Positions 1 through 64,000 of a stretch of 64,000 nucleotides of DNA are shown here, in pieces; the first letter of the stretch is position 1, and each line of letters begins with the position of its first letter. The notes beneath the pieces are model-generated. The model was not told the origin of the DNA and did no database searches. It saw only the letters and a list, made by a program, of their open reading frames with translations. The stretch lies in NCBI RefSeq assembly GCF_014201335.1, contig NZ_JACHEB010000012.1, forward strand, positions 124,001 through 188,000, given 5' to 3'. Source of the DNA: Tunturiibacter gelidiferens (GTDB lineage Bacteria > Acidobacteriota > Terriglobia > Terriglobales > Acidobacteriaceae). The position numbers were made by a program, and so were the translations under genes.

Positions 1-896
1 GCTCCAGCGCCTGGACCCTCAAAGTCGGCGAAGAGTGGCATGGCTATCAGGACGAGGACATCGCCGACGACTACTGCATGCTCGACCCCACCAAAGTCAC
101 CATCCTCACCCCTGGAGTCAACGCCCAGGGTGTCGTCAGCGACTGGGGAATCCCCGCAGCCATCATCACCGAATTCCTCGACGGCCGCCGCGTCGAGATC
201 GCCCGTACTGGCGACTACACCGTTCTTGTCCTCTTCTCCGTTGGCACCTCCAAAGGCAAGTGGGGCGCCCTGCTTGAAAACCTCTTCGAGTTCAAACGTC
301 TCTACGACTCAGAAGCCTCGCTCGAAGAAGCGTTGCCTGAGCTCGTCACCCGCTATCCCCACCGCTATCGCAACGTTTCCCTCAAAGAGCTCTCCGACGA
401 GATGCACGCCGCGATGATTCAGCTCAACCTCTCAGGCCTCGTCAATGACGCCTGCGACGAAGACTTCGACCCCATCCTGACTCCTGCACAGACTTACCAG
501 AAGCTCCTTCGCCATGAAACGGAAAAAATTCGCTTCTCCGAGATGGCCGGCCGAATCGCCGCTGTCATGCTCGTTCCCTACCCTCCAGGCATTCCAATGT
601 CGATGCCCGGCGAGCGCCTCGGCGGCTCTGAAAGCCCTGTCATCAAGCTCATTCTGGCAATGGAGGAGTTCGGCAAGCGCTTCCCCGGCTTCGAGCGCGA
701 AGTTCACGGCATAGAGTCCGACGCCGAAGGAAACTACTGGATGCGCGCCGTGATCGAAACTCCCGGCAAGAAAAAAAACGGTAATGGCCACGGAAAACAA
801 CGCCCGCCAAACGCCGCACCGCCGGTCAAAAAGAGGAAACGTACACCTGCTACCTCCGTGATCGTCCCGGGAAGCGGGTTAGGGTCCGAAAGGTAA
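1..896 (+). CDS. Orn/Lys/Arg decarboxylase, C-terminal part (start outside window)
   Basis: The frame is already open at base 3 and ends with TAA at 894-896, so this is the 3' end of a longer gene. The visible 297 or so residues carry the C-terminal signature of fold-type-I PLP decarboxylases: MLDPTKVTILTPGV, GIPAAIITEFLD, and a KWGALLENLFEFKRLYD-type stretch. Members decarboxylate arginine, lysine or ornithine to agmatine, cadaverine or putrescine in the cytoplasm. The PLP-binding lysine lies upstream of the window, so substrate cannot be judged. The protein ends in a basic tail (KKRKRTP) that is probably outside the catalytic fold. The ATG at 78 is internal to the domain and is not the true start. 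Confidence 0.88.
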   Translation, partial: SSAWTLKVGEEWHGYQDEDIADDYCMLDPTKVTILTPGVNAQGVVSDWGIPAAIITEFLDGRRVEIARTGDYTVLVLFSVGTSKGKWGALLENLFEFKRLYDSEASLEEALPELVTRYPHRYRNVSLKELSDEMHAAMIQLNLSGLVNDACDEDFDPILTPAQTYQKLLRHETEKIRFSEMAGRIAAVMLVPYPPGIPMSMPGERLGGSESPVIKLILAMEEFGKRFPGFEREVHGIESDAEGNYWMRAVIETPGKKKNGNGHGKQRPPNAAPPVKKRKRTPATSVIVPGSGLGSER

Positions 897-942
897 ATTG
901 CATAAACCACGCCTCTTCCGACAAGTCAAATGACCTTTTTTG

Positions 943-971
943 TTGACATAGGAGGCCGTTCCCTTTAACTT
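943..971 (+). promoter_or_regulatory. Sigma-70-type promoter for the SYLF gene
   Basis: A perfect TTGACA (943-948) is followed by a 17-base spacer and TAACTT (966-971). It sits 47 bp after the decarboxylase stop and leaves a leader of about 180 bases before the ATG at 1150. Prediction from consensus only. Confidence 0.55.
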
Positions 972-1149
972 CCTCCATAGTCGATGGCGGTTGATTTCCG
1001 TATTACCGTTGCCGTACTCTTCCTCCCGTTGCATCACGGCCTGGTACTTTCGATAAGTTTCACCGGTTAAGACTGGTCAGTCCTATGTGCATCGAACCAG
1101 CTACGACGATCGGCCAATATTCCAGAAAGCAACCAAGAAAGGTTCCACA

Positions 1150-1845
1150 ATGAAAAAGAACTTCCTACTCGCTCTGGTATGCACTGCAGTCACCTTCCCC
1201 GCCGTCGCGCAATCCAAGATCGACAATCGCCTGGGTGATTCAGCAGAGGTTCTGAGACAAATCCTCGCCAAACCTGACGGCATCCCCCAAAATCTGCTCG
1301 ATAAATCCGTATGTGTCCTCGTCTTCCCTGCTGTCAAAAAAGTTGGGATCGGCATCGGCGTAACCTACGGTCGTGGGGTCATTGTCTGCCGCTCCGGCAC
1401 GGACATGAACGGTCCCTGGTCGGCTCCCGCGATGTACAAACTGGATGTTGGCAGCTTGGGAGTGCAGCTCGGCAGCTCTTCCACAGACTACGTCCTACTG
1501 GTCGAAACCAAAACCGGAGCCCAGAAGATTCTATCCGGCAAGGCCAAACTGGGTGCTGACGCAACCGCGGTTGCCGGGCCAACCGGAGCCAAGGCGGTCG
1601 CTGCCAACGATCCAGGCGTCGACGTCCTCACCTACTCTAGAGCCAAAGGCGGACTGTTCGCCGGAGCCTCGATCGCTAGCGCCTCGATGGACACCGACGA
1701 CGACGCCAACAAGGCTGTCTACGGCAAAAACATCACTGCAACCGAGATCGTCCGCGAGGGAGCCGTAACCGTAACGCCTGCAGGGAAGGCTTTGGACAGC
1801 GTGCTCCGCAAAGCATCACCGAAGCGTTCCGCATCAGCCAACTAG
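1150..1845 (+). CDS. Secreted SYLF (Ysc84/DUF500) domain protein
   Basis: The 231-residue product starts at MKKNFLLALVC, a clear signal peptide ending near AVA-QS (residue 20), and continues as one SYLF domain. The typical features are the run LLDKSVCVLVFPAVKKVGIGIGV-like hydrophobic core, YGRGVIVCR, DYVLLVET and the FAGASI motif near the end. SYLF domains bind lipids in eukaryotic Ysc84; the bacterial role is unknown, and the export signal places this one in the periplasm or envelope. An upstream in-frame ATG at 1087 exists, but the start at 1150 has an AGAAAGG ribosome-binding site and directly opens the signal peptide. It is monocistronic, with its own promoter at 943-971. Confidence 0.85.
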   Translation: MKKNFLLALVCTAVTFPAVAQSKIDNRLGDSAEVLRQILAKPDGIPQNLLDKSVCVLVFPAVKKVGIGIGVTYGRGVIVCRSGTDMNGPWSAPAMYKLDVGSLGVQLGSSSTDYVLLVETKTGAQKILSGKAKLGADATAVAGPTGAKAVAANDPGVDVLTYSRAKGGLFAGASIASASMDTDDDANKAVYGKNITATEIVREGAVTVTPAGKALDSVLRKASPKRSASAN

Positions 1846-2061
1846 AAATAGTCCGCCAAACCTCGCCCGGAAGGGTGGCGTCAGCTCGCACCAGACGCCG
1901 TCCTCCGGGTGTTGTTCGCTTGGTTCACCATCTTCCTCGCCGGTGAGTTCTCGCTTTCGCAAAACCTTATCCACACCCGCTCTCATTCAACCCATCGCAG
2001 ATGCTATACTTACCTTCGGATTGCTTACCGCACCTCGCGCTCACCAGCGTCGAGACAAAGC

Positions 2062-2146
2062 GCGGAGGTGGCGAAATTGGCAGACGCACTAGCTTGAGGT
2101 GCTAGCGCCGCAAGGCATAGGGGTTCAAGTCCCCTCCTCCGCACCA
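2062..2146 (+). tRNA. tRNA-Leu (anticodon GAG)
   Basis: Acceptor strands GCGGAGG (2062-2068) and CCTCCGC (2136-2142) pair perfectly, followed by discriminator A and an encoded CCA (2144-2146). The anticodon stem CTAGC/GCTAG closes a seven-base loop TTGAGGT with anticodon GAG at 2096-2098. The long variable arm is typical of tRNA-Leu, and the T arm contains GGTTCAAGTCC. An extended -10-like TGCTATACT lies about 60 bp upstream. The 3' half of this gene is repeated at 27445, which marks it as an integration site. Confidence 0.97.
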
Positions 2147-2160
2147 ATCCAAAAAATCAA
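2092..2160 (+). repeat. Left attachment repeat (attL-like, within tRNA-Leu 3' half)
   Basis: Bases 2092-2160 (from the anticodon loop through the CCA end into the spacer) match 27445-27512 with three substitutions and one missing base. This is the usual footprint of a tyrosine-recombinase element inserted at a tRNA 3' end, where the left copy keeps the tRNA intact. Confidence 0.85.
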
Positions 2161-2171
2161 TAAGTTACGAG

Positions 2172-2202
2172 AAGGCCAGCCCTAAACGGCTGGCCTTATT
2201 TC
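2172..2202 (+). terminator. Hairpin terminator after tRNA-Leu
   Basis: A perfect 10-bp stem AAGGCCAGCC (2172-2181) / GGCTGGCCTT (2188-2197) with a six-base loop is followed by ATTTCTT. A similar but diverged hairpin follows the tRNA copy at 27526. Confidence 0.75.
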
Positions 2203-2339
2203 TTGCCACCGTAACGGTTTTTGTAACGGTTGCGGAAATTGAGCACCATCGCGACGGCTAGTAGCTCGTAAAAATTAGCCTTGTTTAAGGCTGCAGCGAA
2301 CTCTTGGAGGCTGCCGCCTCGGTCTGGGTCCATTCTTCC

Positions 2340-3290
2340 CGGTCGGACTGCATGGTGTCGCGACTGATGGATCGATGCTCGCGTTTGAGACAAGACTTGG
2401 AGGAGGAGATGGAGTTGAGACCATTTCGTGGATCTTTGTCGTGGTGAGGTCCTGAAAGAATATCTCGCGTTAGGTCGCCCTCGGGCATCGCGTTCCTGAA
2501 TCGAAGTCGGGGCGTCTACTACTCGCATGACGTCCGAGACAACGCGGCTTCTCACGTCATCAACCGTCATGTCTTTGGAGAGCCTCTGGAAAGAGATGTA
2601 CTGGTCTTCTCGTTGCCGCGTACAGCGCGAAGTCGGCTTGTGTTGCTCTCCGACGAGATCGATTTGGGTGCGATGTACATTTACGACTCGGGACAGCACC
2701 TGGCAGCGACGCTTATCTTGCTTCCAGAGCTGAAGATACCTATTGGCGGCCAGTCTTCCAGAGGTTCTCTGCAACCTGCATGCCGGCACTCAGAAACGGT
2801 CTATCTTCTTAGCCATGTACGATTCGGCAACCGGTGGCTCAATCGTTGAATTGGACCGTGAAGGACAGGTCCGAAGGGTGATCGTTGCGGAGCAAGAACG
2901 GCACATCCACCAGGTATCGATCCGAAATCACTACATATACGTTCTTTATCTTGAGAATCTCAGGATGAGTCTCCACCTATGGGGAATCACAGTGGGGGAT
3001 CTCGGGCAATAGAAACTCCGGAGGACGGAACCATACGGCTCATTCCGTCATATCTAGCTGCAGATGACATGTTGTTTTATGAGTTCGAGTCTCGCTCGTT
3101 AGCCCCCACCATCTTTCAGTATTCTCCTGACTCGCGTTCCTCCGCGGTCTGGCACGCCCCATTTTCCCCGGCTCCGCTTCCCCGATGTGAATCGCGTGTT
3201 CTCTCTTACACGGCAAAAGATGGAATCCGAATGGGATGCCAACCTTACCACACGACGGAACGCTCTCGACTGGTCTCGCAACCCCTGGCT
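2340..3290 (+). pseudogene. Prolyl-oligopeptidase (S9A) remnant, lasso-isopeptidase-like
   Basis: Several frames joined end to end give the N-terminal propeller of a prolyl oligopeptidase. Around 2370 one frame reads ATDGSMLAFETRLGGGDG; from 2463 another reads SGIAFLNRSRGVYYSHD, then ERDVLVFSLP. From about 2770 a third reads IFLAMYDSATGG and IYVLYLENLRMSLHLWG. From 3010 a fourth reads IETPEDGTIRLI and ends in LSYTAKDGIRM, the usual strand before the catalytic domain. The Ser-Asp-His domain is gone. At least three frameshifts and one stop make it non-functional. It runs straight into an AsnB-like fragment. The isopeptidase identity is inferred from that neighbour. Confidence 0.6.
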
Positions 3291-3610
3291 GACTCCTCCG
3301 ATCATTGGATAGTATTCGATGGTCGACTCGATAACTACCAGGACCCGTAAGTGGACCTGGACATTCAGGATGCAAAAACACCAGATACCGTCATAGCCTC
3401 TTCATCGCACGTCTCGTCGTCTCCCGCGCTTCAAGCGCGCCGATAACTTGGAGCTTAACGCATCCCGCTGGAGACCTGCCTTCTCATTCCATCTGTTCTC
3501 ATCAAGATGATGACGTCGCAATTGGTTGATCTGAAACAAATTTGTGATCCTGCTGGTACGCGACGGGTCGAAGTAGCAGGCGATGGCATGCTTCCCTAGC
3601 AATTCCGATT
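3290..3610 (+). pseudogene. Asparagine-synthetase-like (lasso cyclase type) N-terminal remnant
   Basis: Directly after the peptidase remnant the same frame reads HWIVFDGRLDNYQDP, the glutamine-amidotransferase-domain signature of AsnB-like enzymes. It passes a TAA and continues VDLDIQDAKTPDTVIA, which fits the next conserved segment. At 3544 another frame gives VILLVRDGSK and then a stop, matching the strand before the usual GxxPLYY. No intact ATP-pyrophosphatase domain remains. AsnB homologues of this type close the macrolactam ring of lasso peptides, or make asparagine; the remnant is too short to tell. Confidence 0.45.
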
Positions 3611-3616
3611 TTGGAT

Positions 3617-4192
3617 CTACGGAGGACTCGAGCGCCGGATAGCGCATCCGCGCGCCGCCGATTCGGCCATTTCGACCGGCTTGCCCTCAAGCACAGCTTC
3701 GATGGCAAGCCGGAGCCCCTGTTTCGTCGTCCGCTCCGGATTCAGCGCGTCTTCTATATAGCCGTGGTACTGCATCACTCCGGATGAATCCATGACAAAT
3801 GTATCTGTAGTCGCTAACACTCCGAAGCCGTCGGACGCCTGGTTATTTACATCCAGGTATACCGGAAAATCGAACCCAACTTCTTTGGCGTACGCTCGCA
3901 CCTCCTCGAGCGACTCATTGGAGTTGGAGTCCACAACGATAAAGTTCACGCGCTTTCTGAAATCTCTATAGACGGTATTCCGCCGAAAGTTGAACGCGTT
4001 GGATATCGGACAACGTGTAGAAAAAAACATCACTACGGTTACTTTACCCTTGAGCGCCTGATAGCTCAGAGAGTTACCGCTCATGTCATGCAACGTGAAA
4101 TCGGATACCGGTGCCCCTAGATGAAACTGCTGAGCACACATCGCTTGGGTCATCAAAACTAAAATCACGGCGGTGAGTAACACTGCCTTCAC
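3617..4192 (-). CDS. Secreted redoxin (AhpC/TSA-thioredoxin fold)
   Basis: The chosen GTG at 4192 has AAAGGAG seven bases upstream and opens a signal peptide (VKAVLLTAVILVLMTQAMCA). The mature domain has GAPVSDFTLHDMSGN, KGKVTVVMFFSTRCPISN and a PVYLD strand followed by ATTDTFVMD, all typical of TlpA/redoxin proteins. The active-site position has a single cysteine (CPISN) rather than CxxC. A second cysteine sits in the conserved C-terminal GCAIRR. The 191-residue protein begins 37 bp after the copper-radical oxidase stop on the same strand, so the two are likely co-transcribed. It may use or repair the oxidase's redox products; that is inference. Confidence 0.8.
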   Translation of the reverse strand: MKAVLLTAVILVLMTQAMCAQQFHLGAPVSDFTLHDMSGNSLSYQALKGKVTVVMFFSTRCPISNAFNFRRNTVYRDFRKRVNFIVVDSNSNESLEEVRAYAKEVGFDFPVYLDVNNQASDGFGVLATTDTFVMDSSGVMQYHGYIEDALNPERTTKQGLRLAIEAVLEGKPVEMAESAARGCAIRRSSPP

Positions 4193-4229
4193 GGCTTCTC
4201 CTTTGCTCTCAAGCATAGCTAACGGACTC

Positions 4230-7200
4230 TCACGGCAGCTGAACAAACGGTGCAATCGACGGAACGCCTGCGGTGTTCAAGATAAACAACATGTAGAAGC
4301 CGGGCGGAGCGAGATTCGCATCGACAGGTGCTGTGACGGTGAGGCCACCGCTGGTTTGTGTGAAGCTTAGCGGCACATAGCGCTCATTCTCGTCGAAGAA
4401 ATGTGTCACGGCACCACTTCGAATCAATACGACACTTGCTATAGTCGCACCGTCCGGTGTGCTCACAAAGAAATTTGAGCCGTATTGTATTTGGCTGGGC
4501 GCCTGACTAATCGTCGGCCGGGCACCTTTGAATAGATAGGGCGGCGAGTAAAACTCCGCACTCTCCTCATTGGGAACATTTCCGAAGTCAGCCCCCATTC
4601 CAGACTCCAACACCCTTCCGTCCGGCAATAGCAGAGCTGTGCCGTGGTACTCCCTGGGGGTATGCATCGAGGCCATAGTGGTCCATGTCTGTGTCTGCGG
4701 CGACCACAGTTCGGCGGCGTAGACCGCTTTGCTGATATCTCCGCCATTCTTATCGGTCTCACCGCCGGTCGCCAGAACTGTACCGTCGGGCAGCATCGTG
4801 AGATTTAAGAAGCTGCGCGGATACGCCATCGACGCCGTTTGATGCCATGTGGGTGAGGGTTGAGTCATATCCAACACAAAGGTTGTGTTGGAGGAAGGTC
4901 CGACGTTCTGGCTGTCAGCGGCGCTGCCTGCCTTCATAAACTTGCCCGGCAGGTACATCGTCGCGCTACCACCATCGACGATGTTGGAATCAACTACAGA
5001 CCAGTTCGTCGTCGTGAGATCGAGTATGTCTGTGTCGGTAGCATACTCCGAACCGCCAATATGGATGACTCTTCCATCGGGCATAACGTACATAAACGGA
5101 TAGGTCTCGAAGGGGTTGTTGGCATTCGTGAGGGATGTCCATGTGTTTGTCGCAGGAGCATAGATCTCCGAGATCCCTGCATTGGTATTTGCACTGGTCT
5201 GCCAACCGGCCACAACCAGAATCCGACCATCCGAAAGTGTGGTTGCGTTCGGATACCAGCGCCGGTACTGCATGTCGGGTACGGGAGTCCAGGTCAAGCT
5301 TGTCGGATCAAAGATCTCAGCATTCTTGATACCAATGGTTGTCGCGCTTCCACCGTATCCTCCGACAACGAGTATTCTGCCGTCGGACATCAAAGCATGT
5401 CCAGAGCAGAAGAGATCCGGAGACGTGGGAACGTTTGTGAACGTACTAGCAACATAGTCCCAAACTGTCGGCGTCGCGCCATCCTGATAAAAGAGCACCC
5501 GGTTATTTCGCAGAAGGATGAGATTTACTGCGACAGCGGGAGTTTTAACCGCAGCAGACCAGCTTCCGACTATCGATGCGTTTGCGGAGTTGTTGACCGT
5601 AACCGCGACTGGAGCCGAAGTCGTGCTGAGCCCCACACTGTCACGTGCGCGAGCCGACAGTGTATGCGGACCGTCGGCCACCGTCGTCGTGTCCCACGTA
5701 ATGGAATAAGGAGAACTGAGGACCTCGGCGCCCAGCGATGCACCATCGAGCAGGAACTGAACTCCTGCAACAGAGATCGTGTCTGAAGCCGTCGCAGAGA
5801 CCGTCACCAGGCTCGATAGCAGCGTACCTTGAGCTGGCGAAGTCATCGACACCGTTGGAGGCGTCGAATTTACGCCGCCACTGCCGGGGAGGACTTCGAC
5901 GATGCTCAGGTTGAAACGATCTTTGGTTGGCGCCGTATCATTGATCGTGACAGTCGTTCCAGCCACGGGAACAGGATTGGTCTGCATCTGGACCCAGTAC
6001 GTATCGCCAGTAGATGTCAGATCCTGATGCACCAAGGTCTGTCCCGTGCCCACGGTTCGCGCAGCGGCATTATCGAAGTCGTTCCCGACCCCGAGGACCC
6101 ACGAGTTGTTCGTTGTGCTCACAAGCGAAGCTGTCGGCGCACCTGTGGAGGCACTCTTACTGCCGACCGCGCCAATTGCCCCGGATCCGTTTGTGCCTGC
6201 AGTGCTGACGCCCGAGAAGCTCATGACAGTTATCGAAGAGATGACGCTTTGAGACAAACTCGCTGTAACCGTCACGTTGCTCGCAGTCGATGCCGCAAAA
6301 GCTCGCCAGATCTCGGCAGAGCCACTTTGTCCATTGGTTCTCTGCACCAGCGTCCACGTCAGCCCTGCTCCAGTGACTCCCGTCACAGTCGTATTGGCGC
6401 CGCTTAGGTAATCCGTGGAAACAAAGGCCAGCAGCAACTCGCTCGCTGTTGCCGTGGAGAAGGCGGGGCTGGCAATCGTCGCACTTGCCTTTGCTCCATC
6501 CTGAGACTTGTTCACATCCAGCGAGATAGAATTTGCGGGCGCGATAGCAGTGAAATTTATTCCGGTGATGTCGGAACTGGCAATCGCGACTGCTTGATTG
6601 AGAGGGTTGAAGGTATAGCCGCTTTTGGTTGGCGTGACCGAATAGGAGCCGTTCGCCAAACCTGAAAACATATAGTTGCCGTTTGTATCGGCGATACTAT
6701 TCGCGCTCGCGGCTCCGGTCAACGCAACCGTTGCGCCGCTTCCCCCTGAAGCAGGGCTAATACTGCCGGAGATGCTCCACGTCGGACCTGTCCCATGAGC
6801 TGCGAAATTGATTCCAGCTTGATTCGCGCCGTTGACGGTGACTGCTTGATTGACGGGATTGAATGTATACCCCGTTTTGGCAGGCGTAATCGTGTATAAG
6901 CCGTTTCCCACTCCAGCAAAGGTGTAGTTCCCGTTTGCATCGGCAACGCTCGCTCCACTGGCCGCTCCGCTTAACGTAACTGTTGAACCGCTCCCACTCG
7001 CTGCAGGAATGATGCTTCCCGAGATACTCCAGGCGGATACGATCGGCTGGGCTGTAAAATTCACCGCGGTCTGATTCGTTCCATTCAAGTTGACTGCCTG
7101 GCTCACCGGGCTGAAGGTATAGCCGCCATTGCTTGGTGTAATCGTGTACGAGCCATTCGGTAATCCAGAAAATGTAAAGTTTCCGTTCGCATCTGCAGTT

Positions 7201-8966
7201 GTCGTCGCACTCTCCAGGCCACTAAGCGTAACTGTGGCACCGCTCCCACCCGTAAAAGGAGTGATGGTTCCAGAGATCACCCCTTGAGTCGCAGTATTTG
7301 GACGGAAGGTGGCCACGCGAGCAAACCACGTTCCGCTCGTCTGTGTAAAAGTTGCAGCGACACTCCCTGCTGTGGATTGAATCTCGTACTCATCAAGATC
7401 ACCGTTTACAAAAGTTATACCGGTAAATCCCGAGCCGGCCGCGGCGGTGTTCATGAGAAAGGTATAACCGTAGATCAACTCTCCATCAGCGGTTGTCGTG
7501 ACAGCCCTGCTTGATGCAGTTGTTCCGGCTCCCGCGGCAGACGCAAACACGTCCACAGGGTAAGTAGAAGAGATTCCAGACCACTCTGAAACATGGACCT
7601 CGAGAGCCCCAGCAGTCGCAGGCGTCAAGGTCACTGTATTCGCTCCGCCCTTGCAGCTCGGCACATACCACAGGTATGAAGTCACATTTTGATTCGTATC
7701 GGTAACCGGGGTGGTCACTGGAGTATAGGTATTCCCCGAAGTGTCGGAGATCGTAAGTGTTCCTGCGGGGCGTGCAATCGAACCTGACACAAGCAGGAAA
7801 TCTCCGGCCGTATTTGGAACCGTGAAAGATGTAGCAATGCTCGACGCAGATGATTCGTTTCCGTTTTCATTTGCCTGCATCAATTGGACGCCGCCTGTCA
7901 CAACTGGCTGCGCCGCAAAGACAGCCGAGACGTTTGCGCCGTTGACCGTTACCAGTTGCGATACCGGGGAGAACGTAAAGCCGGACTTGCTGGGTGTGAC
8001 CGTATAGGAGCCATTCGCCAACTGCGTAAAGCTATAGTTGCCGTTCGCATCAGCGACCGTACTTGCGCTCGATGCTCCGCTCAGCGTAACCGTGGCTCCA
8101 CTTCCGCTGGCTGCTGGGCTAATACTGCCCGAGATGCTCCACGACGGACCGCTCGCGGCAACTGGGAGAATCTCACAGATGCTCAGGTTGAATCGATCCT
8201 TTGTGGGCGCTGTGTCGTTAATGGATACCGTCGTCCCGGTGACGGGAATCGGGCTGGTCTGCATCTGGACCCAGTACGTATCGCCAGTCGGTGCCAGATA
8301 TTGGTGAAGCAGCGTCTGTCCTGCACCAACCGTTCTTGCAACAGCATTGTCGAAGTCGTTCCCGACTCCGACAACCCACGAGTTGTTCACCGTAGTCACT
8401 AACGACGCGGTAGGCGCTCCCGAAGCCGCGCTCTTGCTTCCGACCGCTCCGATCGCCCCGGACCCATTCGTGCCGGAGGTGTTCACTCCCGCAAAGCTCA
8501 TGACGGTCATTGACGAGATAACACTTTGAGACAGAGTAGCCGCGACCGTTACGCCACTCAGCGGTGTGGCCGCAAAGGCCCTCCAAATCTCCGAAGATCC
8601 GCTCTGCCCGTTCGTTCGTTGGACCAGGACCCAGATCAATCCGCCGCCTGTGACGCTCTTTACCGTCGTGTTCGCGCCGCTCAGATAGTCCGTCGCAACA
8701 AACGCCAGCAACAATTCGTTCGCTTGGGAGGTTGAAAACGTGGGGCTCGTAATCGTCGCACTGGCAGCAGAGTTATCCTTCGATACGGCGGCGTCGGTCG
8801 CGATCGCCCCACGTGCGTAGCTCGTAAAGATCGCCGTCAGTAAGAGTGAAAGGAGTACGGCACGCCCGAGCGAACTTCCTATTTTAACGCTTCGCCAGAA
8901 TGCACACAACCTACGACAGCTAATTTCTCCATTAGTGAAGAATGATTGGAACGTCCAAGCGGCCAC
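4230..8966 (-). CDS. Modular secreted copper-radical oxidase (galactose/glyoxal-oxidase type)
   Basis: GTG at 8966 has GGAGG five bases upstream and starts a signal peptide (hydrophobic core near residues 36-50). Residues about 54-268 form a beta module that recurs at about 810-1030. Between them are four carboxypeptidase-regulatory-like repeats (ISGSI...ANGNYTF type) and one further beta domain. An Ig-like domain (about 1033-1127) precedes a seven-blade Kelch domain and a C-terminal DUF1929 domain. The galactose-oxidase metal and radical residues are all present: Cys1187 (FCSG), Tyr1238 (RWYPN), Tyr1440-His1441 (EYHG) and His1522 (VTHFF). Such enzymes oxidise alcohols or aldehydes, releasing H2O2. 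Substrate is unknown. At 1578 residues it is far longer than the ~650-residue family core. Confidence 0.85.
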   Translation of the reverse strand: MAAWTFQSFFTNGEISCRRLCAFWRSVKIGSSLGRAVLLSLLLTAIFTSYARGAIATDAAVSKDNSAASATITSPTFSTSQANELLLAFVATDYLSGANTTVKSVTGGGLIWVLVQRTNGQSGSSEIWRAFAATPLSGVTVAATLSQSVISSMTVMSFAGVNTSGTNGSGAIGAVGSKSAASGAPTASLVTTVNNSWVVGVGNDFDNAVARTVGAGQTLLHQYLAPTGDTYWVQMQTSPIPVTGTTVSINDTAPTKDRFNLSICEILPVAASGPSWSISGSISPAASGSGATVTLSGASSASTVADANGNYSFTQLANGSYTVTPSKSGFTFSPVSQLVTVNGANVSAVFAAQPVVTGGVQLMQANENGNESSASSIATSFTVPNTAGDFLLVSGSIARPAGTLTISDTSGNTYTPVTTPVTDTNQNVTSYLWYVPSCKGGANTVTLTPATAGALEVHVSEWSGISSTYPVDVFASAAGAGTTASSRAVTTTADGELIYGYTFLMNTAAAGSGFTGITFVNGDLDEYEIQSTAGSVAATFTQTSGTWFARVATFRPNTATQGVISGTITPFTGGSGATVTLSGLESATTTADANGNFTFSGLPNGSYTITPSNGGYTFSPVSQAVNLNGTNQTAVNFTAQPIVSAWSISGSIIPAASGSGSTVTLSGAASGASVADANGNYTFAGVGNGLYTITPAKTGYTFNPVNQAVTVNGANQAGINFAAHGTGPTWSISGSISPASGGSGATVALTGAASANSIADTNGNYMFSGLANGSYSVTPTKSGYTFNPLNQAVAIASSDITGINFTAIAPANSISLDVNKSQDGAKASATIASPAFSTATASELLLAFVSTDYLSGANTTVTGVTGAGLTWTLVQRTNGQSGSAEIWRAFAASTASNVTVTASLSQSVISSITVMSFSGVSTAGTNGSGAIGAVGSKSASTGAPTASLVSTTNNSWVLGVGNDFDNAAARTVGTGQTLVHQDLTSTGDTYWVQMQTNPVPVAGTTVTINDTAPTKDRFNLSIVEVLPGSGGVNSTPPTVSMTSPAQGTLLSSLVTVSATASDTISVAGVQFLLDGASLGAEVLSSPYSITWDTTTVADGPHTLSARARDSVGLSTTSAPVAVTVNNSANASIVGSWSAAVKTPAVAVNLILLRNNRVLFYQDGATPTVWDYVASTFTNVPTSPDLFCSGHALMSDGRILVVGGYGGSATTIGIKNAEIFDPTSLTWTPVPDMQYRRWYPNATTLSDGRILVVAGWQTSANTNAGISEIYAPATNTWTSLTNANNPFETYPFMYVMPDGRVIHIGGSEYATDTDILDLTTTNWSVVDSNIVDGGSATMYLPGKFMKAGSAADSQNVGPSSNTTFVLDMTQPSPTWHQTASMAYPRSFLNLTMLPDGTVLATGGETDKNGGDISKAVYAAELWSPQTQTWTTMASMHTPREYHGTALLLPDGRVLESGMGADFGNVPNEESAEFYSPPYLFKGARPTISQAPSQIQYGSNFFVSTPDGATIASVVLIRSGAVTHFFDENERYVPLSFTQTSGGLTVTAPVDANLAPPGFYMLFILNTAGVPSIAPFVQLP
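5885..6535 (-). repeat. Second copy of the duplicated module in the oxidase gene
   Basis: Encodes oxidase residues of about 810-1030 and matches the 8155-8800 copy in the same orientation at high identity, so it is an intragenic duplication and a possible recombination substrate. Confidence 0.8.
6536..7300 (-). repeat. Tandem ~250-bp carboxypeptidase-regulatory-like repeats
   Basis: Three adjacent units (about 6536-6785, 6785-7036, 7036-7300) each encode ISGSI-ASGSGATVTLSG, ADANGNYTF and YTFNPVNQAVTV-like strands of a transthyretin-fold domain. A fourth unit lies at about 7900-8150. Confidence 0.75.
8155..8800 (-). repeat. First copy of duplicated N-terminal module in the oxidase gene
   Basis: This DNA encodes oxidase residues of about 54-268 and is closely repeated at 5885-6535. 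Shared protein stretches include ELLLAFV-TDYLSGANTTV, LVQRTNGQSGS-EIWRAFAA, and NDTAPTKDRFNLSI. Confidence 0.8.
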
Positions 8967-9351
8967 AGCTGCCTCCGAAGCCGTCTCCTAAACACTTTCA
9001 CAGCATGCTGGCGGATGAGGCGGTTGAAAGCGAAAAAGCAATTGAAGGGCCAAAATGTTCGCGCAGCAGTAAAACTACTCCCGCCGCAATCAGATTCGTG
9101 CAATCTCTGTTCTGAGAGTCGGTTACAAATAGGCGGAAATTAATTAGCACAGATTTAAAATTGCGAAGTCCCCTACGGACAGCAAGAAAACTCGCACTTA
9201 ATATGCAAGGAATCGGCGTTCCTGATCTCTTCTCTCAGGGAAGTCATTGCTGTTACCACAGGGAATCGTGCGAAGTCTGTAGCTAAGGGTGTCTTTTCGA
9301 TGATTGATAAATCGCCGAGGCACTCGTCGGAGATTTAGATGCCTATACGTA
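8967..9351. other. Intergenic, no gene recognised
   Basis: This 385-bp stretch separates the divergent oxidase promoter side from the 3' end of the YjbR-family gene. It is less GC-rich than the surroundings. Short reading frames on both strands show no recognisable motif, RBS or codon bias. It probably contains the oxidase promoter, which I cannot place. Confidence 0.5.
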
Positions 9352-9368
9352 CTCGCGAAAAACGGGGT
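9352..9368 (+). repeat. 17-bp direct repeat, copy 1 (CTCGCGAAAAACGGGGT)
   Basis: Differs at one base from the copy at 9812-9828. The two copies flank the YjbR-family gene in the same orientation. Confidence 0.6.
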
Positions 9369-9379
9369 CAGCGGCAAGT

Positions 9380-9781
9380 TCACCCAGAGGCCCTTGCGGG
9401 GCGAGGACAGCTTCTGAACTCTAACCTCTTCGGTTTGATCAGCTTCCAGGCCTCGAATATATAGGACTTCAACTCCTCGTCTCCCACTCGATCTAACTCA
9501 ATCCCGACCCACCCCTTCGTCCCCACATACGGCGGTCGGAAGAAAGTCTCTGGCGAAGCCTCAATCAAACTCCCCTGCACACCAAGGGGAGCCGGCAGCC
9601 ACACTGCGACATGGCCGTCGTTATGGTGATTATTTGCGAACATCACAAACACTCGCTTCCGCAGAAACCATGTCGGCTCGCCGTGCGATAGCTTCTCTTC
9701 GCATTCCGGCATTCCCATGCAGATCCGTCGCACGCGCTGCACGTGTTCTTCGCCCTGGTTACTCCTCCCTCTAAAGGTCAT
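9380..9781 (-). CDS. MmcQ/YjbR-family (DUF419) protein
   Basis: From the ATG at 9781 the product is 133 residues with the family pattern: an N-terminal helix ([22 protein letters not shown]-like), [20 protein letters not shown], and [15 protein letters not shown] followed by an [13 protein letters not shown] helix. This small alpha/beta fold resembles a double-wing DNA-binding protein, but members mostly have no known function. A longer frame reaches 9901 but adds 40 residues without family similarity. The upstream AGGGGTGG-like purine tract is a modest RBS. The gene stands alone between 17-bp direct repeats. Confidence 0.8.
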
Positions 9782-9811
9782 CGTTGCACCACCCCTATGA
9801 GCTAAAAGTAT

Positions 9812-9828
9812 CTCGCGAGAAACGGGGT
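9812..9828 (+). repeat. 17-bp direct repeat, copy 2 (CTCGCGAGAAACGGGGT)
   Basis: Second copy, 30 bp upstream of the YjbR-family start codon. Could be the footprint of an insertion or an operator pair. Confidence 0.6.
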
Positions 9829-10035
9829 TATGAGAAACTTCGGTTTTAAACTTGCCATTAACCGGACTTTCCAGGAATGCCAACCAGATTGGTAAACACA
9901 AGCGCGTTTGTCATTGCTAATCCTGACGGCATCAGTGCTGGATGAGTGCATTGGCCTGATATCGTCAATCGAGGATCACGCCCCTGACGGATCGGCGGAC
10001 ACTGCCCGACATCCCGGTACTAGCCTGACCCTATC

Positions 10036-10086
10036 TTCCGCCGCGCCAATCAGGAAGCCGACAGAAAATGTGTGGCTTCGGCGGAA
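10036..10086 (+). other. Nested inverted repeat (stem-loop)
   Basis: Outer arms TTCCGCCG (10036-10043) and CGGCGGAA (10079-10086) enclose inner arms GAAGCC (10054-10059) and GGCTTC (10074-10079). No T tract follows. It lies 13 bp before a second perfect hairpin. Confidence 0.5.
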
Positions 10087-10098
10087 ATCCCTTCCCTG

Positions 10099-10139
10099 GG
10101 CAATAAGGCTCACCCCGGTTTGGGCCGAGCCTTATTGCC
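10099..10139 (+). other. Perfect 13-bp inverted repeat upstream of marR
   Basis: Arms GGCAATAAGGCTC (10099-10111) and GAGCCTTATTGCC (10127-10139) pair without mismatch around a 15-base loop. There is no T tract, so it is not an ordinary terminator. It ends 25 bp before the marR -35 element. Confidence 0.6.
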
Positions 10140-10164
10140 GGTCGCAGTCATTCCATCATTCCTC

Positions 10165-10193
10165 TTGACAATAGTTGTTATAAGGAATATCGT
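10165..10193 (+). promoter_or_regulatory. marR promoter
   Basis: TTGACA at 10165-10170, a 17-base spacer and TATCGT at 10188-10193, ending 10 bp before the marR ATG. It overlaps the motif shared with the yceI promoter, consistent with autoregulation. Confidence 0.6.
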
Positions 10194-10196
10194 TGG
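10173..10196 (+). promoter_or_regulatory. Putative MarR operator, site 1
   Basis: The pattern AGTTGTT-(2)-AA-G-AATATC-(1)-TTG is shared almost base for base with 10682-10705. Site 1 overlaps the spacer and -10 of the marR promoter. Confidence 0.5.
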
Positions 10197-10203
10197 AAAG
10201 TAA

Positions 10204-10668
10204 ATGAAACCCCTTGTCCAAACCGAGCCCAAGCCAAAGCCGGGGTCCTCCCCAGAAGAGGTCGCGCACCTTGAGATGATGCGGACGATGGAGGTTCTAT
10301 CGCACCGGTTTGCGCAGGTGTTGAAAGCCGAGGATCTTTCGGAGACACAGTACAACGTGCTGCGGATTCTGCGGGGCGACCCGGAGGGAATTTCGTGCGG
10401 GGAGATTGGAAACCGTATGGTGACGCGGGACTCGGATATTACACGGCTGCTTGATCGGCTCGAGAAGCGGTCTTTGGTTTCCCGTTCCCGGGAGAGCAAG
10501 GATCGGCGGACAGTATGGGCGCGGATTACGCCGGAGGGGCTGAAACTGCTGGCGCGGCTGGATAAACCCGTGCTTGCGACTCATTTCGAACTCCTGGGCC
10601 ACCTTGGCGCCAAGCGATTGAAGCTTTTGACGGATCTGCTGCGTCTTGCCCGTCAGCCTCACGGTTAA
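10204..10668 (+). CDS. MarR-family transcriptional regulator
   Basis: This 154-residue protein has the MarR winged-helix layout: a first helix (MMRTMEVLSHRFAQVL), SETQYNVLRIL, the recognition region ISCGEIGNRMVTRDSDITRLLDRLEKR (in parts), and the wing SRESKDRRTVWARITPEG. It is a dimeric DNA-binding repressor or activator, usually responding to small aromatic or oxidant ligands. It lies 92 bp upstream of yceI on the same strand. Matching motifs in front of both genes suggest that it controls itself and yceI. Confidence 0.88.
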   Translation: MKPLVQTEPKPKPGSSPEEVAHLEMMRTMEVLSHRFAQVLKAEDLSETQYNVLRILRGDPEGISCGEIGNRMVTRDSDITRLLDRLEKRSLVSRSRESKDRRTVWARITPEGLKLLARLDKPVLATHFELLGHLGAKRLKLLTDLLRLARQPHG

Positions 10669-10681
10669 TTTTTGGTTTAAC

Positions 10682-10705
10682 AGTTGTTGCAACGAATATC
10701 CTTGC
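10682..10705 (+). promoter_or_regulatory. Putative MarR operator, site 2 (yceI promoter)
   Basis: Contains the palindrome GTTGCAAC within the motif shared with site 1. It lies 56 bp before the yceI ATG. A TTTAAC just upstream (10676) occupies the same relative place as the marR -35. Confidence 0.5.
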
Positions 10706-10760
10706 CACGCATCAAATAACTGAATAGCACGGTGCAAGCCACCGGAAAGGAAACACCATT

Positions 10761-11318
10761 ATGAGCACCACAGTTGCAACCCCCGCCATCACCACCTGGA
10801 ACGTCGATTCGACTCACTCCGTTGTCGAGTTCAAGATCAAACACATGATGATCTCCAACCTGAAGGGTAACTTCACCAGCGTGACCGGCACACTATCGCT
10901 GGATGAGAATGATCTGACGCAGTCGAGCGTAGAGGCTGCGATCGAGATTGCGTCGATCCACACACGGGACGAGGGCCGCGATGCCCACCTCAAGGGTGCG
11001 GACTTCTTCGACGCCGAGCAGTTTCCGACTATGCAGTTGAAGTCAACGCACATCGCGCTGAAGTCGGATGGGGAAGTCGTAGTCACGGGCGACCTGATGA
11101 TCAAGGGTGTCACCCACAGCGTGCAGTTCGCGGTGGAAGGGCCCTCTCCTGCGACGAAGGATCCGTGGGGCAACACGCGCATCGGTCTGTCGGCGACCAC
11201 AAAGATCAATCGCAAGGACTTCGGGCTGACTTGGAACGCAGCCCTCGAGGCCGGCGGCTTGATGGTGGGCGAGGATGTCAGCATCACTCTGGACCTGGAG
11301 TTCCTGAAGGACGCATAA
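10761..11318 (+). CDS. YceI-family lipid-binding-like protein
   Basis: The 185-residue product shows the YceI lipocalin-like fold: TWNVDSTHSVVEFKIKHM at the start, GNFTSVTGTLSLDE, IHTRDEGRDAHLKGADFFD, and the conserved KINRKDFGLTWN near the end, followed by the closing strand VSITLDLEF. YceI proteins bind polyprenoid or other lipophilic molecules. The usual signal peptide is missing here, so this is the cytoplasmic form often paired with MarR regulators. RBS is AGGAAACACCATT-type. The partner MarR lies directly upstream. Confidence 0.9.
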   Translation: MSTTVATPAITTWNVDSTHSVVEFKIKHMMISNLKGNFTSVTGTLSLDENDLTQSSVEAAIEIASIHTRDEGRDAHLKGADFFDAEQFPTMQLKSTHIALKSDGEVVVTGDLMIKGVTHSVQFAVEGPSPATKDPWGNTRIGLSATTKINRKDFGLTWNAALEAGGLMVGEDVSITLDLEFLKDA

Positions 11319-11487
11319 GGGCGGCGCTGGAGTTGGAAAGATGATCCGCCGCCAGAGCACAGGATCAACGCGTGTTCTGGCGGTGCACAAATTGAACTTA
11401 GCGCACCTCGTCTCATGAGGATCGTACCGCAACCCCCAACATTCGGATGTTGGTTCTTTCAAAAGCTGAACAGAAGGCTACGCAACT

Positions 11488-12056
11488 ATGGAACTCGGTC
11501 TTTACACGCTCTCCGATCTCATCACGGATCCCAAAGCGGGCGTTCAGATGAATGCCCATGACCGTATCGACGAAACAATCAAAGCGGCTGCGCTCGCGGA
11601 TCAGGTGGGGCTCGACGTGTTCGGCGTTGGAGAACACCACCGCCTCGATTTTGCCGTCTCGTCCCCGGCGATCGTCCTGGCCGCGATCGCTCAGGCGACC
11701 AAACGCATTCGGCTGACGAGTGCAGTGACGGTCTTGAGCGCAGCCGATCCGGTTCGGGTCTTTCAAGACTTTTCCACGGTGGATCTTATTTCGGGAGGTC
11801 GCGCAGAGATCATCGCAGGACGCGGAGTCTTTACAGAGCCATTCCCGTTGTTCGGCGTCGACCTGCGTGACTACGATCAGCTGTTCTCAGAGAAGCTCGA
11901 CCTCCTCAGAAAGCTCAGCCGGACGGAGCGGATCACCTGGAGAGGAAACTTCCGCAGTGCCTTGCAAGATGCGGAGCTCTCCCCGCGCCCCATGCAACGG
12001 CAGTTGCCGATCTGGATCGGTGTGGGGGGTACACCGCAGAGCGCGGTCCGTGCGGG
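11488..12056 (+). pseudogene. Luciferase-like (LLM) monooxygenase, N-terminal fragment
   Basis: The frame from [15 protein letters not shown] is a good bacterial-luciferase-family flavin monooxygenase: [57 protein letters not shown] (in parts), and [18 protein letters not shown]. At about 12056 the homology ends abruptly and the frame enters the middle of an alpha/beta hydrolase in another frame. About the last 100 residues of the monooxygenase are missing. The joint looks like a deletion that fused two neighbouring genes. Confidence 0.75.
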
Positions 12057-12604
12057 TGATGGCGCTCGGTTACACGATCACCCCCGCCAATCAGCCCGTC
12101 ACGCCCGAGACGCAGGTGCAGATGCTCGCCGGGCTGCTCGATTCCTTGCATATCCAGTCGGTCGACCTGGTGGCCAACGCACTCGTTGACCGCTTTCTGG
12201 CTCCGCAGGTCGCCGATAAGGCGCTTGCACGTTCGCCCAGGGGACTCGGCGGCGCATACACCTGGCCGGACCGGCTAACGGAGGAGACTATCGACATCTA
12301 CCTGCGGCCGCTGGTCGACGACCCCGACAGCAAGGCCAAGCTCGAGGAGTACACCTCTTCGCTGCGCGCCAATCCTCTGCCGCCGGCACGCGATGCGCTC
12401 TGCCGCTGGCGCGGGCCTGCCCGCATCGTCTGGGGCATGAAGGATCCGTTCTTCGATACAAAGTCTGCCGACTGGCTCGATAAGAATCTTCCCGGCTCGC
12501 GTGGCATCCGGCGCCTCGAAGAAGCAAATCTCTTCTTCCCCGAGGAGATGCCCGATGTAATCGCGGAAGAGGCAATTGTTTTGTGGAAGAACGGCCACGC
12601 ATAG
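12057..12604 (+). pseudogene. Haloalkane-dehalogenase-like alpha/beta hydrolase, internally deleted 3' part
   Basis: Starting near 12060 this frame reads [35 protein letters not shown], then jumps to RFLAPQVADKALARS. The segment with the nucleophile elbow and following helices has been lost. It ends normally with ARIVWGMKDPFFD (acid region) and LFFPEEMPDVIAEE. The N-terminus is replaced by the monooxygenase fragment. The gene is non-functional and records at least two deletions. Confidence 0.7.
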
Positions 12605-12653
12605 TCGGATTGCTTGTTCTCTACGTAAAGATATGCATAGCGAAAGGAGAATC

Positions 12654-13423
12654 ATGTCTTACGTTCACGCACAGGATGGTACACGCCTCTTCTACTCCGC
12701 CTGGGGCGCGGGCGAGTCCGTTCTCTTTATCCAGGGCAGCAACGTCGGCGCCGGCGTCTGGGAGTTTCAGGTTTCCGCAGTTGTCGCCAAGAGCTTTGAA
12801 TGCATTACCTAGGACCAGCGCGGCTTCGACCGCTCCGACGTCTCTGCGACGGATTACTGCATCGACACGCTCGCCAGCGATCTCGACGCGCTCATCCGGC
12901 ATCTCGACCGGCCCAATCTCTCGGTCGTAACGCTGTCGTTCGGCGGATGCGTGCTAGCGCGCTGCGCTTGTCTCGACGGTTGCGCCCTTTCCCAGCCTAC
13001 GAGCCCTTCCTGCGCGGCATGATCGAAGACCGTGCACATACCTTCCTCGACAGCCTCGATCTGTTCTTCAACCCTGAAGGCGCGGAGCATCCAGTCATGG
13101 AGGGCGCTCGCGGGTGGATCATGGATCTTAGCCTGCGCAATCCGCTCGTACCCATGCTCGAGATCTATCGTACGAGGTTTTTCGAGGACGTACGCGCCGA
13201 CATGAGTGCTTTCACGATGCCGACGTTGCTCGTCCACGGCGAAGCCGATGTCTTCGCGCCGCTTACTGCAACAGCGGCACGCGTTCAACGGATGATCTGC
13301 AACGGCAGGCTGAACACCTATCCCGGTGCATCACACGGCTTGATGTGCACGCACCGTAAGAGCTTGAATCGCGATCTCGGAGAGTTCCTGAAAGGTGCTT
13401 TGGGGCGGCGGGCGGCAGCGTAG
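12654..13423 (+). pseudogene. Alpha/beta hydrolase broken by a stop and a frameshifting deletion
   Basis: An ATG at 12654 with AAAGGAG begins SYVHAQDGTRLFYSAWG, a normal hydrolase start. TAG at 12810-12812 interrupts ECIT-stop-DQRGFDRSD, where the family has an aromatic residue. After LSVVTLSFGGCVLAR (an elbow region with no intact GxSxG nucleophile) a deletion near 12975 shifts the frame. The C-terminal part resumes as PAYEPFLRGMIEDRA and keeps PTLLVHGEADVFAP and YPGASHGL, the acid and histidine regions. It lies 49 bp after the previous broken hydrolase. Confidence 0.75.
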
Positions 13424-13748
13424 TGGCGTGAGGTGTTCTGGGACCTTTACAAAACAGAACGCTCTGCGCGGTCCTGCATCCTCTGGATATCTTCGTGGAC
13501 GGTGTCCTTCGTCTTCATCTTCGTCTCTTTTGCGCGATCCTGAGCCTTGCCCCTGGACGCTCCTGTCACGCTGCACTCAAATTCCGGAACTGTTACAAGG
13601 CTCGGAAAATGGAAACGATGATCACAACGGGGCGTCGGCCGCCGCCAACCTAGCCCAGGACAGCTCTCGGCTCCCGTTACTGTCTCCAAGACGCTCTGCC
13701 TACGCAGAATAAATGTCTCACGAACAGCCGTTGACCGTAACAGCCACT
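13424..13748. other. Intergenic; only a doubtful Lys-rich ORF on the minus strand
   Basis: A minus-strand frame (13447-13689) ends in a charged, heptad-like stretch GKAQDRAKETKMKTKDTVHED reminiscent of small stress proteins. It has no convincing start, RBS or full domain. Nothing else was recognised. Confidence 0.3.
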
Positions 13749-13930
13749 TCAGATTGCAACTTTCACATCGCGCAGAAACAGGTCGCGCATGAGGTCGCCG
13801 TTCTGTTGTCCATACTGAGCCACTGACAGCACGGGAAGTCCCATCGGGCCGAATTCATCTATGACCTCGATGACCAACTCCATATAGGGTGGATCGGCGA
13901 TTTTGAGGTAGAGGCCGGGGTGCCACCCAC
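13749..13930 (-). pseudogene. Fragment of a DUF6908-like protein
   Basis: The minus-strand frame encodes GLYLKIADPPYMELVIEV, then LPVLSVAQYGQQNGDLMRD, close to the HYxxQNGDLMxDPE pattern that I associate with DUF6908-type proteins of plasmids and islands. The part upstream (beyond 13930) does not fit, and no plausible start exists. Family naming is from memory of the motif and is uncertain. Confidence 0.35.
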
Positions 13931-14003
13931 CGGCCTTTCTCAAGGATGGGTTGCTATGCCACCGCCGCGAGTTCTGGCTGTTCCCTGCTTGCCGACATCG
14001 CAT

Positions 14004-14632
14004 CTTCGTCCTGCTCTGGTCTTGGCTCCAACGCGCTGAGAATCATCGAAGCTGTTATCCGGCTATCCGGAGGCGTAGTTCCGAAGCATTCTCGTTCAGG
14101 TTGGGGACATTGAGTGAAGCGATGTGCCCCAAAGCGACGTGGGATTCGTTACAAAACGCCTCAAACTGCTCCGGGCTGCAATGTCGCCGCGTCACATTGA
14201 GGACCTCATTAGTAGTGAGCGTGCGCCGCGGTGTCATCTCCTGGACATGGGCCCCGCCTAGCCATATCTCCGACTGGCCATGATTTATCTGTTTTGCGTG
14301 AAGGCTTAGGCTGTCCATCTCGATGACAGTTTATTTCTTTTATGCCAACCGATCCGTTCATGGGCATCAAGCACTTTGTGTCGCTTGCTTGCCAAAGCTA
14401 TCCGCACGATCAAATATCGGGTCTCGGGCGAGATATTTTTCCGTTACCGAATCAGCAGTCATGCTACTTCCGGAGAGTGGTAGACCGCTAGACTAGGGAA
14501 ATCAAAACAGTAAACCATGCTAAAGCAATACTTGCGGTTATTTATGCAAATATCTGGTTTTGTGAAGATACTTTCGACTTATGCTAATAAGCCATTACAA
14601 GCAAATATGATGACAATCGGAGGATTTACCAG
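14004..14632. other. Intergenic / gene debris, no gene recognised
   Basis: An 88-codon minus-strand frame (14055-14318) has a plausible composition, but I cannot place it in a family or find an RBS. The rest is AT-richer and probably carries the promoter for the downstream AhpD-like gene, which has an RBS of ATCGGAGG type at about 14618. Confidence 0.4.
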
Positions 14633-15040
14633 ATGTCCACTGTAAAACTCTGGACCGACAAGGCGGCCGCAGCAGTACCCACAGTCAAAGCTGTGTTCGA
14701 CGACATACGCGCCACTCGCAAGTCTGATTTTGTAAACAATTTCTGGCGCGCTCTCGCGAATCAGCCCGATCTTCTTGAGCGGACGTGGGCGAGTATCAAA
14801 CGGGTGATGATTGAGCCCGGAACGCTCGATCCGCTCACAAAAGAGCTTGTCTATATCGCTGTATCCACCGCGAACAGTTGCAGCTATTGCGTTCATTCGC
14901 ACACAGCCGCAGCACGCGCCAAAGGTCTCTCTGAGGGACAATATGCTGAGTTTCTGGCGGTCGTCAGCATGGCCGCTCAAACCAATTCCCTGGCCAATTC
15001 GATGCAAGTCCCTGTCGATCCAGAGTTCATGATTGCCTAA
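14633..15040 (+). CDS. Carboxymuconolactone decarboxylase / AhpD-family protein
   Basis: The 135-residue all-helical protein has the AhpD-fold core: LDPLTKELVYIAVSTANSCSYCVHSHT, with the redox CxxC motif and the following His (SCSYCVHSH), and GLSEGQYAEFLAVVSMAAQTN. AhpD-like proteins use CxxC plus His as a small peroxidase or reductase; carboxymuconolactone decarboxylases lack it, so a redox role is more likely here. It starts a same-strand group with a thioredoxin-like gene and peptide deformylase. Confidence 0.85.
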   Translation: MSTVKLWTDKAAAAVPTVKAVFDDIRATRKSDFVNNFWRALANQPDLLERTWASIKRVMIEPGTLDPLTKELVYIAVSTANSCSYCVHSHTAAARAKGLSEGQYAEFLAVVSMAAQTNSLANSMQVPVDPEFMIA

Positions 15041-15145
15041 AACCACGTCCGCCCATTTAAAGAAAGTTCATCCAGCATCAAGACAGCGCGTCTGATAGGT
15101 GAACGGAGCAGTAACAACCTTCATCTCTCTGAGGACAGAATCAGG

Positions 15146-15708
15146 ATGCCATCATTTTCGGACCAGTTTTCCTCTGCACTTCGTTACGAACGATATCTCG
15201 CGGTCGGTACCGAGGAGCAACAACGTCGATGGAAGCAGGTCTACAACATTGCACATCTTGACCCGACGCAACAACAACTCATTGCCGGCTTCCAGCGAGA
15301 AATGAAAATCCTCGTGCATAGCGGTATCTGGTGCGGAGATTGCGTCGAGCAATGCCCATTCATCCAGCGAATCGCCGAAGCCAATCCTGCAAAGATTGAC
15401 TTACGTTTCCTGGAGCGCGAGATGAATGCGGAACTCAGCGAAGATCTGCGTATCAACGGTGGAAGCCGGGTTCCTGTCCTTCGCTTTTACTCCGAAGATG
15501 GACCTTGGTGCGCCACATCAGGAGACCGGACGCTCAATCGATATCGTGCGCTCGCATTGAAACGGCTAGGCCAAGCTGTCCGACGGGCATCCTTCCGCTG
15601 GAGAAGGGTGAAGCGGAAACTACACTCGCCGACTGGCTCGACGAAGTGGAACGTGTGCAACTGATGTTGCGGCTTACCCCGAGGTTGCGCGGAAAATACC
15701 AGGATTAG
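15146..15708 (+). pseudogene. Thioredoxin-family protein with a one-base frameshift
   Basis: From ATG 15146 the frame encodes a thioredoxin-like domain with MKILVHSGIWCGDCVEQCPF (active site CGDC), IDLRFLERE and GGSRVPVLRFYSEDG. At about 15575 one base is missing. The other frame then resumes the family's C-terminus as CPTGILPLEKGEAETTLADWL and VERVQLMLRLTPRLRGKYQD, stopping at 15708, 11 bp before def. Without correction the reading frame instead ends at 15664 with an unrelated tail. The active-site domain is complete, so partial function is possible. A sequencing error cannot be excluded. Confidence 0.75.
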
Positions 15709-15719
15709 GCGAAGAGAAT

Positions 15720-16343
15720 ATGAGGATCAAGATAGCGAGCGTCGGTGAGACCGTCCTGCGCAACGCAGCGCGGCCACTTCGTACAGATGAGATTGGCAGC
15801 GACCGCATTCACCAGCTCATTGACCATATGAGAGAGACTCTGGCCGATGCTCCCGGCGTTGGTTTAGCTGCCCCCCAGATTGGGGAACAGCTACAACTCG
15901 CGATCATTGAGGACAAAGCGGAGTACCAGGCAAATCTGACATCGGAAGAACTGACAGAGCGCGAACGGAGCCCAGTTCCCTTCCATGTACTTATCAACCC
16001 TGAGATTGAATTATTGTCTCCTCTGGACGTAAGTTTCTTCGAAGGCTGTCTTAGTCTGCCCGGCTTTGTGGCGATAGTACCTCGTGCGCGAGTCGTGAGA
16101 GTGCGGGCTCTCAATGAAGCTAGGGAGCCCATTCAGATCGAAGCGGAAGGATGGTATGCGCGCATTCTGCAACATGAGATCGATCATCTCAAAGGGACCT
16201 TATTTATCGACAGAATGTGGAGCCACAGCTTCTCCTCTGTTGACCACTACATCCGTCACTGGAAATCGAAATCGAGTGCTGAGCTCCTAAAACATTTTCA
16301 TACCCGCAACCGGCCAGAGCTCGACGCAGAACCACATCTGTAA
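15720..16343 (+). CDS. def: Peptide deformylase
   Basis: All three family motifs are intact: GVGLAAPQIG (about residues 46-55), EGCLSLP (about 107-113) and QHEIDHLKG (about 150-158). These supply the metal-binding Cys and two His plus the catalytic Glu. The enzyme removes the N-formyl group from nascent proteins in the cytoplasm. At 207 residues it is slightly long, with a C-terminal extension. Its place in an accessory island beside redox genes suggests a second, acquired deformylase rather than the housekeeping copy; such extra copies can confer resistance to actinonin-like inhibitors, but that is inference. Confidence 0.92.
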   Translation: MRIKIASVGETVLRNAARPLRTDEIGSDRIHQLIDHMRETLADAPGVGLAAPQIGEQLQLAIIEDKAEYQANLTSEELTERERSPVPFHVLINPEIELLSPLDVSFFEGCLSLPGFVAIVPRARVVRVRALNEAREPIQIEAEGWYARILQHEIDHLKGTLFIDRMWSHSFSSVDHYIRHWKSKSSAELLKHFHTRNRPELDAEPHL

Positions 16344-16498
16344 GGTCGCGCAAGCCGTCGGTGTCAATGGGCTCACCAGTAGTTCAAGTGTTTTGCTGCA
16401 ATATCGAAATCCGCGGTCTATTCCGCCTAGCACTCCGTCAATCCCCGATGCCGCGACGGCAAGCGGAACTCGTCTGCGAGAATGAGAGAAGTGGTGGC

Positions 16499-16888
16499 AT
16501 GATGACAAAGATCGCTGTGTTGGATGATTGGCAAGGGGTCGCCAGTAGCAGCGCAAATTGGTCGCCGTTGCACTCCATCGCTGAGGTTGTTTTCTTTGAC
16601 CAGGCGTTTCGCGCCGAGACCGACGCAGTCGCAGCCCTGGCAGATTTCGATTTGCTGCTTTCCATGCGAGAACGCACCGTGCTCTCAGGCTCATTGATTA
16701 GCGCTCTGCCCAAGCTCCGCATGCTGGGGATCACCGGATCTTCCAATGCCTCGCTCGATCTTGCCGCATGCACGGAGAAGGGTATTGTTGTGTCCAACAC
16801 CGTTGGTGGCGACAGCGAGTCGGCTACTGCTAAACTGGCGCTTGGTCTGCTCCTGTCGGCGGCACGATCAATTCCGGCCGCCGCTGCA
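16499..16888 (+). pseudogene. D-2-hydroxyacid dehydrogenase, N-terminal fragment
   Basis: The frame from ATG 16499 reads MTKIAVLDDWQGVA, DLLLSMRERTVLSGSLI, LPKLRMLGITGSSNASLDLAACTEKGIVVSNT (in parts) and AKLALGLLLSAARSIP: the first substrate-binding domain of a 2-hydroxyacid dehydrogenase. Homology stops at about residue 130, before the NAD-binding GxGxxG. It then continues out of frame into the end of a transporter gene, so this is a deletion chimera. Confidence 0.75.
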
Positions 16889-17228
16889 GGCATTTTTATA
16901 CGGTGCCTTTACCTCTTTGCAGTACTCGAGCATGAACACACCGGTAAACGCTGACTCCACCGATGACCAGACTAGTGCAGCCAGCTCCATAGCGACCACG
17001 ATGCACCAGATGTCAATCAGTTTTGGCGTTGCAACGGCGGGTTTGGCCACTGCCTTTTTCGTTCCCAGCAACGCACACAACGTTCCAGGTGAAATGATCC
17101 ATGGTGTTCATGAGGCACTTCTCGCACTTGGCGCACTGACTATCCTGTCGGCGCTCGTGTTCCGCAGTTTGCGATCTGGGGACAGTGATGCCGTGAGTCG
17201 GCAAAAAGAGTTTCACCCAGGCGGATAA
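16886..17228 (+). pseudogene. DHA2-type MFS drug transporter, C-terminal fragment
   Basis: The frame reads LQAFLYGAFTSLQYSSMNT, ASSIATTMHQMSISFGVA, then two hydrophobic segments and ends REKEFHPGG-like. This matches the last four or so membrane helices of EmrB/QacA-type (DHA2) exporters. The first ~10 helices are gone. It is joined at about 16888 to the dehydrogenase fragment. Confidence 0.75.
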
Positions 17229-17249
17229 ACGATGATGGGAACACGCCGC

Positions 17250-17792
17250 TTATCCTTCAGCTTCGCCCCTCCCGAATGATCGTTCGGCGAGAGCAGAGTA
17301 TATCGTCCCGCCAAACAACGAGGGCCGTGTCGCAAGTTTGTCCACATGCTGCACTCCTGCTCCGTTAAACAGTTGGCGGAGTCTTTCAAAGCCGACCGGA
17401 TACGGTCCCCATCTGTTCGGCTTGGATCGTTCATACTCTACGATCAAGAAGCGATCCGTCACAGATAGAAGCCTCCTTATCAACTCCTGCTGCTCCTGAA
17501 TGAAGTGCAGCGAATTTGCCATTAGAATGCCTTCGACTGGTGGAAGGCGAAGGCTGGGGCTTCCAATATCTCCCAGTAACTTCCGAATTTCGACTCCGTT
17601 GTAATGGTTCGGCACAGAGTCCAAAGCTCGGGCGTCTAGATCGACCGCATGAATCATGCTACCGGGAGCCAGCAAGTGAGCCAGTGCCGTCGTAAAGGTC
17701 CCGCTCCCGCAGCCAAGATCGCACCAGGATTGAGGTCGTTCCCACTTAATGTGTGGTGTATGAATGAGGGTCGTGGCCTCACTGATCTTCAC
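17250..17792 (-). CDS. Class I SAM-dependent methyltransferase
   Basis: From a GTG start the 180-residue protein has motif I CDLGCGSGTFT (about residues 24-34), an acidic motif II ending HAVDLD, a motif-III-like LLGDIG, and VEGILMANSLHFI. This is a Rossmann-fold methyltransferase of the small-molecule type. It is shorter than the usual ~200-250 residues and lacks part of the N-terminal cap, so it may be a truncated form. It overlaps nothing and is convergent with the transporter fragment. Substrate cannot be inferred. Confidence 0.75.
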   Translation of the reverse strand: MKISEATTLIHTPHIKWERPQSWCDLGCGSGTFTTALAHLLAPGSMIHAVDLDARALDSVPNHYNGVEIRKLLGDIGSPSLRLPPVEGILMANSLHFIQEQQELIRRLLSVTDRFLIVEYERSKPNRWGPYPVGFERLRQLFNGAGVQHVDKLATRPSLFGGTIYSALAERSFGRGEAEG

Positions 17793-17893
17793 ATATTCAC
17801 TCTACTTCAGGCTGTCACAGTCTGCGAAGTTGGTGAGAAGGTCGAGCGTTGCCGATCCGGGAGCGAGTGTTGATTGGCAGCACCGATCGTCCG

Positions 17894-18470
17894 TCACACG
17901 TAAGCGCTAAGAAAAATTGGCTTCACCATTGCTTCAATCCTAGCGGCCATCTCCTCAGCAGGAATGCGGTCGGGTGTCTGGTACCATCGCCGGGCGGCGC
18001 CAAAGATGGCCCAGGCGGCCGTGGTTGCGAGAAGTTCGGGATCAGCACCTGGCGGTATCTCGTGATTCGCGCCGCCTTCCCGAAATATGTCTTCCACAAC
18101 GGGGATGATGGAGCCTTCGAGCGGCATCGTCGTCAACTGACTGGGGCATCCTGTGGTGTCCGCGAGATAATCGCAGACACCTAGGGCGATGGCGGAGGGC
18201 CCCGTCGCAGTCTGTGAAAGAAAGGCCTCGGCGAGCGATGAGGTCCTTAAAACGCTCAGCTGTCATTGCCTGCAGCAAAGCGTTCTTGTCCGCGTAATGC
18301 AGGTAGAATGTGGCCCGGTTCAGGGAAGCTTCGCCGGCGATCTCCTGAATCGAGATATCTTCAAACTGTTTTTTATTCAATAACCTGGCGAGGGATTCCA
18401 TCAGCATCCGCCGACTCCGAAGTATGCGTGGATCAGTGTTTTCTACCGTAACTCCGGATTGAACCACCAA
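17894..18470 (-). pseudogene. TetR-family regulator with a frameshift
   Basis: The N-terminal part (from 18470) encodes a TetR helix-turn-helix: RILRSRRMLMESLARLL, FEDISIQEIAGEASLNRATFYLHY, and ADKNALL. Near 18200 the frame is lost. In another frame the ligand-binding domain continues as LGVCDYLADTTGCPSQ, PVVEDIFREGG, and AAWAIFGAARRWYQ, ending at 17894. The DNA-binding half could still be made, but the full regulator could not. No obvious target gene is adjacent, apart from the methyltransferase downstream. Confidence 0.7.
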
Positions 18471-18977
18471 CTACCGACGGCGAATCCACTCGCAATACAA
18501 TTCTTCGTGGCCATCAGCACCTCGCACTTTGCAACATTTTTTTTCGCGGTGCAGTTGGTCGGCGGGCTGCTGCTGTCCACAATCTCCCCGTCTCGAATAA
18601 TTTCCCGCCCCCTTTAGATATGTGATATCTTGTTTGAAAATGCGACGATCTTTCCTAGAACAACCGCTTGAGATGTCCGGCTCATCCTTATGTGCCGGTA
18701 CTCGCTGTTGTTGTTGTCGCGCATAACATCCCTGCCAACTGACTTAATCCTATCGAACCGCATCGTCATCGCTTAACCGTGACGCCCGAGTTGTACGTGG
18801 AACGCGATCACAGAGTTCGTAAGGCTATGGGGATTGAATCTTCCTCTTTTTGGTCCGTTATCTAAACGCCATTACCTAAGCGCGCCGAGTTCCTGCGAAG
18901 GACTTCGGTATTCGCAAGTGATACTTCGACGCCAGAGCGGTATCTCTCCAAAGATTTGCATGACAGCGAGGACCTAT
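18471..18977. other. Intergenic upstream of the TonB receptor; perfect operator-like palindrome
   Basis: No gene was recognised in these 507 bp. AGATAT-GTG-ATATCT (18616-18630) is a perfect interrupted palindrome of the type that PadR-like regulators bind, followed 8-15 bp later by a T-rich tract. It may be the promoter of a lost gene, or control the receptor about 350 bp downstream. Confidence 0.4.
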
Positions 18978-21900
18978 ATGATCCGTGTCAATTTCGCCAG
19001 AGCTCTAATCCTGTTAGTGCTATTCGCTTCATTTACAAAGAATGTCATCACTCAGACGCTTACGAGCGCCACGATTGTCGGAGCCGTCTCCGACTCTTCG
19101 GGCGCTTTCGTTCCTCAAGTCAACGTTCGGATTACACAAACCGGTACTGAGGTGGTCCGTACGACAACGACAGATGGTGCGGGCGAGTACCGCTTTCCCT
19201 TCCTGAAACCTGGCGACTACATCGTTACGGCAGAAGGCGGAGGGTTGAACTCGATCCCCGTTCATGTGCAGCTTCTCGTCGGCAAAGAAGAGGCCGTCAA
19301 TATCACGCTTGGGGTGCAGTCCGTTCAGCAGTCCGTGGATGTAACCACTGCTTCGACCCTCGTACAAGCGGAGAATGGAAACCAGGTCACTTCTTACAGC
19401 CAGCAATATATCGAGAACACCCCAGTAAATGGCGGCGATATCACGAACGTCGCATTCACTACGCCGGGGTTGCGTCTCAATGTCGGGGGTGGAAATGCAA
19501 ACTTCAATGTGAACGGCCTGCCTTTCAACTCGGTGCTTTTCACAATGAATGGAGCTGACATTGTTGAGCCCTACAACCTGAATAACAAATCAGGAGCCAG
19601 TAATAACACGCTGGGGGCCAACGATGTCGCTGAAGCTGCAGTCGTAGTCAATGCCTATAGCGCACAGTACGGGCGCGAGGCAGGCGCTCAGGTCAACTAC
19701 ATCAGTAAGTCCGGGACTAACCAATTCCATGGCAATCTGGTCGAAAATTACAACGGCGAATTTCTCAATGCCAACGACTACTTCAACAAACTGAACAACA
19801 CGCCTCGTGCTCGATCGGTAGCAAACCAATACGCTGCTTCAGTCGGCGGTCCCGTTCTCAAAGATAAACTTGCGTTCTTCGTGAACACAGAAGGCCTGCG
19901 CTATGCCCTGCCTTCGAGCGGTGTTGTTTCCCTGCCGTCACCAGCTCTACAGCAGTACATTCTTAGCCACGTACCCGCATCCTCTTTGCCGATCTATCAG
20001 AGTCTCTTCAAGCTCTATAACTCGGCCCCTGGCGTCGGACGCGCTGTTCCGGTAACAAATGGAAACCTTCCTTTACAAGACAGTAGCGGTCATCTTGGTT
20101 GCGGTAGACAGACGTTCACCGGAACATATGTCAACGGGAGCTCCGGCCCACAATTCGGTGTAGACACTCCGTGCGCAGTAGCCTTCGGTACCACTGCGTC
20201 GAGCATCAATACTGAGTACTTCATTTCAGGTCGTCTCGACTACAGCATCAACGACAAACAAAAGATCTACTTCCGCATCAGTCGCGATGCAGGAACACAG
20301 GCCAGCTTCACCAGCCCGATCAGTCCTGTCTATAACCGGCAAAGTGTTCAGCCCTGGGTTATTCCGCAATTGAATTACACCTATGCCATAACGCCTAATC
20401 TGGTGAACAATTTCGTTCTCAACGGCAATTGGTACTCCGCAATTACGGGGCCAGCCGACTTCAAGCTGGCGCAGACAGATCTTCCGACCGCGGTTGGCTT
20501 TGCCGACGGCGGTGCCAATGGAAGCAATACGACAAATGGAGGCCCGACAAGCACCACCACCGTAAATAGTTCACCAGGCTTCGCAGGAATCGGTCCATCT
20601 CTTCCGGTTGGGAGACGCGGACAACAACTGGGCATCATCGATGACTTATCGTGGAGCGTGAAACGTCATACCCTGCAGGCAGGCGTGAATGATCGCAACA
20701 ACCGCATCTCAGATTCGAGTATCGCAAGTGGATCCATTGTGGGCACATACAACTTCAACGACCTAACTGACTTTGCAGATGGCATCGTCAACAGTACGAG
20801 TAAAGGAAGTGCCTATACTCAGTCATTTCCGTTGCTTCAAACGGTTCATACTCGTCTCAACTCACTCGGCTTTTATGTGCAGGATGAGTGGAAGATACGT
20901 AGAAACCTGAACCTTACTTATGGAGTTCGCTTTGAGTTGCAGGGGAATCCTTCGTGCCAGGAGAGTTGCTACTCCCGCGCGAATACTGCATTCCTTACAC
21001 CGGGTTACCAGGCGGGGCTCTCCGTTCCTTACAACGCGACGCTGCAGACTGGGCTTAAGAAAAACTTCAAAGACTTCGAAGGTATCGTGACAGAGCCAAG
21101 ATTCGCATTCGCCTACTCGCCACTGGGTGATGGAAAGACCGTTATCAGGGGTGGCGTTGGACTGTTCGCAAATACGATTCAGGGCAGTATCACTGCGAGC
21201 GTCTTCGGGAATGCGCCAAATAAATTCTCGCCAACCGTCAGCAGCGGCACCGTTGGTCTCACAAGCACTCCAGGCAGCTCTCAAGCAGCAGCTTCTGCCT
21301 CCAACCAGGTCTTTCAGGAAGGCTTTACGCAGGGTTCTACTTTGCCTGAGCTTCGAGCAGCCGTTCCTTCTGGAACAACCTTTGCCACGCCCACGCTCTA
21401 TGTCAATCCCAACCTCTTCCACACGATTAAGGTTCTCGAATGGAGTGCGGAGTTAGAGCAGCCATTTTCTGCACACGATCTAGTCAGCTTCTCCTACAGC
21501 GGCAACCATGGGTACGACGAGCCACTCAGCAATGCAGCGGCCAACGCTTATGCTTCAAACGCAGCACTTTACCCGACTGGATTCGGGGGCCTGCCCACAT
21601 CTGCACCGGATCCACGTTTTTCGACCGTCACCCAAATATCCAACGCCGGATACTCGAACTACGAGGGCGTTACCGTCACCGAACGACATGCTTTCGCTCA
21701 CAACTTTCAAGGTCAGATTGGCTACACCTGGAGTCATGCTTTGCAGTTCGGCACAATCTTTGACCCTCCGTTTTTTAGTCAGGGAGACACATCGCAAAGT
21801 GCAGGCTCCTATGGTCCGACAAACTTCGATACACGCCACAATCTGGAAGCAGACCTCGTCTACACCGAGCCCAGGCTGCGAGGTAAACTCCTCAACGCAA

Positions 21901-22451
21901 CCGCTGGAGGATGGACGGTGGGAGGCAAACTCTATCGCTACAGCGGGCGCCCCTTTTCCGTCACCAACAGTCTGATTCAATCAAGCCTGGTATCGAGTGG
22001 CCAGACGAACAACTTTCCCAGCAGCACATTGATCCTTGCCGACACGCTAGACCAAAAAGCTCTCGGCACGGGTTGCGGTAAATCTGCAGTCAAGTCAGCT
22101 TGCCTCAAGGCCAGCCAATTCGCATCCGTCGTCACAGCTTCCAATCCGGGCGGACAACGTGATTTTGGCAATACTGCTCCGAATAGTTTCCGAGGGCCAG
22201 GATTCTTTTCCATTGCCGCACAACTCAGTAAGACGATACCCGTGACGGAGCATACTCACTTCGATCTCGGCGCTGATGCATACAACCTGCTGAATCATAC
22301 GAATCTCGCCGTCCCCAACAGCAACGTAGGAGGAAGCGGCTTCGGCCTGATCACTTCTACGGTCAGCTCGCCCACCAGTATCTACGGAACCGGCCAAGGC
22401 GCGATTGTCTCCGGACGCGTGCTTGTTGTCTTTGGCAAGTTCCTGTTCTAG
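18978..22451 (+). CDS. TonB-dependent receptor with N-terminal carboxypeptidase-regulatory domain (Oar-like)
   Basis: The ATG at 18978 has GAGG upstream and opens a signal peptide (residues 1-26). Next comes a carboxypeptidase-regulatory-like domain (ATIVGAVSDSSGAFVPQVNV through GEYRFPFLKPGDYIVTAE). The plug follows with ENTPVNGGDITNVAFTTPGL and VNAYSAQYGREAGAQVNYISKSGTN. A long beta-barrel ends in the aromatic-terminated strand VLVVFGKFLF. At 1157 residues it is typical of the acidobacterial Oar-like group, outer-membrane transporters of peptides or glycans. It is followed after 21 bp by an S9 peptidase on the same strand, which suggests a peptide substrate. Confidence 0.9.
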   Translation: MIRVNFARALILLVLFASFTKNVITQTLTSATIVGAVSDSSGAFVPQVNVRITQTGTEVVRTTTTDGAGEYRFPFLKPGDYIVTAEGGGLNSIPVHVQLLVGKEEAVNITLGVQSVQQSVDVTTASTLVQAENGNQVTSYSQQYIENTPVNGGDITNVAFTTPGLRLNVGGGNANFNVNGLPFNSVLFTMNGADIVEPYNLNNKSGASNNTLGANDVAEAAVVVNAYSAQYGREAGAQVNYISKSGTNQFHGNLVENYNGEFLNANDYFNKLNNTPRARSVANQYAASVGGPVLKDKLAFFVNTEGLRYALPSSGVVSLPSPALQQYILSHVPASSLPIYQSLFKLYNSAPGVGRAVPVTNGNLPLQDSSGHLGCGRQTFTGTYVNGSSGPQFGVDTPCAVAFGTTASSINTEYFISGRLDYSINDKQKIYFRISRDAGTQASFTSPISPVYNRQSVQPWVIPQLNYTYAITPNLVNNFVLNGNWYSAITGPADFKLAQTDLPTAVGFADGGANGSNTTNGGPTSTTTVNSSPGFAGIGPSLPVGRRGQQLGIIDDLSWSVKRHTLQAGVNDRNNRISDSSIASGSIVGTYNFNDLTDFADGIVNSTSKGSAYTQSFPLLQTVHTRLNSLGFYVQDEWKIRRNLNLTYGVRFELQGNPSCQESCYSRANTAFLTPGYQAGLSVPYNATLQTGLKKNFKDFEGIVTEPRFAFAYSPLGDGKTVIRGGVGLFANTIQGSITASVFGNAPNKFSPTVSSGTVGLTSTPGSSQAAASASNQVFQEGFTQGSTLPELRAAVPSGTTFATPTLYVNPNLFHTIKVLEWSAELEQPFSAHDLVSFSYSGNHGYDEPLSNAAANAYASNAALYPTGFGGLPTSAPDPRFSTVTQISNAGYSNYEGVTVTERHAFAHNFQGQIGYTWSHALQFGTIFDPPFFSQGDTSQSAGSYGPTNFDTRHNLEADLVYTEPRLRGKLLNATAGGWTVGGKLYRYSGRPFSVTNSLIQSSLVSSGQTNNFPSSTLILADTLDQKALGTGCGKSAVKSACLKASQFASVVTASNPGGQRDFGNTAPNSFRGPGFFSIAAQLSKTIPVTEHTHFDLGADAYNLLNHTNLAVPNSNVGGSGFGLITSTVSSPTSIYGTGQGAIVSGRVLVVFGKFLF

Positions 22452-22472
22452 CTGCACATTGAAAGGAACATT

Positions 22473-24437
22473 ATGAAAAAACTATCGATCTCTTTTTCGG
22501 TGCTGCTTGTTCCGGGGATGCTTCTCGCACAATCGGAGCGACTCACTATAGACGATTTGTTATCCGCAGGAGCAAGACGCGGTGATTCCGAACAACTTTC
22601 GCCTGATGGTAGATTTTTCGCGAGAGAAGAGAACGGTCAGATCGCGTTGGTTCCCGTCAATGGTGGACAAACAAAGGTCATCACATCATCTCCGAAATCG
22701 AAGTCCGAGCTGCAATGGTCGCACGACGGCAAACACATTGCTTACATCAGCGAAGGCGATGTATGGACTATCGCTAGCGAAGGTGGGAAGCCGCAACGCC
22801 TCACGCATGATCCAGCGGGACCGGGCGATCCGCGCGGTGCAACCGATCATCATCCACTTTGGAATCCGAACGGGCATTGGATCCTCTTCGAATCAGGCAG
22901 AAAAGGCTTCAACGAACTGTATGTAGTAAGTGAGGACGGTACGAAGGAAAAACTGCTCGCCGCAACGGAGATCTATACCGGATCGGACATGATCACCAAT
23001 ACTGCGGCAGATCGCGGGGACGCTGTCTCCTCCGACCGTTTCAACCCCCAGCCCCTCTGGTCGCCGGATGGCACACGAGTCTCTTACACGGAACGGTCAC
23101 GCCAGTTCTTCTCCGGCAAGTTGAAGGTTATTCCATTCGATCAGAAGACGGGCTCCGTTACTGGCGCTGCAGTCGACCTCTACACCGCAAAGAACGATCC
23201 AGGTGGAGCCTGGGCAATCAACACCGCCGCATGGTCACCCGACAGCACGACACTCACCGTGATCCTACAGTCGACTGGATGGGATAAGTTGTGGCAGATC
23301 CGTGCGACAGGCGGAACGCCCAAACAATTAACCAAGGGACCCGGCGAGGACGAAAATCCGGTTTACTCTCCCGACGGACGATGGATCGTATTCACTTCAA
23401 ATCGTGATCTGCCAGAAGAGCGTCACCTATGGGTTGTTCCTGCTACGGGAGGCAATCCATATCGGCTCACATCGCTCGCAGGAATCGAAACGAATCCGCA
23501 GTGGTCGCCCGATAGCTCTTCCATCTACTTCCTTCGAGCCACTTCGCTACGTCCTGGAGCCACCTACGTCGCCGATGCAAACGGAAAAGGTAACCCACGT
23601 CTACTCGAACCATCGCAGCCCTCAAAGTACGAGGGTCTCGGCGTCACTCCTGAAGTAGCGCACTTCAAGGGGAGGGACGGTCTAGCGCTCGCGGGAATTC
23701 TCTACAAGCCCGTCGGGTATGAGTTCGGCAAGCGCTACCCCACCGTTATCTGGGCTCATGGCGGTCCAGAGGGACAAGTTGTACTCAGCCTGAATCCGTG
23801 GTCGCTCTTCCTTGCGCAACAGGGTTACGTCGTACTGGAACCAAACTTTCGTGGCAGCACAGGCTATGGGGAACGGTTTCGCAATGCGAATGTGGAAGAC
23901 TCCGGAGGTGGCGAGATCGACGACATCGGTGCGAGTGTTAAATATCTGGTTGATTCGGGCCTGACCGATCCAAAGCGAGTTGCCATCGGAGGCGGAAGTC
24001 ACGGAGGAACGGTCGTCGCCAATGCAGTAGCCAAGTTGCCTGATACCTTCGCCGCAGGTATCGAAATGTTTGGCGTGGTCGATCGAGCGCTCTTCCTGGA
24101 GTACACCAATCGCAACTCAAAAATTCGTTGGGAGACGAAGATGGGTGGCACTCCCGAGGAGAAGCCTGCGGTGTACCGCAAGGCCAATGTGCTTCCGGAT
24201 GTGGAGTCCATCAAGACTCCGCTGCTGATTCTGCACGGCGAAAAAGACCCTCAAGTACCACCGCAAGAATCTGCTGAGTTCGCCGAAGCCTTGAAGAAAG
24301 CTGGCAAGACATACCTGTATTTCACTTACCCCAACGAAGGGCACGGATTTCAACAACGTGAGCACAGGAAAGACTCGTATGAGAAACAGCTCGCGTTTCT
24401 CGATAAGTATCTAGAGAATCCCGCGGAAGGGCGGTAG
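22473..24437 (+). CDS. Secreted S9 (prolyl-oligopeptidase/acylaminoacyl-peptidase) family peptidase
   Basis: The 654-residue protein has a signal peptide (MKKLSISFSVLLVPGMLLAQ), a WD40-like/DPP propeller (repeated LSPDGRF, PLWSPDGTRVSYT, PVYSPDGRWIVFTS, PQWSPDSSSIYF), and an alpha/beta hydrolase domain from about residue 385. Catalytic residues are visible: Ser in GGGSHGG, Asp in LHGEKDPQVPP and His in NEGHGF. It cleaves short peptides, probably in the periplasm. RBS is AAAGGAAC. The 21-bp gap from the TonB receptor indicates an operon, where imported peptides would be degraded. Confidence 0.92.
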   Translation: MKKLSISFSVLLVPGMLLAQSERLTIDDLLSAGARRGDSEQLSPDGRFFAREENGQIALVPVNGGQTKVITSSPKSKSELQWSHDGKHIAYISEGDVWTIASEGGKPQRLTHDPAGPGDPRGATDHHPLWNPNGHWILFESGRKGFNELYVVSEDGTKEKLLAATEIYTGSDMITNTAADRGDAVSSDRFNPQPLWSPDGTRVSYTERSRQFFSGKLKVIPFDQKTGSVTGAAVDLYTAKNDPGGAWAINTAAWSPDSTTLTVILQSTGWDKLWQIRATGGTPKQLTKGPGEDENPVYSPDGRWIVFTSNRDLPEERHLWVVPATGGNPYRLTSLAGIETNPQWSPDSSSIYFLRATSLRPGATYVADANGKGNPRLLEPSQPSKYEGLGVTPEVAHFKGRDGLALAGILYKPVGYEFGKRYPTVIWAHGGPEGQVVLSLNPWSLFLAQQGYVVLEPNFRGSTGYGERFRNANVEDSGGGEIDDIGASVKYLVDSGLTDPKRVAIGGGSHGGTVVANAVAKLPDTFAAGIEMFGVVDRALFLEYTNRNSKIRWETKMGGTPEEKPAVYRKANVLPDVESIKTPLLILHGEKDPQVPPQESAEFAEALKKAGKTYLYFTYPNEGHGFQQREHRKDSYEKQLAFLDKYLENPAEGR

Positions 24438-24478
24438 AGCCCAGCAGATCATAGCGACGATAGGTCTCAAAGACGATG

Positions 24479-25915
24479 CTAACGACGCTTCAGTAAGCTG
24501 GCCACTCGCTTCGCGAGGCCTCCCCAAGGCGGTCCGAGCTGCTCGAAGACATTCAGCATTCTTACTTTGTAAACCGAACGCACGTGGCTGAACCGTCGGA
24601 ACCCATCACGCCCGTGATAGGCACCCATGCCGCTCGGTCCGACGCCACCGAACGGCAGCCCGTCTTGTGCGATATGAAGAAGAGTCCCGTTGATTGTGAC
24701 GCCACCGGAACTGACTCGTTCGAGAACCTTATTCTGCGTAATCTTTTCATTGCTGAAACAGTAGAGCGCCAGTGCTTTTGGTCGCTCATTGATAAAATCG
24801 AACGCTTCTTCGAGCGTTTCGTAAGAAACAATCGGTAGGACTGGCCCAAATATCTCATCCTGCAACAATGAGCACCCTGCGGGGGCGCCGAGTACAACCG
24901 TAGGGGCGATCGCAGCCTGTTGGGACTCTGGCGTTGTCGTTAGCAACGTTGCTCCTCCCGCTTTCGCTTCGGCTAGAGCATCGAGGAGCCGCGCCCGATG
25001 GCGCTCATTGATGATGGTGCTGTAATCAGGATTCTCTTGGATGGTCGGATAAGCTCGTTGTGCCCGCGTGATGACCTCCTCGGCAAATTCGCGACACAGA
25101 TTCGATGGAACAAGAACATAGTCAGGCGCAATACAAGTCTGCCCTGCGTTCAGGAATTTTCCGAAAGCGATGCTTCGCGCTGCCTTCTCCAGGGAGTAAT
25201 CGGCGCAAACGATTGCGGGTGACTTTCCGCCAAGCTCGAGCGTTACGGGTGTAAGATTTTCCGCTGCCGCCTTCATCACCTCGCGTCCTATAGAGGTCGA
25301 CCCAGTGAAAATGAGATGATCGAAGGGAAGGCGTGCGAACTCGCGGGCGGTGGATAGGCCACCCGTCACCACCGTTATCTCTGTGGTATCGAAGTGGGAT
25401 GAGATGAGCTTGTGGAGGAGTTTTGAGAAGCAGGGCGTGAGCTCAGAAGGTTTGATCATGACACGGTTACCAGCGGCGATCGCGTCGACAAGCGGTGAGA
25501 GGCTCAGTAGTAGCGGATAATTCCACGGCGCGATGATGCCTATGACTCCTAGCGGTTCATAACGGATCCAGGCACGTCCAGGTTGGAACGTTAGGTCAAC
25601 GGGTCGTGTCTCCGGACGCATCCACGCGGCTAGATTTCGATGGGCATGGCGGATCGCGTTCAAGACCGGGATCATTTCGAGCATCTCGGTTTCGGTAGTC
25701 GAACGATTTCCGAAATCATTGCAAATACTTTTTTTAATCGCCTCGCCATTATTGAGGATCAGGGCACGAATAGTCTTGAGGGACTTCACGCGTTGCTTGA
25801 CCGTTAGCGTTGGCACAGTTCGAGACGCAAGGCGTTGCGCTCGGAACAGATCATGTATTGCATCTAGAGTCGTTTCGTCATTGATCCTCGTGCTCACGTC
25901 GGTGATTTGCGGCAT
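24479..25915 (-). CDS. Aldehyde dehydrogenase family protein (coniferyl-aldehyde-dehydrogenase type)
   Basis: This 478-residue enzyme has the full class-3-like ALDH set: PLGVIGIIAPWNYPLLLSLSP, FTGSTSIGREVM, VTLELGGKSPAIV with the general-base Glu, FLNAGQTCIAPDYVL with the catalytic Cys, and LPFGGVGPSGMGAYHGRDGF near the end. Class-3 and CalB-type enzymes oxidise aromatic or long-chain aldehydes with NAD(P). It lies directly downstream of a short-chain dehydrogenase fragment on the same strand. This arrangement is common for an alcohol-to-aldehyde-to-acid pair whose first gene is now broken. Confidence 0.9.
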   Translation of the reverse strand: MPQITDVSTRINDETTLDAIHDLFRAQRLASRTVPTLTVKQRVKSLKTIRALILNNGEAIKKSICNDFGNRSTTETEMLEMIPVLNAIRHAHRNLAAWMRPETRPVDLTFQPGRAWIRYEPLGVIGIIAPWNYPLLLSLSPLVDAIAAGNRVMIKPSELTPCFSKLLHKLISSHFDTTEITVVTGGLSTAREFARLPFDHLIFTGSTSIGREVMKAAAENLTPVTLELGGKSPAIVCADYSLEKAARSIAFGKFLNAGQTCIAPDYVLVPSNLCREFAEEVITRAQRAYPTIQENPDYSTIINERHRARLLDALAEAKAGGATLLTTTPESQQAAIAPTVVLGAPAGCSLLQDEIFGPVLPIVSYETLEEAFDFINERPKALALYCFSNEKITQNKVLERVSSGGVTINGTLLHIAQDGLPFGGVGPSGMGAYHGRDGFRRFSHVRSVYKVRMLNVFEQLGPPWGGLAKRVASLLKRR

Positions 25916-25920
25916 GGCCT

Positions 25921-26106
25921 CTAGCTCCGATCGGTAGTTTGATGTCCGATGAATGTGATCATGCTGCTATACACGCCTAGAACTCTCCCCACAATTGCGG
26001 TTGGCAAGACACCCTTGAGAAAAGGGAGCCCATAGGTTTGCCATGGCAGACCCAACCGTGACCTATTTTTTTCAATGGCATTGAAGATCGCGCGGGCTGC
26101 ATGCTT
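25921..26106 (-). pseudogene. Short-chain dehydrogenase, C-terminal fragment
   Basis: About 61 codons upstream of the aldehyde dehydrogenase read PKHAARAIFNAIEKNRSRLG, then LPFLKGVLPTAIVGRVLG and a normal stop, matching the C-terminal helix and tail of SDR-family oxidoreductases. Upstream of about 26106 the frame breaks and no Rossmann motif (TGxxxGxG) is present. The stop is 5 bp before the aldehyde dehydrogenase ATG, so the two were once an operon. Confidence 0.6.
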
Positions 26107-26418
26107 AGGTTCCCTCCTTCGTTATCAGCCTAGAGCCCTTACCATCCTACGTTCGGATCCGAAATTGATGGGAGAACTCGCCTCCCATTTCTGTCGACTC
26201 ATATGAAAGTGGCAACGATCGACCGGCCAACAGTCGCCAGAGGATTGTGCCCTTCCATCGCCCGTCGATGACGCTTAGCGTCACATCGATGGGGCATGGT
26301 GAGATCTCTTTCTTTGAGACGCCCATAGATTACTCCAACTGACAATTTTGTCAGTGCTGCTTTTTGCATCAGTGCTCCATTCGAAAGCGTCTTTAGCGAG
26401 AGTCAATAGGATCCCCTT
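26107..26418. other. Intergenic / gene debris, nothing recognised
   Basis: About 310 bp between the SDR fragment and the DUF1772 fragment. Reading frames on both strands are short and lack motifs. This is probably eroded coding DNA. Confidence 0.4.
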
Positions 26419-26685
26419 ATGCACTTGTTCAAGATGGCGACCCTCTTCGTCGTTCTTACTCTGGTAGGAGTCGAGTTTTCTGTATGTGCATTCGTGAACC
26501 CTGCCGCGTCGCGGCTCGAACCCGAATCGCGATTGAAGATGCCAAGCCGTTCTGCTCTCGTGCTTGGAAAGGTGATGCCGGTCTGGTACTCGGTCGCTAC
26601 TCTGTTTTCGGTTCCAGACCTGGTTCTGTTGGCACACGCCTGGGCGCGCAATCCTGCTTACAGAGGATCCGATATGGGTTCTTAG
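26419..26685 (+). pseudogene. Truncated DUF1772-type membrane protein
   Basis: The frame starts MHLFKMATLFVVLTLVGVEF and continues CAFVNPAASRLEPES and ALVLGKVMPVWYSVA. This matches the first two helices and conserved VEFSVxAFVNPA region of DUF1772-like membrane proteins of ~150 residues. After residue ~75 the sequence is unrelated, and the integrase remnant follows directly. The gene was probably cut by the deletion that also removed the start of the integrase. Confidence 0.6.
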
Positions 26686-26689
26686 TTCG

Positions 26690-27348
26690 GTGGCATCGAT
26701 CTCCGCCCTTACTTCGGCAACGTAAGGGCAGCCAGATTGTCAACCGACTTGATGGAAAGATATCGAGAAAAGCGAACTGCCCAGGGTCGTACCCATGCGA
26801 CAGTCAATCGTGAGCTTTCGATCATTCGAACCGCCTTTCACAATGCGCGAAAACGCACCCCTCCCAAAGTGAATGTGGTTCCCTATTTTCCAATGGTGAA
26901 GGAAACAACAGTCCGGTCGACTTCGAGACTAACCTAATAAACTTGAATCCCGACAAGACTAAGACCGGCGAAGGTCGCACGGTGCCCATTTTTGATGGGG
27001 ATATGAGGGACTTTCTTTTGGCAGCCAAAAAGGAGCGCGACGAACAGCGGCCGGATTCGCCTTGGGACTTCAATCGCGAGGAAAGGCAAATTATCGACTT
27101 CCGTATATTGTGGGCAAATGCCTGTAAAAAGCCGGAGTGCCTGATCTTAAATTCCATGACCTTCGTCGAACAGCAGTTCGCAACATGCGACGAGCAGGGG
27201 TACCGCAAGTGATTCGGATGAAAATCAGCGGACTAAAAACGATTCGATGGAGCGTCGCCATAATATCGTAGATACTGACGATTTGAATATTGCCAGGGAG
27301 TTTGTGAAACGTCGGATGATGCCGACAAAAACTGTAACTAAAGTGTAA
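26690..27348 (+). pseudogene. Tyrosine recombinase (island integrase) remnant
   Basis: Three frames give one integrase. LRPYFGNVRAARLSTDLMER and ATVNRELSIIRTAFHNAR form the core-binding domain. DKTKTGEGRTVPIFDGDMRD opens the catalytic domain (from ~26945). [20 protein letters not shown] carries the box-II HxxR region (~27150-27210). [18 protein letters not shown] is the C-terminal motif, where the nucleophilic Tyr of RYNIVD has become His. The N-terminus is missing, and two or more frameshifts occur. It ends 96 bp before the right tRNA-Leu repeat, the normal place for the enzyme that inserted the island. Confidence 0.85.
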
Positions 27349-27444
27349 CGGTTTAACGAAAAGCCACGATACTCGGCGATACGGCCGCCCTCATAGAATC
27401 AATAGTTTGAGCCTCTGCGAAACCGGTGATTACACCTAGTTTTG

Positions 27445-27512
27445 GCTTGAGGTGCTAGCTCCGCAAGGTATAGGGGTTCAAGTCCCCTCCTCCCACCAAT
27501 CCAACAAATCAA
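27445..27512 (+). repeat. Right attachment repeat (attR-like, partial tRNA-Leu copy)
   Basis: Copy of 2092-2160 with three substitutions and one missing base. It contains the anticodon loop, variable arm, T arm and CCA of tRNA-Leu, but no 5' half. The missing G breaks the acceptor stem, so it cannot be a functional tRNA. Confidence 0.85.
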
Positions 27513-27525
27513 ATACATATGAAAG

Positions 27526-27556
27526 ACCAGCCCTCATCGGCTGGCTTTCTTTTTTG
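27526..27556 (+). terminator. Hairpin terminator after the tRNA-Leu copy
   Basis: Stem ACCAGCC (27526-27532) / GGCTGGC (27539-27545) followed by a T-rich tract. It is homologous to the tRNA-Leu terminator at 2172 but diverged. Confidence 0.6.
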
Positions 27557-27661
27557 TTGATGTAAAACCAACTCCCCATTCAAATCCGTGCGAATCGCTG
27601 AGCCGAAAACTGAGCTGGCCAGTAGGCGGACTGCATTGCGAGTTTCATCTTTCGTGAATGC

Positions 27662-27853
27662 TCAGTCTTCGCCTTTTGGAAGCTTGTCGTTCTCCCATTC
27701 TTCTGTGGTGTCCTTATCGTCGGACTGCTGTGCTCTGTCCCTGTCCTTGGGTTTATCTGACACTGGAGTTTTGGATATGCCTCCGCCACCACCGCCACCC
27801 GATCTCTCCGGATCCCATTGCTGTTGAAGTGGGTACTCTTTTTTGAAATTCAT
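27662..27853 (-). CDS. Small Gly-rich acidic protein, coupled to the gene upstream
   Basis: A 63-residue product starting MNFKKEYPLQQQWDPERSGG, with seven consecutive Gly and a charged tail rich in Lys, Asp and Glu. No family recognised. The start is well supported: AAGGAGGGAACAG precedes the ATG, and the ATG overlaps the stop of the upstream membrane-protein gene (ATGA), so translation is coupled. The low-complexity, probably unstructured sequence suggests a partner or regulator of that protein. No signal peptide or membrane segment. Confidence 0.65.
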   Translation of the reverse strand: MNFKKEYPLQQQWDPERSGGGGGGGISKTPVSDKPKDRDRAQQSDDKDTTEEWENDKLPKGED

Positions 27854-28389
27854 TCTGTTCCCTCCTTTTTGGTCTCAGGGCCTACAACTGCCGAACAAGT
27901 CCAAACCGTGACTTTAGGTACGACGATTCCGACGGGTGCTCTCAGGCGGACCTCCACTTTTGCCGCCACGCAATCTGGAGGTAGTGCGTGGAGTTGGCGC
28001 TCATCGAAAATTGCCTCGCCCGGCTCGATCCATCCGTGCTGCTCGAAGATCCTGTAGGTTGGCTTGCCACCCGACCACGCCAGAGATCCTCCCACTTTGG
28101 TTCTACCGTTTGCAATCCATATTTTGTAGCCGCTACCTCTTTGGAGTAGCTGCACCTTAGACCTTCCAATGTTTTTGAGTATTACTCGAGGAACTAGAAA
28201 TTTTTTGTCAGATGATGTGATGATCTCACCGGAGACTGACAGCTCCATGCGTGGATAATAGGTTCGACTCTTTACGAAATTAAAATAACCCCATACGCCT
28301 GCTGCCATGAGGCCGATAACGCTCGCGACGTGAGCAGCGATATCCCATGCGTCTTTCAAGTGATTCGTTGGTGCGATGCCTGCCTGCAT
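27850..28389 (-). CDS. Single-pass membrane protein of unknown function
   Basis: 179 residues with one likely N-terminal membrane helix (HVASVIGLMAAGVWGYFNFV, about residues 19-38), followed by a soluble beta-rich domain (RMELSVSGEI, LVPRVILKNIG, VEVRLRAPVGIVVPKVTVWT). No named family recognised. The architecture of a helix plus an Ig/C2-like strand domain suggests a membrane-anchored protein. Its stop overlaps the start of the 63-residue gene. No convincing RBS stands at the usual distance from the ATG at 28389, so the start is provisional. Confidence 0.65.
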   Translation of the reverse strand: MQAGIAPTNHLKDAWDIAAHVASVIGLMAAGVWGYFNFVKSRTYYPRMELSVSGEIITSSDKKFLVPRVILKNIGRSKVQLLQRGSGYKIWIANGRTKVGGSLAWSGGKPTYRIFEQHGWIEPGEAIFDERQLHALPPDCVAAKVEVRLRAPVGIVVPKVTVWTCSAVVGPETKKEGTE

Positions 28390-28628
28390 GTCCGGAAGAA
28401 TACATCACCTCCTGAGAAGGTAAACATTTCTCTTTTTCCGAACGAAACGCGTCAAAATCACGCGATTCTTTAGCAGGCTCAATGAATTTCGTTGCAGACT
28501 TGCCAACGTAGGCTCAAATCACGTAAACGCTGCCAAATGCGAGAGATAAACGCTCAACATCCTCCTGCAGATTATGTTCACGTTCCCGCCTTGATATCGA
28601 GAAGCCGGCTCCCTAGAAGATCAAACTT

Positions 28629-30080
28629 CTAAACAGCACCAGATCCCCGAAACACGGCAGGGATCGTCTGACAGAGAATCTTGATATCGAGCCAGACTGA
28701 CCACTGATCTATATACCGCATATCCAAAGCCATCCATTCGTCGAATCCAATGGAGCTCCGGCCCATGATCTGCCACAGGCAGGTAATTCCTGGCTTTACA
28801 CTGAACCGCCGCCTATGCCAGTCCTGTGAAAATCCTTCATAGTCACGAAGCGGAAGTGGCCTCGGGCCTACAAGACTCATCTCTCCGACCAGAACATTAA
28901 AGAGCTGCGGTATCTCGTCCAGACTCGTCTTGCGCAGAAACTTGCCCGCCGGTGTAATCCGAGGATCATTCTTCAGCTTGAACGTGGGCCCCTGAGTTTC
29001 GTTCAGGTGTTCAACCTGCGCCATAAGACGCTCCGCATTCTGAACCATCGTACGAAACTTCAGAATCTCAAATGGCCTCTTCCCGTAGCCTATCCTGGTT
29101 TGTCTGAAGAAGACCGGGCCCGGATTTGTCAGTTTAATCAATAAAGCAATCATCAGGAAAAGGGGCGCGAGTGCCACGAGCAGCAGCGCGGAAACCGTCA
29201 CATCGGCCACACGCTTGATCATGAAAGCCCAAGCATTCCATGATTCGTCATGCAAAGTAATTGTGCTGATGGATCCATGCAAAAAAGCTGTTCGCTTCGA
29301 ATCTTGCCGATCGAAAAAAGTGCCAAGAAACCGAACCGCAATTCCGTGATCGCGACACGAGGAGATGATGCCCGCAATCTGCTGGTAGAACGATGCGAGA
29401 GGCAAAGCAATAATGACCTCATCCACCGGCAGCGTTCTGAGCAACTCAGGAACAGAATCAAGTCCGCCCACTAAAGCTCCCAGATGAGAATCAGCCGTCT
29501 GCTTGCTCCACCATTGATCATCCACAAAGCCCTGCACACAAAAGCCCCACTCCGGATGCCCCGCCAGCTCGCGAACGAAACTATTCGCACGGCGATTCGT
29601 ACCTACGATGAGGATGTGTCTACGGTTTCTTCCGCGAGCGCGAAACGCCTGTATCATCGCTCGGGAGATCAGACGGGTCGTAAGAATAGCCGCAAAACTC
29701 ATGATGCCAAACAGGACTGCGACAACAACCAGATCCACCGAGCTCCGCATCGATTCTGAACCGATCAGCCAAAGCCAGACCAGGCTCGACAACGCGCAGA
29801 AAGAGCAGGCCCAGCCTACTTTCAAGGTCTCCCGCACAGACTCTCGCCGTCTCCCACCACGATAAAGCCCATTGACCCGGAGTGCCGTATGCCATCCCAA
29901 CGCCAGCACGAACGTCGCCGAAAAGACCTGAATGGGATAGTGGGTCTCAAGCGAGTTCAGCACATCGAAGACGGGCTGATGAATGGTTGTTACATAAGAG
30001 AGGCCGAGACAGCCGAACAGTAACGCGATATCGCCGATTGGCGCCAGCTCTAAGATAGTTGCTCTGTTGGAAGGTGTCAT
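28629..30080 (-). CDS. Exopolysaccharide-initiating polyprenyl-phosphate sugar transferase
   Basis: The 483-residue protein has four to five N-terminal membrane helices, a Rossmann-like central domain ([19 protein letters not shown]), a fifth helix near residue 290 ([19 protein letters not shown]), and the C-terminal bacterial sugar transferase domain with [52 protein letters not shown] and [12 protein letters not shown]. Proteins of the WcaJ/EpsE group transfer glucose- or galactose-1-phosphate from UDP-sugar to undecaprenyl phosphate as the first step of exopolysaccharide synthesis in the inner membrane. It is divergent from ugd. Confidence 0.92.
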
Positions 30081-30761
30081 TGGGGAAGCCCCTTCTGAGA
30101 GTGCCTTCTCGAAAAGTTAGTGGAAGTGCGGAGCAGCAGGTTGAGCCCGAATAGGTCAGGCCTCAGAGTAACCCGTCTTATAGCGTGCAGGCAATGAAGA
30201 AAATGGCCCGAGAAGTATTTCTCACCAAAAACCGTTACGATTGCAAACCGAGACAATACGATTGCAACATTGTGAACATTTCTTGTCGGTCGGATTTCCA
30301 GGATCACATATCGATAGCTAGCCCTCGGTCTAACACCCCGACGATGCGAAATCACAGCTTGTTCACGAAAGTGGTACTCGCAGACAAAATAAGAATGGCA
30401 TCCACACTGCAAACTGCGGTATAAGAAGACTTGACGGTTTTTCTGAATCAGAGCCTCATTGAGCTTGAACGAAATTCCTTAGTCAGCGGAGGGGTCTCAT
30501 GGATCGACTTATCGATAAAATAGCCCTTTCCTGTGCCGTCACCCCTATTCGCACTCCGACCATTAATCCGTTTTTGGTGCCTTGTGAGGTCTGATGGCGA
30601 TATCTAAGATATCTCCGCTACCCAGCCAACGCGTTCTCAATTTAAGCCGTCTTATAAAGGTCGCACCCCCAGTAAGAATCAAGCTACATGCAAAAAGAAC
30701 CGAGTTGGCCAACAGTCGCCAATCTCGATTTAACGCACCAAAGTAGACCCTTGGAGATCGT
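30081..30761. promoter_or_regulatory. Divergent control region between sugar transferase and ugd
   Basis: A long 681-bp gene-free region. GATATC-TAA-GATATC (30599-30613) is a direct and inverted pair of GATATC palindromes and a plausible operator, about 150 bp before ugd. A 112-codon minus-strand frame (30077-30412) lacks motifs and an RBS. I cannot locate the promoters with confidence. Confidence 0.4.
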
Positions 30762-32180
30762 ATGAGTGATTCAATTCACATTGCAGTCGTCGGTTCTGGC
30801 TACGTCGGATTAGTAGCCGCTGTTTGTTTTGCGGAGATGGGTCACAGCGTCGTGTGTGTGGATAATGACCAGCAAAAAGTCTCTGCGTTGCAAGGCGGAG
30901 AGAGTCTGATCCACGAAAAGTATCTGCCTGACCTCCTGCAGCGATATCGCAACGCCAGGGTCCGTTTCACCACCGACCTGTCTGCCGCCACGCGTGAAGC
31001 ACAGGCAATTTTCATAGCGGTGGGAACACCCCAGAGTGAAACAGGAGATGCCGACCTGTCTTATGTCGAGGCGGTCGCCAGTGAAATCGCTCGGTCCATC
31101 ACAACCTACAAGGTGATAGCAGAAAAAAGCACAGTTCCTGTCTACACAAACGAGTGGATTCGCCGGGTCATGGAGCGCAACGGAGTCTCGCGCGAGATGT
31201 TTGACGTTGTCTCGAACCCCGAGTTCTTGCGCGAAGGAACCGCCGTGGCCGACTTCCTCCATCCGGATCGAATCGTTGTCGGAACCGACAGCAACCGCGC
31301 TGCCGATATCATGTCGAAGATCTACGAACCCCTGACCTCCGGCAGATACTACGCAAAGGCGGGAGCCATCGACGGCGTCTGTAATCGCGACACCCCACCG
31401 CCGCTGTTACGAACCTCCACCAAGAGCGCCGAGATCATCAAGCATGCATCTAACGCGTTTCTCGCACTGAAGATCTCCTTCATCAACGCCGTGTCCAATC
31501 TTTGCGAGGCCGCAGACGCCGACGTCGAACAGGTCGCTCAGGGCATGGGACTCGACAGCCGCATCGGTCCAAAATTCTTACGGCCCGGAATCGGTTATGG
31601 AGGATCCTGCTTCCCCAAAGATGTCGCGGCGTTCCGCTCCGTCGCCGAGCAGCTCGGAGTCAACTTTGCTCTGCTGACCGAAGTCGAAAATATCAACGCG
31701 GACCAGAAGCGCCGATTTCTCAGCAAGGTGCGCTCAGCACTCTGGACCCTTCGCGGGAAGAAGCTCGCTGTCCTCGGCCTTGCGTTCAAAGGCGGCACCG
31801 ACGACATTCGCGACTCTCCGGCTATCGAACTAGTCCGTATGTTGATGGAGGAAGGATGCTCCATCAGAGCCTTCGATCCCGCAGCAATGCAGCGTGCAGA
31901 GCAGGTACTTCCCCCGGGCCCAAATTTCCAGTACGCTGTCGACCCCTACGACGCCGCAACGGATGTAGACGCACTTCTGATCCTCACCGATTGGGCGGAG
32001 TTTGGCCGTCTGGATCTCCAGCGACTCGCTGCCACCATGCGCTACCCCATCGTGCTTGATGGCCGCAATCTTTATGATCCCGAACTCATGCTGGAAAATG
32101 AGATCACTTACTTTAGTGTAGGGAGGCCCACGCGGCATCACACCCCGGAGCTCGCAGCCGTTGCATCTCGCTCTCGTTAG
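30762..32180 (+). CDS. ugd: UDP-glucose 6-dehydrogenase
   Basis: This 472-residue nucleotide-sugar dehydrogenase has the N-terminal NAD motif AVVGSGYVGLVAAVCFAEMG, the VGTPQSETGDADLSYV and EKSTVPVYT stretches, EFLREGTAVADFLHPDR, and the catalytic Cys in GYGGSCFPKD (residue ~285), then AFKGGTDDIRDSPA. It oxidises UDP-glucose twice to UDP-glucuronate with NAD in the cytoplasm. RBS is TTGGAGATCGT. It is followed after 108 bp by a UDP-glucuronate decarboxylase-like enzyme, its usual metabolic partner, and faces the sugar transferase across a control region. Confidence 0.92.
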   Translation: MSDSIHIAVVGSGYVGLVAAVCFAEMGHSVVCVDNDQQKVSALQGGESLIHEKYLPDLLQRYRNARVRFTTDLSAATREAQAIFIAVGTPQSETGDADLSYVEAVASEIARSITTYKVIAEKSTVPVYTNEWIRRVMERNGVSREMFDVVSNPEFLREGTAVADFLHPDRIVVGTDSNRAADIMSKIYEPLTSGRYYAKAGAIDGVCNRDTPPPLLRTSTKSAEIIKHASNAFLALKISFINAVSNLCEAADADVEQVAQGMGLDSRIGPKFLRPGIGYGGSCFPKDVAAFRSVAEQLGVNFALLTEVENINADQKRRFLSKVRSALWTLRGKKLAVLGLAFKGGTDDIRDSPAIELVRMLMEEGCSIRAFDPAAMQRAEQVLPPGPNFQYAVDPYDAATDVDALLILTDWAEFGRLDLQRLAATMRYPIVLDGRNLYDPELMLENEITYFSVGRPTRHHTPELAAVASRSR

Positions 32181-32288
32181 TCGAAGCTTTGCTTGCGTCA
32201 TACCATCGAAGTCTTGAAATATCATTGCAGTACGAATTGGTGAAGCTTTTTCTAAAAGAGCTCAACCGTTGTAGCATCTAGGGGAACT

Positions 32289-33248
32289 ATGAATTCAAAA
32301 AGAATCCTCGTAACGGGAGCTGCAGGTTTTCTTGGCTCGCACCTTTGCGATGCCCTGCTCGACGCAGGAAACAGTGTCATCGGCGTCGATAACCTGAGCA
32401 CGGGCAACGCAGCAAACCTCGCCCATCGTCAGAACGAGCCCCGCTTCGACTTTACTGAGATCGATATCTGTCAGCCCTTCGACGTCGGCGAAGTCGACTT
32501 CGTCTTCAACTTTGCCTCACCCGCAAGTCCAGTCGACTACGCCCGGCTCGGCGTTGAAACCCTCCTCGTCGGATCGGCCGGAACCATCAACACTCTCGAA
32601 GTTGCGAAAAAATACCAGGCCGGCTATCTGCACGCATCGACCTCCGAGTGCTATGGCGATCCCGAAGTTCATCCACAGCCCGAGACCTACTGGGGAAATG
32701 TCAACCCGGTCGGACCCCGATCGGTCTACGACGAAGCCAAAAGGTTCTCCGAAGCTGCCGTGATGGCCTATCACCGTTACCATCACGTCAATACGCACCT
32801 CGTGCGAATCTTCAATACATACGGACCAAGGTTACAAATCAACGATGGCCGCGTCATCTCCAACCTCATGACGCAGGCTCTTCGCGGTGAGCCTCTCACC
32901 GTCTATGGCGATGGAACGCAGACCCGAAGCTTCTGTTACGTCTCCGATCTGATCGCAGGCATTCTCGCCCTCGCAGACTCGAACGAGCACCTCCCGGTCA
33001 ACATCGGCAACCCAGATGAGTGGACCATTCTGAGTTGCGCCGAAGAGATCCTCAAGCTCATCGGGTCAGACAAGAAAATCGTCTTCAAGCCCCTTCCCCA
33101 GGACGATCCAACACGTCGCAGACCCGACATCAGCAAGGCAATCAGACTGCTCGGATGGACCCCGAAGATTCAGCTGCGTCAGGGGCTTGAGATGTCGTTA
33201 GGGTACTTTCGAGCCAATGCCGAAATTGGGCTGGTTCAGAATTCATAG
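32289..33248 (+). CDS. NAD-dependent epimerase/dehydratase, UDP-glucuronate decarboxylase (UXS) type
   Basis: 319 residues with an extended-SDR NAD motif [19 protein letters not shown], the substrate stretch [32 protein letters not shown], the catalytic Tyr-Lys pair in [12 protein letters not shown], and [20 protein letters not shown]. The ASPASP, GDP-HPQ and RSVYDEAKR features match UDP-glucuronate decarboxylases, which convert UDP-glucuronate to UDP-xylose. Its place behind ugd supports this. RBS is AGGGGAACT. The specific activity is inferred; a 4,6-dehydratase or epimerase is less likely. Confidence 0.85.
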
Positions 33249-33441
33249 AGTTGAGAAGTTTTTCTCATAGACGTTTTAGTAAAAATGTCTCCGTGAAAAA
33301 ACAATGCACCAGAACTGCGATCATCCGCAATGTTCGAGCCTTCATTGTTAATTTCTCGAGTAAACAAGTTGCCGTAAGAAACGCTGGACGAGTACTTACG
33401 TCTTAAATACGAAGGATAAATTATTGTAGCTTTTGCGATTG

Positions 33442-33472
33442 GAGAACATCTCTATAGTGAGAAGATGTTCTC
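33442..33472 (+). promoter_or_regulatory. 10-bp inverted repeat over the likely -10 of the LuxR gene
   Basis: Arms GAGAACATCT (33442-33451) and AGATGTTCTC (33463-33472) are perfectly complementary. The 11-base centre contains TATAGT, a good -10 element. A protein bound here would block the promoter, so autoregulation by the downstream regulator is a reasonable guess. Confidence 0.5.
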
Positions 33473-33505
33473 AATTGAGCGACCAACCTTTGGCTGGAGA
33501 GACTC

Positions 33506-34258
33506 ATGAAGCGATTTACTGAAGAAAGAAATTCCCCTGGCGTCATCAAGGTGATGGCGGCAAATCTCCCCATCATTCTCTGCGAGCTTTTGCAGGGTGC
33601 ATTTCAAGCCGTTCCGGACATCAAGATCGTCCTCCCCGCAAACGATCTCCAGCATCTTCTCAATGCGGCCGAACCTCTCCCGGTTGACGTTATTCTCATC
33701 GGCTCTTCAAAAACGGACTCGCTCGGCGCCGTCTCCATTCTTCAATCCATCCCTGACGTATACAAGAATGCCCGCGTCGTCGTCCTCACCCAGGACCCCG
33801 ACTATGCCGAGGTCATCTCCCTGTTTCGCGCCGGCGCGAAGGGAATCTTCGGCAGCGCCGACCTTCGATTCGAACTCCTATGCAAATGCATCCGGTGCGT
33901 CCACCAGGGACAGATCTGGGCAAAAAACGAGTTGCTCGCTCACCTGGTCTCTTCCTTGTCTCACCCAAGATCTACGAACGTCGTTGACCGCCATGGCAAG
34001 CCGCTGCTCACCACACGAGAGCAACAGGTCCTGCATCTTCTCTCCGACGGTCTCAGCAACTCCGAGCTAGCCACGGTACTCAAACTGAGCGAGCACACTA
34101 TCAAAAATCACCTCTTCCGCATCTACGACAAACTCGGCGTCTCGAACCGGATGGAGGCCGTCTTGTACGCGCTTACCCCTCGCAACCCGCCCCCGGTACA
34201 AAACCGCCCCTCGAATCCTATGCCCTCGAACAAAATCACAATCATCAAAACAGCATAG
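33506..34258 (+). CDS. LuxR/NarL-type regulator with a degenerate receiver domain
   Basis: 250 residues: a receiver-like domain (about 14-130) and a LuxR C-terminal HTH (LLTTREQQVLHLLSDGLSNSE, ATVLKLSEHTIKNHLFRIYDKLGVSNR; about 165-225). In the receiver, the acidic pair near the N-terminus is replaced (VMAANLP), and the phospho-acceptor Asp is absent at the end of strand 3 (VDVILIGSSKTD). The conserved Thr/Lys region is partly kept (RVVVLTQDPD). It therefore cannot be phosphorylated in the normal way and may respond to protein contacts or act constitutively. RBS GGAGAGACTC supports the start. It follows the Ugd/UXS genes and may control them. Confidence 0.85.
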   Translation: MKRFTEERNSPGVIKVMAANLPIILCELLQGAFQAVPDIKIVLPANDLQHLLNAAEPLPVDVILIGSSKTDSLGAVSILQSIPDVYKNARVVVLTQDPDYAEVISLFRAGAKGIFGSADLRFELLCKCIRCVHQGQIWAKNELLAHLVSSLSHPRSTNVVDRHGKPLLTTREQQVLHLLSDGLSNSELATVLKLSEHTIKNHLFRIYDKLGVSNRMEAVLYALTPRNPPPVQNRPSNPMPSNKITIIKTA

Positions 34259-34270
34259 AACCTGTCCCCT

Positions 34271-34440
34271 CTCTTGTTGTCACCCCCGCAGGGATCTGCT
34301 GTTGTAGTTACTGTGTACTTGCCGTTGCTTTTCTTGTAGTCATCCCCGCAGGGGATCTGCTGCTGTACTTGCTGTGCACTTGCCGTTGCTTTTCTTGTTG
34401 TCATCCCCGCAGGGGATCTGCTGTTGCACGTGCTCCGGGC
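34271..34440 (+). repeat. Tandem ~61-bp repeat with palindromic core, about 2.7 copies
   Basis: Units begin near 34271, 34331 and 34392. Each includes TTCTTGT-GTCA, the palindromic core ATCCCCGCAGGGGAT (imperfect in the first unit), CTGCTGTTG and GCACTTGCCGTTGC. It lies between the LuxR stop and secG. It is not coding and not CRISPR, because there are no variable spacers. Confidence 0.8.
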
Positions 34441-34480
34441 AGGGACCTATATCGGCGGCGGCTCCTTGGGTTTCTTTCAG

Positions 34481-34556
34481 AACCGGTGATACACTAACTT
34501 TTAGGCTAAGGTGCAAATATCCTGAGCAGACGAGATCAACTCCCTGCTCCGCACCC
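34481..34556 (+). pseudogene. Decayed tRNA-Leu-like 3' scar upstream of secG
   Basis: The first 35 bases match the DNA leading into the right att repeat (27421-27456) at about 27 positions, including AACCGGTGAT and an ending AGGTGC. The end reads CTCCCTGCTCCGCACCCA, resembling a tRNA T arm, acceptor and CCA. Nothing folds as a complete tRNA. TGATACACT within it also looks like an extended -10 promoter for secG. Confidence 0.35.
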
Positions 34557-34610
34557 ATCCGAACATTTTCCGGACATGTCTCCGGGCTCAAGAGGTACCA
34601 AGCAGCTCCG

Positions 34611-34910
34611 ATGGTTATTCTTCTCGTCATCATTCATGTTGTCGTCTGTCTCTTTCTCATTGGTGTCGTTCTCCTGCAGCAAGGCAAGTCCGCCGACCTC
34701 GCCGGAGCCTTCGGAGGCCAGGGTTCGCAGACCGCATTCGGTCCTCGCGGCGCAGCCAACCTCCTCACCAAGCTGACCACCTACTCGGCGATCGTCTTCA
34801 TGCTCACCTCCATCGGCCTGACGATCCTGTTGTCCCGCGCTGGCGGAGACCACTCCGTCCTCTCCGGCACCGCGCACCCGACCCACCAGACGACGCCGGC
34901 GAAGAAGTAG
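34611..34910 (+). CDS. secG: Preprotein translocase subunit SecG
   Basis: 99 residues with two membrane helices (MVILLVIIHVVVCLFLIGVVLLQ, residues 1-23; and TYSAIVFMLTSIGLTILLS, about 56-75) flanking the signature QQGKSADLAGAFGGQGSQTAFG. SecG is the small inner-membrane subunit of SecYEG that assists SecA-driven export. The C-terminal tail is Thr/Pro/His-rich, as often in this group. A longer frame starts at 34374 but runs through the repeat region and is not coding. A strong terminator follows. Confidence 0.92.
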   Translation: MVILLVIIHVVVCLFLIGVVLLQQGKSADLAGAFGGQGSQTAFGPRGAANLLTKLTTYSAIVFMLTSIGLTILLSRAGGDHSVLSGTAHPTHQTTPAKK

Positions 34911-34927
34911 TCCTTTCAGTCTTCCAA

Positions 34928-34956
34928 AATGCGCAGGCCACCGGCTTGCGCATTTT
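34928..34956 (+). terminator. Rho-independent terminator of secG
   Basis: AATGCGCA-GGCC-acc-GGC-TGCGCAT forms a long stem followed by TTTTTC, ending about 45 bp after the secG stop. Confidence 0.75.
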
Positions 34957-35021
34957 TCATTTCACCTTCGAAGATCAACTAACACACAGACAATCGTCGA
35001 AAGCGCCGAGCCCCTATACCT

Positions 35022-35651
35022 ATGATCCACGAAATCCTCACCGTCGGTCCGCTGCAATGCAACTGCTCCATCCTTGGAGATGAGAACTCCCGCGAAGCCA
35101 TCGTAGTTGACCCAGGCGATGACATTCCGCGCATCATCGCCGTCCTCGCCACCCACGGCCTCACCGTCAAAAAAATCATCATCACCCACGCCCACATCGA
35201 CCACATCGCCGGAGCGCATCGCCTCAAGCAGCTCACCGGCGCTCCCATCCTCTACAACCAGCACGATCTCCCCCTGGTCAAAATGATGGACATTCAGGCC
35301 AGCTGGCTCGGCATCCCCAGCCCCACCGTCTCCGCCCCCGACGACACCCTCGAGGACGGCAAGCTCATCGCCGTTACCGGCCTCACCGGCTCCATCCTCC
35401 ACACCCCCGGCCACACTGAAGGCAGCGTCTGTCTCCACATCCCCACCCAATCCCTCCTCCTCGCCGGAGACACGCTCTTCGCCGGCTCCGTCGGCCGCAC
35501 CGACCTGCCCGGCGGCAACACCCGCAAGCTTCTCAGTTCGATCCATGAGCGTCTTCTTACCCTGCCAGACGACACGACGGTCATCCCCGGCCACGGCTCG
35601 CGAACCACCATCGGCACAGAACGCGATTCAAATCCATTCCTACAAGACTAA
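35022..35651 (+). CDS. MBL-fold hydrolase (glyoxalase II-like)
   Basis: 209 residues with the metallo-beta-lactamase metal motif THAHIDHIAGAH (residues ~55-66), then HTPGHTEGSVCLH, LLAGDTLFAGSVGRTDLPGG and a final VIPGHGSRTTIGTERDSNPFL. This spacing and the GRTDLPGG motif match the YcbL/GloB-like hydrolases with a binuclear metal centre, acting on thioesters such as S-lactoylglutathione or related bacillithiol/CoA compounds. Substrate is not determined. It is convergent with the downstream aminotransferase. Confidence 0.88.
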   Translation: MIHEILTVGPLQCNCSILGDENSREAIVVDPGDDIPRIIAVLATHGLTVKKIIITHAHIDHIAGAHRLKQLTGAPILYNQHDLPLVKMMDIQASWLGIPSPTVSAPDDTLEDGKLIAVTGLTGSILHTPGHTEGSVCLHIPTQSLLLAGDTLFAGSVGRTDLPGGNTRKLLSSIHERLLTLPDDTTVIPGHGSRTTIGTERDSNPFLQD

Positions 35652-35708
35652 TAAATAGAATTAGTTACACGCATAACAGAAAGCACAGCTTTAGACGCAT
35701 CACATGAA

Positions 35709-36887
35709 CTAGTAACTACCGTGGTTCAACCCTGTTACCGTTTTTATTCTCTGGATCCCTTCCCCAAACTCCCGCATCGGCCCCAATAAACTCACCACCA
35801 CTCGACCAACTCCGGCGATCCCATAGAACGCCCCCGGATGCACGATCACCCCCGCCTCTCTCAGCAACCTCTCCGCCATATCCTCTTCAGCAAGCTTCTG
35901 CGGCAACCGCAGGATCGCACTCCACCCCGCCTCCACCCTCAGCACCTCAACTCCACACTCCACCACTGACCGCAAATTCCCCTTCACCCGATCCAGAATC
36001 TGCTCCTGGATCCGAAGCCGTCCCGCCAGCCAAACCGGCAACGCTCTCTGCATCGGAGCGTTCATCGACAGAAAGGTATCCGCCACCACCTCCAGCCGCC
36101 CCATCGCACGGCCTCTATCCCCTTCCGGCCCGACCCCCACGATCCAACCCACCTTCATCTGCGGCAACCCTGCGATCTTGCTCATCCCGCTCAACACAAA
36201 CGTCAAAACCGGATGCGGCCCCACCGCAAAACTCCCCAGCCTCGCACCCTCCTCCAGCGGATAGTCCAGAAACACCTCATCAACGATCAATGCCAACCCA
36301 CGCCGAACACATATCTCCTGAAGCTTCTTCCGCTCCTGTGTCCCCGTAGCGTGACCTGTCGGGTTGTTCGGATGCACTACAACAATCGCCTTCGTCCGCG
36401 GCCCAATCCTGCTCTCAAGCTCCGCAAAATCAATCCACCACCCATAGTCATAAAACAACGGATAGGGCTTCAGCAGCACATCTTCCAAATCCGCCAGAAA
36501 ATCAAACAGCGGATAGCTAGGCTGCGCGACCAACACCTCATCACCCGCATCGCACAGCAGCCGAAACAGATATCCATACCCTTCGCTCGTACTGGTCGTC
36601 AGCACCACGCTATCCGGATCGACATCCGCGCCATGATCCCCGTAGTACCCCGCAACCGCCTCCCGCGCAAACCTCATCCCCCGAGGATCAGGATCGTACG
36701 TCATCGCGTCCCGGCTAGCCAAAGGCGCAAGAACTGCCTCAGCATCGTAATCAAACCCACTAACCGTAGGATTCGAAACCGTCAGGTCCACCAACTCCCG
36801 CCCCGCCGCCCGCGCCTCGCGAATCGCAGCGGCAAATGCACTCTCCCCCACATCCCAACCCGTCCGCGCAGAGAACCGATAGCTCAC
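35709..36887 (-). CDS. Pyridoxal-phosphate-dependent aminotransferase, class I/II
   Basis: 392 residues with fold-type-I features: LTTSTSEGYGYLFRLLCDAGDEVLVAQPSYPLFDF (in parts), VVVHPNNPTGHATG, LALIVDEVFLDY, and the PLP lysine in SGMSKIAGLPQMKVGW (residue ~230). C-terminal RLLREAGVIVHPGAFYG is typical. Such enzymes transfer amino groups between amino and keto acids. Compared with AspC it has a shortened N-terminal arm. It is divergent from the HAD hydrolase, with 83 bp between start codons. Confidence 0.88.
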   Translation of the reverse strand: MSYRFSARTGWDVGESAFAAAIREARAAGRELVDLTVSNPTVSGFDYDAEAVLAPLASRDAMTYDPDPRGMRFAREAVAGYYGDHGADVDPDSVVLTTSTSEGYGYLFRLLCDAGDEVLVAQPSYPLFDFLADLEDVLLKPYPLFYDYGWWIDFAELESRIGPRTKAIVVVHPNNPTGHATGTQERKKLQEICVRRGLALIVDEVFLDYPLEEGARLGSFAVGPHPVLTFVLSGMSKIAGLPQMKVGWIVGVGPEGDRGRAMGRLEVVADTFLSMNAPMQRALPVWLAGRLRIQEQILDRVKGNLRSVVECGVEVLRVEAGWSAILRLPQKLAEEDMAERLLREAGVIVHPGAFYGIAGVGRVVVSLLGPMREFGEGIQRIKTVTGLNHGSY

Positions 36888-36970
36888 CCAATCATCCTAA
36901 TGCGCAGCCGACTACGAAGCAGCAATACCTACCCTTCTACAAAGTCCAGACTCCCTTACAATTGCCCTTG

Positions 36971-37633
36971 ATGCCTCCAATCAAAGCAGTCCTCTTCGAC
37001 TACGGAATGGTCCTCTCCGGCCCACCCGACCCCACCGCCTGGGCCCGCATGCTCTCCCTCACCGGTCTCAGCGAAGAAATCCTCCACCGCGAGTACTGGG
37101 CACACCGTCACGCCTACGACCGCGGCGACCTCAACGCCGAGTCCTTCTGGCACACCGCCGCGTCAGGCGCCGGCATCGTCCTCACGCCCCAACAATTCGC
37201 CGACCTCGTCGCCGCCGACACCGACTACTGGTCCACCCTCAACCCGCCCATGCTCGCCTGGGTCAGCGAACTCCAACGCGCCGGCATCCCCACCGGCATC
37301 CTTTCCAACATGCCCGACGCCATGGAAGCTGGCCTCCGCGCCCGTCACGCCTGGATCGAATCCTTCGACCACCACATCTGGTCCCACGCCGTCAATCTCG
37401 CCAAGCCCGAGCTCGAAATCTACCTGCACGCCGCCCAGGGCCTTCAAACTCCTCCCGAAAACATCCTCTTCCTCGACGACAGATCCGAGAACATCGAAGC
37501 CGCCATCGCCGCCGGCATGCAGGCCATCCAGTACTCCACTCACCCAGCCTTCGAGCAGGAGATGCACGCCCGCGGACTCGACTACCTCCTACAACTTGAG
37601 CGGAATACGGCTTCCCAAAACGGGAAGCTATAG
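36971..37633 (+). CDS. HAD-superfamily (subfamily IA) hydrolase
   Basis: 220 residues from ATG 36971. Motif I is VLFDYGMVL, with the nucleophile Asp followed by Tyr-Gly rather than DxD, as in several IA phosphatases and haloacid-like members. Motif II is TGILSNMPD, the motif-III lysine is in NLAKPELEIY, and motif IV is ILFLDDRSENIEAA. The inserted helical cap covers residues ~18-90. Members are phosphatases or dehalogenases; lack of the second Asp of DxD makes a standard phosphatase mechanism less certain. A longer upstream frame to 36836 has no RBS and overlaps the divergent promoter. Confidence 0.85.
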   Translation: MPPIKAVLFDYGMVLSGPPDPTAWARMLSLTGLSEEILHREYWAHRHAYDRGDLNAESFWHTAASGAGIVLTPQQFADLVAADTDYWSTLNPPMLAWVSELQRAGIPTGILSNMPDAMEAGLRARHAWIESFDHHIWSHAVNLAKPELEIYLHAAQGLQTPPENILFLDDRSENIEAAIAAGMQAIQYSTHPAFEQEMHARGLDYLLQLERNTASQNGKL

Positions 37634-37736
37634 TACCTCGGTAACGCGTCTCCCCAATTCCTCCACCTCAACAGCTCCTGCGCAAGGAATATTTAAGGTC
37701 AGGCTGCACCAGCGTACTGCCCGCAGCTAACAAAAC

Positions 37737-40700
37737 ATGAAGACACCGCTCTCTCTCCGACGTACAGTTGCCGGTCTCTGCGGCTTCATCGCTCTCCTCC
37801 TGATCTCTTCCCTGGCCCTAGCTGCACAGACCACCGGCCCCCAACAACTCCTCTTCACCGGCCTGCTCGGCTCATCAAACCCAAATCCCTCGAACGCCCA
37901 CTACGCACAGTTCAACGCCATCCAGTCCGACTCCTCCGGCAACCTCTACCTCCTGCTCGACCAGGGCGACGGGATCCGCCTCCTCAAAACCGACTCCTCC
38001 GCAACCAACGTCCTCGCCCAAACACACCTAGGTTCCAGCGGCGACATCGGCCTAGCCATGGCCACCGATCCCGCAGGCAATCTCTACATCACCGGCACCA
38101 CCACCTCCGGCACCCTCACCACAACCTCCGGCGCAGCCTTTCCCAGCGCGGCCGATACATCTATCAACTCCTTCATCGGCAAGTTCGATCAAAACTTGAA
38201 TCCGATCTTCCTCACCTACACCGGCAGCCCACGCACCGCCGCCTCCGCCATCGCCGCCACTTCCGACGCCGTCTTCGTCACCGGCAGCATTTTCGGCTCC
38301 ACGCTTCCCGTCAGCCCCTCCGGCATCATCCAGTCCCCCGCCTCCGGCTCCCTGCAAAACGGCTTCGTAGAAAAATTCAACCCCACCGGAACCACCCTCC
38401 TCTACGCGACCTACCTCAGCGGCCAAAACGGCAACACCGCACCCGCCGCCATCGCAGCCGACCCCTCCGACAACGCCTACATCGCCGGCTACACCACCTC
38501 CACCGGCTACCCTACCCTCTCCGCCATCATTTCCGACATCCTCACCACCACCTCCGGCTTCCTCACCAAGCTCACCCCCGCAGGCGACGGAATAGTCTTC
38601 TCCACCTTCATCCCCGGCCCCGGCATCTCCTCCCTCGCCATCGACCCCGTCGCCCAGAACCTCCTCCTCACCGGCTCCATCGCCCCCGGCCAGTTCCCTA
38701 TTGCCTCCGTCTCCTCTCCATTAGTCAACACGAACTACCAAACCCTCCTCCGTCTCTCCTTAGACGGCAGCACCCTCATAACCTCCGAACTTCTCGCCCC
38801 CGGCACACAATCCTCCGTCACCCCCGCACCCTCCGGCGCCGCCTGGGTCTCGGCAACAGGCAACAACCCCGCCTGGCTCCTCCCGCTTAACGCCCTCTCC
38901 ACCATCGGCAACAGCTATGCCCTCCGCATCACGCAACAAAACACCATCGACCAAACCATCCGCCTCGGCGGAATCCCCACTACCAACCTTGCCTTCGCGA
39001 GCGCCCCCGTCACCCTCACCGGCCTCACCGTCGACGCGCTCGGCCAACCCACCTTCGCCGGCAGCGCCTCTCCCACCGCCAGCTCCAGCCTCCTCGCCAC
39101 CGAAACCTACGACCTCCCGCTCCTCAACACGCCAACCACCGCACTCCCCTCACCCCTCCGCTCCGCCGCACTCACCACCGGCTCCTGCACCGGAAGCCTC
39201 TGCGCCGGTTCTGCCGCCTACCTCGCGAAGCTCAACCCCACCACCGCCGCGCCCAGCCTAGCTATCTCCACCGACGACTCCCCCAACCTGACCCTCCGCA
39301 ACCTAGGCAGCCTAGCCGTAACCAACCTCCAACTCACAGCCACAAACTTCACCCTCGCCACCGACTGCCCCACCACGCTCGCTCCCGGAGCCGACTGCAG
39401 CATCGCCCTCACCAGTACCGGCAGCAACTCCGGCACGGTCACCGCCCAAGCCAGCAACGCCACCACGCAAACCGTCACGCTCCCCGCGACCACAGCCACA
39501 CCAAACGCAATCGTCTTCTCCCCGCGCGAACTCGACTTCGGCATCCAAACCGCGACCAGCCCCATCGCCACACGAACCATCACAGTTACAAATCTCAGCA
39601 ACGCCCCGCAAACCTTCCCCTCGCAACTCGGCAGCAACCAATCCACCCCCTACACCTTCGCCGAATCCTCCAGCGACTGCCTCGTCGTAACCGGCAACAC
39701 CAAAACCCTCGCCGCCAACTCCACCTGCCACATCACCCTCAGCTTCACTCCCTCCAACTCCTCCGCCAGCGACGGCTTCGCCCAAATCCCGTGGACCATC
39801 GGCACCGACTCCGCCCTCCTCACCGCCTACTCCCAGGCCACCGACCTCAACCTCTCCGCCACCGAAATCGACTTCGGCACCCAATTCGGCACCGGCTCCG
39901 ACGCCAGCCCCACACTGCTTCGCTACCTCTACCTCTCTAACAACTCCGCCAACGCCATCACCCACTCTGCAGTCACTCTCGCCGACCCGTTCACCCTCAC
40001 CGATCACTGCCCCACCACGCTCGAACCCCACATCGTCTGCCAACTCGAAATCACCTACAAATCCCCCGTAGCCCCGTCAGCCGACTCCACCACCCTCACC
40101 CTCGACGAAGGCCTCACCGTCCTCATCACCGGCGCCACTCACCCCCAACCCACCGGCATCGGCCAGTCCGCCAACCCCAACCTCACCGTCACCCCCGCCA
40201 CCATCAACTTCTCCAACGCCGTCCTCGTCACCAGCACATCCGGCACCACCCAAACCGTCACCATCAGCAACATCGGCGTCGTCCCCTTTCCACTCGCCCT
40301 CACCCTCACCGGCGACTTCACCGACGCGACCGACTGCACCGCCACCCTCGCCGGCAACGCAACCTGCACCGTCGTTCTCACCTTCGCGCCATCGCAACCA
40401 GGCACCCGCCAGGGCCTCCTCTCCGTCGCCGCCGGCAACTCCTCTCCGTCTTACGTGACCCTCAGCGGCACCGGCACCGCCATCGTCACCGCACCCAACA
40501 ACACCCTCGCCTTCGGCAGCGTTCTCGTAGGCCAACCGTCAGTCCAGTGGTACAAGGTCAATTCCGCTTTCAGCACCCTCACGGCCACCACCTCCGCACC
40601 CGACTTCAGAGCCATCCTCGTAGAAGACATCGGCTTCGGCCACGGCCAGCCTCCAACCTCCGCCTTCCTCTCGACCTTCACCGGCTCCTGCACCAACTGC

Positions 40701-43655
40701 TGGCTAGGCGTGCAGTTCACCCCCTCCACCCCCGGCACTCAAACCGCCACCGTCACCCTCACCTCCTCCGCCTCCGGCACCCCGTCCCCACTCACCCTAA
40801 CCGGCACAGGCGTAGCCCTCTCCGGCCTAATCCTTAGCCCCACCACGCAGGACTTCGGCACCGTCCCCGTCCACAGCACCAGCGCCCCCTCACTCTTCAC
40901 CCTCACCAACCTCACTACCGCCACCGTCAACCTCACCGCCCCCATCTCCACCGGCGACTTCGCCCTCAGCAACGCCCCCACCGGAGGCTCCGCCTGCAGC
41001 GGCCCTCTCGCGCCCAACGCCTCTTGCTTCTTCAACGTCAACTTCTCCCCCACCGCCACCGGCGCACGCACCGCCACCCTCACCCTACAGGCCTCCACCG
41101 GCCCCATCACCGCCACCCTCACCGGCTTCGGCTCACCCGACCCCGGCCTCGCCCTCAACCCCACCGCTCTTATCTTCAATAACGTCCCCGGCCTCTCCTC
41201 CACGCAACAAAACATCATCCTCACCAGCACCGGCTCCGCCACTCTCCAGATCGCCACCCCCACCAACACCACCGCCAGCTTCACCTCCACCAGCAACTGC
41301 ACCACCCTCGCCCCCGCCGCCATCTGCACCATCACCGTCAACTTCGTCCCCACCAACGCCAACGTCACCGACACCCTCCAGATCCCCGTAACCAGCTCAG
41401 CCACCGGCCCAACCACCTACTCGGTCCAGCTCAGCGGCGCCTACACCACCGAGAGCGCGGGCCTCCAGATCATCCCCAACCAGGCCAACTACGGCTCCGC
41501 CCCCACCAGCACCCTCGGCGGAACCCGCCAGTTCACCATCACCAACCTCACCGCCAAATCCCTCGCCCTCGACATCGCGCTCCCCCGCCAGTTCCTCCTC
41601 AACGGCCCCGCCTGCTCTGCCCTCGCCCCCAACGCCTCCTGCAACTTCGACATCACCTTCCTCCCCCTCACCAACGGCGACATCACCGGCACCCTCTTCG
41701 CCCAGGCCACCCCCACCGACGGCTCCGCCACCCTCAACGGCCTCGGCTTTGTCGAAGGCTTCGGCATCGGCTCCGCGACCCTCACCATCTCCGGCAACAT
41801 CATCCCCGGGCAAACTGTCCTCGACTTCGGCCAGGTCTCCTCCGGCCAAAGCACCACCCAAACCGTCACCCTCACCAACACCGGCACAGCCTCACTCACC
41901 ATCCGCCGCCTAACCAGCCAGTGGCCTTTCCTCATCGCCGCCACCAATTGCGTCAACACCCTGGCCCCCAACCAAAGCTGCGCCACCACCCTCGCCTACA
42001 CTCCCATCAACCAAACTGCCACCACCCCCGGCCCCGCCACACCCGACTCCGGTACCCTCATCATCGAAAGCGACGCTCTCAGCGCCCCCGACCTCCTCAC
42101 CCTCACCGGCCGCGCCGCCCCCATCACAGTATCCGCTCCCTCAAACGCCGCCCCGCTAGTCTCCTACGCGCTCTCGCAAAGCTCCCTCACCTTCGGCCCT
42201 ACCCAGGTAGGCAACCTCACCGAAACCCAAACCGTCACCCTCTCCAACACCGGCACCACCACCCTGCACTTCCAACCCATCCACCTCATACCGGACTTCA
42301 CCATCCAATCCACCTGCGCCACGCTCGTCCCCTCGCAGAGCTGCACCATCCTCATCGCCTTCTCCCCACAACCGGTCGCCACCAACACCACCACCAACCG
42401 CATCTCCGCCCTCGAAATCGTCTCCGACTCCAGCACCGCTCTCGAGTTCATCTCCCTCCTCGGCATCGCTACTCCATCCCCCATCACCGTCACACCCATC
42501 TCACTCAACTTCGGCTCCGTCCAACTCGGCAGCAGCGCCACCCTCCCCGTCCAGATCACCAACACCAGCGCCACCCCCGCCAGTAACTTCGCTCTCGCCG
42601 CCAGTCCGCCCTACACCGTAGCCAGCGCCTGCCCCACCATCGGAGGCACTCTCGCCGCCGCCACCAGCTGCACTGCCCAAGTGACTTTCACGCCCACCCA
42701 AACCGGCGCAAGCAGCGGCCTACTCAGTGTCCATACCTCCCTCACCGACGTGCCGATCATCGCCAACCTTCAAGGCATCGGCATCCAGTCCCATCTCCAA
42801 GCCGTCCCCACCACTCTCAACTTCGGCAGCATCGCCATCGGAGCCTCCGCGGCCCAAACCCTCACCCTCACCAACACCGGCACCGGCCCCCTCACCAACG
42901 TCGCCCTCACCGTCACCGGCGACTACGCCATCACCGTCCCCTGCACCTCCACCACGATTGCCCCCGGCAACAGCTGCAAGCTCACCGTCACCTTCGCTCC
43001 CACCGCCCTCGGCCCACGCAACGGCACCATCACCTCCACCGACCCCAACACCGGCCTCCAAAACCTCAACATCCCCCTCACCGGGACTGGCGTCCCCAAC
43101 GGCACCTTCACCCTCACCGTCAACGGAGGCCCCTCCGCCACCCTCACCATCCCCAGCGAGCAAGCCGCCGACTACGCCCTCACGCTCACCCCGCAATCCA
43201 ATTACAGCGGTACCGTCATCCTCAACTGCACCCCCGTCACCCCCGGCCCCTACGCCGCCTGCTCGCTTCTCCCCTCCAGCATCAATCTCAACGGCGCAGC
43301 ACAAAACTCCATCGCAAACATCAACACCGTAGCCGACGTCCCACCCACCACCTCCCAAAACACTCACGCCACGCGCAACCGCACCCTCCTCTGCCTCCTG
43401 CCCCTCTCGTTCCTCTTCTTCAGAAAATCAAAATCAAGCAGCCCGCAAAAACCCCACCCCACCCGCCTGCTCTTATTCGCAATCCTCCTCACCCTACCCG
43501 CGCTCTGGATCTCCGGCTGCGGCCGAGGGGGCACCGATCCCAACCTCCGCTTCACCCCACCGGGCACCTATCAATACCAGGTCACCGCCACCTCCACCAC
43601 CGGTGTCGAACTCACCCAAACCGTCACCCTCAACCTCGTCGTCACAGCCCAATAA
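37737..43655 (+). CDS. Giant secreted choice-of-anchor-D (ASH) repeat protein with SBBP-like propeller
   Basis: 1972 residues. A signal peptide (to ~AAQ, residue 30) is followed by a propeller-like region of about 440 residues with SBBP-like units (DPAGNLYITGTT, DPSDNAYIAGYTT). From about residue 500 there are roughly ten ~110-residue immunoglobulin-like units with the choice-of-anchor-D pattern: LDFGxxxxG, QTVTLTNTGTASL, CxxTLAPNxSC, VTFxPTxxGxxxG. Near the C-terminus are two hydrophobic stretches (LLCLLPLSFLFF and LLLFAILLTLPALWISGCG) and a final Ig-like strand set ending TVTLNLVVTAQ. It is probably a surface adhesin or matrix protein. Third positions are very strongly C-biased, which creates long false ORFs on the other strand. 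Confidence 0.85.
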   Translation: MKTPLSLRRTVAGLCGFIALLLISSLALAAQTTGPQQLLFTGLLGSSNPNPSNAHYAQFNAIQSDSSGNLYLLLDQGDGIRLLKTDSSATNVLAQTHLGSSGDIGLAMATDPAGNLYITGTTTSGTLTTTSGAAFPSAADTSINSFIGKFDQNLNPIFLTYTGSPRTAASAIAATSDAVFVTGSIFGSTLPVSPSGIIQSPASGSLQNGFVEKFNPTGTTLLYATYLSGQNGNTAPAAIAADPSDNAYIAGYTTSTGYPTLSAIISDILTTTSGFLTKLTPAGDGIVFSTFIPGPGISSLAIDPVAQNLLLTGSIAPGQFPIASVSSPLVNTNYQTLLRLSLDGSTLITSELLAPGTQSSVTPAPSGAAWVSATGNNPAWLLPLNALSTIGNSYALRITQQNTIDQTIRLGGIPTTNLAFASAPVTLTGLTVDALGQPTFAGSASPTASSSLLATETYDLPLLNTPTTALPSPLRSAALTTGSCTGSLCAGSAAYLAKLNPTTAAPSLAISTDDSPNLTLRNLGSLAVTNLQLTATNFTLATDCPTTLAPGADCSIALTSTGSNSGTVTAQASNATTQTVTLPATTATPNAIVFSPRELDFGIQTATSPIATRTITVTNLSNAPQTFPSQLGSNQSTPYTFAESSSDCLVVTGNTKTLAANSTCHITLSFTPSNSSASDGFAQIPWTIGTDSALLTAYSQATDLNLSATEIDFGTQFGTGSDASPTLLRYLYLSNNSANAITHSAVTLADPFTLTDHCPTTLEPHIVCQLEITYKSPVAPSADSTTLTLDEGLTVLITGATHPQPTGIGQSANPNLTVTPATINFSNAVLVTSTSGTTQTVTISNIGVVPFPLALTLTGDFTDATDCTATLAGNATCTVVLTFAPSQPGTRQGLLSVAAGNSSPSYVTLSGTGTAIVTAPNNTLAFGSVLVGQPSVQWYKVNSAFSTLTATTSAPDFRAILVEDIGFGHGQPPTSAFLSTFTGSCTNCWLGVQFTPSTPGTQTATVTLTSSASGTPSPLTLTGTGVALSGLILSPTTQDFGTVPVHSTSAPSLFTLTNLTTATVNLTAPISTGDFALSNAPTGGSACSGPLAPNASCFFNVNFSPTATGARTATLTLQASTGPITATLTGFGSPDPGLALNPTALIFNNVPGLSSTQQNIILTSTGSATLQIATPTNTTASFTSTSNCTTLAPAAICTITVNFVPTNANVTDTLQIPVTSSATGPTTYSVQLSGAYTTESAGLQIIPNQANYGSAPTSTLGGTRQFTITNLTAKSLALDIALPRQFLLNGPACSALAPNASCNFDITFLPLTNGDITGTLFAQATPTDGSATLNGLGFVEGFGIGSATLTISGNIIPGQTVLDFGQVSSGQSTTQTVTLTNTGTASLTIRRLTSQWPFLIAATNCVNTLAPNQSCATTLAYTPINQTATTPGPATPDSGTLIIESDALSAPDLLTLTGRAAPITVSAPSNAAPLVSYALSQSSLTFGPTQVGNLTETQTVTLSNTGTTTLHFQPIHLIPDFTIQSTCATLVPSQSCTILIAFSPQPVATNTTTNRISALEIVSDSSTALEFISLLGIATPSPITVTPISLNFGSVQLGSSATLPVQITNTSATPASNFALAASPPYTVASACPTIGGTLAAATSCTAQVTFTPTQTGASSGLLSVHTSLTDVPIIANLQGIGIQSHLQAVPTTLNFGSIAIGASAAQTLTLTNTGTGPLTNVALTVTGDYAITVPCTSTTIAPGNSCKLTVTFAPTALGPRNGTITSTDPNTGLQNLNIPLTGTGVPNGTFTLTVNGGPSATLTIPSEQAADYALTLTPQSNYSGTVILNCTPVTPGPYAACSLLPSSINLNGAAQNSIANINTVADVPPTTSQNTHATRNRTLLCLLPLSFLFFRKSKSSSPQKPHPTRLLLFAILLTLPALWISGCGRGGTDPNLRFTPPGTYQYQVTATSTTGVELTQTVTLNLVVTAQ

Positions 43656-43715
43656 CGCACCGAGGCGCCTGCTTCTAATCTTGAAGCAGACGCCCGCGAT
43701 GAACCTTCTAACAAC

Positions 43716-44876
43716 CTAGTTGAACGACTTCCTCAAAGTAGCGACCGACACATGTGGCCATCCAATCGGCACCACAGTAGGCAGAGCCTTCAGAATCGGA
43801 AAGCCCAAAATCACGTTCTGCACATATTGAAGTTGCATGAAGCTTCCATGCTGCGGATGCTTCACCTTCTCAATCCAGAACGTTGCATAGACTAGCGCCG
43901 TATCTGCGTTCGGCCCCTTCGCCCCAGTCGGTTCGCCGCCCTCCAGAAACAAAATATTCTCTGCTCCGCCCGCGCCATTCGCAACATTCACCACCACCGT
44001 AGGCGGCAGCGGAACTGCTGTAGGACTGCTATTCGCATTCTGGAAGAATGTAATCTTTGCCTGCGTCGCGATGTTGAGAGCCGTTCCTTCGAACGTGTAT
44101 CCCTTCTTCACCTGGTCATCGATCTTCGCCTGCAGCAAACGAATTGGATCGTTGACCACATCCTGCATCGCCACCCCATCGATATTCGCCGGCAAAGGAG
44201 GCTCCGTCGTGCCAAAGGGTGTACGCGGATTTGTTGCACTGTCAGCAATCGCAAGGTTGTATTCATCGAACCGCGGAGGAACCGGCACCGTCAACAGCTC
44301 TGACGAGCCATCAGCATTCAGGATAGGAACCCCTGGTGCAGGCGGCACAGGAAAAGGTGTGCTGTTGAAAGAGGGGAAAGCCGAAAACGCATACGTAGCC
44401 GACGAGCTCTTCAAGGTCGGCGGTCCATTGAATGCCGTTGCGACACCCTGCGCCAAAAGCGAATTTCCATGCGGAATATTTCCCATTCGCGCCACGATCT
44501 GCGTTCCCGCCGGCGAAGTCTCCGGTGGATAAGTCGTCGCTGGCTGCGTTACCCATATCCCCGGCTCGATATGCAACGCGCCTCCATGATGCGCATCGCT
44601 TATCTTCTGCAGATACGTCAGCCCAAACAGTTCAATATCATCCTGTCCAAAGCCACGATTAGGAATCGAAGATCCGATCGGCTCAATCACAAGACTCTCA
44701 TGCGTCTGATTGAGTTGAAGGTAAAGGTTTTCGTTTCCCTCAAAGTTCGGACGCGCAATAAGGTTGAAGCCGCTACCGCGCCATGTTCCGGCGAGGTCTG
44801 CGATAAGCCCAAGATTCTTCAGGACTGTCGCGTTATCAGGGGCAATTCGTACGGAAGATATTCTCTCAAACTGCAT
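43716..44876 (-). CDS. Nitrobindin-like (heme-binding-type) beta-barrel protein
   Basis: 386 residues with no signal peptide. The key stretch is LADLAGTWRGSGFNLIARPNF (in parts), the GTWxGxGxN opening of nitrobindin/lipocalin-like barrels. Later strands include NLYLQLNQTHESLVIEPIG and IELFGLTYLQKISDA, then HHGGALHIEPGIWV, which supplies candidate His ligands. The family name and heme or NO binding are my inference from this motif. GAGGAG precedes the ATG. The upstream 160 bp holds three perfect palindromes, so expression is probably tightly controlled. A DoxX-like gene lies upstream on the same strand. Confidence 0.55.
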   Translation of the reverse strand: MQFERISSVRIAPDNATVLKNLGLIADLAGTWRGSGFNLIARPNFEGNENLYLQLNQTHESLVIEPIGSSIPNRGFGQDDIELFGLTYLQKISDAHHGGALHIEPGIWVTQPATTYPPETSPAGTQIVARMGNIPHGNSLLAQGVATAFNGPPTLKSSSATYAFSAFPSFNSTPFPVPPAPGVPILNADGSSELLTVPVPPRFDEYNLAIADSATNPRTPFGTTEPPLPANIDGVAMQDVVNDPIRLLQAKIDDQVKKGYTFEGTALNIATQAKITFFQNANSSPTAVPLPPTVVVNVANGAGGAENILFLEGGEPTGAKGPNADTALVYATFWIEKVKHPQHGSFMQLQYVQNVILGFPILKALPTVVPIGWPHVSVATLRKSFN

Positions 44877-44888
44877 AGTGTCTCCTCG

Positions 44889-44906
44889 TGACCTTGATCA
44901 AGGTCA
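44889..44906. promoter_or_regulatory. Perfect 18-bp palindrome TGACCTTGATCAAGGTCA
   Basis: Located 13 bp before the start codon of the nitrobindin-like gene. It contains overlapping GTGAC-N4-ATCAA and TTGAT-N4-GTCA half-site pairs close to the CRP/FNR-family pattern TTGAT-N4-ATCAA. At this position it would act as a repressor site or lie in the 5' UTR. Confidence 0.55.
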
Positions 44907-44947
44907 GCACGTTGAAATCTCGAACTGTTCAGGGCCTGGCGACTTGC

Positions 44948-44989
44948 GTCCGTTGAACGGACACAGGAGAGATTCGGTCGAAGACCGAA
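44948..44989. promoter_or_regulatory. Two further perfect palindromes in the same control region
   Basis: GTCCGTT-G-AACGGAC (44948-44962) and TTCGGTC-GAA-GACCGAA (44973-44989) have perfect 7-bp arms. Either could be an operator or an RNA hairpin in the leader of the nitrobindin-like gene. Confidence 0.5.
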
Positions 44990-45037
44990 GGAGTCACAAC
45001 ATAATGGTGATCAGCACTTACACTTCGTTACTCGTTT

Positions 45038-45964
45038 TTACCTGACAACCACGGGGCTCCTAACTTCATCACGCAGCATCACGTCATCTTGCGAACGCAG
45101 CTTCGGCGCGCCCTCCGCCACCAGCAACACCGCCCCCGCATACAGCAACGTATCCCAAACGTAGTTCGCCCCCTCCAACCCCGCAGGCACCCCAGAAGCC
45201 ATCAGAAAAATCGGCAGATAAAGAAACAGCGTAAGCAGCGTCATCACCAGACCCACCGTCGTAGCCCCATCACGGCAATATCTGCGAGTCAGTATCGCCA
45301 CCCCGCCACCAATACAAACCACCCCCGTCAAAAACGCCCACACATGAGGCCCCGGCACCCACGACGGCGTCAACTTGCCCAAAGGCACCCCCGGCGCAAA
45401 CTGCGGAAACAGTATCAGCTCCACGCCATACACCATCAGCACAACACCAAAAACCACGCGCCCAATCCACACCGCTACATTCTCACCGCGATCCCGCGCC
45501 CCACTCCACAAATACCCCGCAAGCGCCAGTGCTCCTGCACCAAAACTAAGATCCCGCAGCGCCACATTCCACACGATTCTGTCGTGCCCCTTCACCGCAT
45601 TCGGCACATGGAGCATCACCACAAACAGAAAAAACATGATCGCAAGCAGCGTCGCAGTCAAACGAACGCGTATCCCAAGCGCCAGACTAAAAGCCGCAGC
45701 AATCAACGCAATGGCCACGAAATATACCCAGAACAAACGCGCCGGCATAAACACCGGAACAGCCCCAATGATCACCTTGCCGAGCACCAGATGCTCCACG
45801 CCAAATGCCGCCAACGGCGCCGCAAACAGCACCCTTCCCACCGCAACAAGTTTGTCCGGCCCCGCCGCCGCCTGCAACTCTCTTCTCGCAGCAACAAACC
45901 CGATCACAAGAACGATCACTCCCGCAGCGCAAATCCAGATATTAGTACTCGGCGGCACAAACAC
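45038..45964 (-). CDS. DoxX-like polytopic membrane protein
   Basis: 308 residues with about eight hydrophobic helices in two halves, each with a DoxX-like core (RVLFAAPLAAFGVEHLVLG and RVVFGVVLMVYGVELILFP). A duplicated four-helix DoxX unit is therefore likely. DoxX-family proteins are inner-membrane proteins linked to quinol or thiosulfate redox and to oxidative-stress complexes; the role here is unknown. It lies 28 bp downstream of the NTF2-like gene on the same strand, suggesting co-transcription. Confidence 0.75.
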   Translation of the reverse strand: MFVPPSTNIWICAAGVIVLVIGFVAARRELQAAAGPDKLVAVGRVLFAAPLAAFGVEHLVLGKVIIGAVPVFMPARLFWVYFVAIALIAAAFSLALGIRVRLTATLLAIMFFLFVVMLHVPNAVKGHDRIVWNVALRDLSFGAGALALAGYLWSGARDRGENVAVWIGRVVFGVVLMVYGVELILFPQFAPGVPLGKLTPSWVPGPHVWAFLTGVVCIGGGVAILTRRYCRDGATTVGLVMTLLTLFLYLPIFLMASGVPAGLEGANYVWDTLLYAGAVLLVAEGAPKLRSQDDVMLRDEVRSPVVVR

Positions 45965-45991
45965 CTCTTCCTAATCAAACTTTCTGACGCG

Positions 45992-46720
45992 CTATCGAAT
46001 CTTCTTCCAAAGCAGATCTTCGTTATTCCTGCGGTCGATCATCATGTCTACATGCCCCGCCGCATCACGATGAAACAGCCGCCGCCCCTCCACTCCCGCA
46101 CGAAAAAACAGATCCGGAGACTCCGGCAGAAGCTGATACGGCTTCCCCAAGTTGCGCTCCGCATACAACTCACCCCCCTGCCGAGTCACCGTGACCACAT
46201 TCCCGGGAGCCAACTCATACGCACCCACATAGTCGTTCAACAGCGCCTCCCGAACCTCTCCCACCGCCGGATCTTCGTAGTACCGCAACGTCTGGCTCGC
46301 AACTATCTGCCACGCCTGATTCCGATACAACCACGTATCCGTCGAATGATACCGGGCATGCAGCTCCCGTCCAAACACCGTCTCCACCTCATCGCAGTCG
46401 TAACTCAAAATCGCAACGTTAGCCGCAAGAAGCGACTTCGGATGCACCACCCGAATCGTCCCGCTGTAGCCCGCAGGCAACGGCTGCAGATCTTCCATCA
46501 GTGCTGCCTTGTCCATCGCCCTGCCCTTCTCATCGAAGAACATCGCATCGTCCGCGACATACTTCTTCCAGGGCGCCTGATTACCGGGCCCAACCGCATC
46601 GTAAAGCTCTTGTGTCCGCTGAACTAGGTCCACCTCAGTAATCTTCGGTATATCCACTCCACGCGCTACCGGACACACGAAGACCGCCACCACCAACGAA
46701 GCAACCAAACCTGGCTTCAT
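45992..46720 (-). CDS. Secreted NTF2-like (SnoaL/DUF4440-type) protein
   Basis: From ATG 46720, with AAAGGAG at the right distance, the 242-residue protein begins with a signal peptide (MKPGLVASLVVAVFVCPVARG). An NTF2-like domain follows: LVQRTQELYDAV, WKKYVADDAMFFDEKGRAMDKAALMEDL (in parts), SYDCDEVETVFG and YRNQAWQIVASQT. A C-terminal beta-rich segment of ~80 residues (LNDYVGAYELAPGNVVTVTR, GRRLFHRD) resembles the peptidase-associated DUF3471 type. NTF2-like domains bind small ligands or are enzymes; the function here is unknown. Confidence 0.75.
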   Translation of the reverse strand: MKPGLVASLVVAVFVCPVARGVDIPKITEVDLVQRTQELYDAVGPGNQAPWKKYVADDAMFFDEKGRAMDKAALMEDLQPLPAGYSGTIRVVHPKSLLAANVAILSYDCDEVETVFGRELHARYHSTDTWLYRNQAWQIVASQTLRYYEDPAVGEVREALLNDYVGAYELAPGNVVTVTRQGGELYAERNLGKPYQLLPESPDLFFRAGVEGRRLFHRDAAGHVDMMIDRRNNEDLLWKKIR

Positions 46721-46795
46721 CTCACTCTCCTTTAGACAACACCTTCCCGACGTTCTGCACAAGTAGGTACGCCGCCCAAAACGGTGCCCAGCTAA

Positions 46796-46838
46796 GCCAG
46801 ACAGTCACCCTCTGCCTCGTCGTCACAGCTCACTGACC
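46796..46838 (+). pseudogene. 3'-end scar of a choice-of-anchor-D-type gene
   Basis: One frame reads SQTVTLCLVVTAH-stop, nearly the same as the QTVTLNLVVTAQ-stop end of the giant gene at 43655. The ~43-bp DNA match covers only the last codons. This is probably what remains of a deleted paralogue or a copied 3' end. Confidence 0.5.
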
Positions 46839-46953
46839 CGCAGACAAACCATATCGTTTCATTGCACTCTGTCGGACAGACCACATAGGAGTACTCTAAA
46901 GAAGCCCCCGAGCGCAAACTTCAGCTCTTCGCGGACTCCTGGAAGGAAGAACG

Positions 46954-47784
46954 ATGGCCCCCGCGAAGCTCTTATTAGTCGACGACGACGAGACAATACT
47001 CCTTACCCTCGACATCATTCTAAGAAAACACGGCTTTGACGTGACGGTTGCTGCAACGGTAACGGAAGCTCTCAAGCGCATCAGCTCCGAGGTCTTCGAC
47101 GTCCTTCTCAGCGATCTTCACATGCCCGGTGCGGGAGACGGCCTCACCGTCGTCAGCGCTATGCGTCATGCCAACCCAAAAGCTGTCACCATACTGCTAA
47201 GTTCGTTTCCCCACATGGACGCAGCGGCGCAGGCGATCCTGCTCCAGACTGATGAAATTCTAGTCAAGCCGATGGACGTAAACATGCTGGTGGATGCCAT
47301 CAAACAGCGGCTCGCTGTCGGCCCGACTCGTACCCGCCTGGTGGAGAGTGTCGCCACCATTCTCGAACGTTCCACCGAAAGCACCATCAGAGACTGGTAC
47401 GAACTTGTCGAAAAGGAAGAGTCGTTGATGGCAATTCCAATGACATTCCAACTACGCTCCGGCCATCTGGTTCAAGTCTTCCAGGATCTCGTCCTGCGTC
47501 TTCGCTCTTTAAAAACTCTTGGCACCAAAGAGATGCTCTCGGCTACTGCCAAAGAGCACGGTACCGCCCGCCGCAAACAAGGCTATACCGCTGCCATGAT
47601 GGTCGAGGAGTCGCGCATCCTCCAGGTCAGCGTCTTCAACACCCTGCAGAAAAACCTCGCGAACATTGACTTCAGCGTAGTGCTGATCGGAGTCATGACA
47701 ATCGCCGACGAGATCGATTCACAACTGGGTCAGGCAATGAAGAGTTATTTGGCGGAGTCGATCGTCGATGCGCTTCCCGCATAG
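46954..47784 (+). CDS. Response regulator with RsbRD-like C-terminal domain
   Basis: 276 residues. The receiver domain (1-122) is intact: KLLLVDDDETIL, VLLSDLHMPGAGDG with the phospho-acceptor Asp, ILLSSFP and ILVKPMDV. The second half (about 130-276) is all-helical, with RDWYELVEKEESL and a long C-terminal helix bundle like the RsbR/RsbRD N-terminal domain of stressosome proteins. There is no DNA-binding domain, so output is likely by protein contact. An RBS AAGGAAGAACG precedes the ATG. A GAF/HK-like protein lies 0.9 kb downstream on the other strand and is a candidate partner. Confidence 0.75.
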   Translation: MAPAKLLLVDDDETILLTLDIILRKHGFDVTVAATVTEALKRISSEVFDVLLSDLHMPGAGDGLTVVSAMRHANPKAVTILLSSFPHMDAAAQAILLQTDEILVKPMDVNMLVDAIKQRLAVGPTRTRLVESVATILERSTESTIRDWYELVEKEESLMAIPMTFQLRSGHLVQVFQDLVLRLRSLKTLGTKEMLSATAKEHGTARRKQGYTAAMMVEESRILQVSVFNTLQKNLANIDFSVVLIGVMTIADEIDSQLGQAMKSYLAESIVDALPA

Positions 47785-47827
47785 ATCTTTGCGTCGCCCC
47801 CTTCGATCGTACTAGCGGAAGCAGATC

Positions 47828-48592
47828 TCACTGCCCGTAAAGCCGATACCGAATCCAGTACGTCCCATTACTCCAATCGATCCGGGTCCCATCCCTGCTT
47901 ATCGTCCCCGTGATCCTGGTTCCCTGCCAGTTCGTCGTCACACTCCACTTGCCGTTGAATGATCCAGTAGCTCTGTCTCCAACCTCGTTCTGCAGAGTCA
48001 GATTTCCCCGCCGCTGCTGAATCGAGCACTGCAGCGATCGATTCCCATTCGGATACCAGTTCCCATTCAAATTTGGCGTTCGATACCCACCTCCCCCACC
48101 ACCGCCACCGCCGTAGCACCGGGCCCAGAACGTCCCATTCGACCAGTTAATCCGCCGCCCATCTCCACTCAACGTCCCCGTCACAAACTGCCACTCCGGG
48201 GCGACGATCTGGTTGTTCCCTTGCATATTCCCAATCGACGTACTTCCACTCTCATTCGTCAGGTTCAGCATCGGTCCATTGCTGCTGATCGAAGCCTGCT
48301 TCGAAGGATCTCCCTGCGCGCACCAAGCCCCCAGAAACCCCGCCGATCCCTGTTGATTATTTCTTCGCTCCTGATCCTGCTGTTGCTGTCTCTGCTGCGG
48401 CATATCCGGCGGCGGTCCCTGCGGAACCTGCGAGTCAGGCATCGTCGGCATGCTCGGCATCGGCGGTCCTTGCGGAATCTGGGGCACCTGCGGCGGCGCA
48501 GGCATTAGCTGAGCCATCCCGGCTACAGAAAAGACAAAGCCACTCAACAGCGCAAGCAAAGTTGCTCTCTCAAAGCGAACCAAACTCATCAC
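47828..48592 (-). CDS. Secreted Pro/Gln-rich protein with C-terminal beta repeats
   Basis: 254 residues: signal peptide (ending SVAGMAQ), a proline-rich segment (residues ~28-70, PQIPQGPPMPSMPTMP), a Gln-rich stretch, then two related beta units. The units share the pattern TGTLSGDGRRINWSNGTFW and TGTISRDGTRIDWSNGTYW, separated by a run of nine Gly. The paired units suggest an internal duplication of a carbohydrate- or wall-associated strand motif. No named family recognised. The start at 48592 with an upstream AGGAGAGCC is acceptable. Confidence 0.65.
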   Translation of the reverse strand: MMSLVRFERATLLALLSGFVFSVAGMAQLMPAPPQVPQIPQGPPMPSMPTMPDSQVPQGPPPDMPQQRQQQQDQERRNNQQGSAGFLGAWCAQGDPSKQASISSNGPMLNLTNESGSTSIGNMQGNNQIVAPEWQFVTGTLSGDGRRINWSNGTFWARCYGGGGGGGGGYRTPNLNGNWYPNGNRSLQCSIQQRRGNLTLQNEVGDRATGSFNGKWSVTTNWQGTRITGTISRDGTRIDWSNGTYWIRYRLYGQ

Positions 48593-48691
48593 GGCTCTCC
48601 TCCTTACAAGAAAGCGAAGCCATTATCCTCCCGAACCGTCGCTCAGGAAAAGAACACTTCAGGAAAAGAGTTCTTCAGTTGTCAGTGAGCT

Positions 48692-49549
48692 TTACTCCGC
48701 CGTCTCCACGCGAAGTTCTTCGTCAGCCGCCTGCTGCCGCCGATTCGCCGCAGTCCTCGGCAGCGAAAGCAACCTCGCCGCCAACACAGACAGCCGCTGA
48801 ATAGGTTCCGCCAGCTCCCCCGCCAGCGTCTTCGCATCACCGTCGATACCACCCGCACCCGCCAGATACACAATATTCGTAATGCTCTGCAAGGGATTGT
48901 TGATCCGGTGAGCCAGCTCATTCGCCATTCCCGCAGCCGCCGCATGGATGGCCTGCTCCATCAGCTGTTTCTGCTGCCGTTGTTGCCTCACACCCATCGC
49001 CACAAAGTCCGCCAGCATCTGCATCATCCGCACGTCGTTCCCGTCGAACGCCTCATCCCGCCCATGCGCCATAACAAAGATCGTGCCGCGAGTCTCCCCC
49101 TCATCCCATGGAAGCAAAATCCCATCGGTCACCTCAAGTGCTTCGACCCCTAGCAGATCGAAGAAAGGCTTCGTCACGCGAAACAGCTGTGGCCGCCCTC
49201 GCTCCAGGCAAACTCCGCACGCACTCGGCGAACGCGGAAGCACAGCATTCAGAAATCCCGAGTACGCCCCCGCAGTAGCGACCCATTCGTAAAAATCCGT
49301 ATCGGTCCTATTCTCCCGTTCGATACTGATGCCCGCACTGTCCGCGCCGCACAACTCCACCGCCGCATTCACCAACTCCTGCAAAATCGTATCCGGTTTG
49401 TTGATAAAGGCACGCGCTACCCGACGCATCCCTTCCATCTGGGTCACAACGTCGCGCTCATGCAGATGCCTCTCCGCAAACGAAACATCCTCAAGAAGGT
49501 CGATCACCTCGAGGCCCGTATCCACCGTAATCGAATCGACCGCTCCCAT
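48692..49549 (-). CDS. GAF-domain protein with histidine-kinase DHp helix but no ATPase domain
   Basis: 285 residues. Residues ~50-190 form a GAF domain (ELVNAAVELCGADSAGISI, TDGILLPWDEGETRGTIFVM). Residues ~205-245 carry a dimerisation/phosphotransfer-like helix with the H-box GMANELAHRINNPLQSI. The protein then ends without N, G1 or G2 boxes, so it cannot bind ATP as a normal kinase. It may be a phospho-relay or a regulator of another kinase. It is encoded convergently with the RsbRD-type response regulator region. Confidence 0.75.
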   Translation of the reverse strand: MGAVDSITVDTGLEVIDLLEDVSFAERHLHERDVVTQMEGMRRVARAFINKPDTILQELVNAAVELCGADSAGISIERENRTDTDFYEWVATAGAYSGFLNAVLPRSPSACGVCLERGRPQLFRVTKPFFDLLGVEALEVTDGILLPWDEGETRGTIFVMAHGRDEAFDGNDVRMMQMLADFVAMGVRQQRQQKQLMEQAIHAAAAGMANELAHRINNPLQSITNIVYLAGAGGIDGDAKTLAGELAEPIQRLSVLAARLLSLPRTAANRRQQAADEELRVETAE

Positions 49550-49907
49550 GTAGAACCCCTACGCCATCCCGGCCAAACTACCTGCGCGGTTCAATCCTTT
49601 GAAGAATCGAAGTCACGTCAACTCCGACCCTCGTCAGGCCTGAACTATCAATCATACTGTTCGGGGAGTGGTACAGATCATAGTCCACGCCACAAAAAAA
49701 AGCTCAATAAATCTCTCTCAAACGTGGCGTATTTCCAGAACCCAAAAATCGCGCGGCTTAATCACCACCCCAGCCACACATCCCACCACATCTTCACCAC
49801 AAAAACACCACCTCAAAACGAGCATTTCTCCAAAACACCCCCTGAAAAGACGCCACAAACCGCAGTTCTCCCCAACCCCACCACGCCAGTATTTTTTTCT
49901 TAAAAAT
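49550..49907. other. Gene-free, CA-rich and G-poor tract
   Basis: No gene recognised. From about 49683 to 49905 the plus strand is dominated by C and A, with repeated CACCAC, CCACA and CAAAA words and few G. ACGCCAC (49687-49693) and GTGGCGT (49724-49730) form a perfect 7-bp inverted repeat. The tract directly follows the ribBA stop codon, so in its transcript it would be a G/U-rich 3' region. Confidence 0.6.
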
Positions 49908-51053
49908 TTACCGCCGAACCGCCCCAATCGAAACCGGAACCTGCTCCACAATCTCAATCCCAAACCCCTGCAACGCCGGCACATGCGTCGGAGTATTCGT
50001 CAGCAGCCGAATCTTATGAATCCCCAAATCAGACAGAATCTGCCCGCCCAGACCCACCTGCCGCAGTGTCCTGTGCGCCCGATCATCACTGCCCTCCCGC
50101 GCCCGCTGCTCCCTATGCAAAACAATCCGCGCCGGCGTCACAGCCTTATCCACGCCAAAACCCGCGCTCCCGTTGTGCAGATACACCAGCGCTCCCTTGC
50201 CCGCATCCGCAATCATCTTCAACGACTCGTCCACCACCGCCTTGCAATCACACAGCGTCGTAGAAAAAACATCGCCTGCCAGGCAGTGTGTATGCACCCT
50301 CACCGTCACCGGCTCCTCACCGCTCACATCCCCATACACCAACGCAACATGCGACTCCCCACCATCCACCTCGCTCTCATAAGCGATCATCCGAAACTCA
50401 CCATGTGCCGTAGGCATCAGCGACTCGGCCACGCGATGAATGTATCGCTCATGCTGCAACCGGTAGCGAATCAGGTCCGCCACCGTCACCATCAGCAGCC
50501 CATGCTCCGCGCAGAACTTCACCAGATCCGGCACCCGCGCCATCGTCCCATCGTCGTTCATGATCTCGCAGATCACACCAGCGGTCACCAGCCCCGCCAT
50601 CCGCGCCAGATCCACTGAAGCCTCTGTCTGCCCCGCCCTCACCAGAACGCCACCCTTACGCGCACGCAGCGGAAACACATGTCCCGGCCGCGCCAGATCA
50701 TGTGCCGTCGAACGCGGATCAATGGCAACCTTGATCGTGTGCGCTCTGTCCGCCGCCGAAATTCCCGTCGTCACACCCTCCCGCGCCTCAATGCTCTCCG
50801 TGAACGCCGTCCCGAACCGCGACGTGTTCTCCTGTGTCATCGGCCCCAGCCGCAGATAGTCCGCACGCTCTTCAGTCAACGTCAGACAGATCAACCCACG
50901 ACCATACTTCGCCATGAAGTTGATCGCCTCCGGCGTAACAAACTCTGCTGCCAGCGTCAGGTCACCCTCATTCTCGCGGTCTTCGTCATCGACGACCACC
51001 AACATCCGCCCCGCCTTGAACTCCGCTACAGCCTCTGCCACGTCAGCAAACAT
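49908..51053 (-). CDS. ribBA: RibBA-type protein: DHBP synthase fused to a divergent GTP cyclohydrolase II domain
   Basis: From ATG 51053 there are 381 residues. The N-terminal DHBP synthase (1-~200) is complete: [70 protein letters not shown] (in parts) and [12 protein letters not shown]. It converts ribulose 5-phosphate to dihydroxybutanone phosphate for riboflavin synthesis. The C-terminal half resembles GTP cyclohydrolase II and keeps three cysteines (CLAGDVF and CDC). However, the usual QEGRGIGL, NKIxAYxLQ and DxRDYG region reads [19 protein letters not shown] and [15 protein letters not shown], so the second activity is doubtful. Confidence 0.88.
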
Positions 51054-51116
51054 AGTCCCGCCTTCCCAACTGCATCTCTTTCGACGCATCCCATCTTACG
51101 TCCGACGCAAAAAAGA

Positions 51117-51150
51117 AACGCTGCCCACAACGGGCAGCGTTCTCTTTTTA
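51117..51150 (-). terminator. Terminator between the 75-residue gene and ribBA
   Basis: Stem AACGCTGCCC / GGGCAGCGTT around a short loop. On the minus strand it is followed by TTTCTTTTTT; the plus strand also has a T-rich flank, so it may work both ways. Confidence 0.8.
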
Positions 51151-51180
51151 CAAGCGAATTACAAAATCGAAACCAAACAC

Positions 51181-51408
51181 TTACAGCGTGGACTCGATCT
51201 CGAATCCCCACGCCTCTAAAAGAGCCTCGGGAATGTACTTCGAATTCTTGTTTCTACGGGCCCACTCACGGAGCCGAGTCGAACGAATGTACTGATCGGG
51301 TGTGAGCTTGAACTCCTTCACAACCTGCTCGAACGATGTTACCGTCGGAACAACCGGCCCTATCGGCTCAGGCTTGCCCCAGTTGGGATTTCCACGACGC
51401 TTTGCCAT
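51181..51408 (-). CDS. Small conserved-looking basic protein (75 residues)
   Basis: [20 protein letters not shown] starts a basic, Pro/Gly-rich arm. It is followed by a helical region [44 protein letters not shown] (in parts), which looks like a small folded domain. I do not recognise a family. It has its own terminator and lies upstream of ribBA on the same strand. A basic arm plus a helical domain suggests nucleic-acid binding, but there is no direct evidence. Confidence 0.65.
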
Positions 51409-51550
51409 GTTTTTCTCAGTACCTCTTCAATTTGAATTCCGCACTTCGCGTTTTACTCGCTGGGAAATTAACGCAACCTTCATTCTAAGGCATTTACACT
51501 ACAAAAGCAAGTTACGCCGCTATCTCCCATAAGCCGTTCTAGCAGTAGTT

Positions 51551-53140
51551 CTAGCGCTGCTGAGCCAGAGCGTAGAACTTCGCCAAATCAGCCTTCATCT
51601 CCTTCAACGCATCCACATTCAGATAGACCATGTGACCCGCCGGATAGTAACCAAACTGGACGTTATCAACCAGTTTCTCTGGCAAATCCATATGACTCAG
51701 GTCATACTCCGTTGAAAAGAACGGGGTAGCCAGATCGAAGTACCCGTTGGCCGAAAACACCCGCAGCTTCGGGTTCTTCCGAATTGCATCCGCCAGATCC
51801 ACCGCAACATCGGGCGCCTCCTGATCTCCACGACGCCCACCTTCAGCTCCAGGAGCCCTGTGTTTGAAGTCCCAGGCCTCATTTACCCCCGGCCCAGAGG
51901 TGTAATAAGGCTCCTGACTCATATACTTCAGCTCCCTCTGAAGATATTCATGAAACGCCCCCACATACACTCCGCTGATCCCCGCATCCGACGGGTCGTA
52001 GCCGGGGTTCTCCCCTGCCGAGTCCTGGTCCCATCCCATAAATCGCGCATCATATCGACCCAGCGTCCGCTGATCTTCCCGCAGCAACTCCTTTCGAAAC
52101 CGCGTCGCCGAAATCCTCAGCTTCGCCTCCTTCACATACTCCACACTCAGCCCCGTAATCGCCGCCACCTTCGCCGCCATCGCATCAAACTCCGGCGCCG
52201 GCAACTTGTCGCCCTGCTGCAGCGCCTCCACATAAGGCCCCCGCGCAAACACTCTCGCCTGCTCCACCCATTCAGCCAAACCCACGCTCGGCTTCACCTT
52301 GTGATAGTGAAACGCAATCGCCGCAAATGAAGGCAGATACCCAACCGCCTCATAGTCCAGCCCGGGATTACGCCTGTTGTAGTTCAAAATTGACGACAGC
52401 AGCGTTACGCCATTGAACTCGATGCCATCATTCTGCAGCGCACTCACCAACCCCGCCGAACGCGTCGTTCCATACGACTCGCCAAATAAGAACTTCGGCG
52501 AATTCCATCGTTGATTCGCCGTGATATATCGCACAATAAACTTCCTGAACGCCGCGATATCTTGATCGGTCCCAGCAAAGTCTTTGATCGTTCCCTTCCC
52601 AACCGCACGCGAAAACCCCGTCAGCGGCGCATCGATAAACACCAGGTCGCTTTTATCGAGCAGGCTGTACTGGTTCTGCACCCACTCAAACGGCGCCGGC
52701 CCTGTAGCCTCGGGACTCTGCGTCACCACCCGCACCGGCCCAAACGATCCCATGTGAAGCCAGATCGACGCTGCGCCCGGTCCGCCGTTATAGAAAAAGG
52801 TGATCGGCCGGCTCTTCGCATCCACCCCATCTTCCGTGTAAGCCACATAGAAGATACTTCCATTCGCCTTATCCTGATCATCTCGTATCAGCAGATTTCC
52901 CGCAGTCGCCGTGTAATGAACCATCCGCCCGCCTGCGGCCCACTCATGCTTCGTTATCGAACCGGCCTCTGCAGGAATAGGAACGCTCGGCTCTTCTTTC
53001 TTCGGCTCGGCTTCCCCAGCATGTTGCCTACTCTCGGCTGCCTGAGAGAATGCAGGCACCGACATCAACACCACCATCAATGCAACAACAGCGTATGGCA
53101 TCCGAGATACCAGAAACTTCGAAGCCTCGGTCTGAGTCAA
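51551..53140 (-). CDS. Secreted S10-family serine carboxypeptidase
   Basis: About 529 residues with a signal peptide (VVALMVVLMSVPAFSQ). S10 features: oxyanion NGGPGAASIWLHMGSFGP, nucleophile FLFGESYGTTRSAG, acid region VFSANGYFDLATPF, and catalytic His in YYPAGHMVYL. Such enzymes remove C-terminal amino acids, here in the periplasm or outside. I chose TTG at 53140 because GGAG stands seven bases upstream; ATG at 53101 (MPYAVVAL) and an upstream TTG at 53188 are alternatives. It stands alone and is convergent with nothing nearby. Confidence 0.85.
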   Translation of the reverse strand: MTQTEASKFLVSRMPYAVVALMVVLMSVPAFSQAAESRQHAGEAEPKKEEPSVPIPAEAGSITKHEWAAGGRMVHYTATAGNLLIRDDQDKANGSIFYVAYTEDGVDAKSRPITFFYNGGPGAASIWLHMGSFGPVRVVTQSPEATGPAPFEWVQNQYSLLDKSDLVFIDAPLTGFSRAVGKGTIKDFAGTDQDIAAFRKFIVRYITANQRWNSPKFLFGESYGTTRSAGLVSALQNDGIEFNGVTLLSSILNYNRRNPGLDYEAVGYLPSFAAIAFHYHKVKPSVGLAEWVEQARVFARGPYVEALQQGDKLPAPEFDAMAAKVAAITGLSVEYVKEAKLRISATRFRKELLREDQRTLGRYDARFMGWDQDSAGENPGYDPSDAGISGVYVGAFHEYLQRELKYMSQEPYYTSGPGVNEAWDFKHRAPGAEGGRRGDQEAPDVAVDLADAIRKNPKLRVFSANGYFDLATPFFSTEYDLSHMDLPEKLVDNVQFGYYPAGHMVYLNVDALKEMKADLAKFYALAQQR

Positions 53141-53280
53141 TTCAATTCTCCGGGAACGGTATCCAAAATCAGACACAATCCAAAACAAATTGCAGCTTTG
53201 TCGACGCGATCATCATACCTTTCCGACCGCCTCCACAAAGCCGCAATTCCGCGTCTCCGGTGCTAATACTTCGGTGTTAC

Positions 53281-53727
53281 TTACGCCGTATCAAGATGGA
53301 ACGGCGTCGTGTAACGCTCGACCGGATATCCCTTCGCCTTCCATGCATCCAGGCCACCCTTCAGAAATTTGATCTTCGTAAAGTTGAGCTTCAATGCTCT
53401 TTCGAGAATCATCCGGCTCGTGCTCTGGCTGACGCAGGTGCAATAAATCACCGACTCTTTCTCCTTCGGAATCAGCGAAGCCTCGTGGAGCACCTCCTTA
53501 GGTGGAAGCCTCTTCGCGCCTGGAATAATCTCCGAATGCGCCAGCAAATCTAGCGGTTGCCGAACGTCGAACAGCAGAATATCCGCATTTTCTTCCATCA
53601 ATTGCCGGAGAGAGTCGGCGTCGATGCTGTGCTCCTCCAGTTCACGCCTATTGCGCAACTGCCTCATCCTCAAAAGCCCGAACAACAGGACCAATCCCCC
53701 AACTGCACAAATCAAAATCAGATACAT
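53281..53727 (-). CDS. Membrane-anchored rhodanese-like protein
   Basis: 148 residues: one N-terminal membrane helix (MYLILICAVGGLVLLFGLL) and a rhodanese domain with DADSLRQLMEENADILLFDVRQP, IPGAKRLPPKEV and the active loop IYCTCVSQSTSRMI (Cys at the sulfur-acceptor position), ending FLKGGLDAWKAKGYPVE. It may transfer sulfane sulfur or bind oxyanions at the membrane surface. The AGGAGGATCAAA RBS strongly supports the start. Confidence 0.88.
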   Translation of the reverse strand: MYLILICAVGGLVLLFGLLRMRQLRNRRELEEHSIDADSLRQLMEENADILLFDVRQPLDLLAHSEIIPGAKRLPPKEVLHEASLIPKEKESVIYCTCVSQSTSRMILERALKLNFTKIKFLKGGLDAWKAKGYPVERYTTPFHLDTA

Positions 53728-53924
53728 TTTGATCCTCCTACTTCTGTTTACTATCTGATTGAATACCCATGTCGAAAGATGCGCTGAATTCTACGCCAAT
53801 CGATTACATCGAACCTGTTTCAGAAACAGGAGGCTACTGCTCTAAGTCCGCTTGACGCCGCAGCAGAAGAAATCTTCTGATGCAAAGAGCTTTATGGATC
53901 CCTCTACCTCACCAATCTGCGATG

Positions 53925-55124
53925 TCAAATCCTCAGGAAGATCCGCTTCCGGTAGAGCAGACCAACAATCGCCAAATTCAGACAGACGATCGTAATGGCA
54001 TACGCCAGAGACGCATGGATCGGCTGCATCCACGAAGCAAATCCGTGCTGGTATCCCCACGCATGCAGGCTCAAGTCAGCGCCACCAACCCTCACATGAA
54101 TACGGTCGGAAAGCGTGGTAATCACGTTCGAAAGCACAAAGGCAAAGATCGAATTGGTGCCAAAGATCAGCGCAGGCCCAGCCCACCAACGCCACCGCCT
54201 TATATCCAGCATCACAAAGCACACGCAAAAAGCCAGCAGACTTACCCCACTGCTGAACAGCGCAAACGTGCTCGTCAAAATCTTCTTATTGATCGGAAGC
54301 CACGGCTGCAGAAACCACCCCGCCAATACAAGCACCAACCCAGCCAATGCCAGCCCCAGAGACTTTTTCTCATCCGAGCGTCTGCCGCGCATCCACTCCC
54401 CCGCAAGCACGCCGATCAATAGCGTAGCCAACGCAGTAACCGTCGAAAGTATCCCCTCAGGGTCATACGTCACCCCATGGCCGGGCGTAGTCCCGTAAGC
54501 CCACATATGCCCCGTGCCCATCACGGCACGGTCGACACAAGCCGCAACGTTCCCCACCGAATCCAGCCGGCCCGCTCCAAACCCAGGCACTGGCACAAGC
54601 TTCAACACCGCCCAGTACCCGCCAAGAATACAAACCGTCACGGCTCCGATCATCCAACTGCCGCGCCCACGAAATCTCCCATCGCCGCTACACCACAGAT
54701 AGATCAGGCCGCCGCATAAATAGCAGATCGCAATGCGCTGCAGAATCCCCGGAATACGCATCGTATGCAGATCGTAGTCAGGAAACCCATTCACCAGCAG
54801 GCCGATCACGAAGAGCACAACGCAGCGCACCGCGATATGCCGGGCAAGCGCAACGCGGTCAGCCCCACGTTCCATCCTCGCCGCGAACGAAAGCGTAATC
54901 GCCACCCCGCCCATAAACAAAAAGCACGGGAAGATCATGTCAGTCGGCGTCGCACCGTTCCACTGCGCATGCAGCAACGGCCAATACACCGCGCTGTAAG
55001 TCCCGGGATCGGTCACCAGAATCATTCCAGCTATCGTCAAGCCGCGCAAAACGTCGAGAGACATCAATCTGGCGTCGCGCACACCAACCCCGGAATCTTT
55101 CGTCTGCAAAATTGAACCCGTCAT
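53925..55124 (-). CDS. NagX/HGSNAT-like acyltransferase (DUF5009-type) membrane protein
   Basis: 399 residues with about ten hydrophobic helices. The N-terminus has the diagnostic LMSLDVLRGLTIAGMILV, then HAQWNGATPTDMIFPCFLFMGGVAITLS and IPGILQRIAICYL. These match the heparan-alpha-glucosaminide N-acetyltransferase family (NagX, DUF1624/DUF5009). Such proteins are thought to acetylate or import sugars such as N-acetylglucosamine across the inner membrane. No sugar-catabolic gene is adjacent, so the substrate is unknown. Confidence 0.85.
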   Translation of the reverse strand: MTGSILQTKDSGVGVRDARLMSLDVLRGLTIAGMILVTDPGTYSAVYWPLLHAQWNGATPTDMIFPCFLFMGGVAITLSFAARMERGADRVALARHIAVRCVVLFVIGLLVNGFPDYDLHTMRIPGILQRIAICYLCGGLIYLWCSGDGRFRGRGSWMIGAVTVCILGGYWAVLKLVPVPGFGAGRLDSVGNVAACVDRAVMGTGHMWAYGTTPGHGVTYDPEGILSTVTALATLLIGVLAGEWMRGRRSDEKKSLGLALAGLVLVLAGWFLQPWLPINKKILTSTFALFSSGVSLLAFCVCFVMLDIRRWRWWAGPALIFGTNSIFAFVLSNVITTLSDRIHVRVGGADLSLHAWGYQHGFASWMQPIHASLAYAITIVCLNLAIVGLLYRKRIFLRI

Positions 55125-55297
55125 AAACGTGTCAACTTTCTACAGACCCCTACGAGAAAAGTCCATTATTTAATCGTTTTAGTGAATCGAGCCGCCCACC
55201 TTCAGGCTGTACTCTACTCATGCCAAGCTGAGAATTGAAAACATTCGGAATCGCGCAATACGTGCTACTCTCTCTGATTTTTTTTCGGACGACAACC

Positions 55298-55801
55298 ATG
55301 ACCGCTACCAAGCTCAGCGTCATAGCGTTCTTCATCGGACTCACGCTCCAAACTGCCATCGCGAACCCAGCCTTGGCTCCCGCGCAACAATCTCCGACCG
55401 CCGCATCGTCCGCGGCGAGCAAGAAACCAGACCCACAAGCAAATCCCAAACAGTCACTTCCCAATCCAGACTTCTTCGGCATCTATCACGCTGGAGACGG
55501 AGTGACGCCTCCGAAGCTCATCCTCCCCGTCGAGCCAGAGTTCTCTGAGAAGGCAAGAAAGAAAAAGATTGGAGGCAACTGCGTGGTCTCCCTGATCGTG
55601 GCCACGAACGGCACCGCAACTGACATACACGTTGTGAAATCGATCGCCGATACGGTGTCAAAAAAGGATCGAGAAGCAGCCTTCACCCTCGACCAGCAAG
55701 CAGTCAAAGCCGTGGCGCAGTATCGGTTCACTCCTGCAACCTACCGCGACACTCCTGTTCCGTATCGGTTGAACGTAGAAGTGAACTTCCAGATCTTCTA
55801 G
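55298..55801 (+). CDS. Energy-transducer TonB-like protein (TonB C-terminal domain)
   Basis: From ATG 55298 there are 167 residues with an N-terminal hydrophobic segment (KLSVIAFFIGLTLQTAIA), an Ala/Pro/Ser linker, and a TonB C-terminal domain: PVEPEFSEKARKKKIGGNCVVSLIVATNGTATDIHVVKSI (in parts), QAVKAVAQYRFTPATYRDTPVPYRLNVEVNF (in parts). The linker is shorter than needed to span the periplasm like true TonB, and the N-terminus resembles a signal peptide. A secreted TonB_C protein of unknown role is therefore likelier than the energiser of the TonB receptors. Confidence 0.82.
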   Translation: MTATKLSVIAFFIGLTLQTAIANPALAPAQQSPTAASSAASKKPDPQANPKQSLPNPDFFGIYHAGDGVTPPKLILPVEPEFSEKARKKKIGGNCVVSLIVATNGTATDIHVVKSIADTVSKKDREAAFTLDQQAVKAVAQYRFTPATYRDTPVPYRLNVEVNFQIF

Positions 55802-55899
55802 CTCCATCTCGCGAACTCCAGGACTCAAACTGTCTACCTCTAGCCGCGCAAGACGACTTCGCCCTCACGCGAAGATTATGCGAAACTCGATCTAGCAGC

Positions 55900-58479
55900 A
55901 TGAACCTCGAAACCCTCCTCCATCAAACCTTCGGCTTCGCAGAGTTTCGCGCCAACCAGGAGGCTGTCTGTCGCGCCGCCACCGATGGCCGCGACGTTCT
56001 GCTCGTCATGCCCACCGGAGCAGGAAAATCCCTCTGCTACCAGCTCCCCGCCATCGCCCGCGGCGGCACCGCACTCGTCATCTCCCCTTTGATCGCGCTC
56101 ATGGACGACCAGGCCACCAAGCTCACCGCGGCCGGTCTCCGCGTCGCCCGCATCCACTCCGGCCTCTCCCGCGACGAAGCCCGTCAGGCCTGCCGTGACT
56201 ATCTCGACGGCACTCTCCAGTTCCTCTTCATCGCGCCCGAGCGCATGCGCGTCCCCAACTTCCCCGAGATGCTCGCTCGCCGCAAGCCGTCTCTCATCGC
56301 CATCGACGAAGCCCACTGCATCTCGGCCTGGGGCCACGACTTTCGTCCCGACTACCGCACCCTCGGCGACTTCCTCCCCGCCCTCCGCCCCGCACCTGTC
56401 ATCGCCCTCACCGCCACCGCCACGCCCACCGTCCAGCGCGACATCATCACCCAGCTCAAGCTCACTCAACCCGACCTCTTCATCCACGGCTTCCGTCGCC
56501 ACAATCTCGCCATCGAAGTCGTCGAGCTCTCCAAACCCCGCCGCAACGAATTCACCGCCAACCTCCTCAAAGAAAAATCCAACCGCCCCGCCATCGTCTA
56601 CGCGCCTTCACGCAAAGCAGCCGAAGAACTCGCCTCCACACTCGGAGGAAGCGCAGCCGCCTACCACGCAGGCCTCGACCCTGCCACACGCGAGCGCGTC
56701 CAACGTCACTTTCTCTCCGGCAATTTGGAAGTAGTCGTAGCCACCATCGCTTTCGGCATGGGCATCGACAAAGCCGACGTCCGCACCGTAGTTCACACCG
56801 CACTCCCCGGCTCCGTCGAGCAGTACTACCAGGAGATCGGCCGTGCCGGGCGTGATGGCAAACCCTCCCGCACCGTGCTCCTACACTCCTTCGCCGATCG
56901 CAAGATGCACGACTTCTTCCTCGAGCGCGACTACCCCGCCATCACCGATCTCACCCGCGTTGCCGCCCTTCTCACCGGCGACTACCAGATGCCCGACCTC
57001 CTCCGTCAGCGCCTCCAGATGGAAGCCGAGACCTTCGACAAGGCCGTCGAAAAACTCATCGCCCAGGGCGCCGCCAACATCGACATGGGGGGCAACGTCC
57101 GCGCCGCCGAAGACGCCCCCCGCAGCGCCGCCTGGCGCAAAGGCTACGACGAACAGATCAACTTCCGCCGCTCCCAGATCGATCGCATGGTTCAGTTCGC
57201 CGAGTCCGCGCAGTGCCGCATGGCCGCTCTCATCCAGCACTTCGGCGACACCGACGACGGCCTCCGCCCCTGCGGCCACTGCGACTTCTGCTCCCCCCAA
57301 AGCGCCACCGCGCAAACCTTCCGTCAACCCACCACCGAAGAGGACCGCCAACTCCGCGCCATCCTCCGCACACTCGACGGCCAAACCCGAGCCACCGGCA
57401 AACTCCACACCGAGCTCTCCACCTCCGCCCTCCGCAACACTCCCGCGGCCGATCGCAAAGTCTTCGACACTCTCCTCGACGCCCTCACCCGCTCTGGCCT
57501 CATCACGCTGATCACCGACCAGTGGACCAACCCCGAAGGCAACGTAGTCACCTACAAGAAAGCCGCCCTCACCCACGAAGGCCGCACCCTCACCGGCCCC
57601 CTCCCACCCGACCTCCTCCTCAAAGAGAGCAGCCAAGCCACCACCACCTCCCGCAAAAAATCAAAACCAAGCAACACCACCAAACCCTCCAAAGCCTCCC
57701 TCAAAGCCGAGCGCGAACAAACCACCGCCGCCTACACCCCCACACAAAAATCCCTAGAAGCCAACCTCCGCGAGTGGCGCAAGACCGAAGCCGCCAAATC
57801 CGGCAAACCCGCCTTCATGGTCTTCTCCGACAGCGTCCTCCACAACCTCGTCATCGCCAGTCCCAAAACTATCTCTCAGCTTTTGACCGTCTCCGGCATA
57901 GGCCAGGAAAAAGCCGACCGTCTCGGCGCCAACATCATCGCCCTCTGTCGAGCCGAAGCCGGCAAGGAAAGCGGCGTCATCGATTCTTCCAACTCTCGCG
58001 ACATCGCACCTTCACGCTCCATTACTTCCGCTCCAAAATCCTCAGCTCCTCGCATCAGCAAAGAATTCTCAACTCAAAATCACGAGACACAACAACACTC
58101 AAAAGAATTGTCATCTCGACCGGAACCTGAGCGAGTGAAACGAGTCGAACGGGAAGTGGAGAGACCCCCGCATTTTGCTTTGAGTGGCGCGACCCCCAGT
58201 ATCACCGAAACATTCCACCGCCAACGCGCCACCACGCCCGAGCCCAACGAATCCCTCACCCCCGACCAACAAGCTCTCGACGAGCGTCTCCGCGAATGGC
58301 GCAAGTCCGAGTCCGAGCGTCTCGGCCTCCCCCTTTTCTTCGTCCTCGCCTCCACCACCCTCCGCAACATCGTCCTCGCCCGCCCACAAAACCTCACCCA
58401 ACTTAAATCCGTCCACGGCCTCGGCCTCGATAAGATCGAAAAATTCGGCCCCGGCATCATCGAGGTCTGCACGACCTAA
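55900..58479 (+). CDS. recQ: ATP-dependent DNA helicase RecQ with two HRDC domains
   Basis: 859 residues. Helicase motifs: Walker A VMPTGAGKSLCYQLP (~37-51), DEAH in AIDEAHCISAWGHDFRPDYRTLG, SAT-like LTATATPT, GMGIDKADVRTVVH and QYYQEIGRAGRDG. The zinc-binding Cys set is CRMAALIQHFGD and CGHCDFC. An RQC winged region follows, then an HRDC domain (~613-687), a ~100-residue linker, and a second HRDC (~787-858). RecQ unwinds DNA in a 3'-5' direction during recombination and fork repair. The linker includes a segment (58110-58190) that looks like intergenic repeat DNA translated in frame. Confidence 0.93.
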   Translation: MNLETLLHQTFGFAEFRANQEAVCRAATDGRDVLLVMPTGAGKSLCYQLPAIARGGTALVISPLIALMDDQATKLTAAGLRVARIHSGLSRDEARQACRDYLDGTLQFLFIAPERMRVPNFPEMLARRKPSLIAIDEAHCISAWGHDFRPDYRTLGDFLPALRPAPVIALTATATPTVQRDIITQLKLTQPDLFIHGFRRHNLAIEVVELSKPRRNEFTANLLKEKSNRPAIVYAPSRKAAEELASTLGGSAAAYHAGLDPATRERVQRHFLSGNLEVVVATIAFGMGIDKADVRTVVHTALPGSVEQYYQEIGRAGRDGKPSRTVLLHSFADRKMHDFFLERDYPAITDLTRVAALLTGDYQMPDLLRQRLQMEAETFDKAVEKLIAQGAANIDMGGNVRAAEDAPRSAAWRKGYDEQINFRRSQIDRMVQFAESAQCRMAALIQHFGDTDDGLRPCGHCDFCSPQSATAQTFRQPTTEEDRQLRAILRTLDGQTRATGKLHTELSTSALRNTPAADRKVFDTLLDALTRSGLITLITDQWTNPEGNVVTYKKAALTHEGRTLTGPLPPDLLLKESSQATTTSRKKSKPSNTTKPSKASLKAEREQTTAAYTPTQKSLEANLREWRKTEAAKSGKPAFMVFSDSVLHNLVIASPKTISQLLTVSGIGQEKADRLGANIIALCRAEAGKESGVIDSSNSRDIAPSRSITSAPKSSAPRISKEFSTQNHETQQHSKELSSRPEPERVKRVEREVERPPHFALSGATPSITETFHRQRATTPEPNESLTPDQQALDERLREWRKSESERLGLPLFFVLASTTLRNIVLARPQNLTQLKSVHGLGLDKIEKFGPGIIEVCTT
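58110..58190 (+). repeat. Repeat-like segment within the recQ inter-HRDC linker
   Basis: Encodes RPEPERVKRVEREVERPP, unlike the Ser/Thr/Pro linker around it. The DNA (TCATCTCGACCGGAACCTGA, then GTGGAGAGACCCCCGCATTT) resembles an intergenic repeat family that I recall from Terriglobia genomes. No second copy was found in this window. Confidence 0.4.
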
Positions 58480-58541
58480 TACCGTCACCGCGTAAGGTAA
58501 ACTGGCGCGACTCTGCAGAGAAGACTTGGAGACGAGGCCAA

Positions 58542-58829
58542 ATGAACCGTCATCTCACTTGCAAAATGATCGCTGCAATCGTCATGGGAGCGTTCTTAGG
58601 AATATTCATCAATTACGGCTATGCGATGTGGGGTCGACATGGCCACGACGCCTTTATCGCTTACGAAGAACACCGCTTCGATAAATACATGGCGACGCCC
58701 CACCTATCAATCGGGATAATCGTTATTTCTATCTTCGTTGCGTCCATATTCTTCTTTTTCTACGAACTGATGACTCTATGGGCCTTCAGAATACTGAAAG
58801 CTCCTAAATCAGTCTTCACTGAAAAATAA
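58542..58829 (+). CDS. Small two-helix membrane protein
   Basis: 95 residues with two hydrophobic helices (MIAAIVMGAFLGIFINYGYAM and IGIIVISIFVASIFFFFYEL). The loop between them is rich in His, Arg and Asp (GRHGHDAFIAYEEHRFDKYM). GAGG stands before the ATG. No family recognised. It lies between recQ and a VOC gene on the same strand. Confidence 0.65.
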   Translation: MNRHLTCKMIAAIVMGAFLGIFINYGYAMWGRHGHDAFIAYEEHRFDKYMATPHLSIGIIVISIFVASIFFFFYELMTLWAFRILKAPKSVFTEK

Positions 58830-58859
58830 GACACTCGGTCGCAGCCCTGGAGGCCGACA

Positions 58860-59237
58860 ATGCCGAATGCAACAGCGGTGAAGAAGATCAGCCCCATCTT
58901 GGCAGTGCTCGACATGCAAGAAACCGTTGCCTTCTATCAAGAAATTCTCGGCTTCACACCGATCGTGAAGTCGCCGGCATATTCCATCGTCGAACGAGAT
59001 GGCCAAACCATCCACTTCCAAAAGGCAGCCTCCGAAGATGTCATGCTATGTGTTCGCGGCCACACCGAGATCTATATCGAAGTCTCCAACATCCACCCGC
59101 TCTGGGAGCATGTAAAGACCCTCAAAGACCGCTACCGCATTCGAGACCTCTTCGACCGCGACTACGGCATGACGGAATTCCACATCTCCGACCCGAACGA
59201 CTGCCTAGTCTTCGTCGGCGAACCCACTTCAACATAA
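58860..59237 (+). CDS. VOC-family (glyoxalase/bleomycin-resistance fold) protein
   Basis: 125 residues with one VOC domain: ISPILAVLDMQETVAFYQEILGFTPIV, YSIVERDGQTIHFQ, EIYIEVSNIHPLWEHV and a closing MTEFHISDPNDCLVFVGEP. Candidate metal ligands are His in TIHFQ and Glu in MTEFHI. Members bind metals and act on or sequester small molecules; no specific substrate can be given. GGAGG is placed well before the ATG at 58860. The start lies 30 bp after the small membrane protein's stop. Confidence 0.85.
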   Translation: MPNATAVKKISPILAVLDMQETVAFYQEILGFTPIVKSPAYSIVERDGQTIHFQKAASEDVMLCVRGHTEIYIEVSNIHPLWEHVKTLKDRYRIRDLFDRDYGMTEFHISDPNDCLVFVGEPTST

Positions 59238-59365
59238 CCGCCATCTCCGACGATGCAGAGTCGCCACTCGCCATTCGGCGAAGTCGCCAAATTGAACCGT
59301 TCAGCAACGGTTGCGTATCTCGAGTGGCAGGGACCATTCTGGCTGCATGAGGACAACGCAAAAGT

Positions 59366-59899
59366 ATGCGAAAGACGCTCGGAGCTGTATCGCTTCTCTC
59401 GGGAGTGTTGACAATAGTTGGTTGCGGAGATTCGCTGACCACACTGAATCGACTCTCTGCGGTCGGCTCCATCCATGAAGACGCGCCGGTAACAACTCAT
59501 CTCCAGATCAAGATCGCGGCGCCACCCGAAAAAGTGTGGGCACTTCTGATCGGCGCACCCTCCTGGCCCACATGGGCGAAGCAGATCGACAGCGTGACCG
59601 TAGAGGGACCACTGGAGAATGGCACACGCTTCTCCTGGAAGACGGGCGGTACAGACATTCACTCTCAGGTGCAATTATTCCAACCGGAACGTCGCCTGAG
59701 TTGGACTGGCACCGCGTTGACGGCCAAAGCGGTCCACGTTTGGGAGTTGCAGCCCCAACCCGGCAATCAAACCTTGATCCTCATGAAAGAGTCGATGGAC
59801 GGGCCGTTGATGGCTAAACTCTATCCCTCCGAAAAACTCACCGAAGCCGGTAACCAGTGGCTCTTAGCGCTTAAACGAGCTGCTGAAGAGACCCCCTAG
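59366..59899 (+). CDS. SRPBCC-family lipoprotein
   Basis: 177 residues with a lipoprotein signal (MRKTLGAVSLLSGVLTIVGC, Cys20 as the lipidation site). A START/SRPBCC helix-grip domain follows: THLQIKIAAPPEKVWALLIGAPSWPTW, VTVEGPLENGTRFSWKTGG, LSWTGTALTAKAVHVWELQP and a long C-terminal helix. The fold binds hydrophobic ligands in a central tunnel. Such proteins are usually cytoplasmic, so the lipobox is unusual and suggests an envelope-bound ligand carrier. Confidence 0.8.
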   Translation: MRKTLGAVSLLSGVLTIVGCGDSLTTLNRLSAVGSIHEDAPVTTHLQIKIAAPPEKVWALLIGAPSWPTWAKQIDSVTVEGPLENGTRFSWKTGGTDIHSQVQLFQPERRLSWTGTALTAKAVHVWELQPQPGNQTLILMKESMDGPLMAKLYPSEKLTEAGNQWLLALKRAAEETP

Positions 59900-59935
59900 C
59901 CCAGCGCATAAGAAATCTCACGGTAAGTGAACTTT

Positions 59936-59968
59936 GAACGTTCATTTTAAAAATGAATGGCTATTCAT
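59936..59968. promoter_or_regulatory. Overlapping operator palindromes upstream of the thioesterase gene
   Basis: GAACGTTC (59936-59943), TTCATTTTAAAAATGAA (59941-59957) and ATGAAT-GGCT-ATTCAT (59953-59968) are perfect inverted repeats that overlap each other. The last resembles the TGAATGA-type sites of TetR-family fatty-acid regulators such as Bacillus FadR. They end 38 bp before the ATG. Confidence 0.55.
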
Positions 59969-60006
59969 TTTTTCGCTACAATGGGCTACGTGCAACAGAG
60001 GAAGCG

Positions 60007-60528
60007 ATGACTACACCCGACACCGCCCGCCACACCCCCAACTCGATGGATGGCAACCCTACCATCGACGAGCGCGCCAACCACTGCTTCGGCTGCGGCC
60101 CCGCCAACCCACAGGGCCTCCATCTCGCCTTCACCACCGACACTTCAAACCCCGAAGCCATCACAGCCACCTGTCACTTCCAACTCGACCGCATGCACGA
60201 AGGCCCCCCAGGCTACATCCACGGAGGCATCGTCGCCGCCCTGCTCGACGAAGCCATGAGCAAGCTCAATCGCCCCCTCAACGTCCTCGCCATGACTCGC
60301 CACATGGAGATCGACTACCTTCGTCCCGTCCCGCTATACCAACCGCTCGTACTCATCGGTCGTCATCTCAACCGCCCCGCGAAAGACGGCACACCAGGCC
60401 GAAAGCTCTTCCATCAGGCCGAAATCCAACACCCTGACGGCACGGTCCTGGCCCGCAGCAAAGGCCTCTTCATCGCCATCGATGAAAAACTTCTCTTCGC
60501 CGCCGGCATCACGCCACCAGAAGCCTAA
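60007..60528 (+). CDS. PaaI-family hot-dog thioesterase
   Basis: 173 residues from ATG 60007 (AGAGGAAGCG upstream). The hot-dog fold core is present: HCFGCGPANPQGLHLAF, GPPGYIHGGIVAALLDEAMS (the HGG motif with the following catalytic acidic residue), MTRHMEIDYLRPVPLYQPLVLIG (in parts) and a final VLARSKGLFIAID. PaaI-like enzymes hydrolyse acyl-CoA thioesters. The operator cluster upstream looks like a fatty-acid-responsive TetR site, which fits an acyl-CoA substrate. Confidence 0.88.
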   Translation: MTTPDTARHTPNSMDGNPTIDERANHCFGCGPANPQGLHLAFTTDTSNPEAITATCHFQLDRMHEGPPGYIHGGIVAALLDEAMSKLNRPLNVLAMTRHMEIDYLRPVPLYQPLVLIGRHLNRPAKDGTPGRKLFHQAEIQHPDGTVLARSKGLFIAIDEKLLFAAGITPPEA

Positions 60529-60633
60529 TCTCCGGCCAACGGCCGGACCAAGCCGTCCACCCGCCCAGAAAGAGTACACAAGCCACGAAGTGGCCGCCCC
60601 ACGCGAAGTGGGCCCGTCCGGCAGGACAACGCC

Positions 60634-61353
60634 CTACCCCGCCTCACCCCAGTACCCCTGGTCCTCAAGAAAATACTCCTCATCCCAGGTATGCACCATC
60701 GTCTTGAAGAACATCCAGACCATCCGCCAGTGCCCCAGCTTCTGGAATCGCCGATTCGTCGTCAGCACCCGTCCGCGCACTATGCGAAACCGCTGCCGCG
60801 CCACGCCCTTCGACAGCAGATAGTCCTCCGCAAACAGAGCCCGCTCGTTGAATCCACCCAGCGCCCAAAAAACCTCGCGGTCAAACAACATGAACATTCC
60901 CGTCGCAAACGGCTTGGTAAACGATCCCACCCTCTGCATCAGGTTATTTCCTGCGTACAGCAGATCATCGAAAAAACTACCCTGCCGGCAAGCAATGTTG
61001 GTAGTCGCCAGATGCAATCCTCGCCGCTCCATCCGCCAAAGCGCCCTTCGCAACAACGTCGGCTCCGGCAGCTCCACATCCGCATCTAGAAACAGCACGT
61101 ACTTCGTCGTAGCCAGTTTCGCTCCAGCGTTGCGCCCTACCGAAGGCAACCCACCCGGCACAACCTCTACGGCGAGCCGATCGCGAAATCCCAGCGCCAC
61201 CTCAACAGTCCCATCAGTCGAACCCGCATCCGCCACCAGCACGCGCGTCCCCGCCATCCCCACATAGTCCTGTTCACAAAGAGACTCCAGCAACCTCGGC
61301 AGCATCGCCACTTCATTCTTGGCAGGAATCACGATCGTCAGTTGACCAACCAT
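60634..61353 (-). CDS. Family 2 glycosyltransferase
   Basis: 239 residues: LTIVIPAKNEVAMLPRLLESL, VLVADAGSTDGTVEVA, SVGRNAGAKLATTKYVLFLDADVELP (DxD metal motif), then FATGMFMLFDREVFWALGGFNER and AEDYLLSKG (the ED general-base region). The GT-A fold transfers sugars from nucleotide donors. It has no membrane helix, but an amphipathic C-terminal part (WRMVWMFFKTMVHTW) may contact the membrane. An RBS of GGAGGCTCC precedes the ATG. Acceptor and sugar are unknown. Confidence 0.87.
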   Translation of the reverse strand: MVGQLTIVIPAKNEVAMLPRLLESLCEQDYVGMAGTRVLVADAGSTDGTVEVALGFRDRLAVEVVPGGLPSVGRNAGAKLATTKYVLFLDADVELPEPTLLRRALWRMERRGLHLATTNIACRQGSFFDDLLYAGNNLMQRVGSFTKPFATGMFMLFDREVFWALGGFNERALFAEDYLLSKGVARQRFRIVRGRVLTTNRRFQKLGHWRMVWMFFKTMVHTWDEEYFLEDQGYWGEAG

Positions 61354-61385
61354 TCAGGAGCCTCCGTCAGGGCACACACCGCCCC

Positions 61386-61520
61386 TTATGCGAAGCTTGA
61401 GCCTGCAACCCTCGGATCCGGATAAACCACCGTTGAATTTTCAGCTAAATCCAACCCAAAAGCCTCAAACTCGTTAACGGCCTCGCCATATCCTTCGTTG
61501 GTTTGCACGAAGATCCTCAT
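61386..61520 (-). CDS. Possible 44-residue small protein
   Basis: ATG at 61518-61520 to TAA at 61386. The product begins MRIFVQTNEGYGEAVNEFEA and is acidic, with coding-like composition. It fills the gap between the cupin gene and the glycosyltransferase on the same strand. The RBS (CAGG) is weak and no family is recognised, so it could also be a remnant of a larger gene. Confidence 0.3.
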   Translation of the reverse strand: MRIFVQTNEGYGEAVNEFEAFGLDLAENSTVVYPDPRVAGSSFA

Positions 61521-61552
61521 CGACCTGAAGGGGTGCGCACCCACAAAGTGGT

Positions 61553-61948
61553 TCACCGCCGGTATTGATCTTCACTCACGTGCTCCATCCACTCCACCGC
61601 CTTGCCATCCAATCGCTCCTGAATCGCGATATGCGTCAGCGCTGTAGTCGGTGTAGCCCCGTGCCAATGCTTCTCTCCCGGCGCAAACCAAACCACATCT
61701 CCGGGATGAATCTCCTCAACCGCGCCACCCTCCCGCTGAACCCATCCACAGCCCGCAGTCACAATCAGAGTCTGTCCGAGTGGATGCGTATGCCACGCAG
61801 TACGCGCTCCCGGCTCGAACGTGACGCTGGCGCCGGCAACAGATGCCGGATCGGGCGCTTGAAAGAGCGGGTCAATCCGAACCGTGCCGGTAAACCACTC
61901 TGCCGGACCTTTGCCCGAGGGCTGCGAACCGATGCGTTTAATCTCCAT
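61553..61948 (-). CDS. Cupin-domain protein
   Basis: 131 residues with a single conserved-barrel cupin domain: [27 protein letters not shown] (motif 1 with HTH and the following Gln), then [19 protein letters not shown] (motif 2 with the final His). It belongs to the carboxymuconolactone-decarboxylase-associated (YhhW/ChrR-like small) cupins that often bind a divalent metal. The function is probably as a small dioxygenase, isomerase or decarboxylase. AGGAT precedes the ATG. Confidence 0.85.
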
Positions 61949-62132
61949 ATCCTCATTCTAGTGGTTCGCATGCAGAAGAACTTTCAAACCATCCGCAATA
62001 ACACCCAAACACAACCCAATCACCTCAGCACAAAACTGCTAAACTTAAAAGTCTTGCGGACATAAGCCACACCAGCGCGCCACCGCCCGCGCACAGCAAC
62101 ATACGAATCAAGTAAAGAAGCAAGGAGACACC

Positions 62133-63092
62133 ATGGCAGACCCCACCCTCAACGGCAACGGAAACTTCGGCCCCCCGTCCCTCCGCCTCAAGCTCGGCCT
62201 CGCCGAGATGCTCAAAGGCGGCGTCATCATGGACGTCATGAACGTTGAGCAAGCCCGCATCGCCGAAGAGGCCGGAGCCATCTCCGTCATGGCGCTCGAG
62301 CGCGTCCCCGCCATGATCCGCGCCGAAGGCGGCGTCGCCCGCATGGCCAGCCCCAAGCTCATCAAGCAGATCATCGGTGCCGTCTCCATCCCCGTCATGG
62401 CCAAGGCCCGCATCGGCCACTTCGCCGAAGCCCAGGTCCTCCAGCATCTCGGCGTAGACTTCATCGACGAGTCCGAAGTCCTCACCCCCGCCGACGAAAC
62501 CTTCCACATCGACAAGCACGCCTTCACCACTCCCTTCGTCTGCGGCGCACGCAACCTAGGCGAAGCCCTTCGCCGCATCGCCGAAGGCGCAGCGATGATC
62601 CGCACCAAAGGCGAGCCTGGTACTGGCGACGTCGTCCACGCCGTCCAGCATATGCGCCAGATCGTCCGCGAGATCAAAGCCCTCACAGTCCTCGGCGACG
62701 AAGAACTCTACAACGCCGCCAAGGTCCACGGCGCCCCTTACGAACTCGTCCGCATGGTCGCGAAAGCCGGCAAGCTCCCAGTCCCCAACTTCAGCGCAGG
62801 CGGCATAGCGACCCCAGCCGACGCAGCCTTGATGATGCAGCTAGGCGCCGAAACAATCTTCGTAGGCTCGGGCATCTTCATGAAGGAGCGCGCCACCCCA
62901 CTCGACGTCGAAAATGATCCGAAGGAGCGCGAAGAGGCCGTCAGCCGCGCCCGCGCCATCGTCATCGCCACCACCCACTTCAACGACCCCAAGATCGTCG
63001 CCGAAGCCAGCGAAGCCGTCATAGGCTCGATGAAGGGTCTGGCAGCAGCAGCGATCGAAGAGCGAGACCTCATGCAAACCCGCGGCTGGTAA
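62133..63092 (+). CDS. pdxS: Pyridoxal 5'-phosphate synthase lyase subunit PdxS
   Basis: 319 residues with the very conserved PdxS sequence: [89 protein letters not shown] and [16 protein letters not shown], with the catalytic lysines in these motifs. It condenses ribose 5-phosphate, glyceraldehyde 3-phosphate and ammonia to make PLP. Ammonia normally comes from the glutaminase PdxT, which is not in the next 900 bp. The start has AAGGAGACACC upstream. Confidence 0.96.
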
Positions 63093-63169
63093 AACACAGC
63101 CGCACTTCTTACGATCCACCAAATCTGTTTGGAGAGTTGCCGAAAATCGTTCCAAGCTACGGCGAACGA

Positions 63170-63577
63170 CTACTGAAAATTCTTCAACGGAGCCCACGGC
63201 AGCACCACCAGCGTCTTCCCCTGCCAGTACCCCACGATCCCCCGCAACACGACCCTGCTGTTCGTCTCGCGTTCGACATCATCCCGGTGATCCTTCACAA
63301 AATGGTCCGCACCCGTCCGCGTCAGAAACACGACGAAATCACCCGGATGATCCGCCGCGTCGCGCCTGAGACTCTCACGCATCGCAGCGTCGCTATCGAC
63401 CGGCTCTGTGACAACAATCTCTTCCGGAACCGTCGAACCAAATCTACACGCAGAAACCGCGGATGGTACCGATGCCCTCACCGGCAACCCCATCAACAAC
63501 GGCACGACACACACCCAAACTTTGGCCCGAAGATCTAACACATCTCCGGTATAAACGATCTTCGCCTTCCAACCCAT
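63170..63577 (-). CDS. Hypothetical secreted protein
   Basis: Up to 135 residues. A hydrophobic segment (VWVCVVPLLMGLPVRA) near the start looks like a signal peptide. The rest reads as a real soluble domain (EEIVVTEPVDSDAAMRESLR, DFVVFLTRTGADHFV, GIVGYWQGKTLVVLPW). No family recognised. The first codons may be upstream extension; GTG at 63541 with a close GGAGA is an alternative start. It is convergent with pdxS and in tandem with the partial gene at the window end. Confidence 0.55.
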   Translation of the reverse strand: MGWKAKIVYTGDVLDLRAKVWVCVVPLLMGLPVRASVPSAVSACRFGSTVPEEIVVTEPVDSDAAMRESLRRDAADHPGDFVVFLTRTGADHFVKDHRDDVERETNSRVVLRGIVGYWQGKTLVVLPWAPLKNFQ

Positions 63578-63624
63578 CCCACGAAGGATGTACCGCCGCC
63601 AAGCCCCTGTTACGTGCGGAAAAA

Positions 63625-63671
63625 GGAGCTCCGGTCTCCTGAAGGAAATACTTCAGAAGCCTCAGAGCTCC
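63625..63671 (-). terminator. Terminator of the gene at the window end
   Basis: Arms GGAGCTC (63625-63631) and GAGCTCC (63665-63671) enclose a second hairpin CTGAAG/CTTCAG. On the minus strand the stem is followed by TTTTTC. Confidence 0.65.
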
Positions 63672-63704
63672 ATTGGTTTAAGCACTCAAAAGATCAGCTG
63701 ACGA

Positions 63705-64000
63705 TTAGAAACGACTCGCAGCTTCAGCTTGATCGGCAAGAATCTCGAGCGTAGCGAAGAACCCATTGCTCTGCCCGGTAAAAAGTCCCGAACCAGTCAA
63801 AGATGCGACCGCAGCCTTAGGTCCGGCAAACTTGTCGGTCAAAGGTCGAATGGTCGCGCACAGGGGGAGGTTCGGGCTTATGAACTCAGCAGGCACCGGG
63901 AAGATCAGGTTCGGCTGAAATTCGGGTGTGCCCGGGTTCGCGAACAAGTTAGGAAACGTCAGCCCATTATCCGTCACAGGCGCAACCGGCGTTTGGCATC
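63705..64000 (-). CDS. Unidentified protein, C-terminal part (start outside window)
   Basis: The minus-strand frame is open from the window end to the stop at 63705 and encodes about 98 residues, including TDNGLTFPNLFANPGTPEF, NLIFPVPAEFISPNLPLCAT and a C-terminal SNGFFATLEILADQAEAASRF. The composition suggests an exported protein. I do not recognise the family. A long-stem terminator follows. Confidence 0.6.
   Translation of the reverse strand, partial: CQTPVAPVTDNGLTFPNLFANPGTPEFQPNLIFPVPAEFISPNLPLCATIRPLTDKFAGPKAAVASLTGSGLFTGQSNGFFATLEILADQAEAASRF

Follow-up and report, generated by a model that had tools for sequence, protein, structure and literature searches.

A predicted copper radical oxidase with a modular arm and an adjacent redoxin on a tRNA-borne genomic island of Tunturiibacter gelidiferens

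Introduction

Two neighboring genes of the soil acidobacterium Tunturiibacter gelidiferens encode a predicted copper radical oxidase with a long modular arm and a small redoxin, and within one branch of related oxidases these two genes have been transmitted together and kept adjacent. Because they stayed side by side in that branch, we suggest that the small protein helps to build or protect the oxidase. The pair lies in a stretch of 64,000 nucleotides (the window, to which all positions refer). Sequence comparison and structure modeling support the large protein as an exported oxidase of the galactose oxidase fold with a complete first coordination shell. New here are the common layout of the arm, the pairing with a redoxin in one clade, the presence, by alignment, of both a GlxA-type and a galactose oxidase-type Trp, and a tRNA-associated island with a decayed integrase.

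Results

The oxidase and its arm

The oxidase gene (4230..8966, minus strand) begins with a GTG preceded by GGAGG and encodes 1578 residues. Its putative N-terminal export segment (residues 1-52; 8811..8966, minus), read by eye, is hydrophobic at about residues 33-52 and ends in ..SYARG. The oxidase domain (residues 1126-1578; 4233..5591, minus), delimited by Pfam, alignment and a structure model, consists of a Kelch propeller and a C-terminal E-set: it matches GO-like_E_set (PF09118; 88 bits, cut-off 25) and Kelch families, as well as Glyoxal_oxid_N (48.5 bits, cut-off 37.5). The model of this domain (pLDDT 90) finds its best structural match in GlxA (4UNM; Z 49.7, rmsd 2.2, 454 residues aligned), followed by galactose and alcohol oxidases.

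A first-pass annotation, made from the sequence, had described some 1100 residues of beta modules ahead of this domain, and the module map agrees. All modules are on the minus strand: JRa copy 1 (residues 53-272; 8151..8810), which has no Pfam match; a first CarboxypepD_reg-like repeat (CRD; residues 273-352; 7911..8150); JRb (residues 356-560; 7287..7901), found in four of the ten close members; CRD repeats 2-4 (residues 564-803; 6558..7277); JRa copy 2 (residues 813-1028; 5883..6530), 77% identical to copy 1; and a Big_7 Ig-like domain (residues 1031-1120; 5607..5876). The names JRa and JRb are coined here, and the CRD and Big_7 assignments come from Pfam and alignment. The window oxidase and nine relatives (70-85% identity) have the common layout JRa-(CRD)n-[JRb]-JRa-Big7-oxidase, with one to five CRD repeats between the two JRa bookends. 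Apart from these two, no JRa copy was found in the genome; a search for solved relatives of JRa found none, returning a single row at E 0.051.

The active site

The complete galactose oxidase active site claimed by the same annotation is borne out residue by residue (all minus strand): Cys1187, expected from its position and the alignment to form the thioether (5406..5408); Tyr1238, the cross-linking Tyr, with Trp1237 before it (5253..5258, by alignment); and Tyr1440-His1441 (4644..4649) and His1522 (4401..4403), copper ligands by homology in the alignment. None of these five residues varies across the 23 rows of alignment A3, which comprises the window and 22 of 23 homologous loci (L133, from Phycisphaerae, was omitted) and spans Acidobacteriota, Pseudomonadota, Planctomycetota, Actinomycetota, Chloroflexota, Cyanobacteria and Daviesbacteria; given invariance across such phyla, the first shell is not a product of chance. 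Alignment to solved enzymes predicts a C1187-Y1238 thioether, and in all ten close members Cys1187 is the sole Cys of the oxidase domain.

The motif RWY, which puts a Trp directly ahead of the cross-linking Tyr, is likewise found in every A3 row. Trp1237 aligns with W288 of GlxA, where the W288A chains 5LXZ and 5LQI have Ala. Trp1255 (5202..5204, minus) aligns at the W290 position of galactose oxidase, opposite the GGSW Trp of the bacterial galactose oxidase 9G8H; such a Trp is present in the nine close rows of A3 and absent from the other 14. By alignment, then, the window oxidase has both the GlxA-type and the galactose oxidase-type Trp.

The redoxin

The redoxin gene of the AhpC/TSA family is taken as 3617..4192 (minus strand), and the gap between the oxidase stop and its start as 37 bp (4193..4229, minus), because the likely start, judged by eye, is the GTG at 4192 behind an AAGGAG in that gap; the spacing first noted thus stands. 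The protein has a putative hydrophobic N-terminal export segment (by eye) and scores 54.6 bits against Pfam AhpC-TSA (cut-off 26). The single active-site Cys ascribed to it holds for the motif STRCPIS but not for the whole protein: in five aligned redoxins both this Cys and a second one, in a C-terminal GCxxR, are invariant.

Several familiar assignments fit poorly. A thioredoxin- or ResA-type reductase was rejected on the site itself, S-T-R-C-P-I-S, as CxxC is absent from all five aligned redoxins; the ResA model NF002854 gives 52 bits (cut-off 170). Sco proteins are marked by CxxxC and a conserved His, and a Sco-type chaperone was also rejected: there is no Cys at +4, PF02630 reaches 18.2 bits against a cut-off of 22.8, and none of the redoxins' His residues is fully conserved (that of YHG is Arg in L095). 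Peroxiredoxins carry PxxxT/SxxC; in the window the Ser at -3 is present and the Pro at -7 is replaced by Val. The nearest solved relatives (2YWI, 3U5R and 2CVB) are titled uncharacterised, hypothetical or thioredoxin-like, and peroxiredoxins rank lower in the list. In a Gemmataceae locus (L172) retrieved with the redoxin as query, a redoxin domain of 31% identity is fused to a Cu2_monoox_C domain.

Pairing among relatives

Conservation of the redoxin neighbor, on which the first-pass annotation had staked its pairing, was surveyed and is partial: the redoxin adjoins the oxidase in five of ten close members (the window being added to the scripted count of relatives), and in the other five, as in all 90 other oxidase ORFs, it does not. 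These ORFs are BLASTP matches at E<=1e-5 and in some cases are pieces of the same gene; flanks of 1 kb or more are available on both sides of 72 but not of the other 18, and for the redoxin-less L119/L094 the upstream sequence amounts to 727 bp. The neighbor count dropped loci repeating a counted genome (L113, L115, L116, L119 and L124) and covered neither the oxidases of 43-46% identity in three additional congeners nor more distant matches in the phylum; the oxidase survey lists 86 places and leaves out G385:C356, G163:C355, G086:C768 and G259:C124. Across the phylum, 12 of 396 genomes have an oxidase at E<=1e-70, the close kind occurring only in G000 and G310.

The five redoxin-bearing oxidases form one clade (support 98/98) that contains no redoxin-less member, so the adjacency may have arisen once. 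With the best eight candidates scored in many genomes, redoxins at E<=1e-50 are found in four of the 398 family genomes and always next to the oxidase, and at E<=1e-22 in five, the fifth (33% identity) lying elsewhere; the hypergeometric chance of the co-occurrence at E<=1e-50 over the 398 genomes, ignoring kinship, is 1.5e-8. The adjacency spans at least three genera, and L117 retains it even though its redoxin gene is inverted and divergently oriented. When 15 kb on each side were compared with the congener G310, blastn found similarity only at 3641-8811, that is, in the two genes; among the matches listed, tblastx also found short scattered pieces elsewhere.

The lone Cys is also found in the five redoxin-less close members, with no such redoxin nearby; four of their genomes encode only homologues of 25-34% identity, and one has none at E<=1e-5, so the redoxin is not strictly required. 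At only seven oxidase-domain positions, none a ligand, do the redoxin-bearing members share a fixed residue that the redoxin-less ones lack. Extra cysteines were rejected as the reason for the redoxin, since none is conserved in the clade of oxidases that have it. Nor did known plasmids yield a close copy: tblastn with the oxidase domain hit 44 records, all below 60% identity (best 35.6% among the matches listed), and the redoxin region had no match among known plasmids.

The genomic island

The annotation had placed the pair in a mobile region, which now has boundaries. A tRNA-Leu(gag) gene (2062..2146, plus strand) is the integration site, and a near-identical copy of its 3' half, 25.3 kb away (27445..27504, plus), is the distal, attR-like end of an island of about 25 kb that carries the pair and further genes unrelated to it. 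Over 61 columns this repeat is 95% identical to the end of the tRNA in G209 and in G284; the window's tRNA ends alike. Of six congeners inspected, two show an empty site, with the flanks 100 bp apart, and in one the flanks are 2.5 kb apart; in two others the right flank lies beyond the 19.5 kb compared, and in one the stretch has no tRNA. No intact integrase was found among the island ORFs scanned; beside the repeat are decayed tyrosine-recombinase remnants in several frames (26737..27260, plus, right end approximate; Int_N E 0.0013 and Phage_integrase E 0.0085, both below the Pfam cut-offs). With its integrase decayed, the island is probably immobile now.

In G310 the pair lies beside ssrA. 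A repeat of the tmRNA end stands between that gene and the redoxin, 3 bp from the redoxin stop, and so defines the pair's near edge; a copy at the far edge was not found within the 77.5 kb searched. Neither a tRNA nor a tmRNA turned up in the stretches examined for L115-L121, L124 and L177, so a location at an RNA gene is established for only two of the ten members. Over the first 20 kb, the pair does not stand out by its GC content.

Discussion

We favor, at not quite an even chance, the reading that the pair is a small mobile unit in which an enzyme resembling GlxA or the aldehyde oxidases is joined by a dedicated redox accessory, acting in maturation or against peroxide. By comparison with solved enzymes, Y1238, Y1440, H1441 and H1522 would bind copper, the radical would reside on the C1187-Y1238 thioether and W1237 would sit in the second sphere; primary alcohols or aldehyde hydrates would be oxidized with O2 to give H2O2, if the family's chemistry holds, and the arm, with two JRa modules around the CRD repeats plus Big7, may anchor the enzyme to a surface or polymer. 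The redoxin, exported if its N-terminus is rightly read, would be dedicated to the oxidase and would keep the lone Cys1187 in the periplasm reduced, and not sulfenylated, until copper and O2 form the thioether. Maturation as its chemical task is a tentative assignment, somewhat short of even, made by analogy with Streptomyces, where GlxA maturation requires Sco and the peroxidase DtpA (PMC4736821, excerpt). Two Sco-family and two DsbD-family matches in the host genome mark proteins that could do this job instead. We think it unlikely that the whole of a stronger proposal holds, namely that the redoxin is a maturation factor for one Tyr-Cys oxidase in a mobile two-gene unit, whose client has a hybrid W1237 and W1255 site with a radical stability or substrate range unlike either parent type.

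The redoxin might instead be a periplasmic, peroxiredoxin-like scavenger that protects the cell from the oxidase's own H2O2, with the Cys of S-x-x-C peroxidatic and the C-terminal one resolving; we give this a serious, if lesser than even, chance. The AhpC-TSA score, the Ser at -3 and the second invariant Cys suit such a role, H2O2 is expected from the family chemistry, and DtpA is proposed also to remove the H2O2 of GlxA in Streptomyces (PMC4736821, excerpt), but the Val at -7, solved nearest relatives of which none is a peroxidase, and five sister oxidases that lack the redoxin all speak against it. The first-pass annotation had raised a degradation or antagonism system as possible; an antagonism or polymer-degradation weapon, in which a surface oxidase floods neighbors with H2O2 and the redoxin confers immunity, appears very improbable: extracellular H2O2, the island location and a possible immunity-like partner would be in keeping with it, yet Pfam scans of 25 window ORFs, several of which match nothing, found no toxin, immunity, secretion-effector or glycoside-hydrolase family, and self-immunity fits poorly when half of the close members have no redoxin partner.

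It is also conceivable, though we rate it improbable, that the genes are together merely through a shared island and that the redoxin serves some unrelated purpose in the envelope. The unrelated genes beside the pair and the single clade of redoxin-bearing oxidases are compatible with this, and adjacency within one clade can persist through co-transfer alone; against it stand the lack of further common DNA in the blastn comparison with G310, an adjacency that survives inversion and at least three genera, and a redoxin that at the stricter threshold never occurs without the oxidase.

Maturation of bacterial Tyr-Cys cofactors is, as far as we found, known mainly from Streptomyces GlxA, and the redoxin-bearing clade and its sister oxidases offer a natural comparison of one enzyme with and without a partner. 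A flipped Trp is described as common to GlxA and a fungal aldehyde oxidase, and Trp position has recently been suggested to affect aldehyde versus alcohol oxidation, an idea that the double second-sphere Trp can test (PMC13094651, excerpt). The Acidobacteriota group adds to the bacterial side of the copper radical oxidase family; the titles and opening abstract lines of open-access papers yielded nothing on point for copper radical, glyoxal or galactose oxidases in Acidobacteria or for galactose oxidase with a redoxin, and the papers listed on bacterial DUF1929 enzymes and on AA5 in Acidobacteria yielded nothing on the present group.

Comparison with known systems

The island resembles tRNA-borne genomic islands in its tRNA 3'-end repeat, adjacent integrase remnant and short site in some relatives, and differs in that the integrase is decayed. 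The redoxin shares its fold and a C-terminal Cys (GCxxK there) with 2YWI, 2CVB and 3U5R, which we take to be of the PRX_like1 type, and its S-x-R-C site with 3U5R; 2YWI and 2CVB have CxxC where it has SxxC, and it is putatively exported and linked to an oxidase. We know of no redoxin partner of galactose oxidase, from which (Fusarium 1GOF and bacterial 9G8H) the window oxidase differs in sequence (29% and 33% identity) and in having Trp before the cross-linking Tyr where 9G8H has Gly; fold (Z 46.1 and 48.1) and first shell are alike, and by sequence alignment there is a Trp at the W290-type position.

AA5_1 aldehyde (glyoxal) oxidases such as that of F. graminearum (9N3U; 23% identity, Z 41.8) likewise have a Trp just ahead of the cross-linked Tyr (W509-Y510; PMC13094651, excerpt), and the window oxidase exceeds the Glyoxal_oxid_N cut-off. 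Not all bacterial AA5 enzymes belong to one of the two subfamilies (PMC11267884, excerpt). Closest is GlxA of Streptomyces lividans (4UNM), which is alike in fold (Z 49.7), first shell and the Trp before the cross-linking Tyr. Identity is 30%, and the GlxA equivalog NF052501 of NCBIfam scores 267.3 bits against a cut-off of 800; the partner in the window is a redoxin and not a Sco protein, no CslA-type gene is among the neighbors scanned, and the window oxidase adds to the GlxA plan its modular arm of about 1100 residues and Trp1255.

The gene pair and the oxidase active site

The oxidase is encoded by a 1578-aa ORF at 4230-8966 on the minus strand, with a GTG start at 8966 behind GGAGG, and just downstream on the same strand lies the redoxin ORF (3617-4192), whose GTG start at 4192 is preceded by AAGGAG; given that start, the gap between the two genes is 37 bp. 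In Pfam searches the last third of the oxidase protein matches GO-like_E_set, Kelch and Glyoxal_oxid_N, the part ahead of it contains four CarboxypepD_reg stretches and Big_7, and the redoxin ORF matches AhpC-TSA/Redoxin.

The first-pass annotation had read the oxidase as a galactose-oxidase-like enzyme with a complete active site. Its five residues (Cys1187, Tyr1238, Tyr1440, His1441 and His1522) are present at those numbers, and these first-shell residues are unchanged in all 23 rows of an alignment of the window with 22 loci (alignment A3; the Phycisphaerae locus L133 left out), as is the Arg-Trp-Tyr around the cross-linking Tyr. An AlphaFold2 model of residues 1121-1578, built on a 23-sequence alignment (mean pLDDT 90.0, pTM 0.91), agrees with that structural reading: its top match in VIA-align is Streptomyces lividans GlxA (4UNM; Z 49.7, rmsd 2.2, 454 aligned), followed by galactose and alcohol oxidases of bacteria and fungi (Z 44.8-48.6), then by a Fusarium aldehyde/glyoxal oxidase (Z 41.8), with the next match at only 23.7. 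Foldseek gives the same picture.

Relatives and arm architecture

PF09118 occurs in 58 of the 398 genomes of the family survey; stretches were fetched around 82 of 86 PF09118 places, and a further search of genome contigs gave 23 loci. Ten distinct genes form a close group, whose oxidase domains are 70-85% identical to that of the window: those of the window, the congener G310, L115 (G040; Acidobacteriaceae bacterium KBS 83, of the same family as the window), L116 (G005), L117, L118, L119 (G061), L120 (by title a Burkholderiales MAG), L121 and L124 (G027). Within the genus, the close oxidase is found in two of 60 genomes (the window's and G310), and three further congeners have an oxidase at 43-46% identity.

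All ten close members share one layout, in which a module that we call JRa is followed by one to five CarboxypepD_reg-like repeats, in four members by a second module (JRb), then by another JRa, a Big_7 Ig-like domain and the oxidase domain. JRa has no Pfam match; in the window's own genome it was found in the oxidase protein alone, and among the fetched ORFs, a biased sample, solely in oxidase-bearing ones. Other long proteins were also seen: a 2665-aa ORF (L079 4529-12526) in which Big_7 domains separate two copper radical oxidase domains in tandem, and a 1972-aa protein in the window (37737-43655) that has SBBP along with numerous Ig-like domains of HYDIN/ASH type.

A genomic island at tRNA-Leu(gag)

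The pair had been placed in a mobile region, correctly, as it lies in a genomic island of about 25 kb (2147-27504) with a decayed integrase. The island adjoins a tRNA-Leu(gag) gene (2062-2146), a near-identical copy of whose 3' half lies at 27445-27504, and in the congeners G209 and G284 just 100 bp separate the sequence that flanks the island on the left in the window (ending at 2153) from that on its right, which starts at 28630 and holds a sugar-transferase gene. The right edge is approximate, since 1.1 kb beyond the repeat is also missing from G209 and G284. The two flanks are 2.5 kb apart in G257; the right flank was not found within the 19.5 kb fetched from G336 and G305, and G324 has no tRNA at the corresponding place. 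Beside the distal repeat, pieces of a tyrosine recombinase remain, spread over several frames, with sub-cut-off matches to Int_N (E 0.0013) and Phage_integrase (E 0.0085).

Besides the pair, the island carries YjbR, MarR, YceI, luciferase-like, Thioredoxin_9, deformylase, outer-membrane receptor-like and S9 peptidase genes and, 15 kb from the aldehyde-oxidase-like enzyme, an aldehyde dehydrogenase gene (24482-25915). Just past the tRNA, a short frame (2979-3350) without a Pfam match is probably a remnant; its end, WIVFDGRLDNY, resembles by eye an asparagine-synthetase-type start.

Over the 15 kb compared with G310 by blastn, similarity is confined to window positions 3641-8811, and in that congener the pair lies beside a tmRNA gene (L080 5027-5379). 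The 3' end of this gene recurs about 0.9 kb on in a 35-bp, 91% copy (E 4e-7; G310:C1:1119281-1119315) that lies 3 bp from the stop of the redoxin, which suggests that a small insertion, or the remnant of one, is present at ssrA. The pair thus moves as one unit, and in both congeners it is found at an RNA-gene integration site. Such a site was not seen for the other close members.

Linkage and possible task of the redoxin

Using an HMM from five sequences, we found a redoxin within 2 kb of the oxidase ORF in five of the ten close members (the window counted); the 90 other oxidase ORFs, of which 72 are flanked by 1 kb or more in each direction, gave none. It lies immediately 3' of the oxidase in four of the five (0 to about 45 bp, with starts read by eye), and upstream and divergent in L117, where an ORF about 40 bp downstream of the redoxin in the same direction (2713-4116) reads by eye like a flavin disulfide reductase. 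The five redoxin-bearing members form one side of a branch (support 98/98), requiring one change on the tree. Redoxin homologues at E<=1e-22 occur in five of the 398 family genomes, and four of them lie beside the oxidase (the window's and homologues at 48-63% identity); the fifth, in G031 (33% identity), has a different neighbourhood. The chance that all four redoxin genomes fall among the six with a close oxidase is 1.5e-8, kinship ignored. For the five redoxin-less members, the homologues in four of the genomes are all distant, at 25-34% identity, and the remaining genome has none at E<=1e-5.

The redoxin had been described as having a single active-site Cys, a description that is not supported as stated: the active site in the window is S-T-R-C rather than CxxC, but all five members also share another Cys, in a GCxxR motif. 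Its model (four sequences; pLDDT 76.9, the remaining four of its five models 36-57) best matches 2YWI, 2CVB and 3U5R, and sequence search concurs. Side observations concern Gemmataceae, in which a redoxin domain lies near the N-terminus of 650-730-aa proteins: in L172 (2331-4343), reached by the search for redoxin homologues, it is fused to Cu2_monoox_C (over cut-off) with a weak cytochrome match, L171 (4936-6882) has weak haem/cytochrome matches, and L173 (5732-7921) has no additional family.

What the redoxin does may be considered in the light of the oxidase domain, which in all ten close members has exactly one Cys, that of the cofactor, so that any thiol chemistry on that domain falls on the cofactor Cys. 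Sco proteins have a thioredoxin fold, and E. coli offers a precedent in DsbG, which protects lone cysteines in the periplasm. As described for Streptomyces, GlxA maturation requires Sco, which acts as a chaperone, and DtpA, a peroxidase proposed also to clear the H2O2 made by GlxA (PMC4736821). Maturation of the oxidase is a plausible task, which we put forward tentatively; the Sco features tested for were not found in the redoxin, the window's genome gives two matches to the Sco family and two to the DsbD family, and the half of the close members that lack the redoxin speaks against a strict need of the oxidase for it. Peroxide removal, in the manner proposed for DtpA, is only a little less likely; the Pro of the peroxiredoxin motif is not present. 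Antagonism, suggested in the first-pass annotation, is not supported as stated.

Comparison with known copper radical oxidases

W1237 of the window oxidase aligns with Trp288 of GlxA, and both W288A chains have Ala at that position. According to the account in PMC13094651, the second-sphere Trp of GlxA and of a fungal aldehyde oxidase comes from the place equivalent to W1237, flipped relative to W290 of galactose oxidase. Solely by analogy at W1237, aldehyde oxidation would be the likelier activity. A second Trp, W1255, aligns with the GGSW Trp of the bacterial galactose oxidase 9G8H, which, in contrast to the window oxidase with its W1237, has Gly before its Tyr. All nine close rows of alignment A3 have W1255, as does the G310 oxidase (alignment A1), and the 14 remaining rows of A3 lack it; we infer that both Trp residues lie near the cofactor. 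The oxidase is a divergent member of a known enzyme kind, set apart as new by its dedicated redoxin, its conserved arm and its double Trp.
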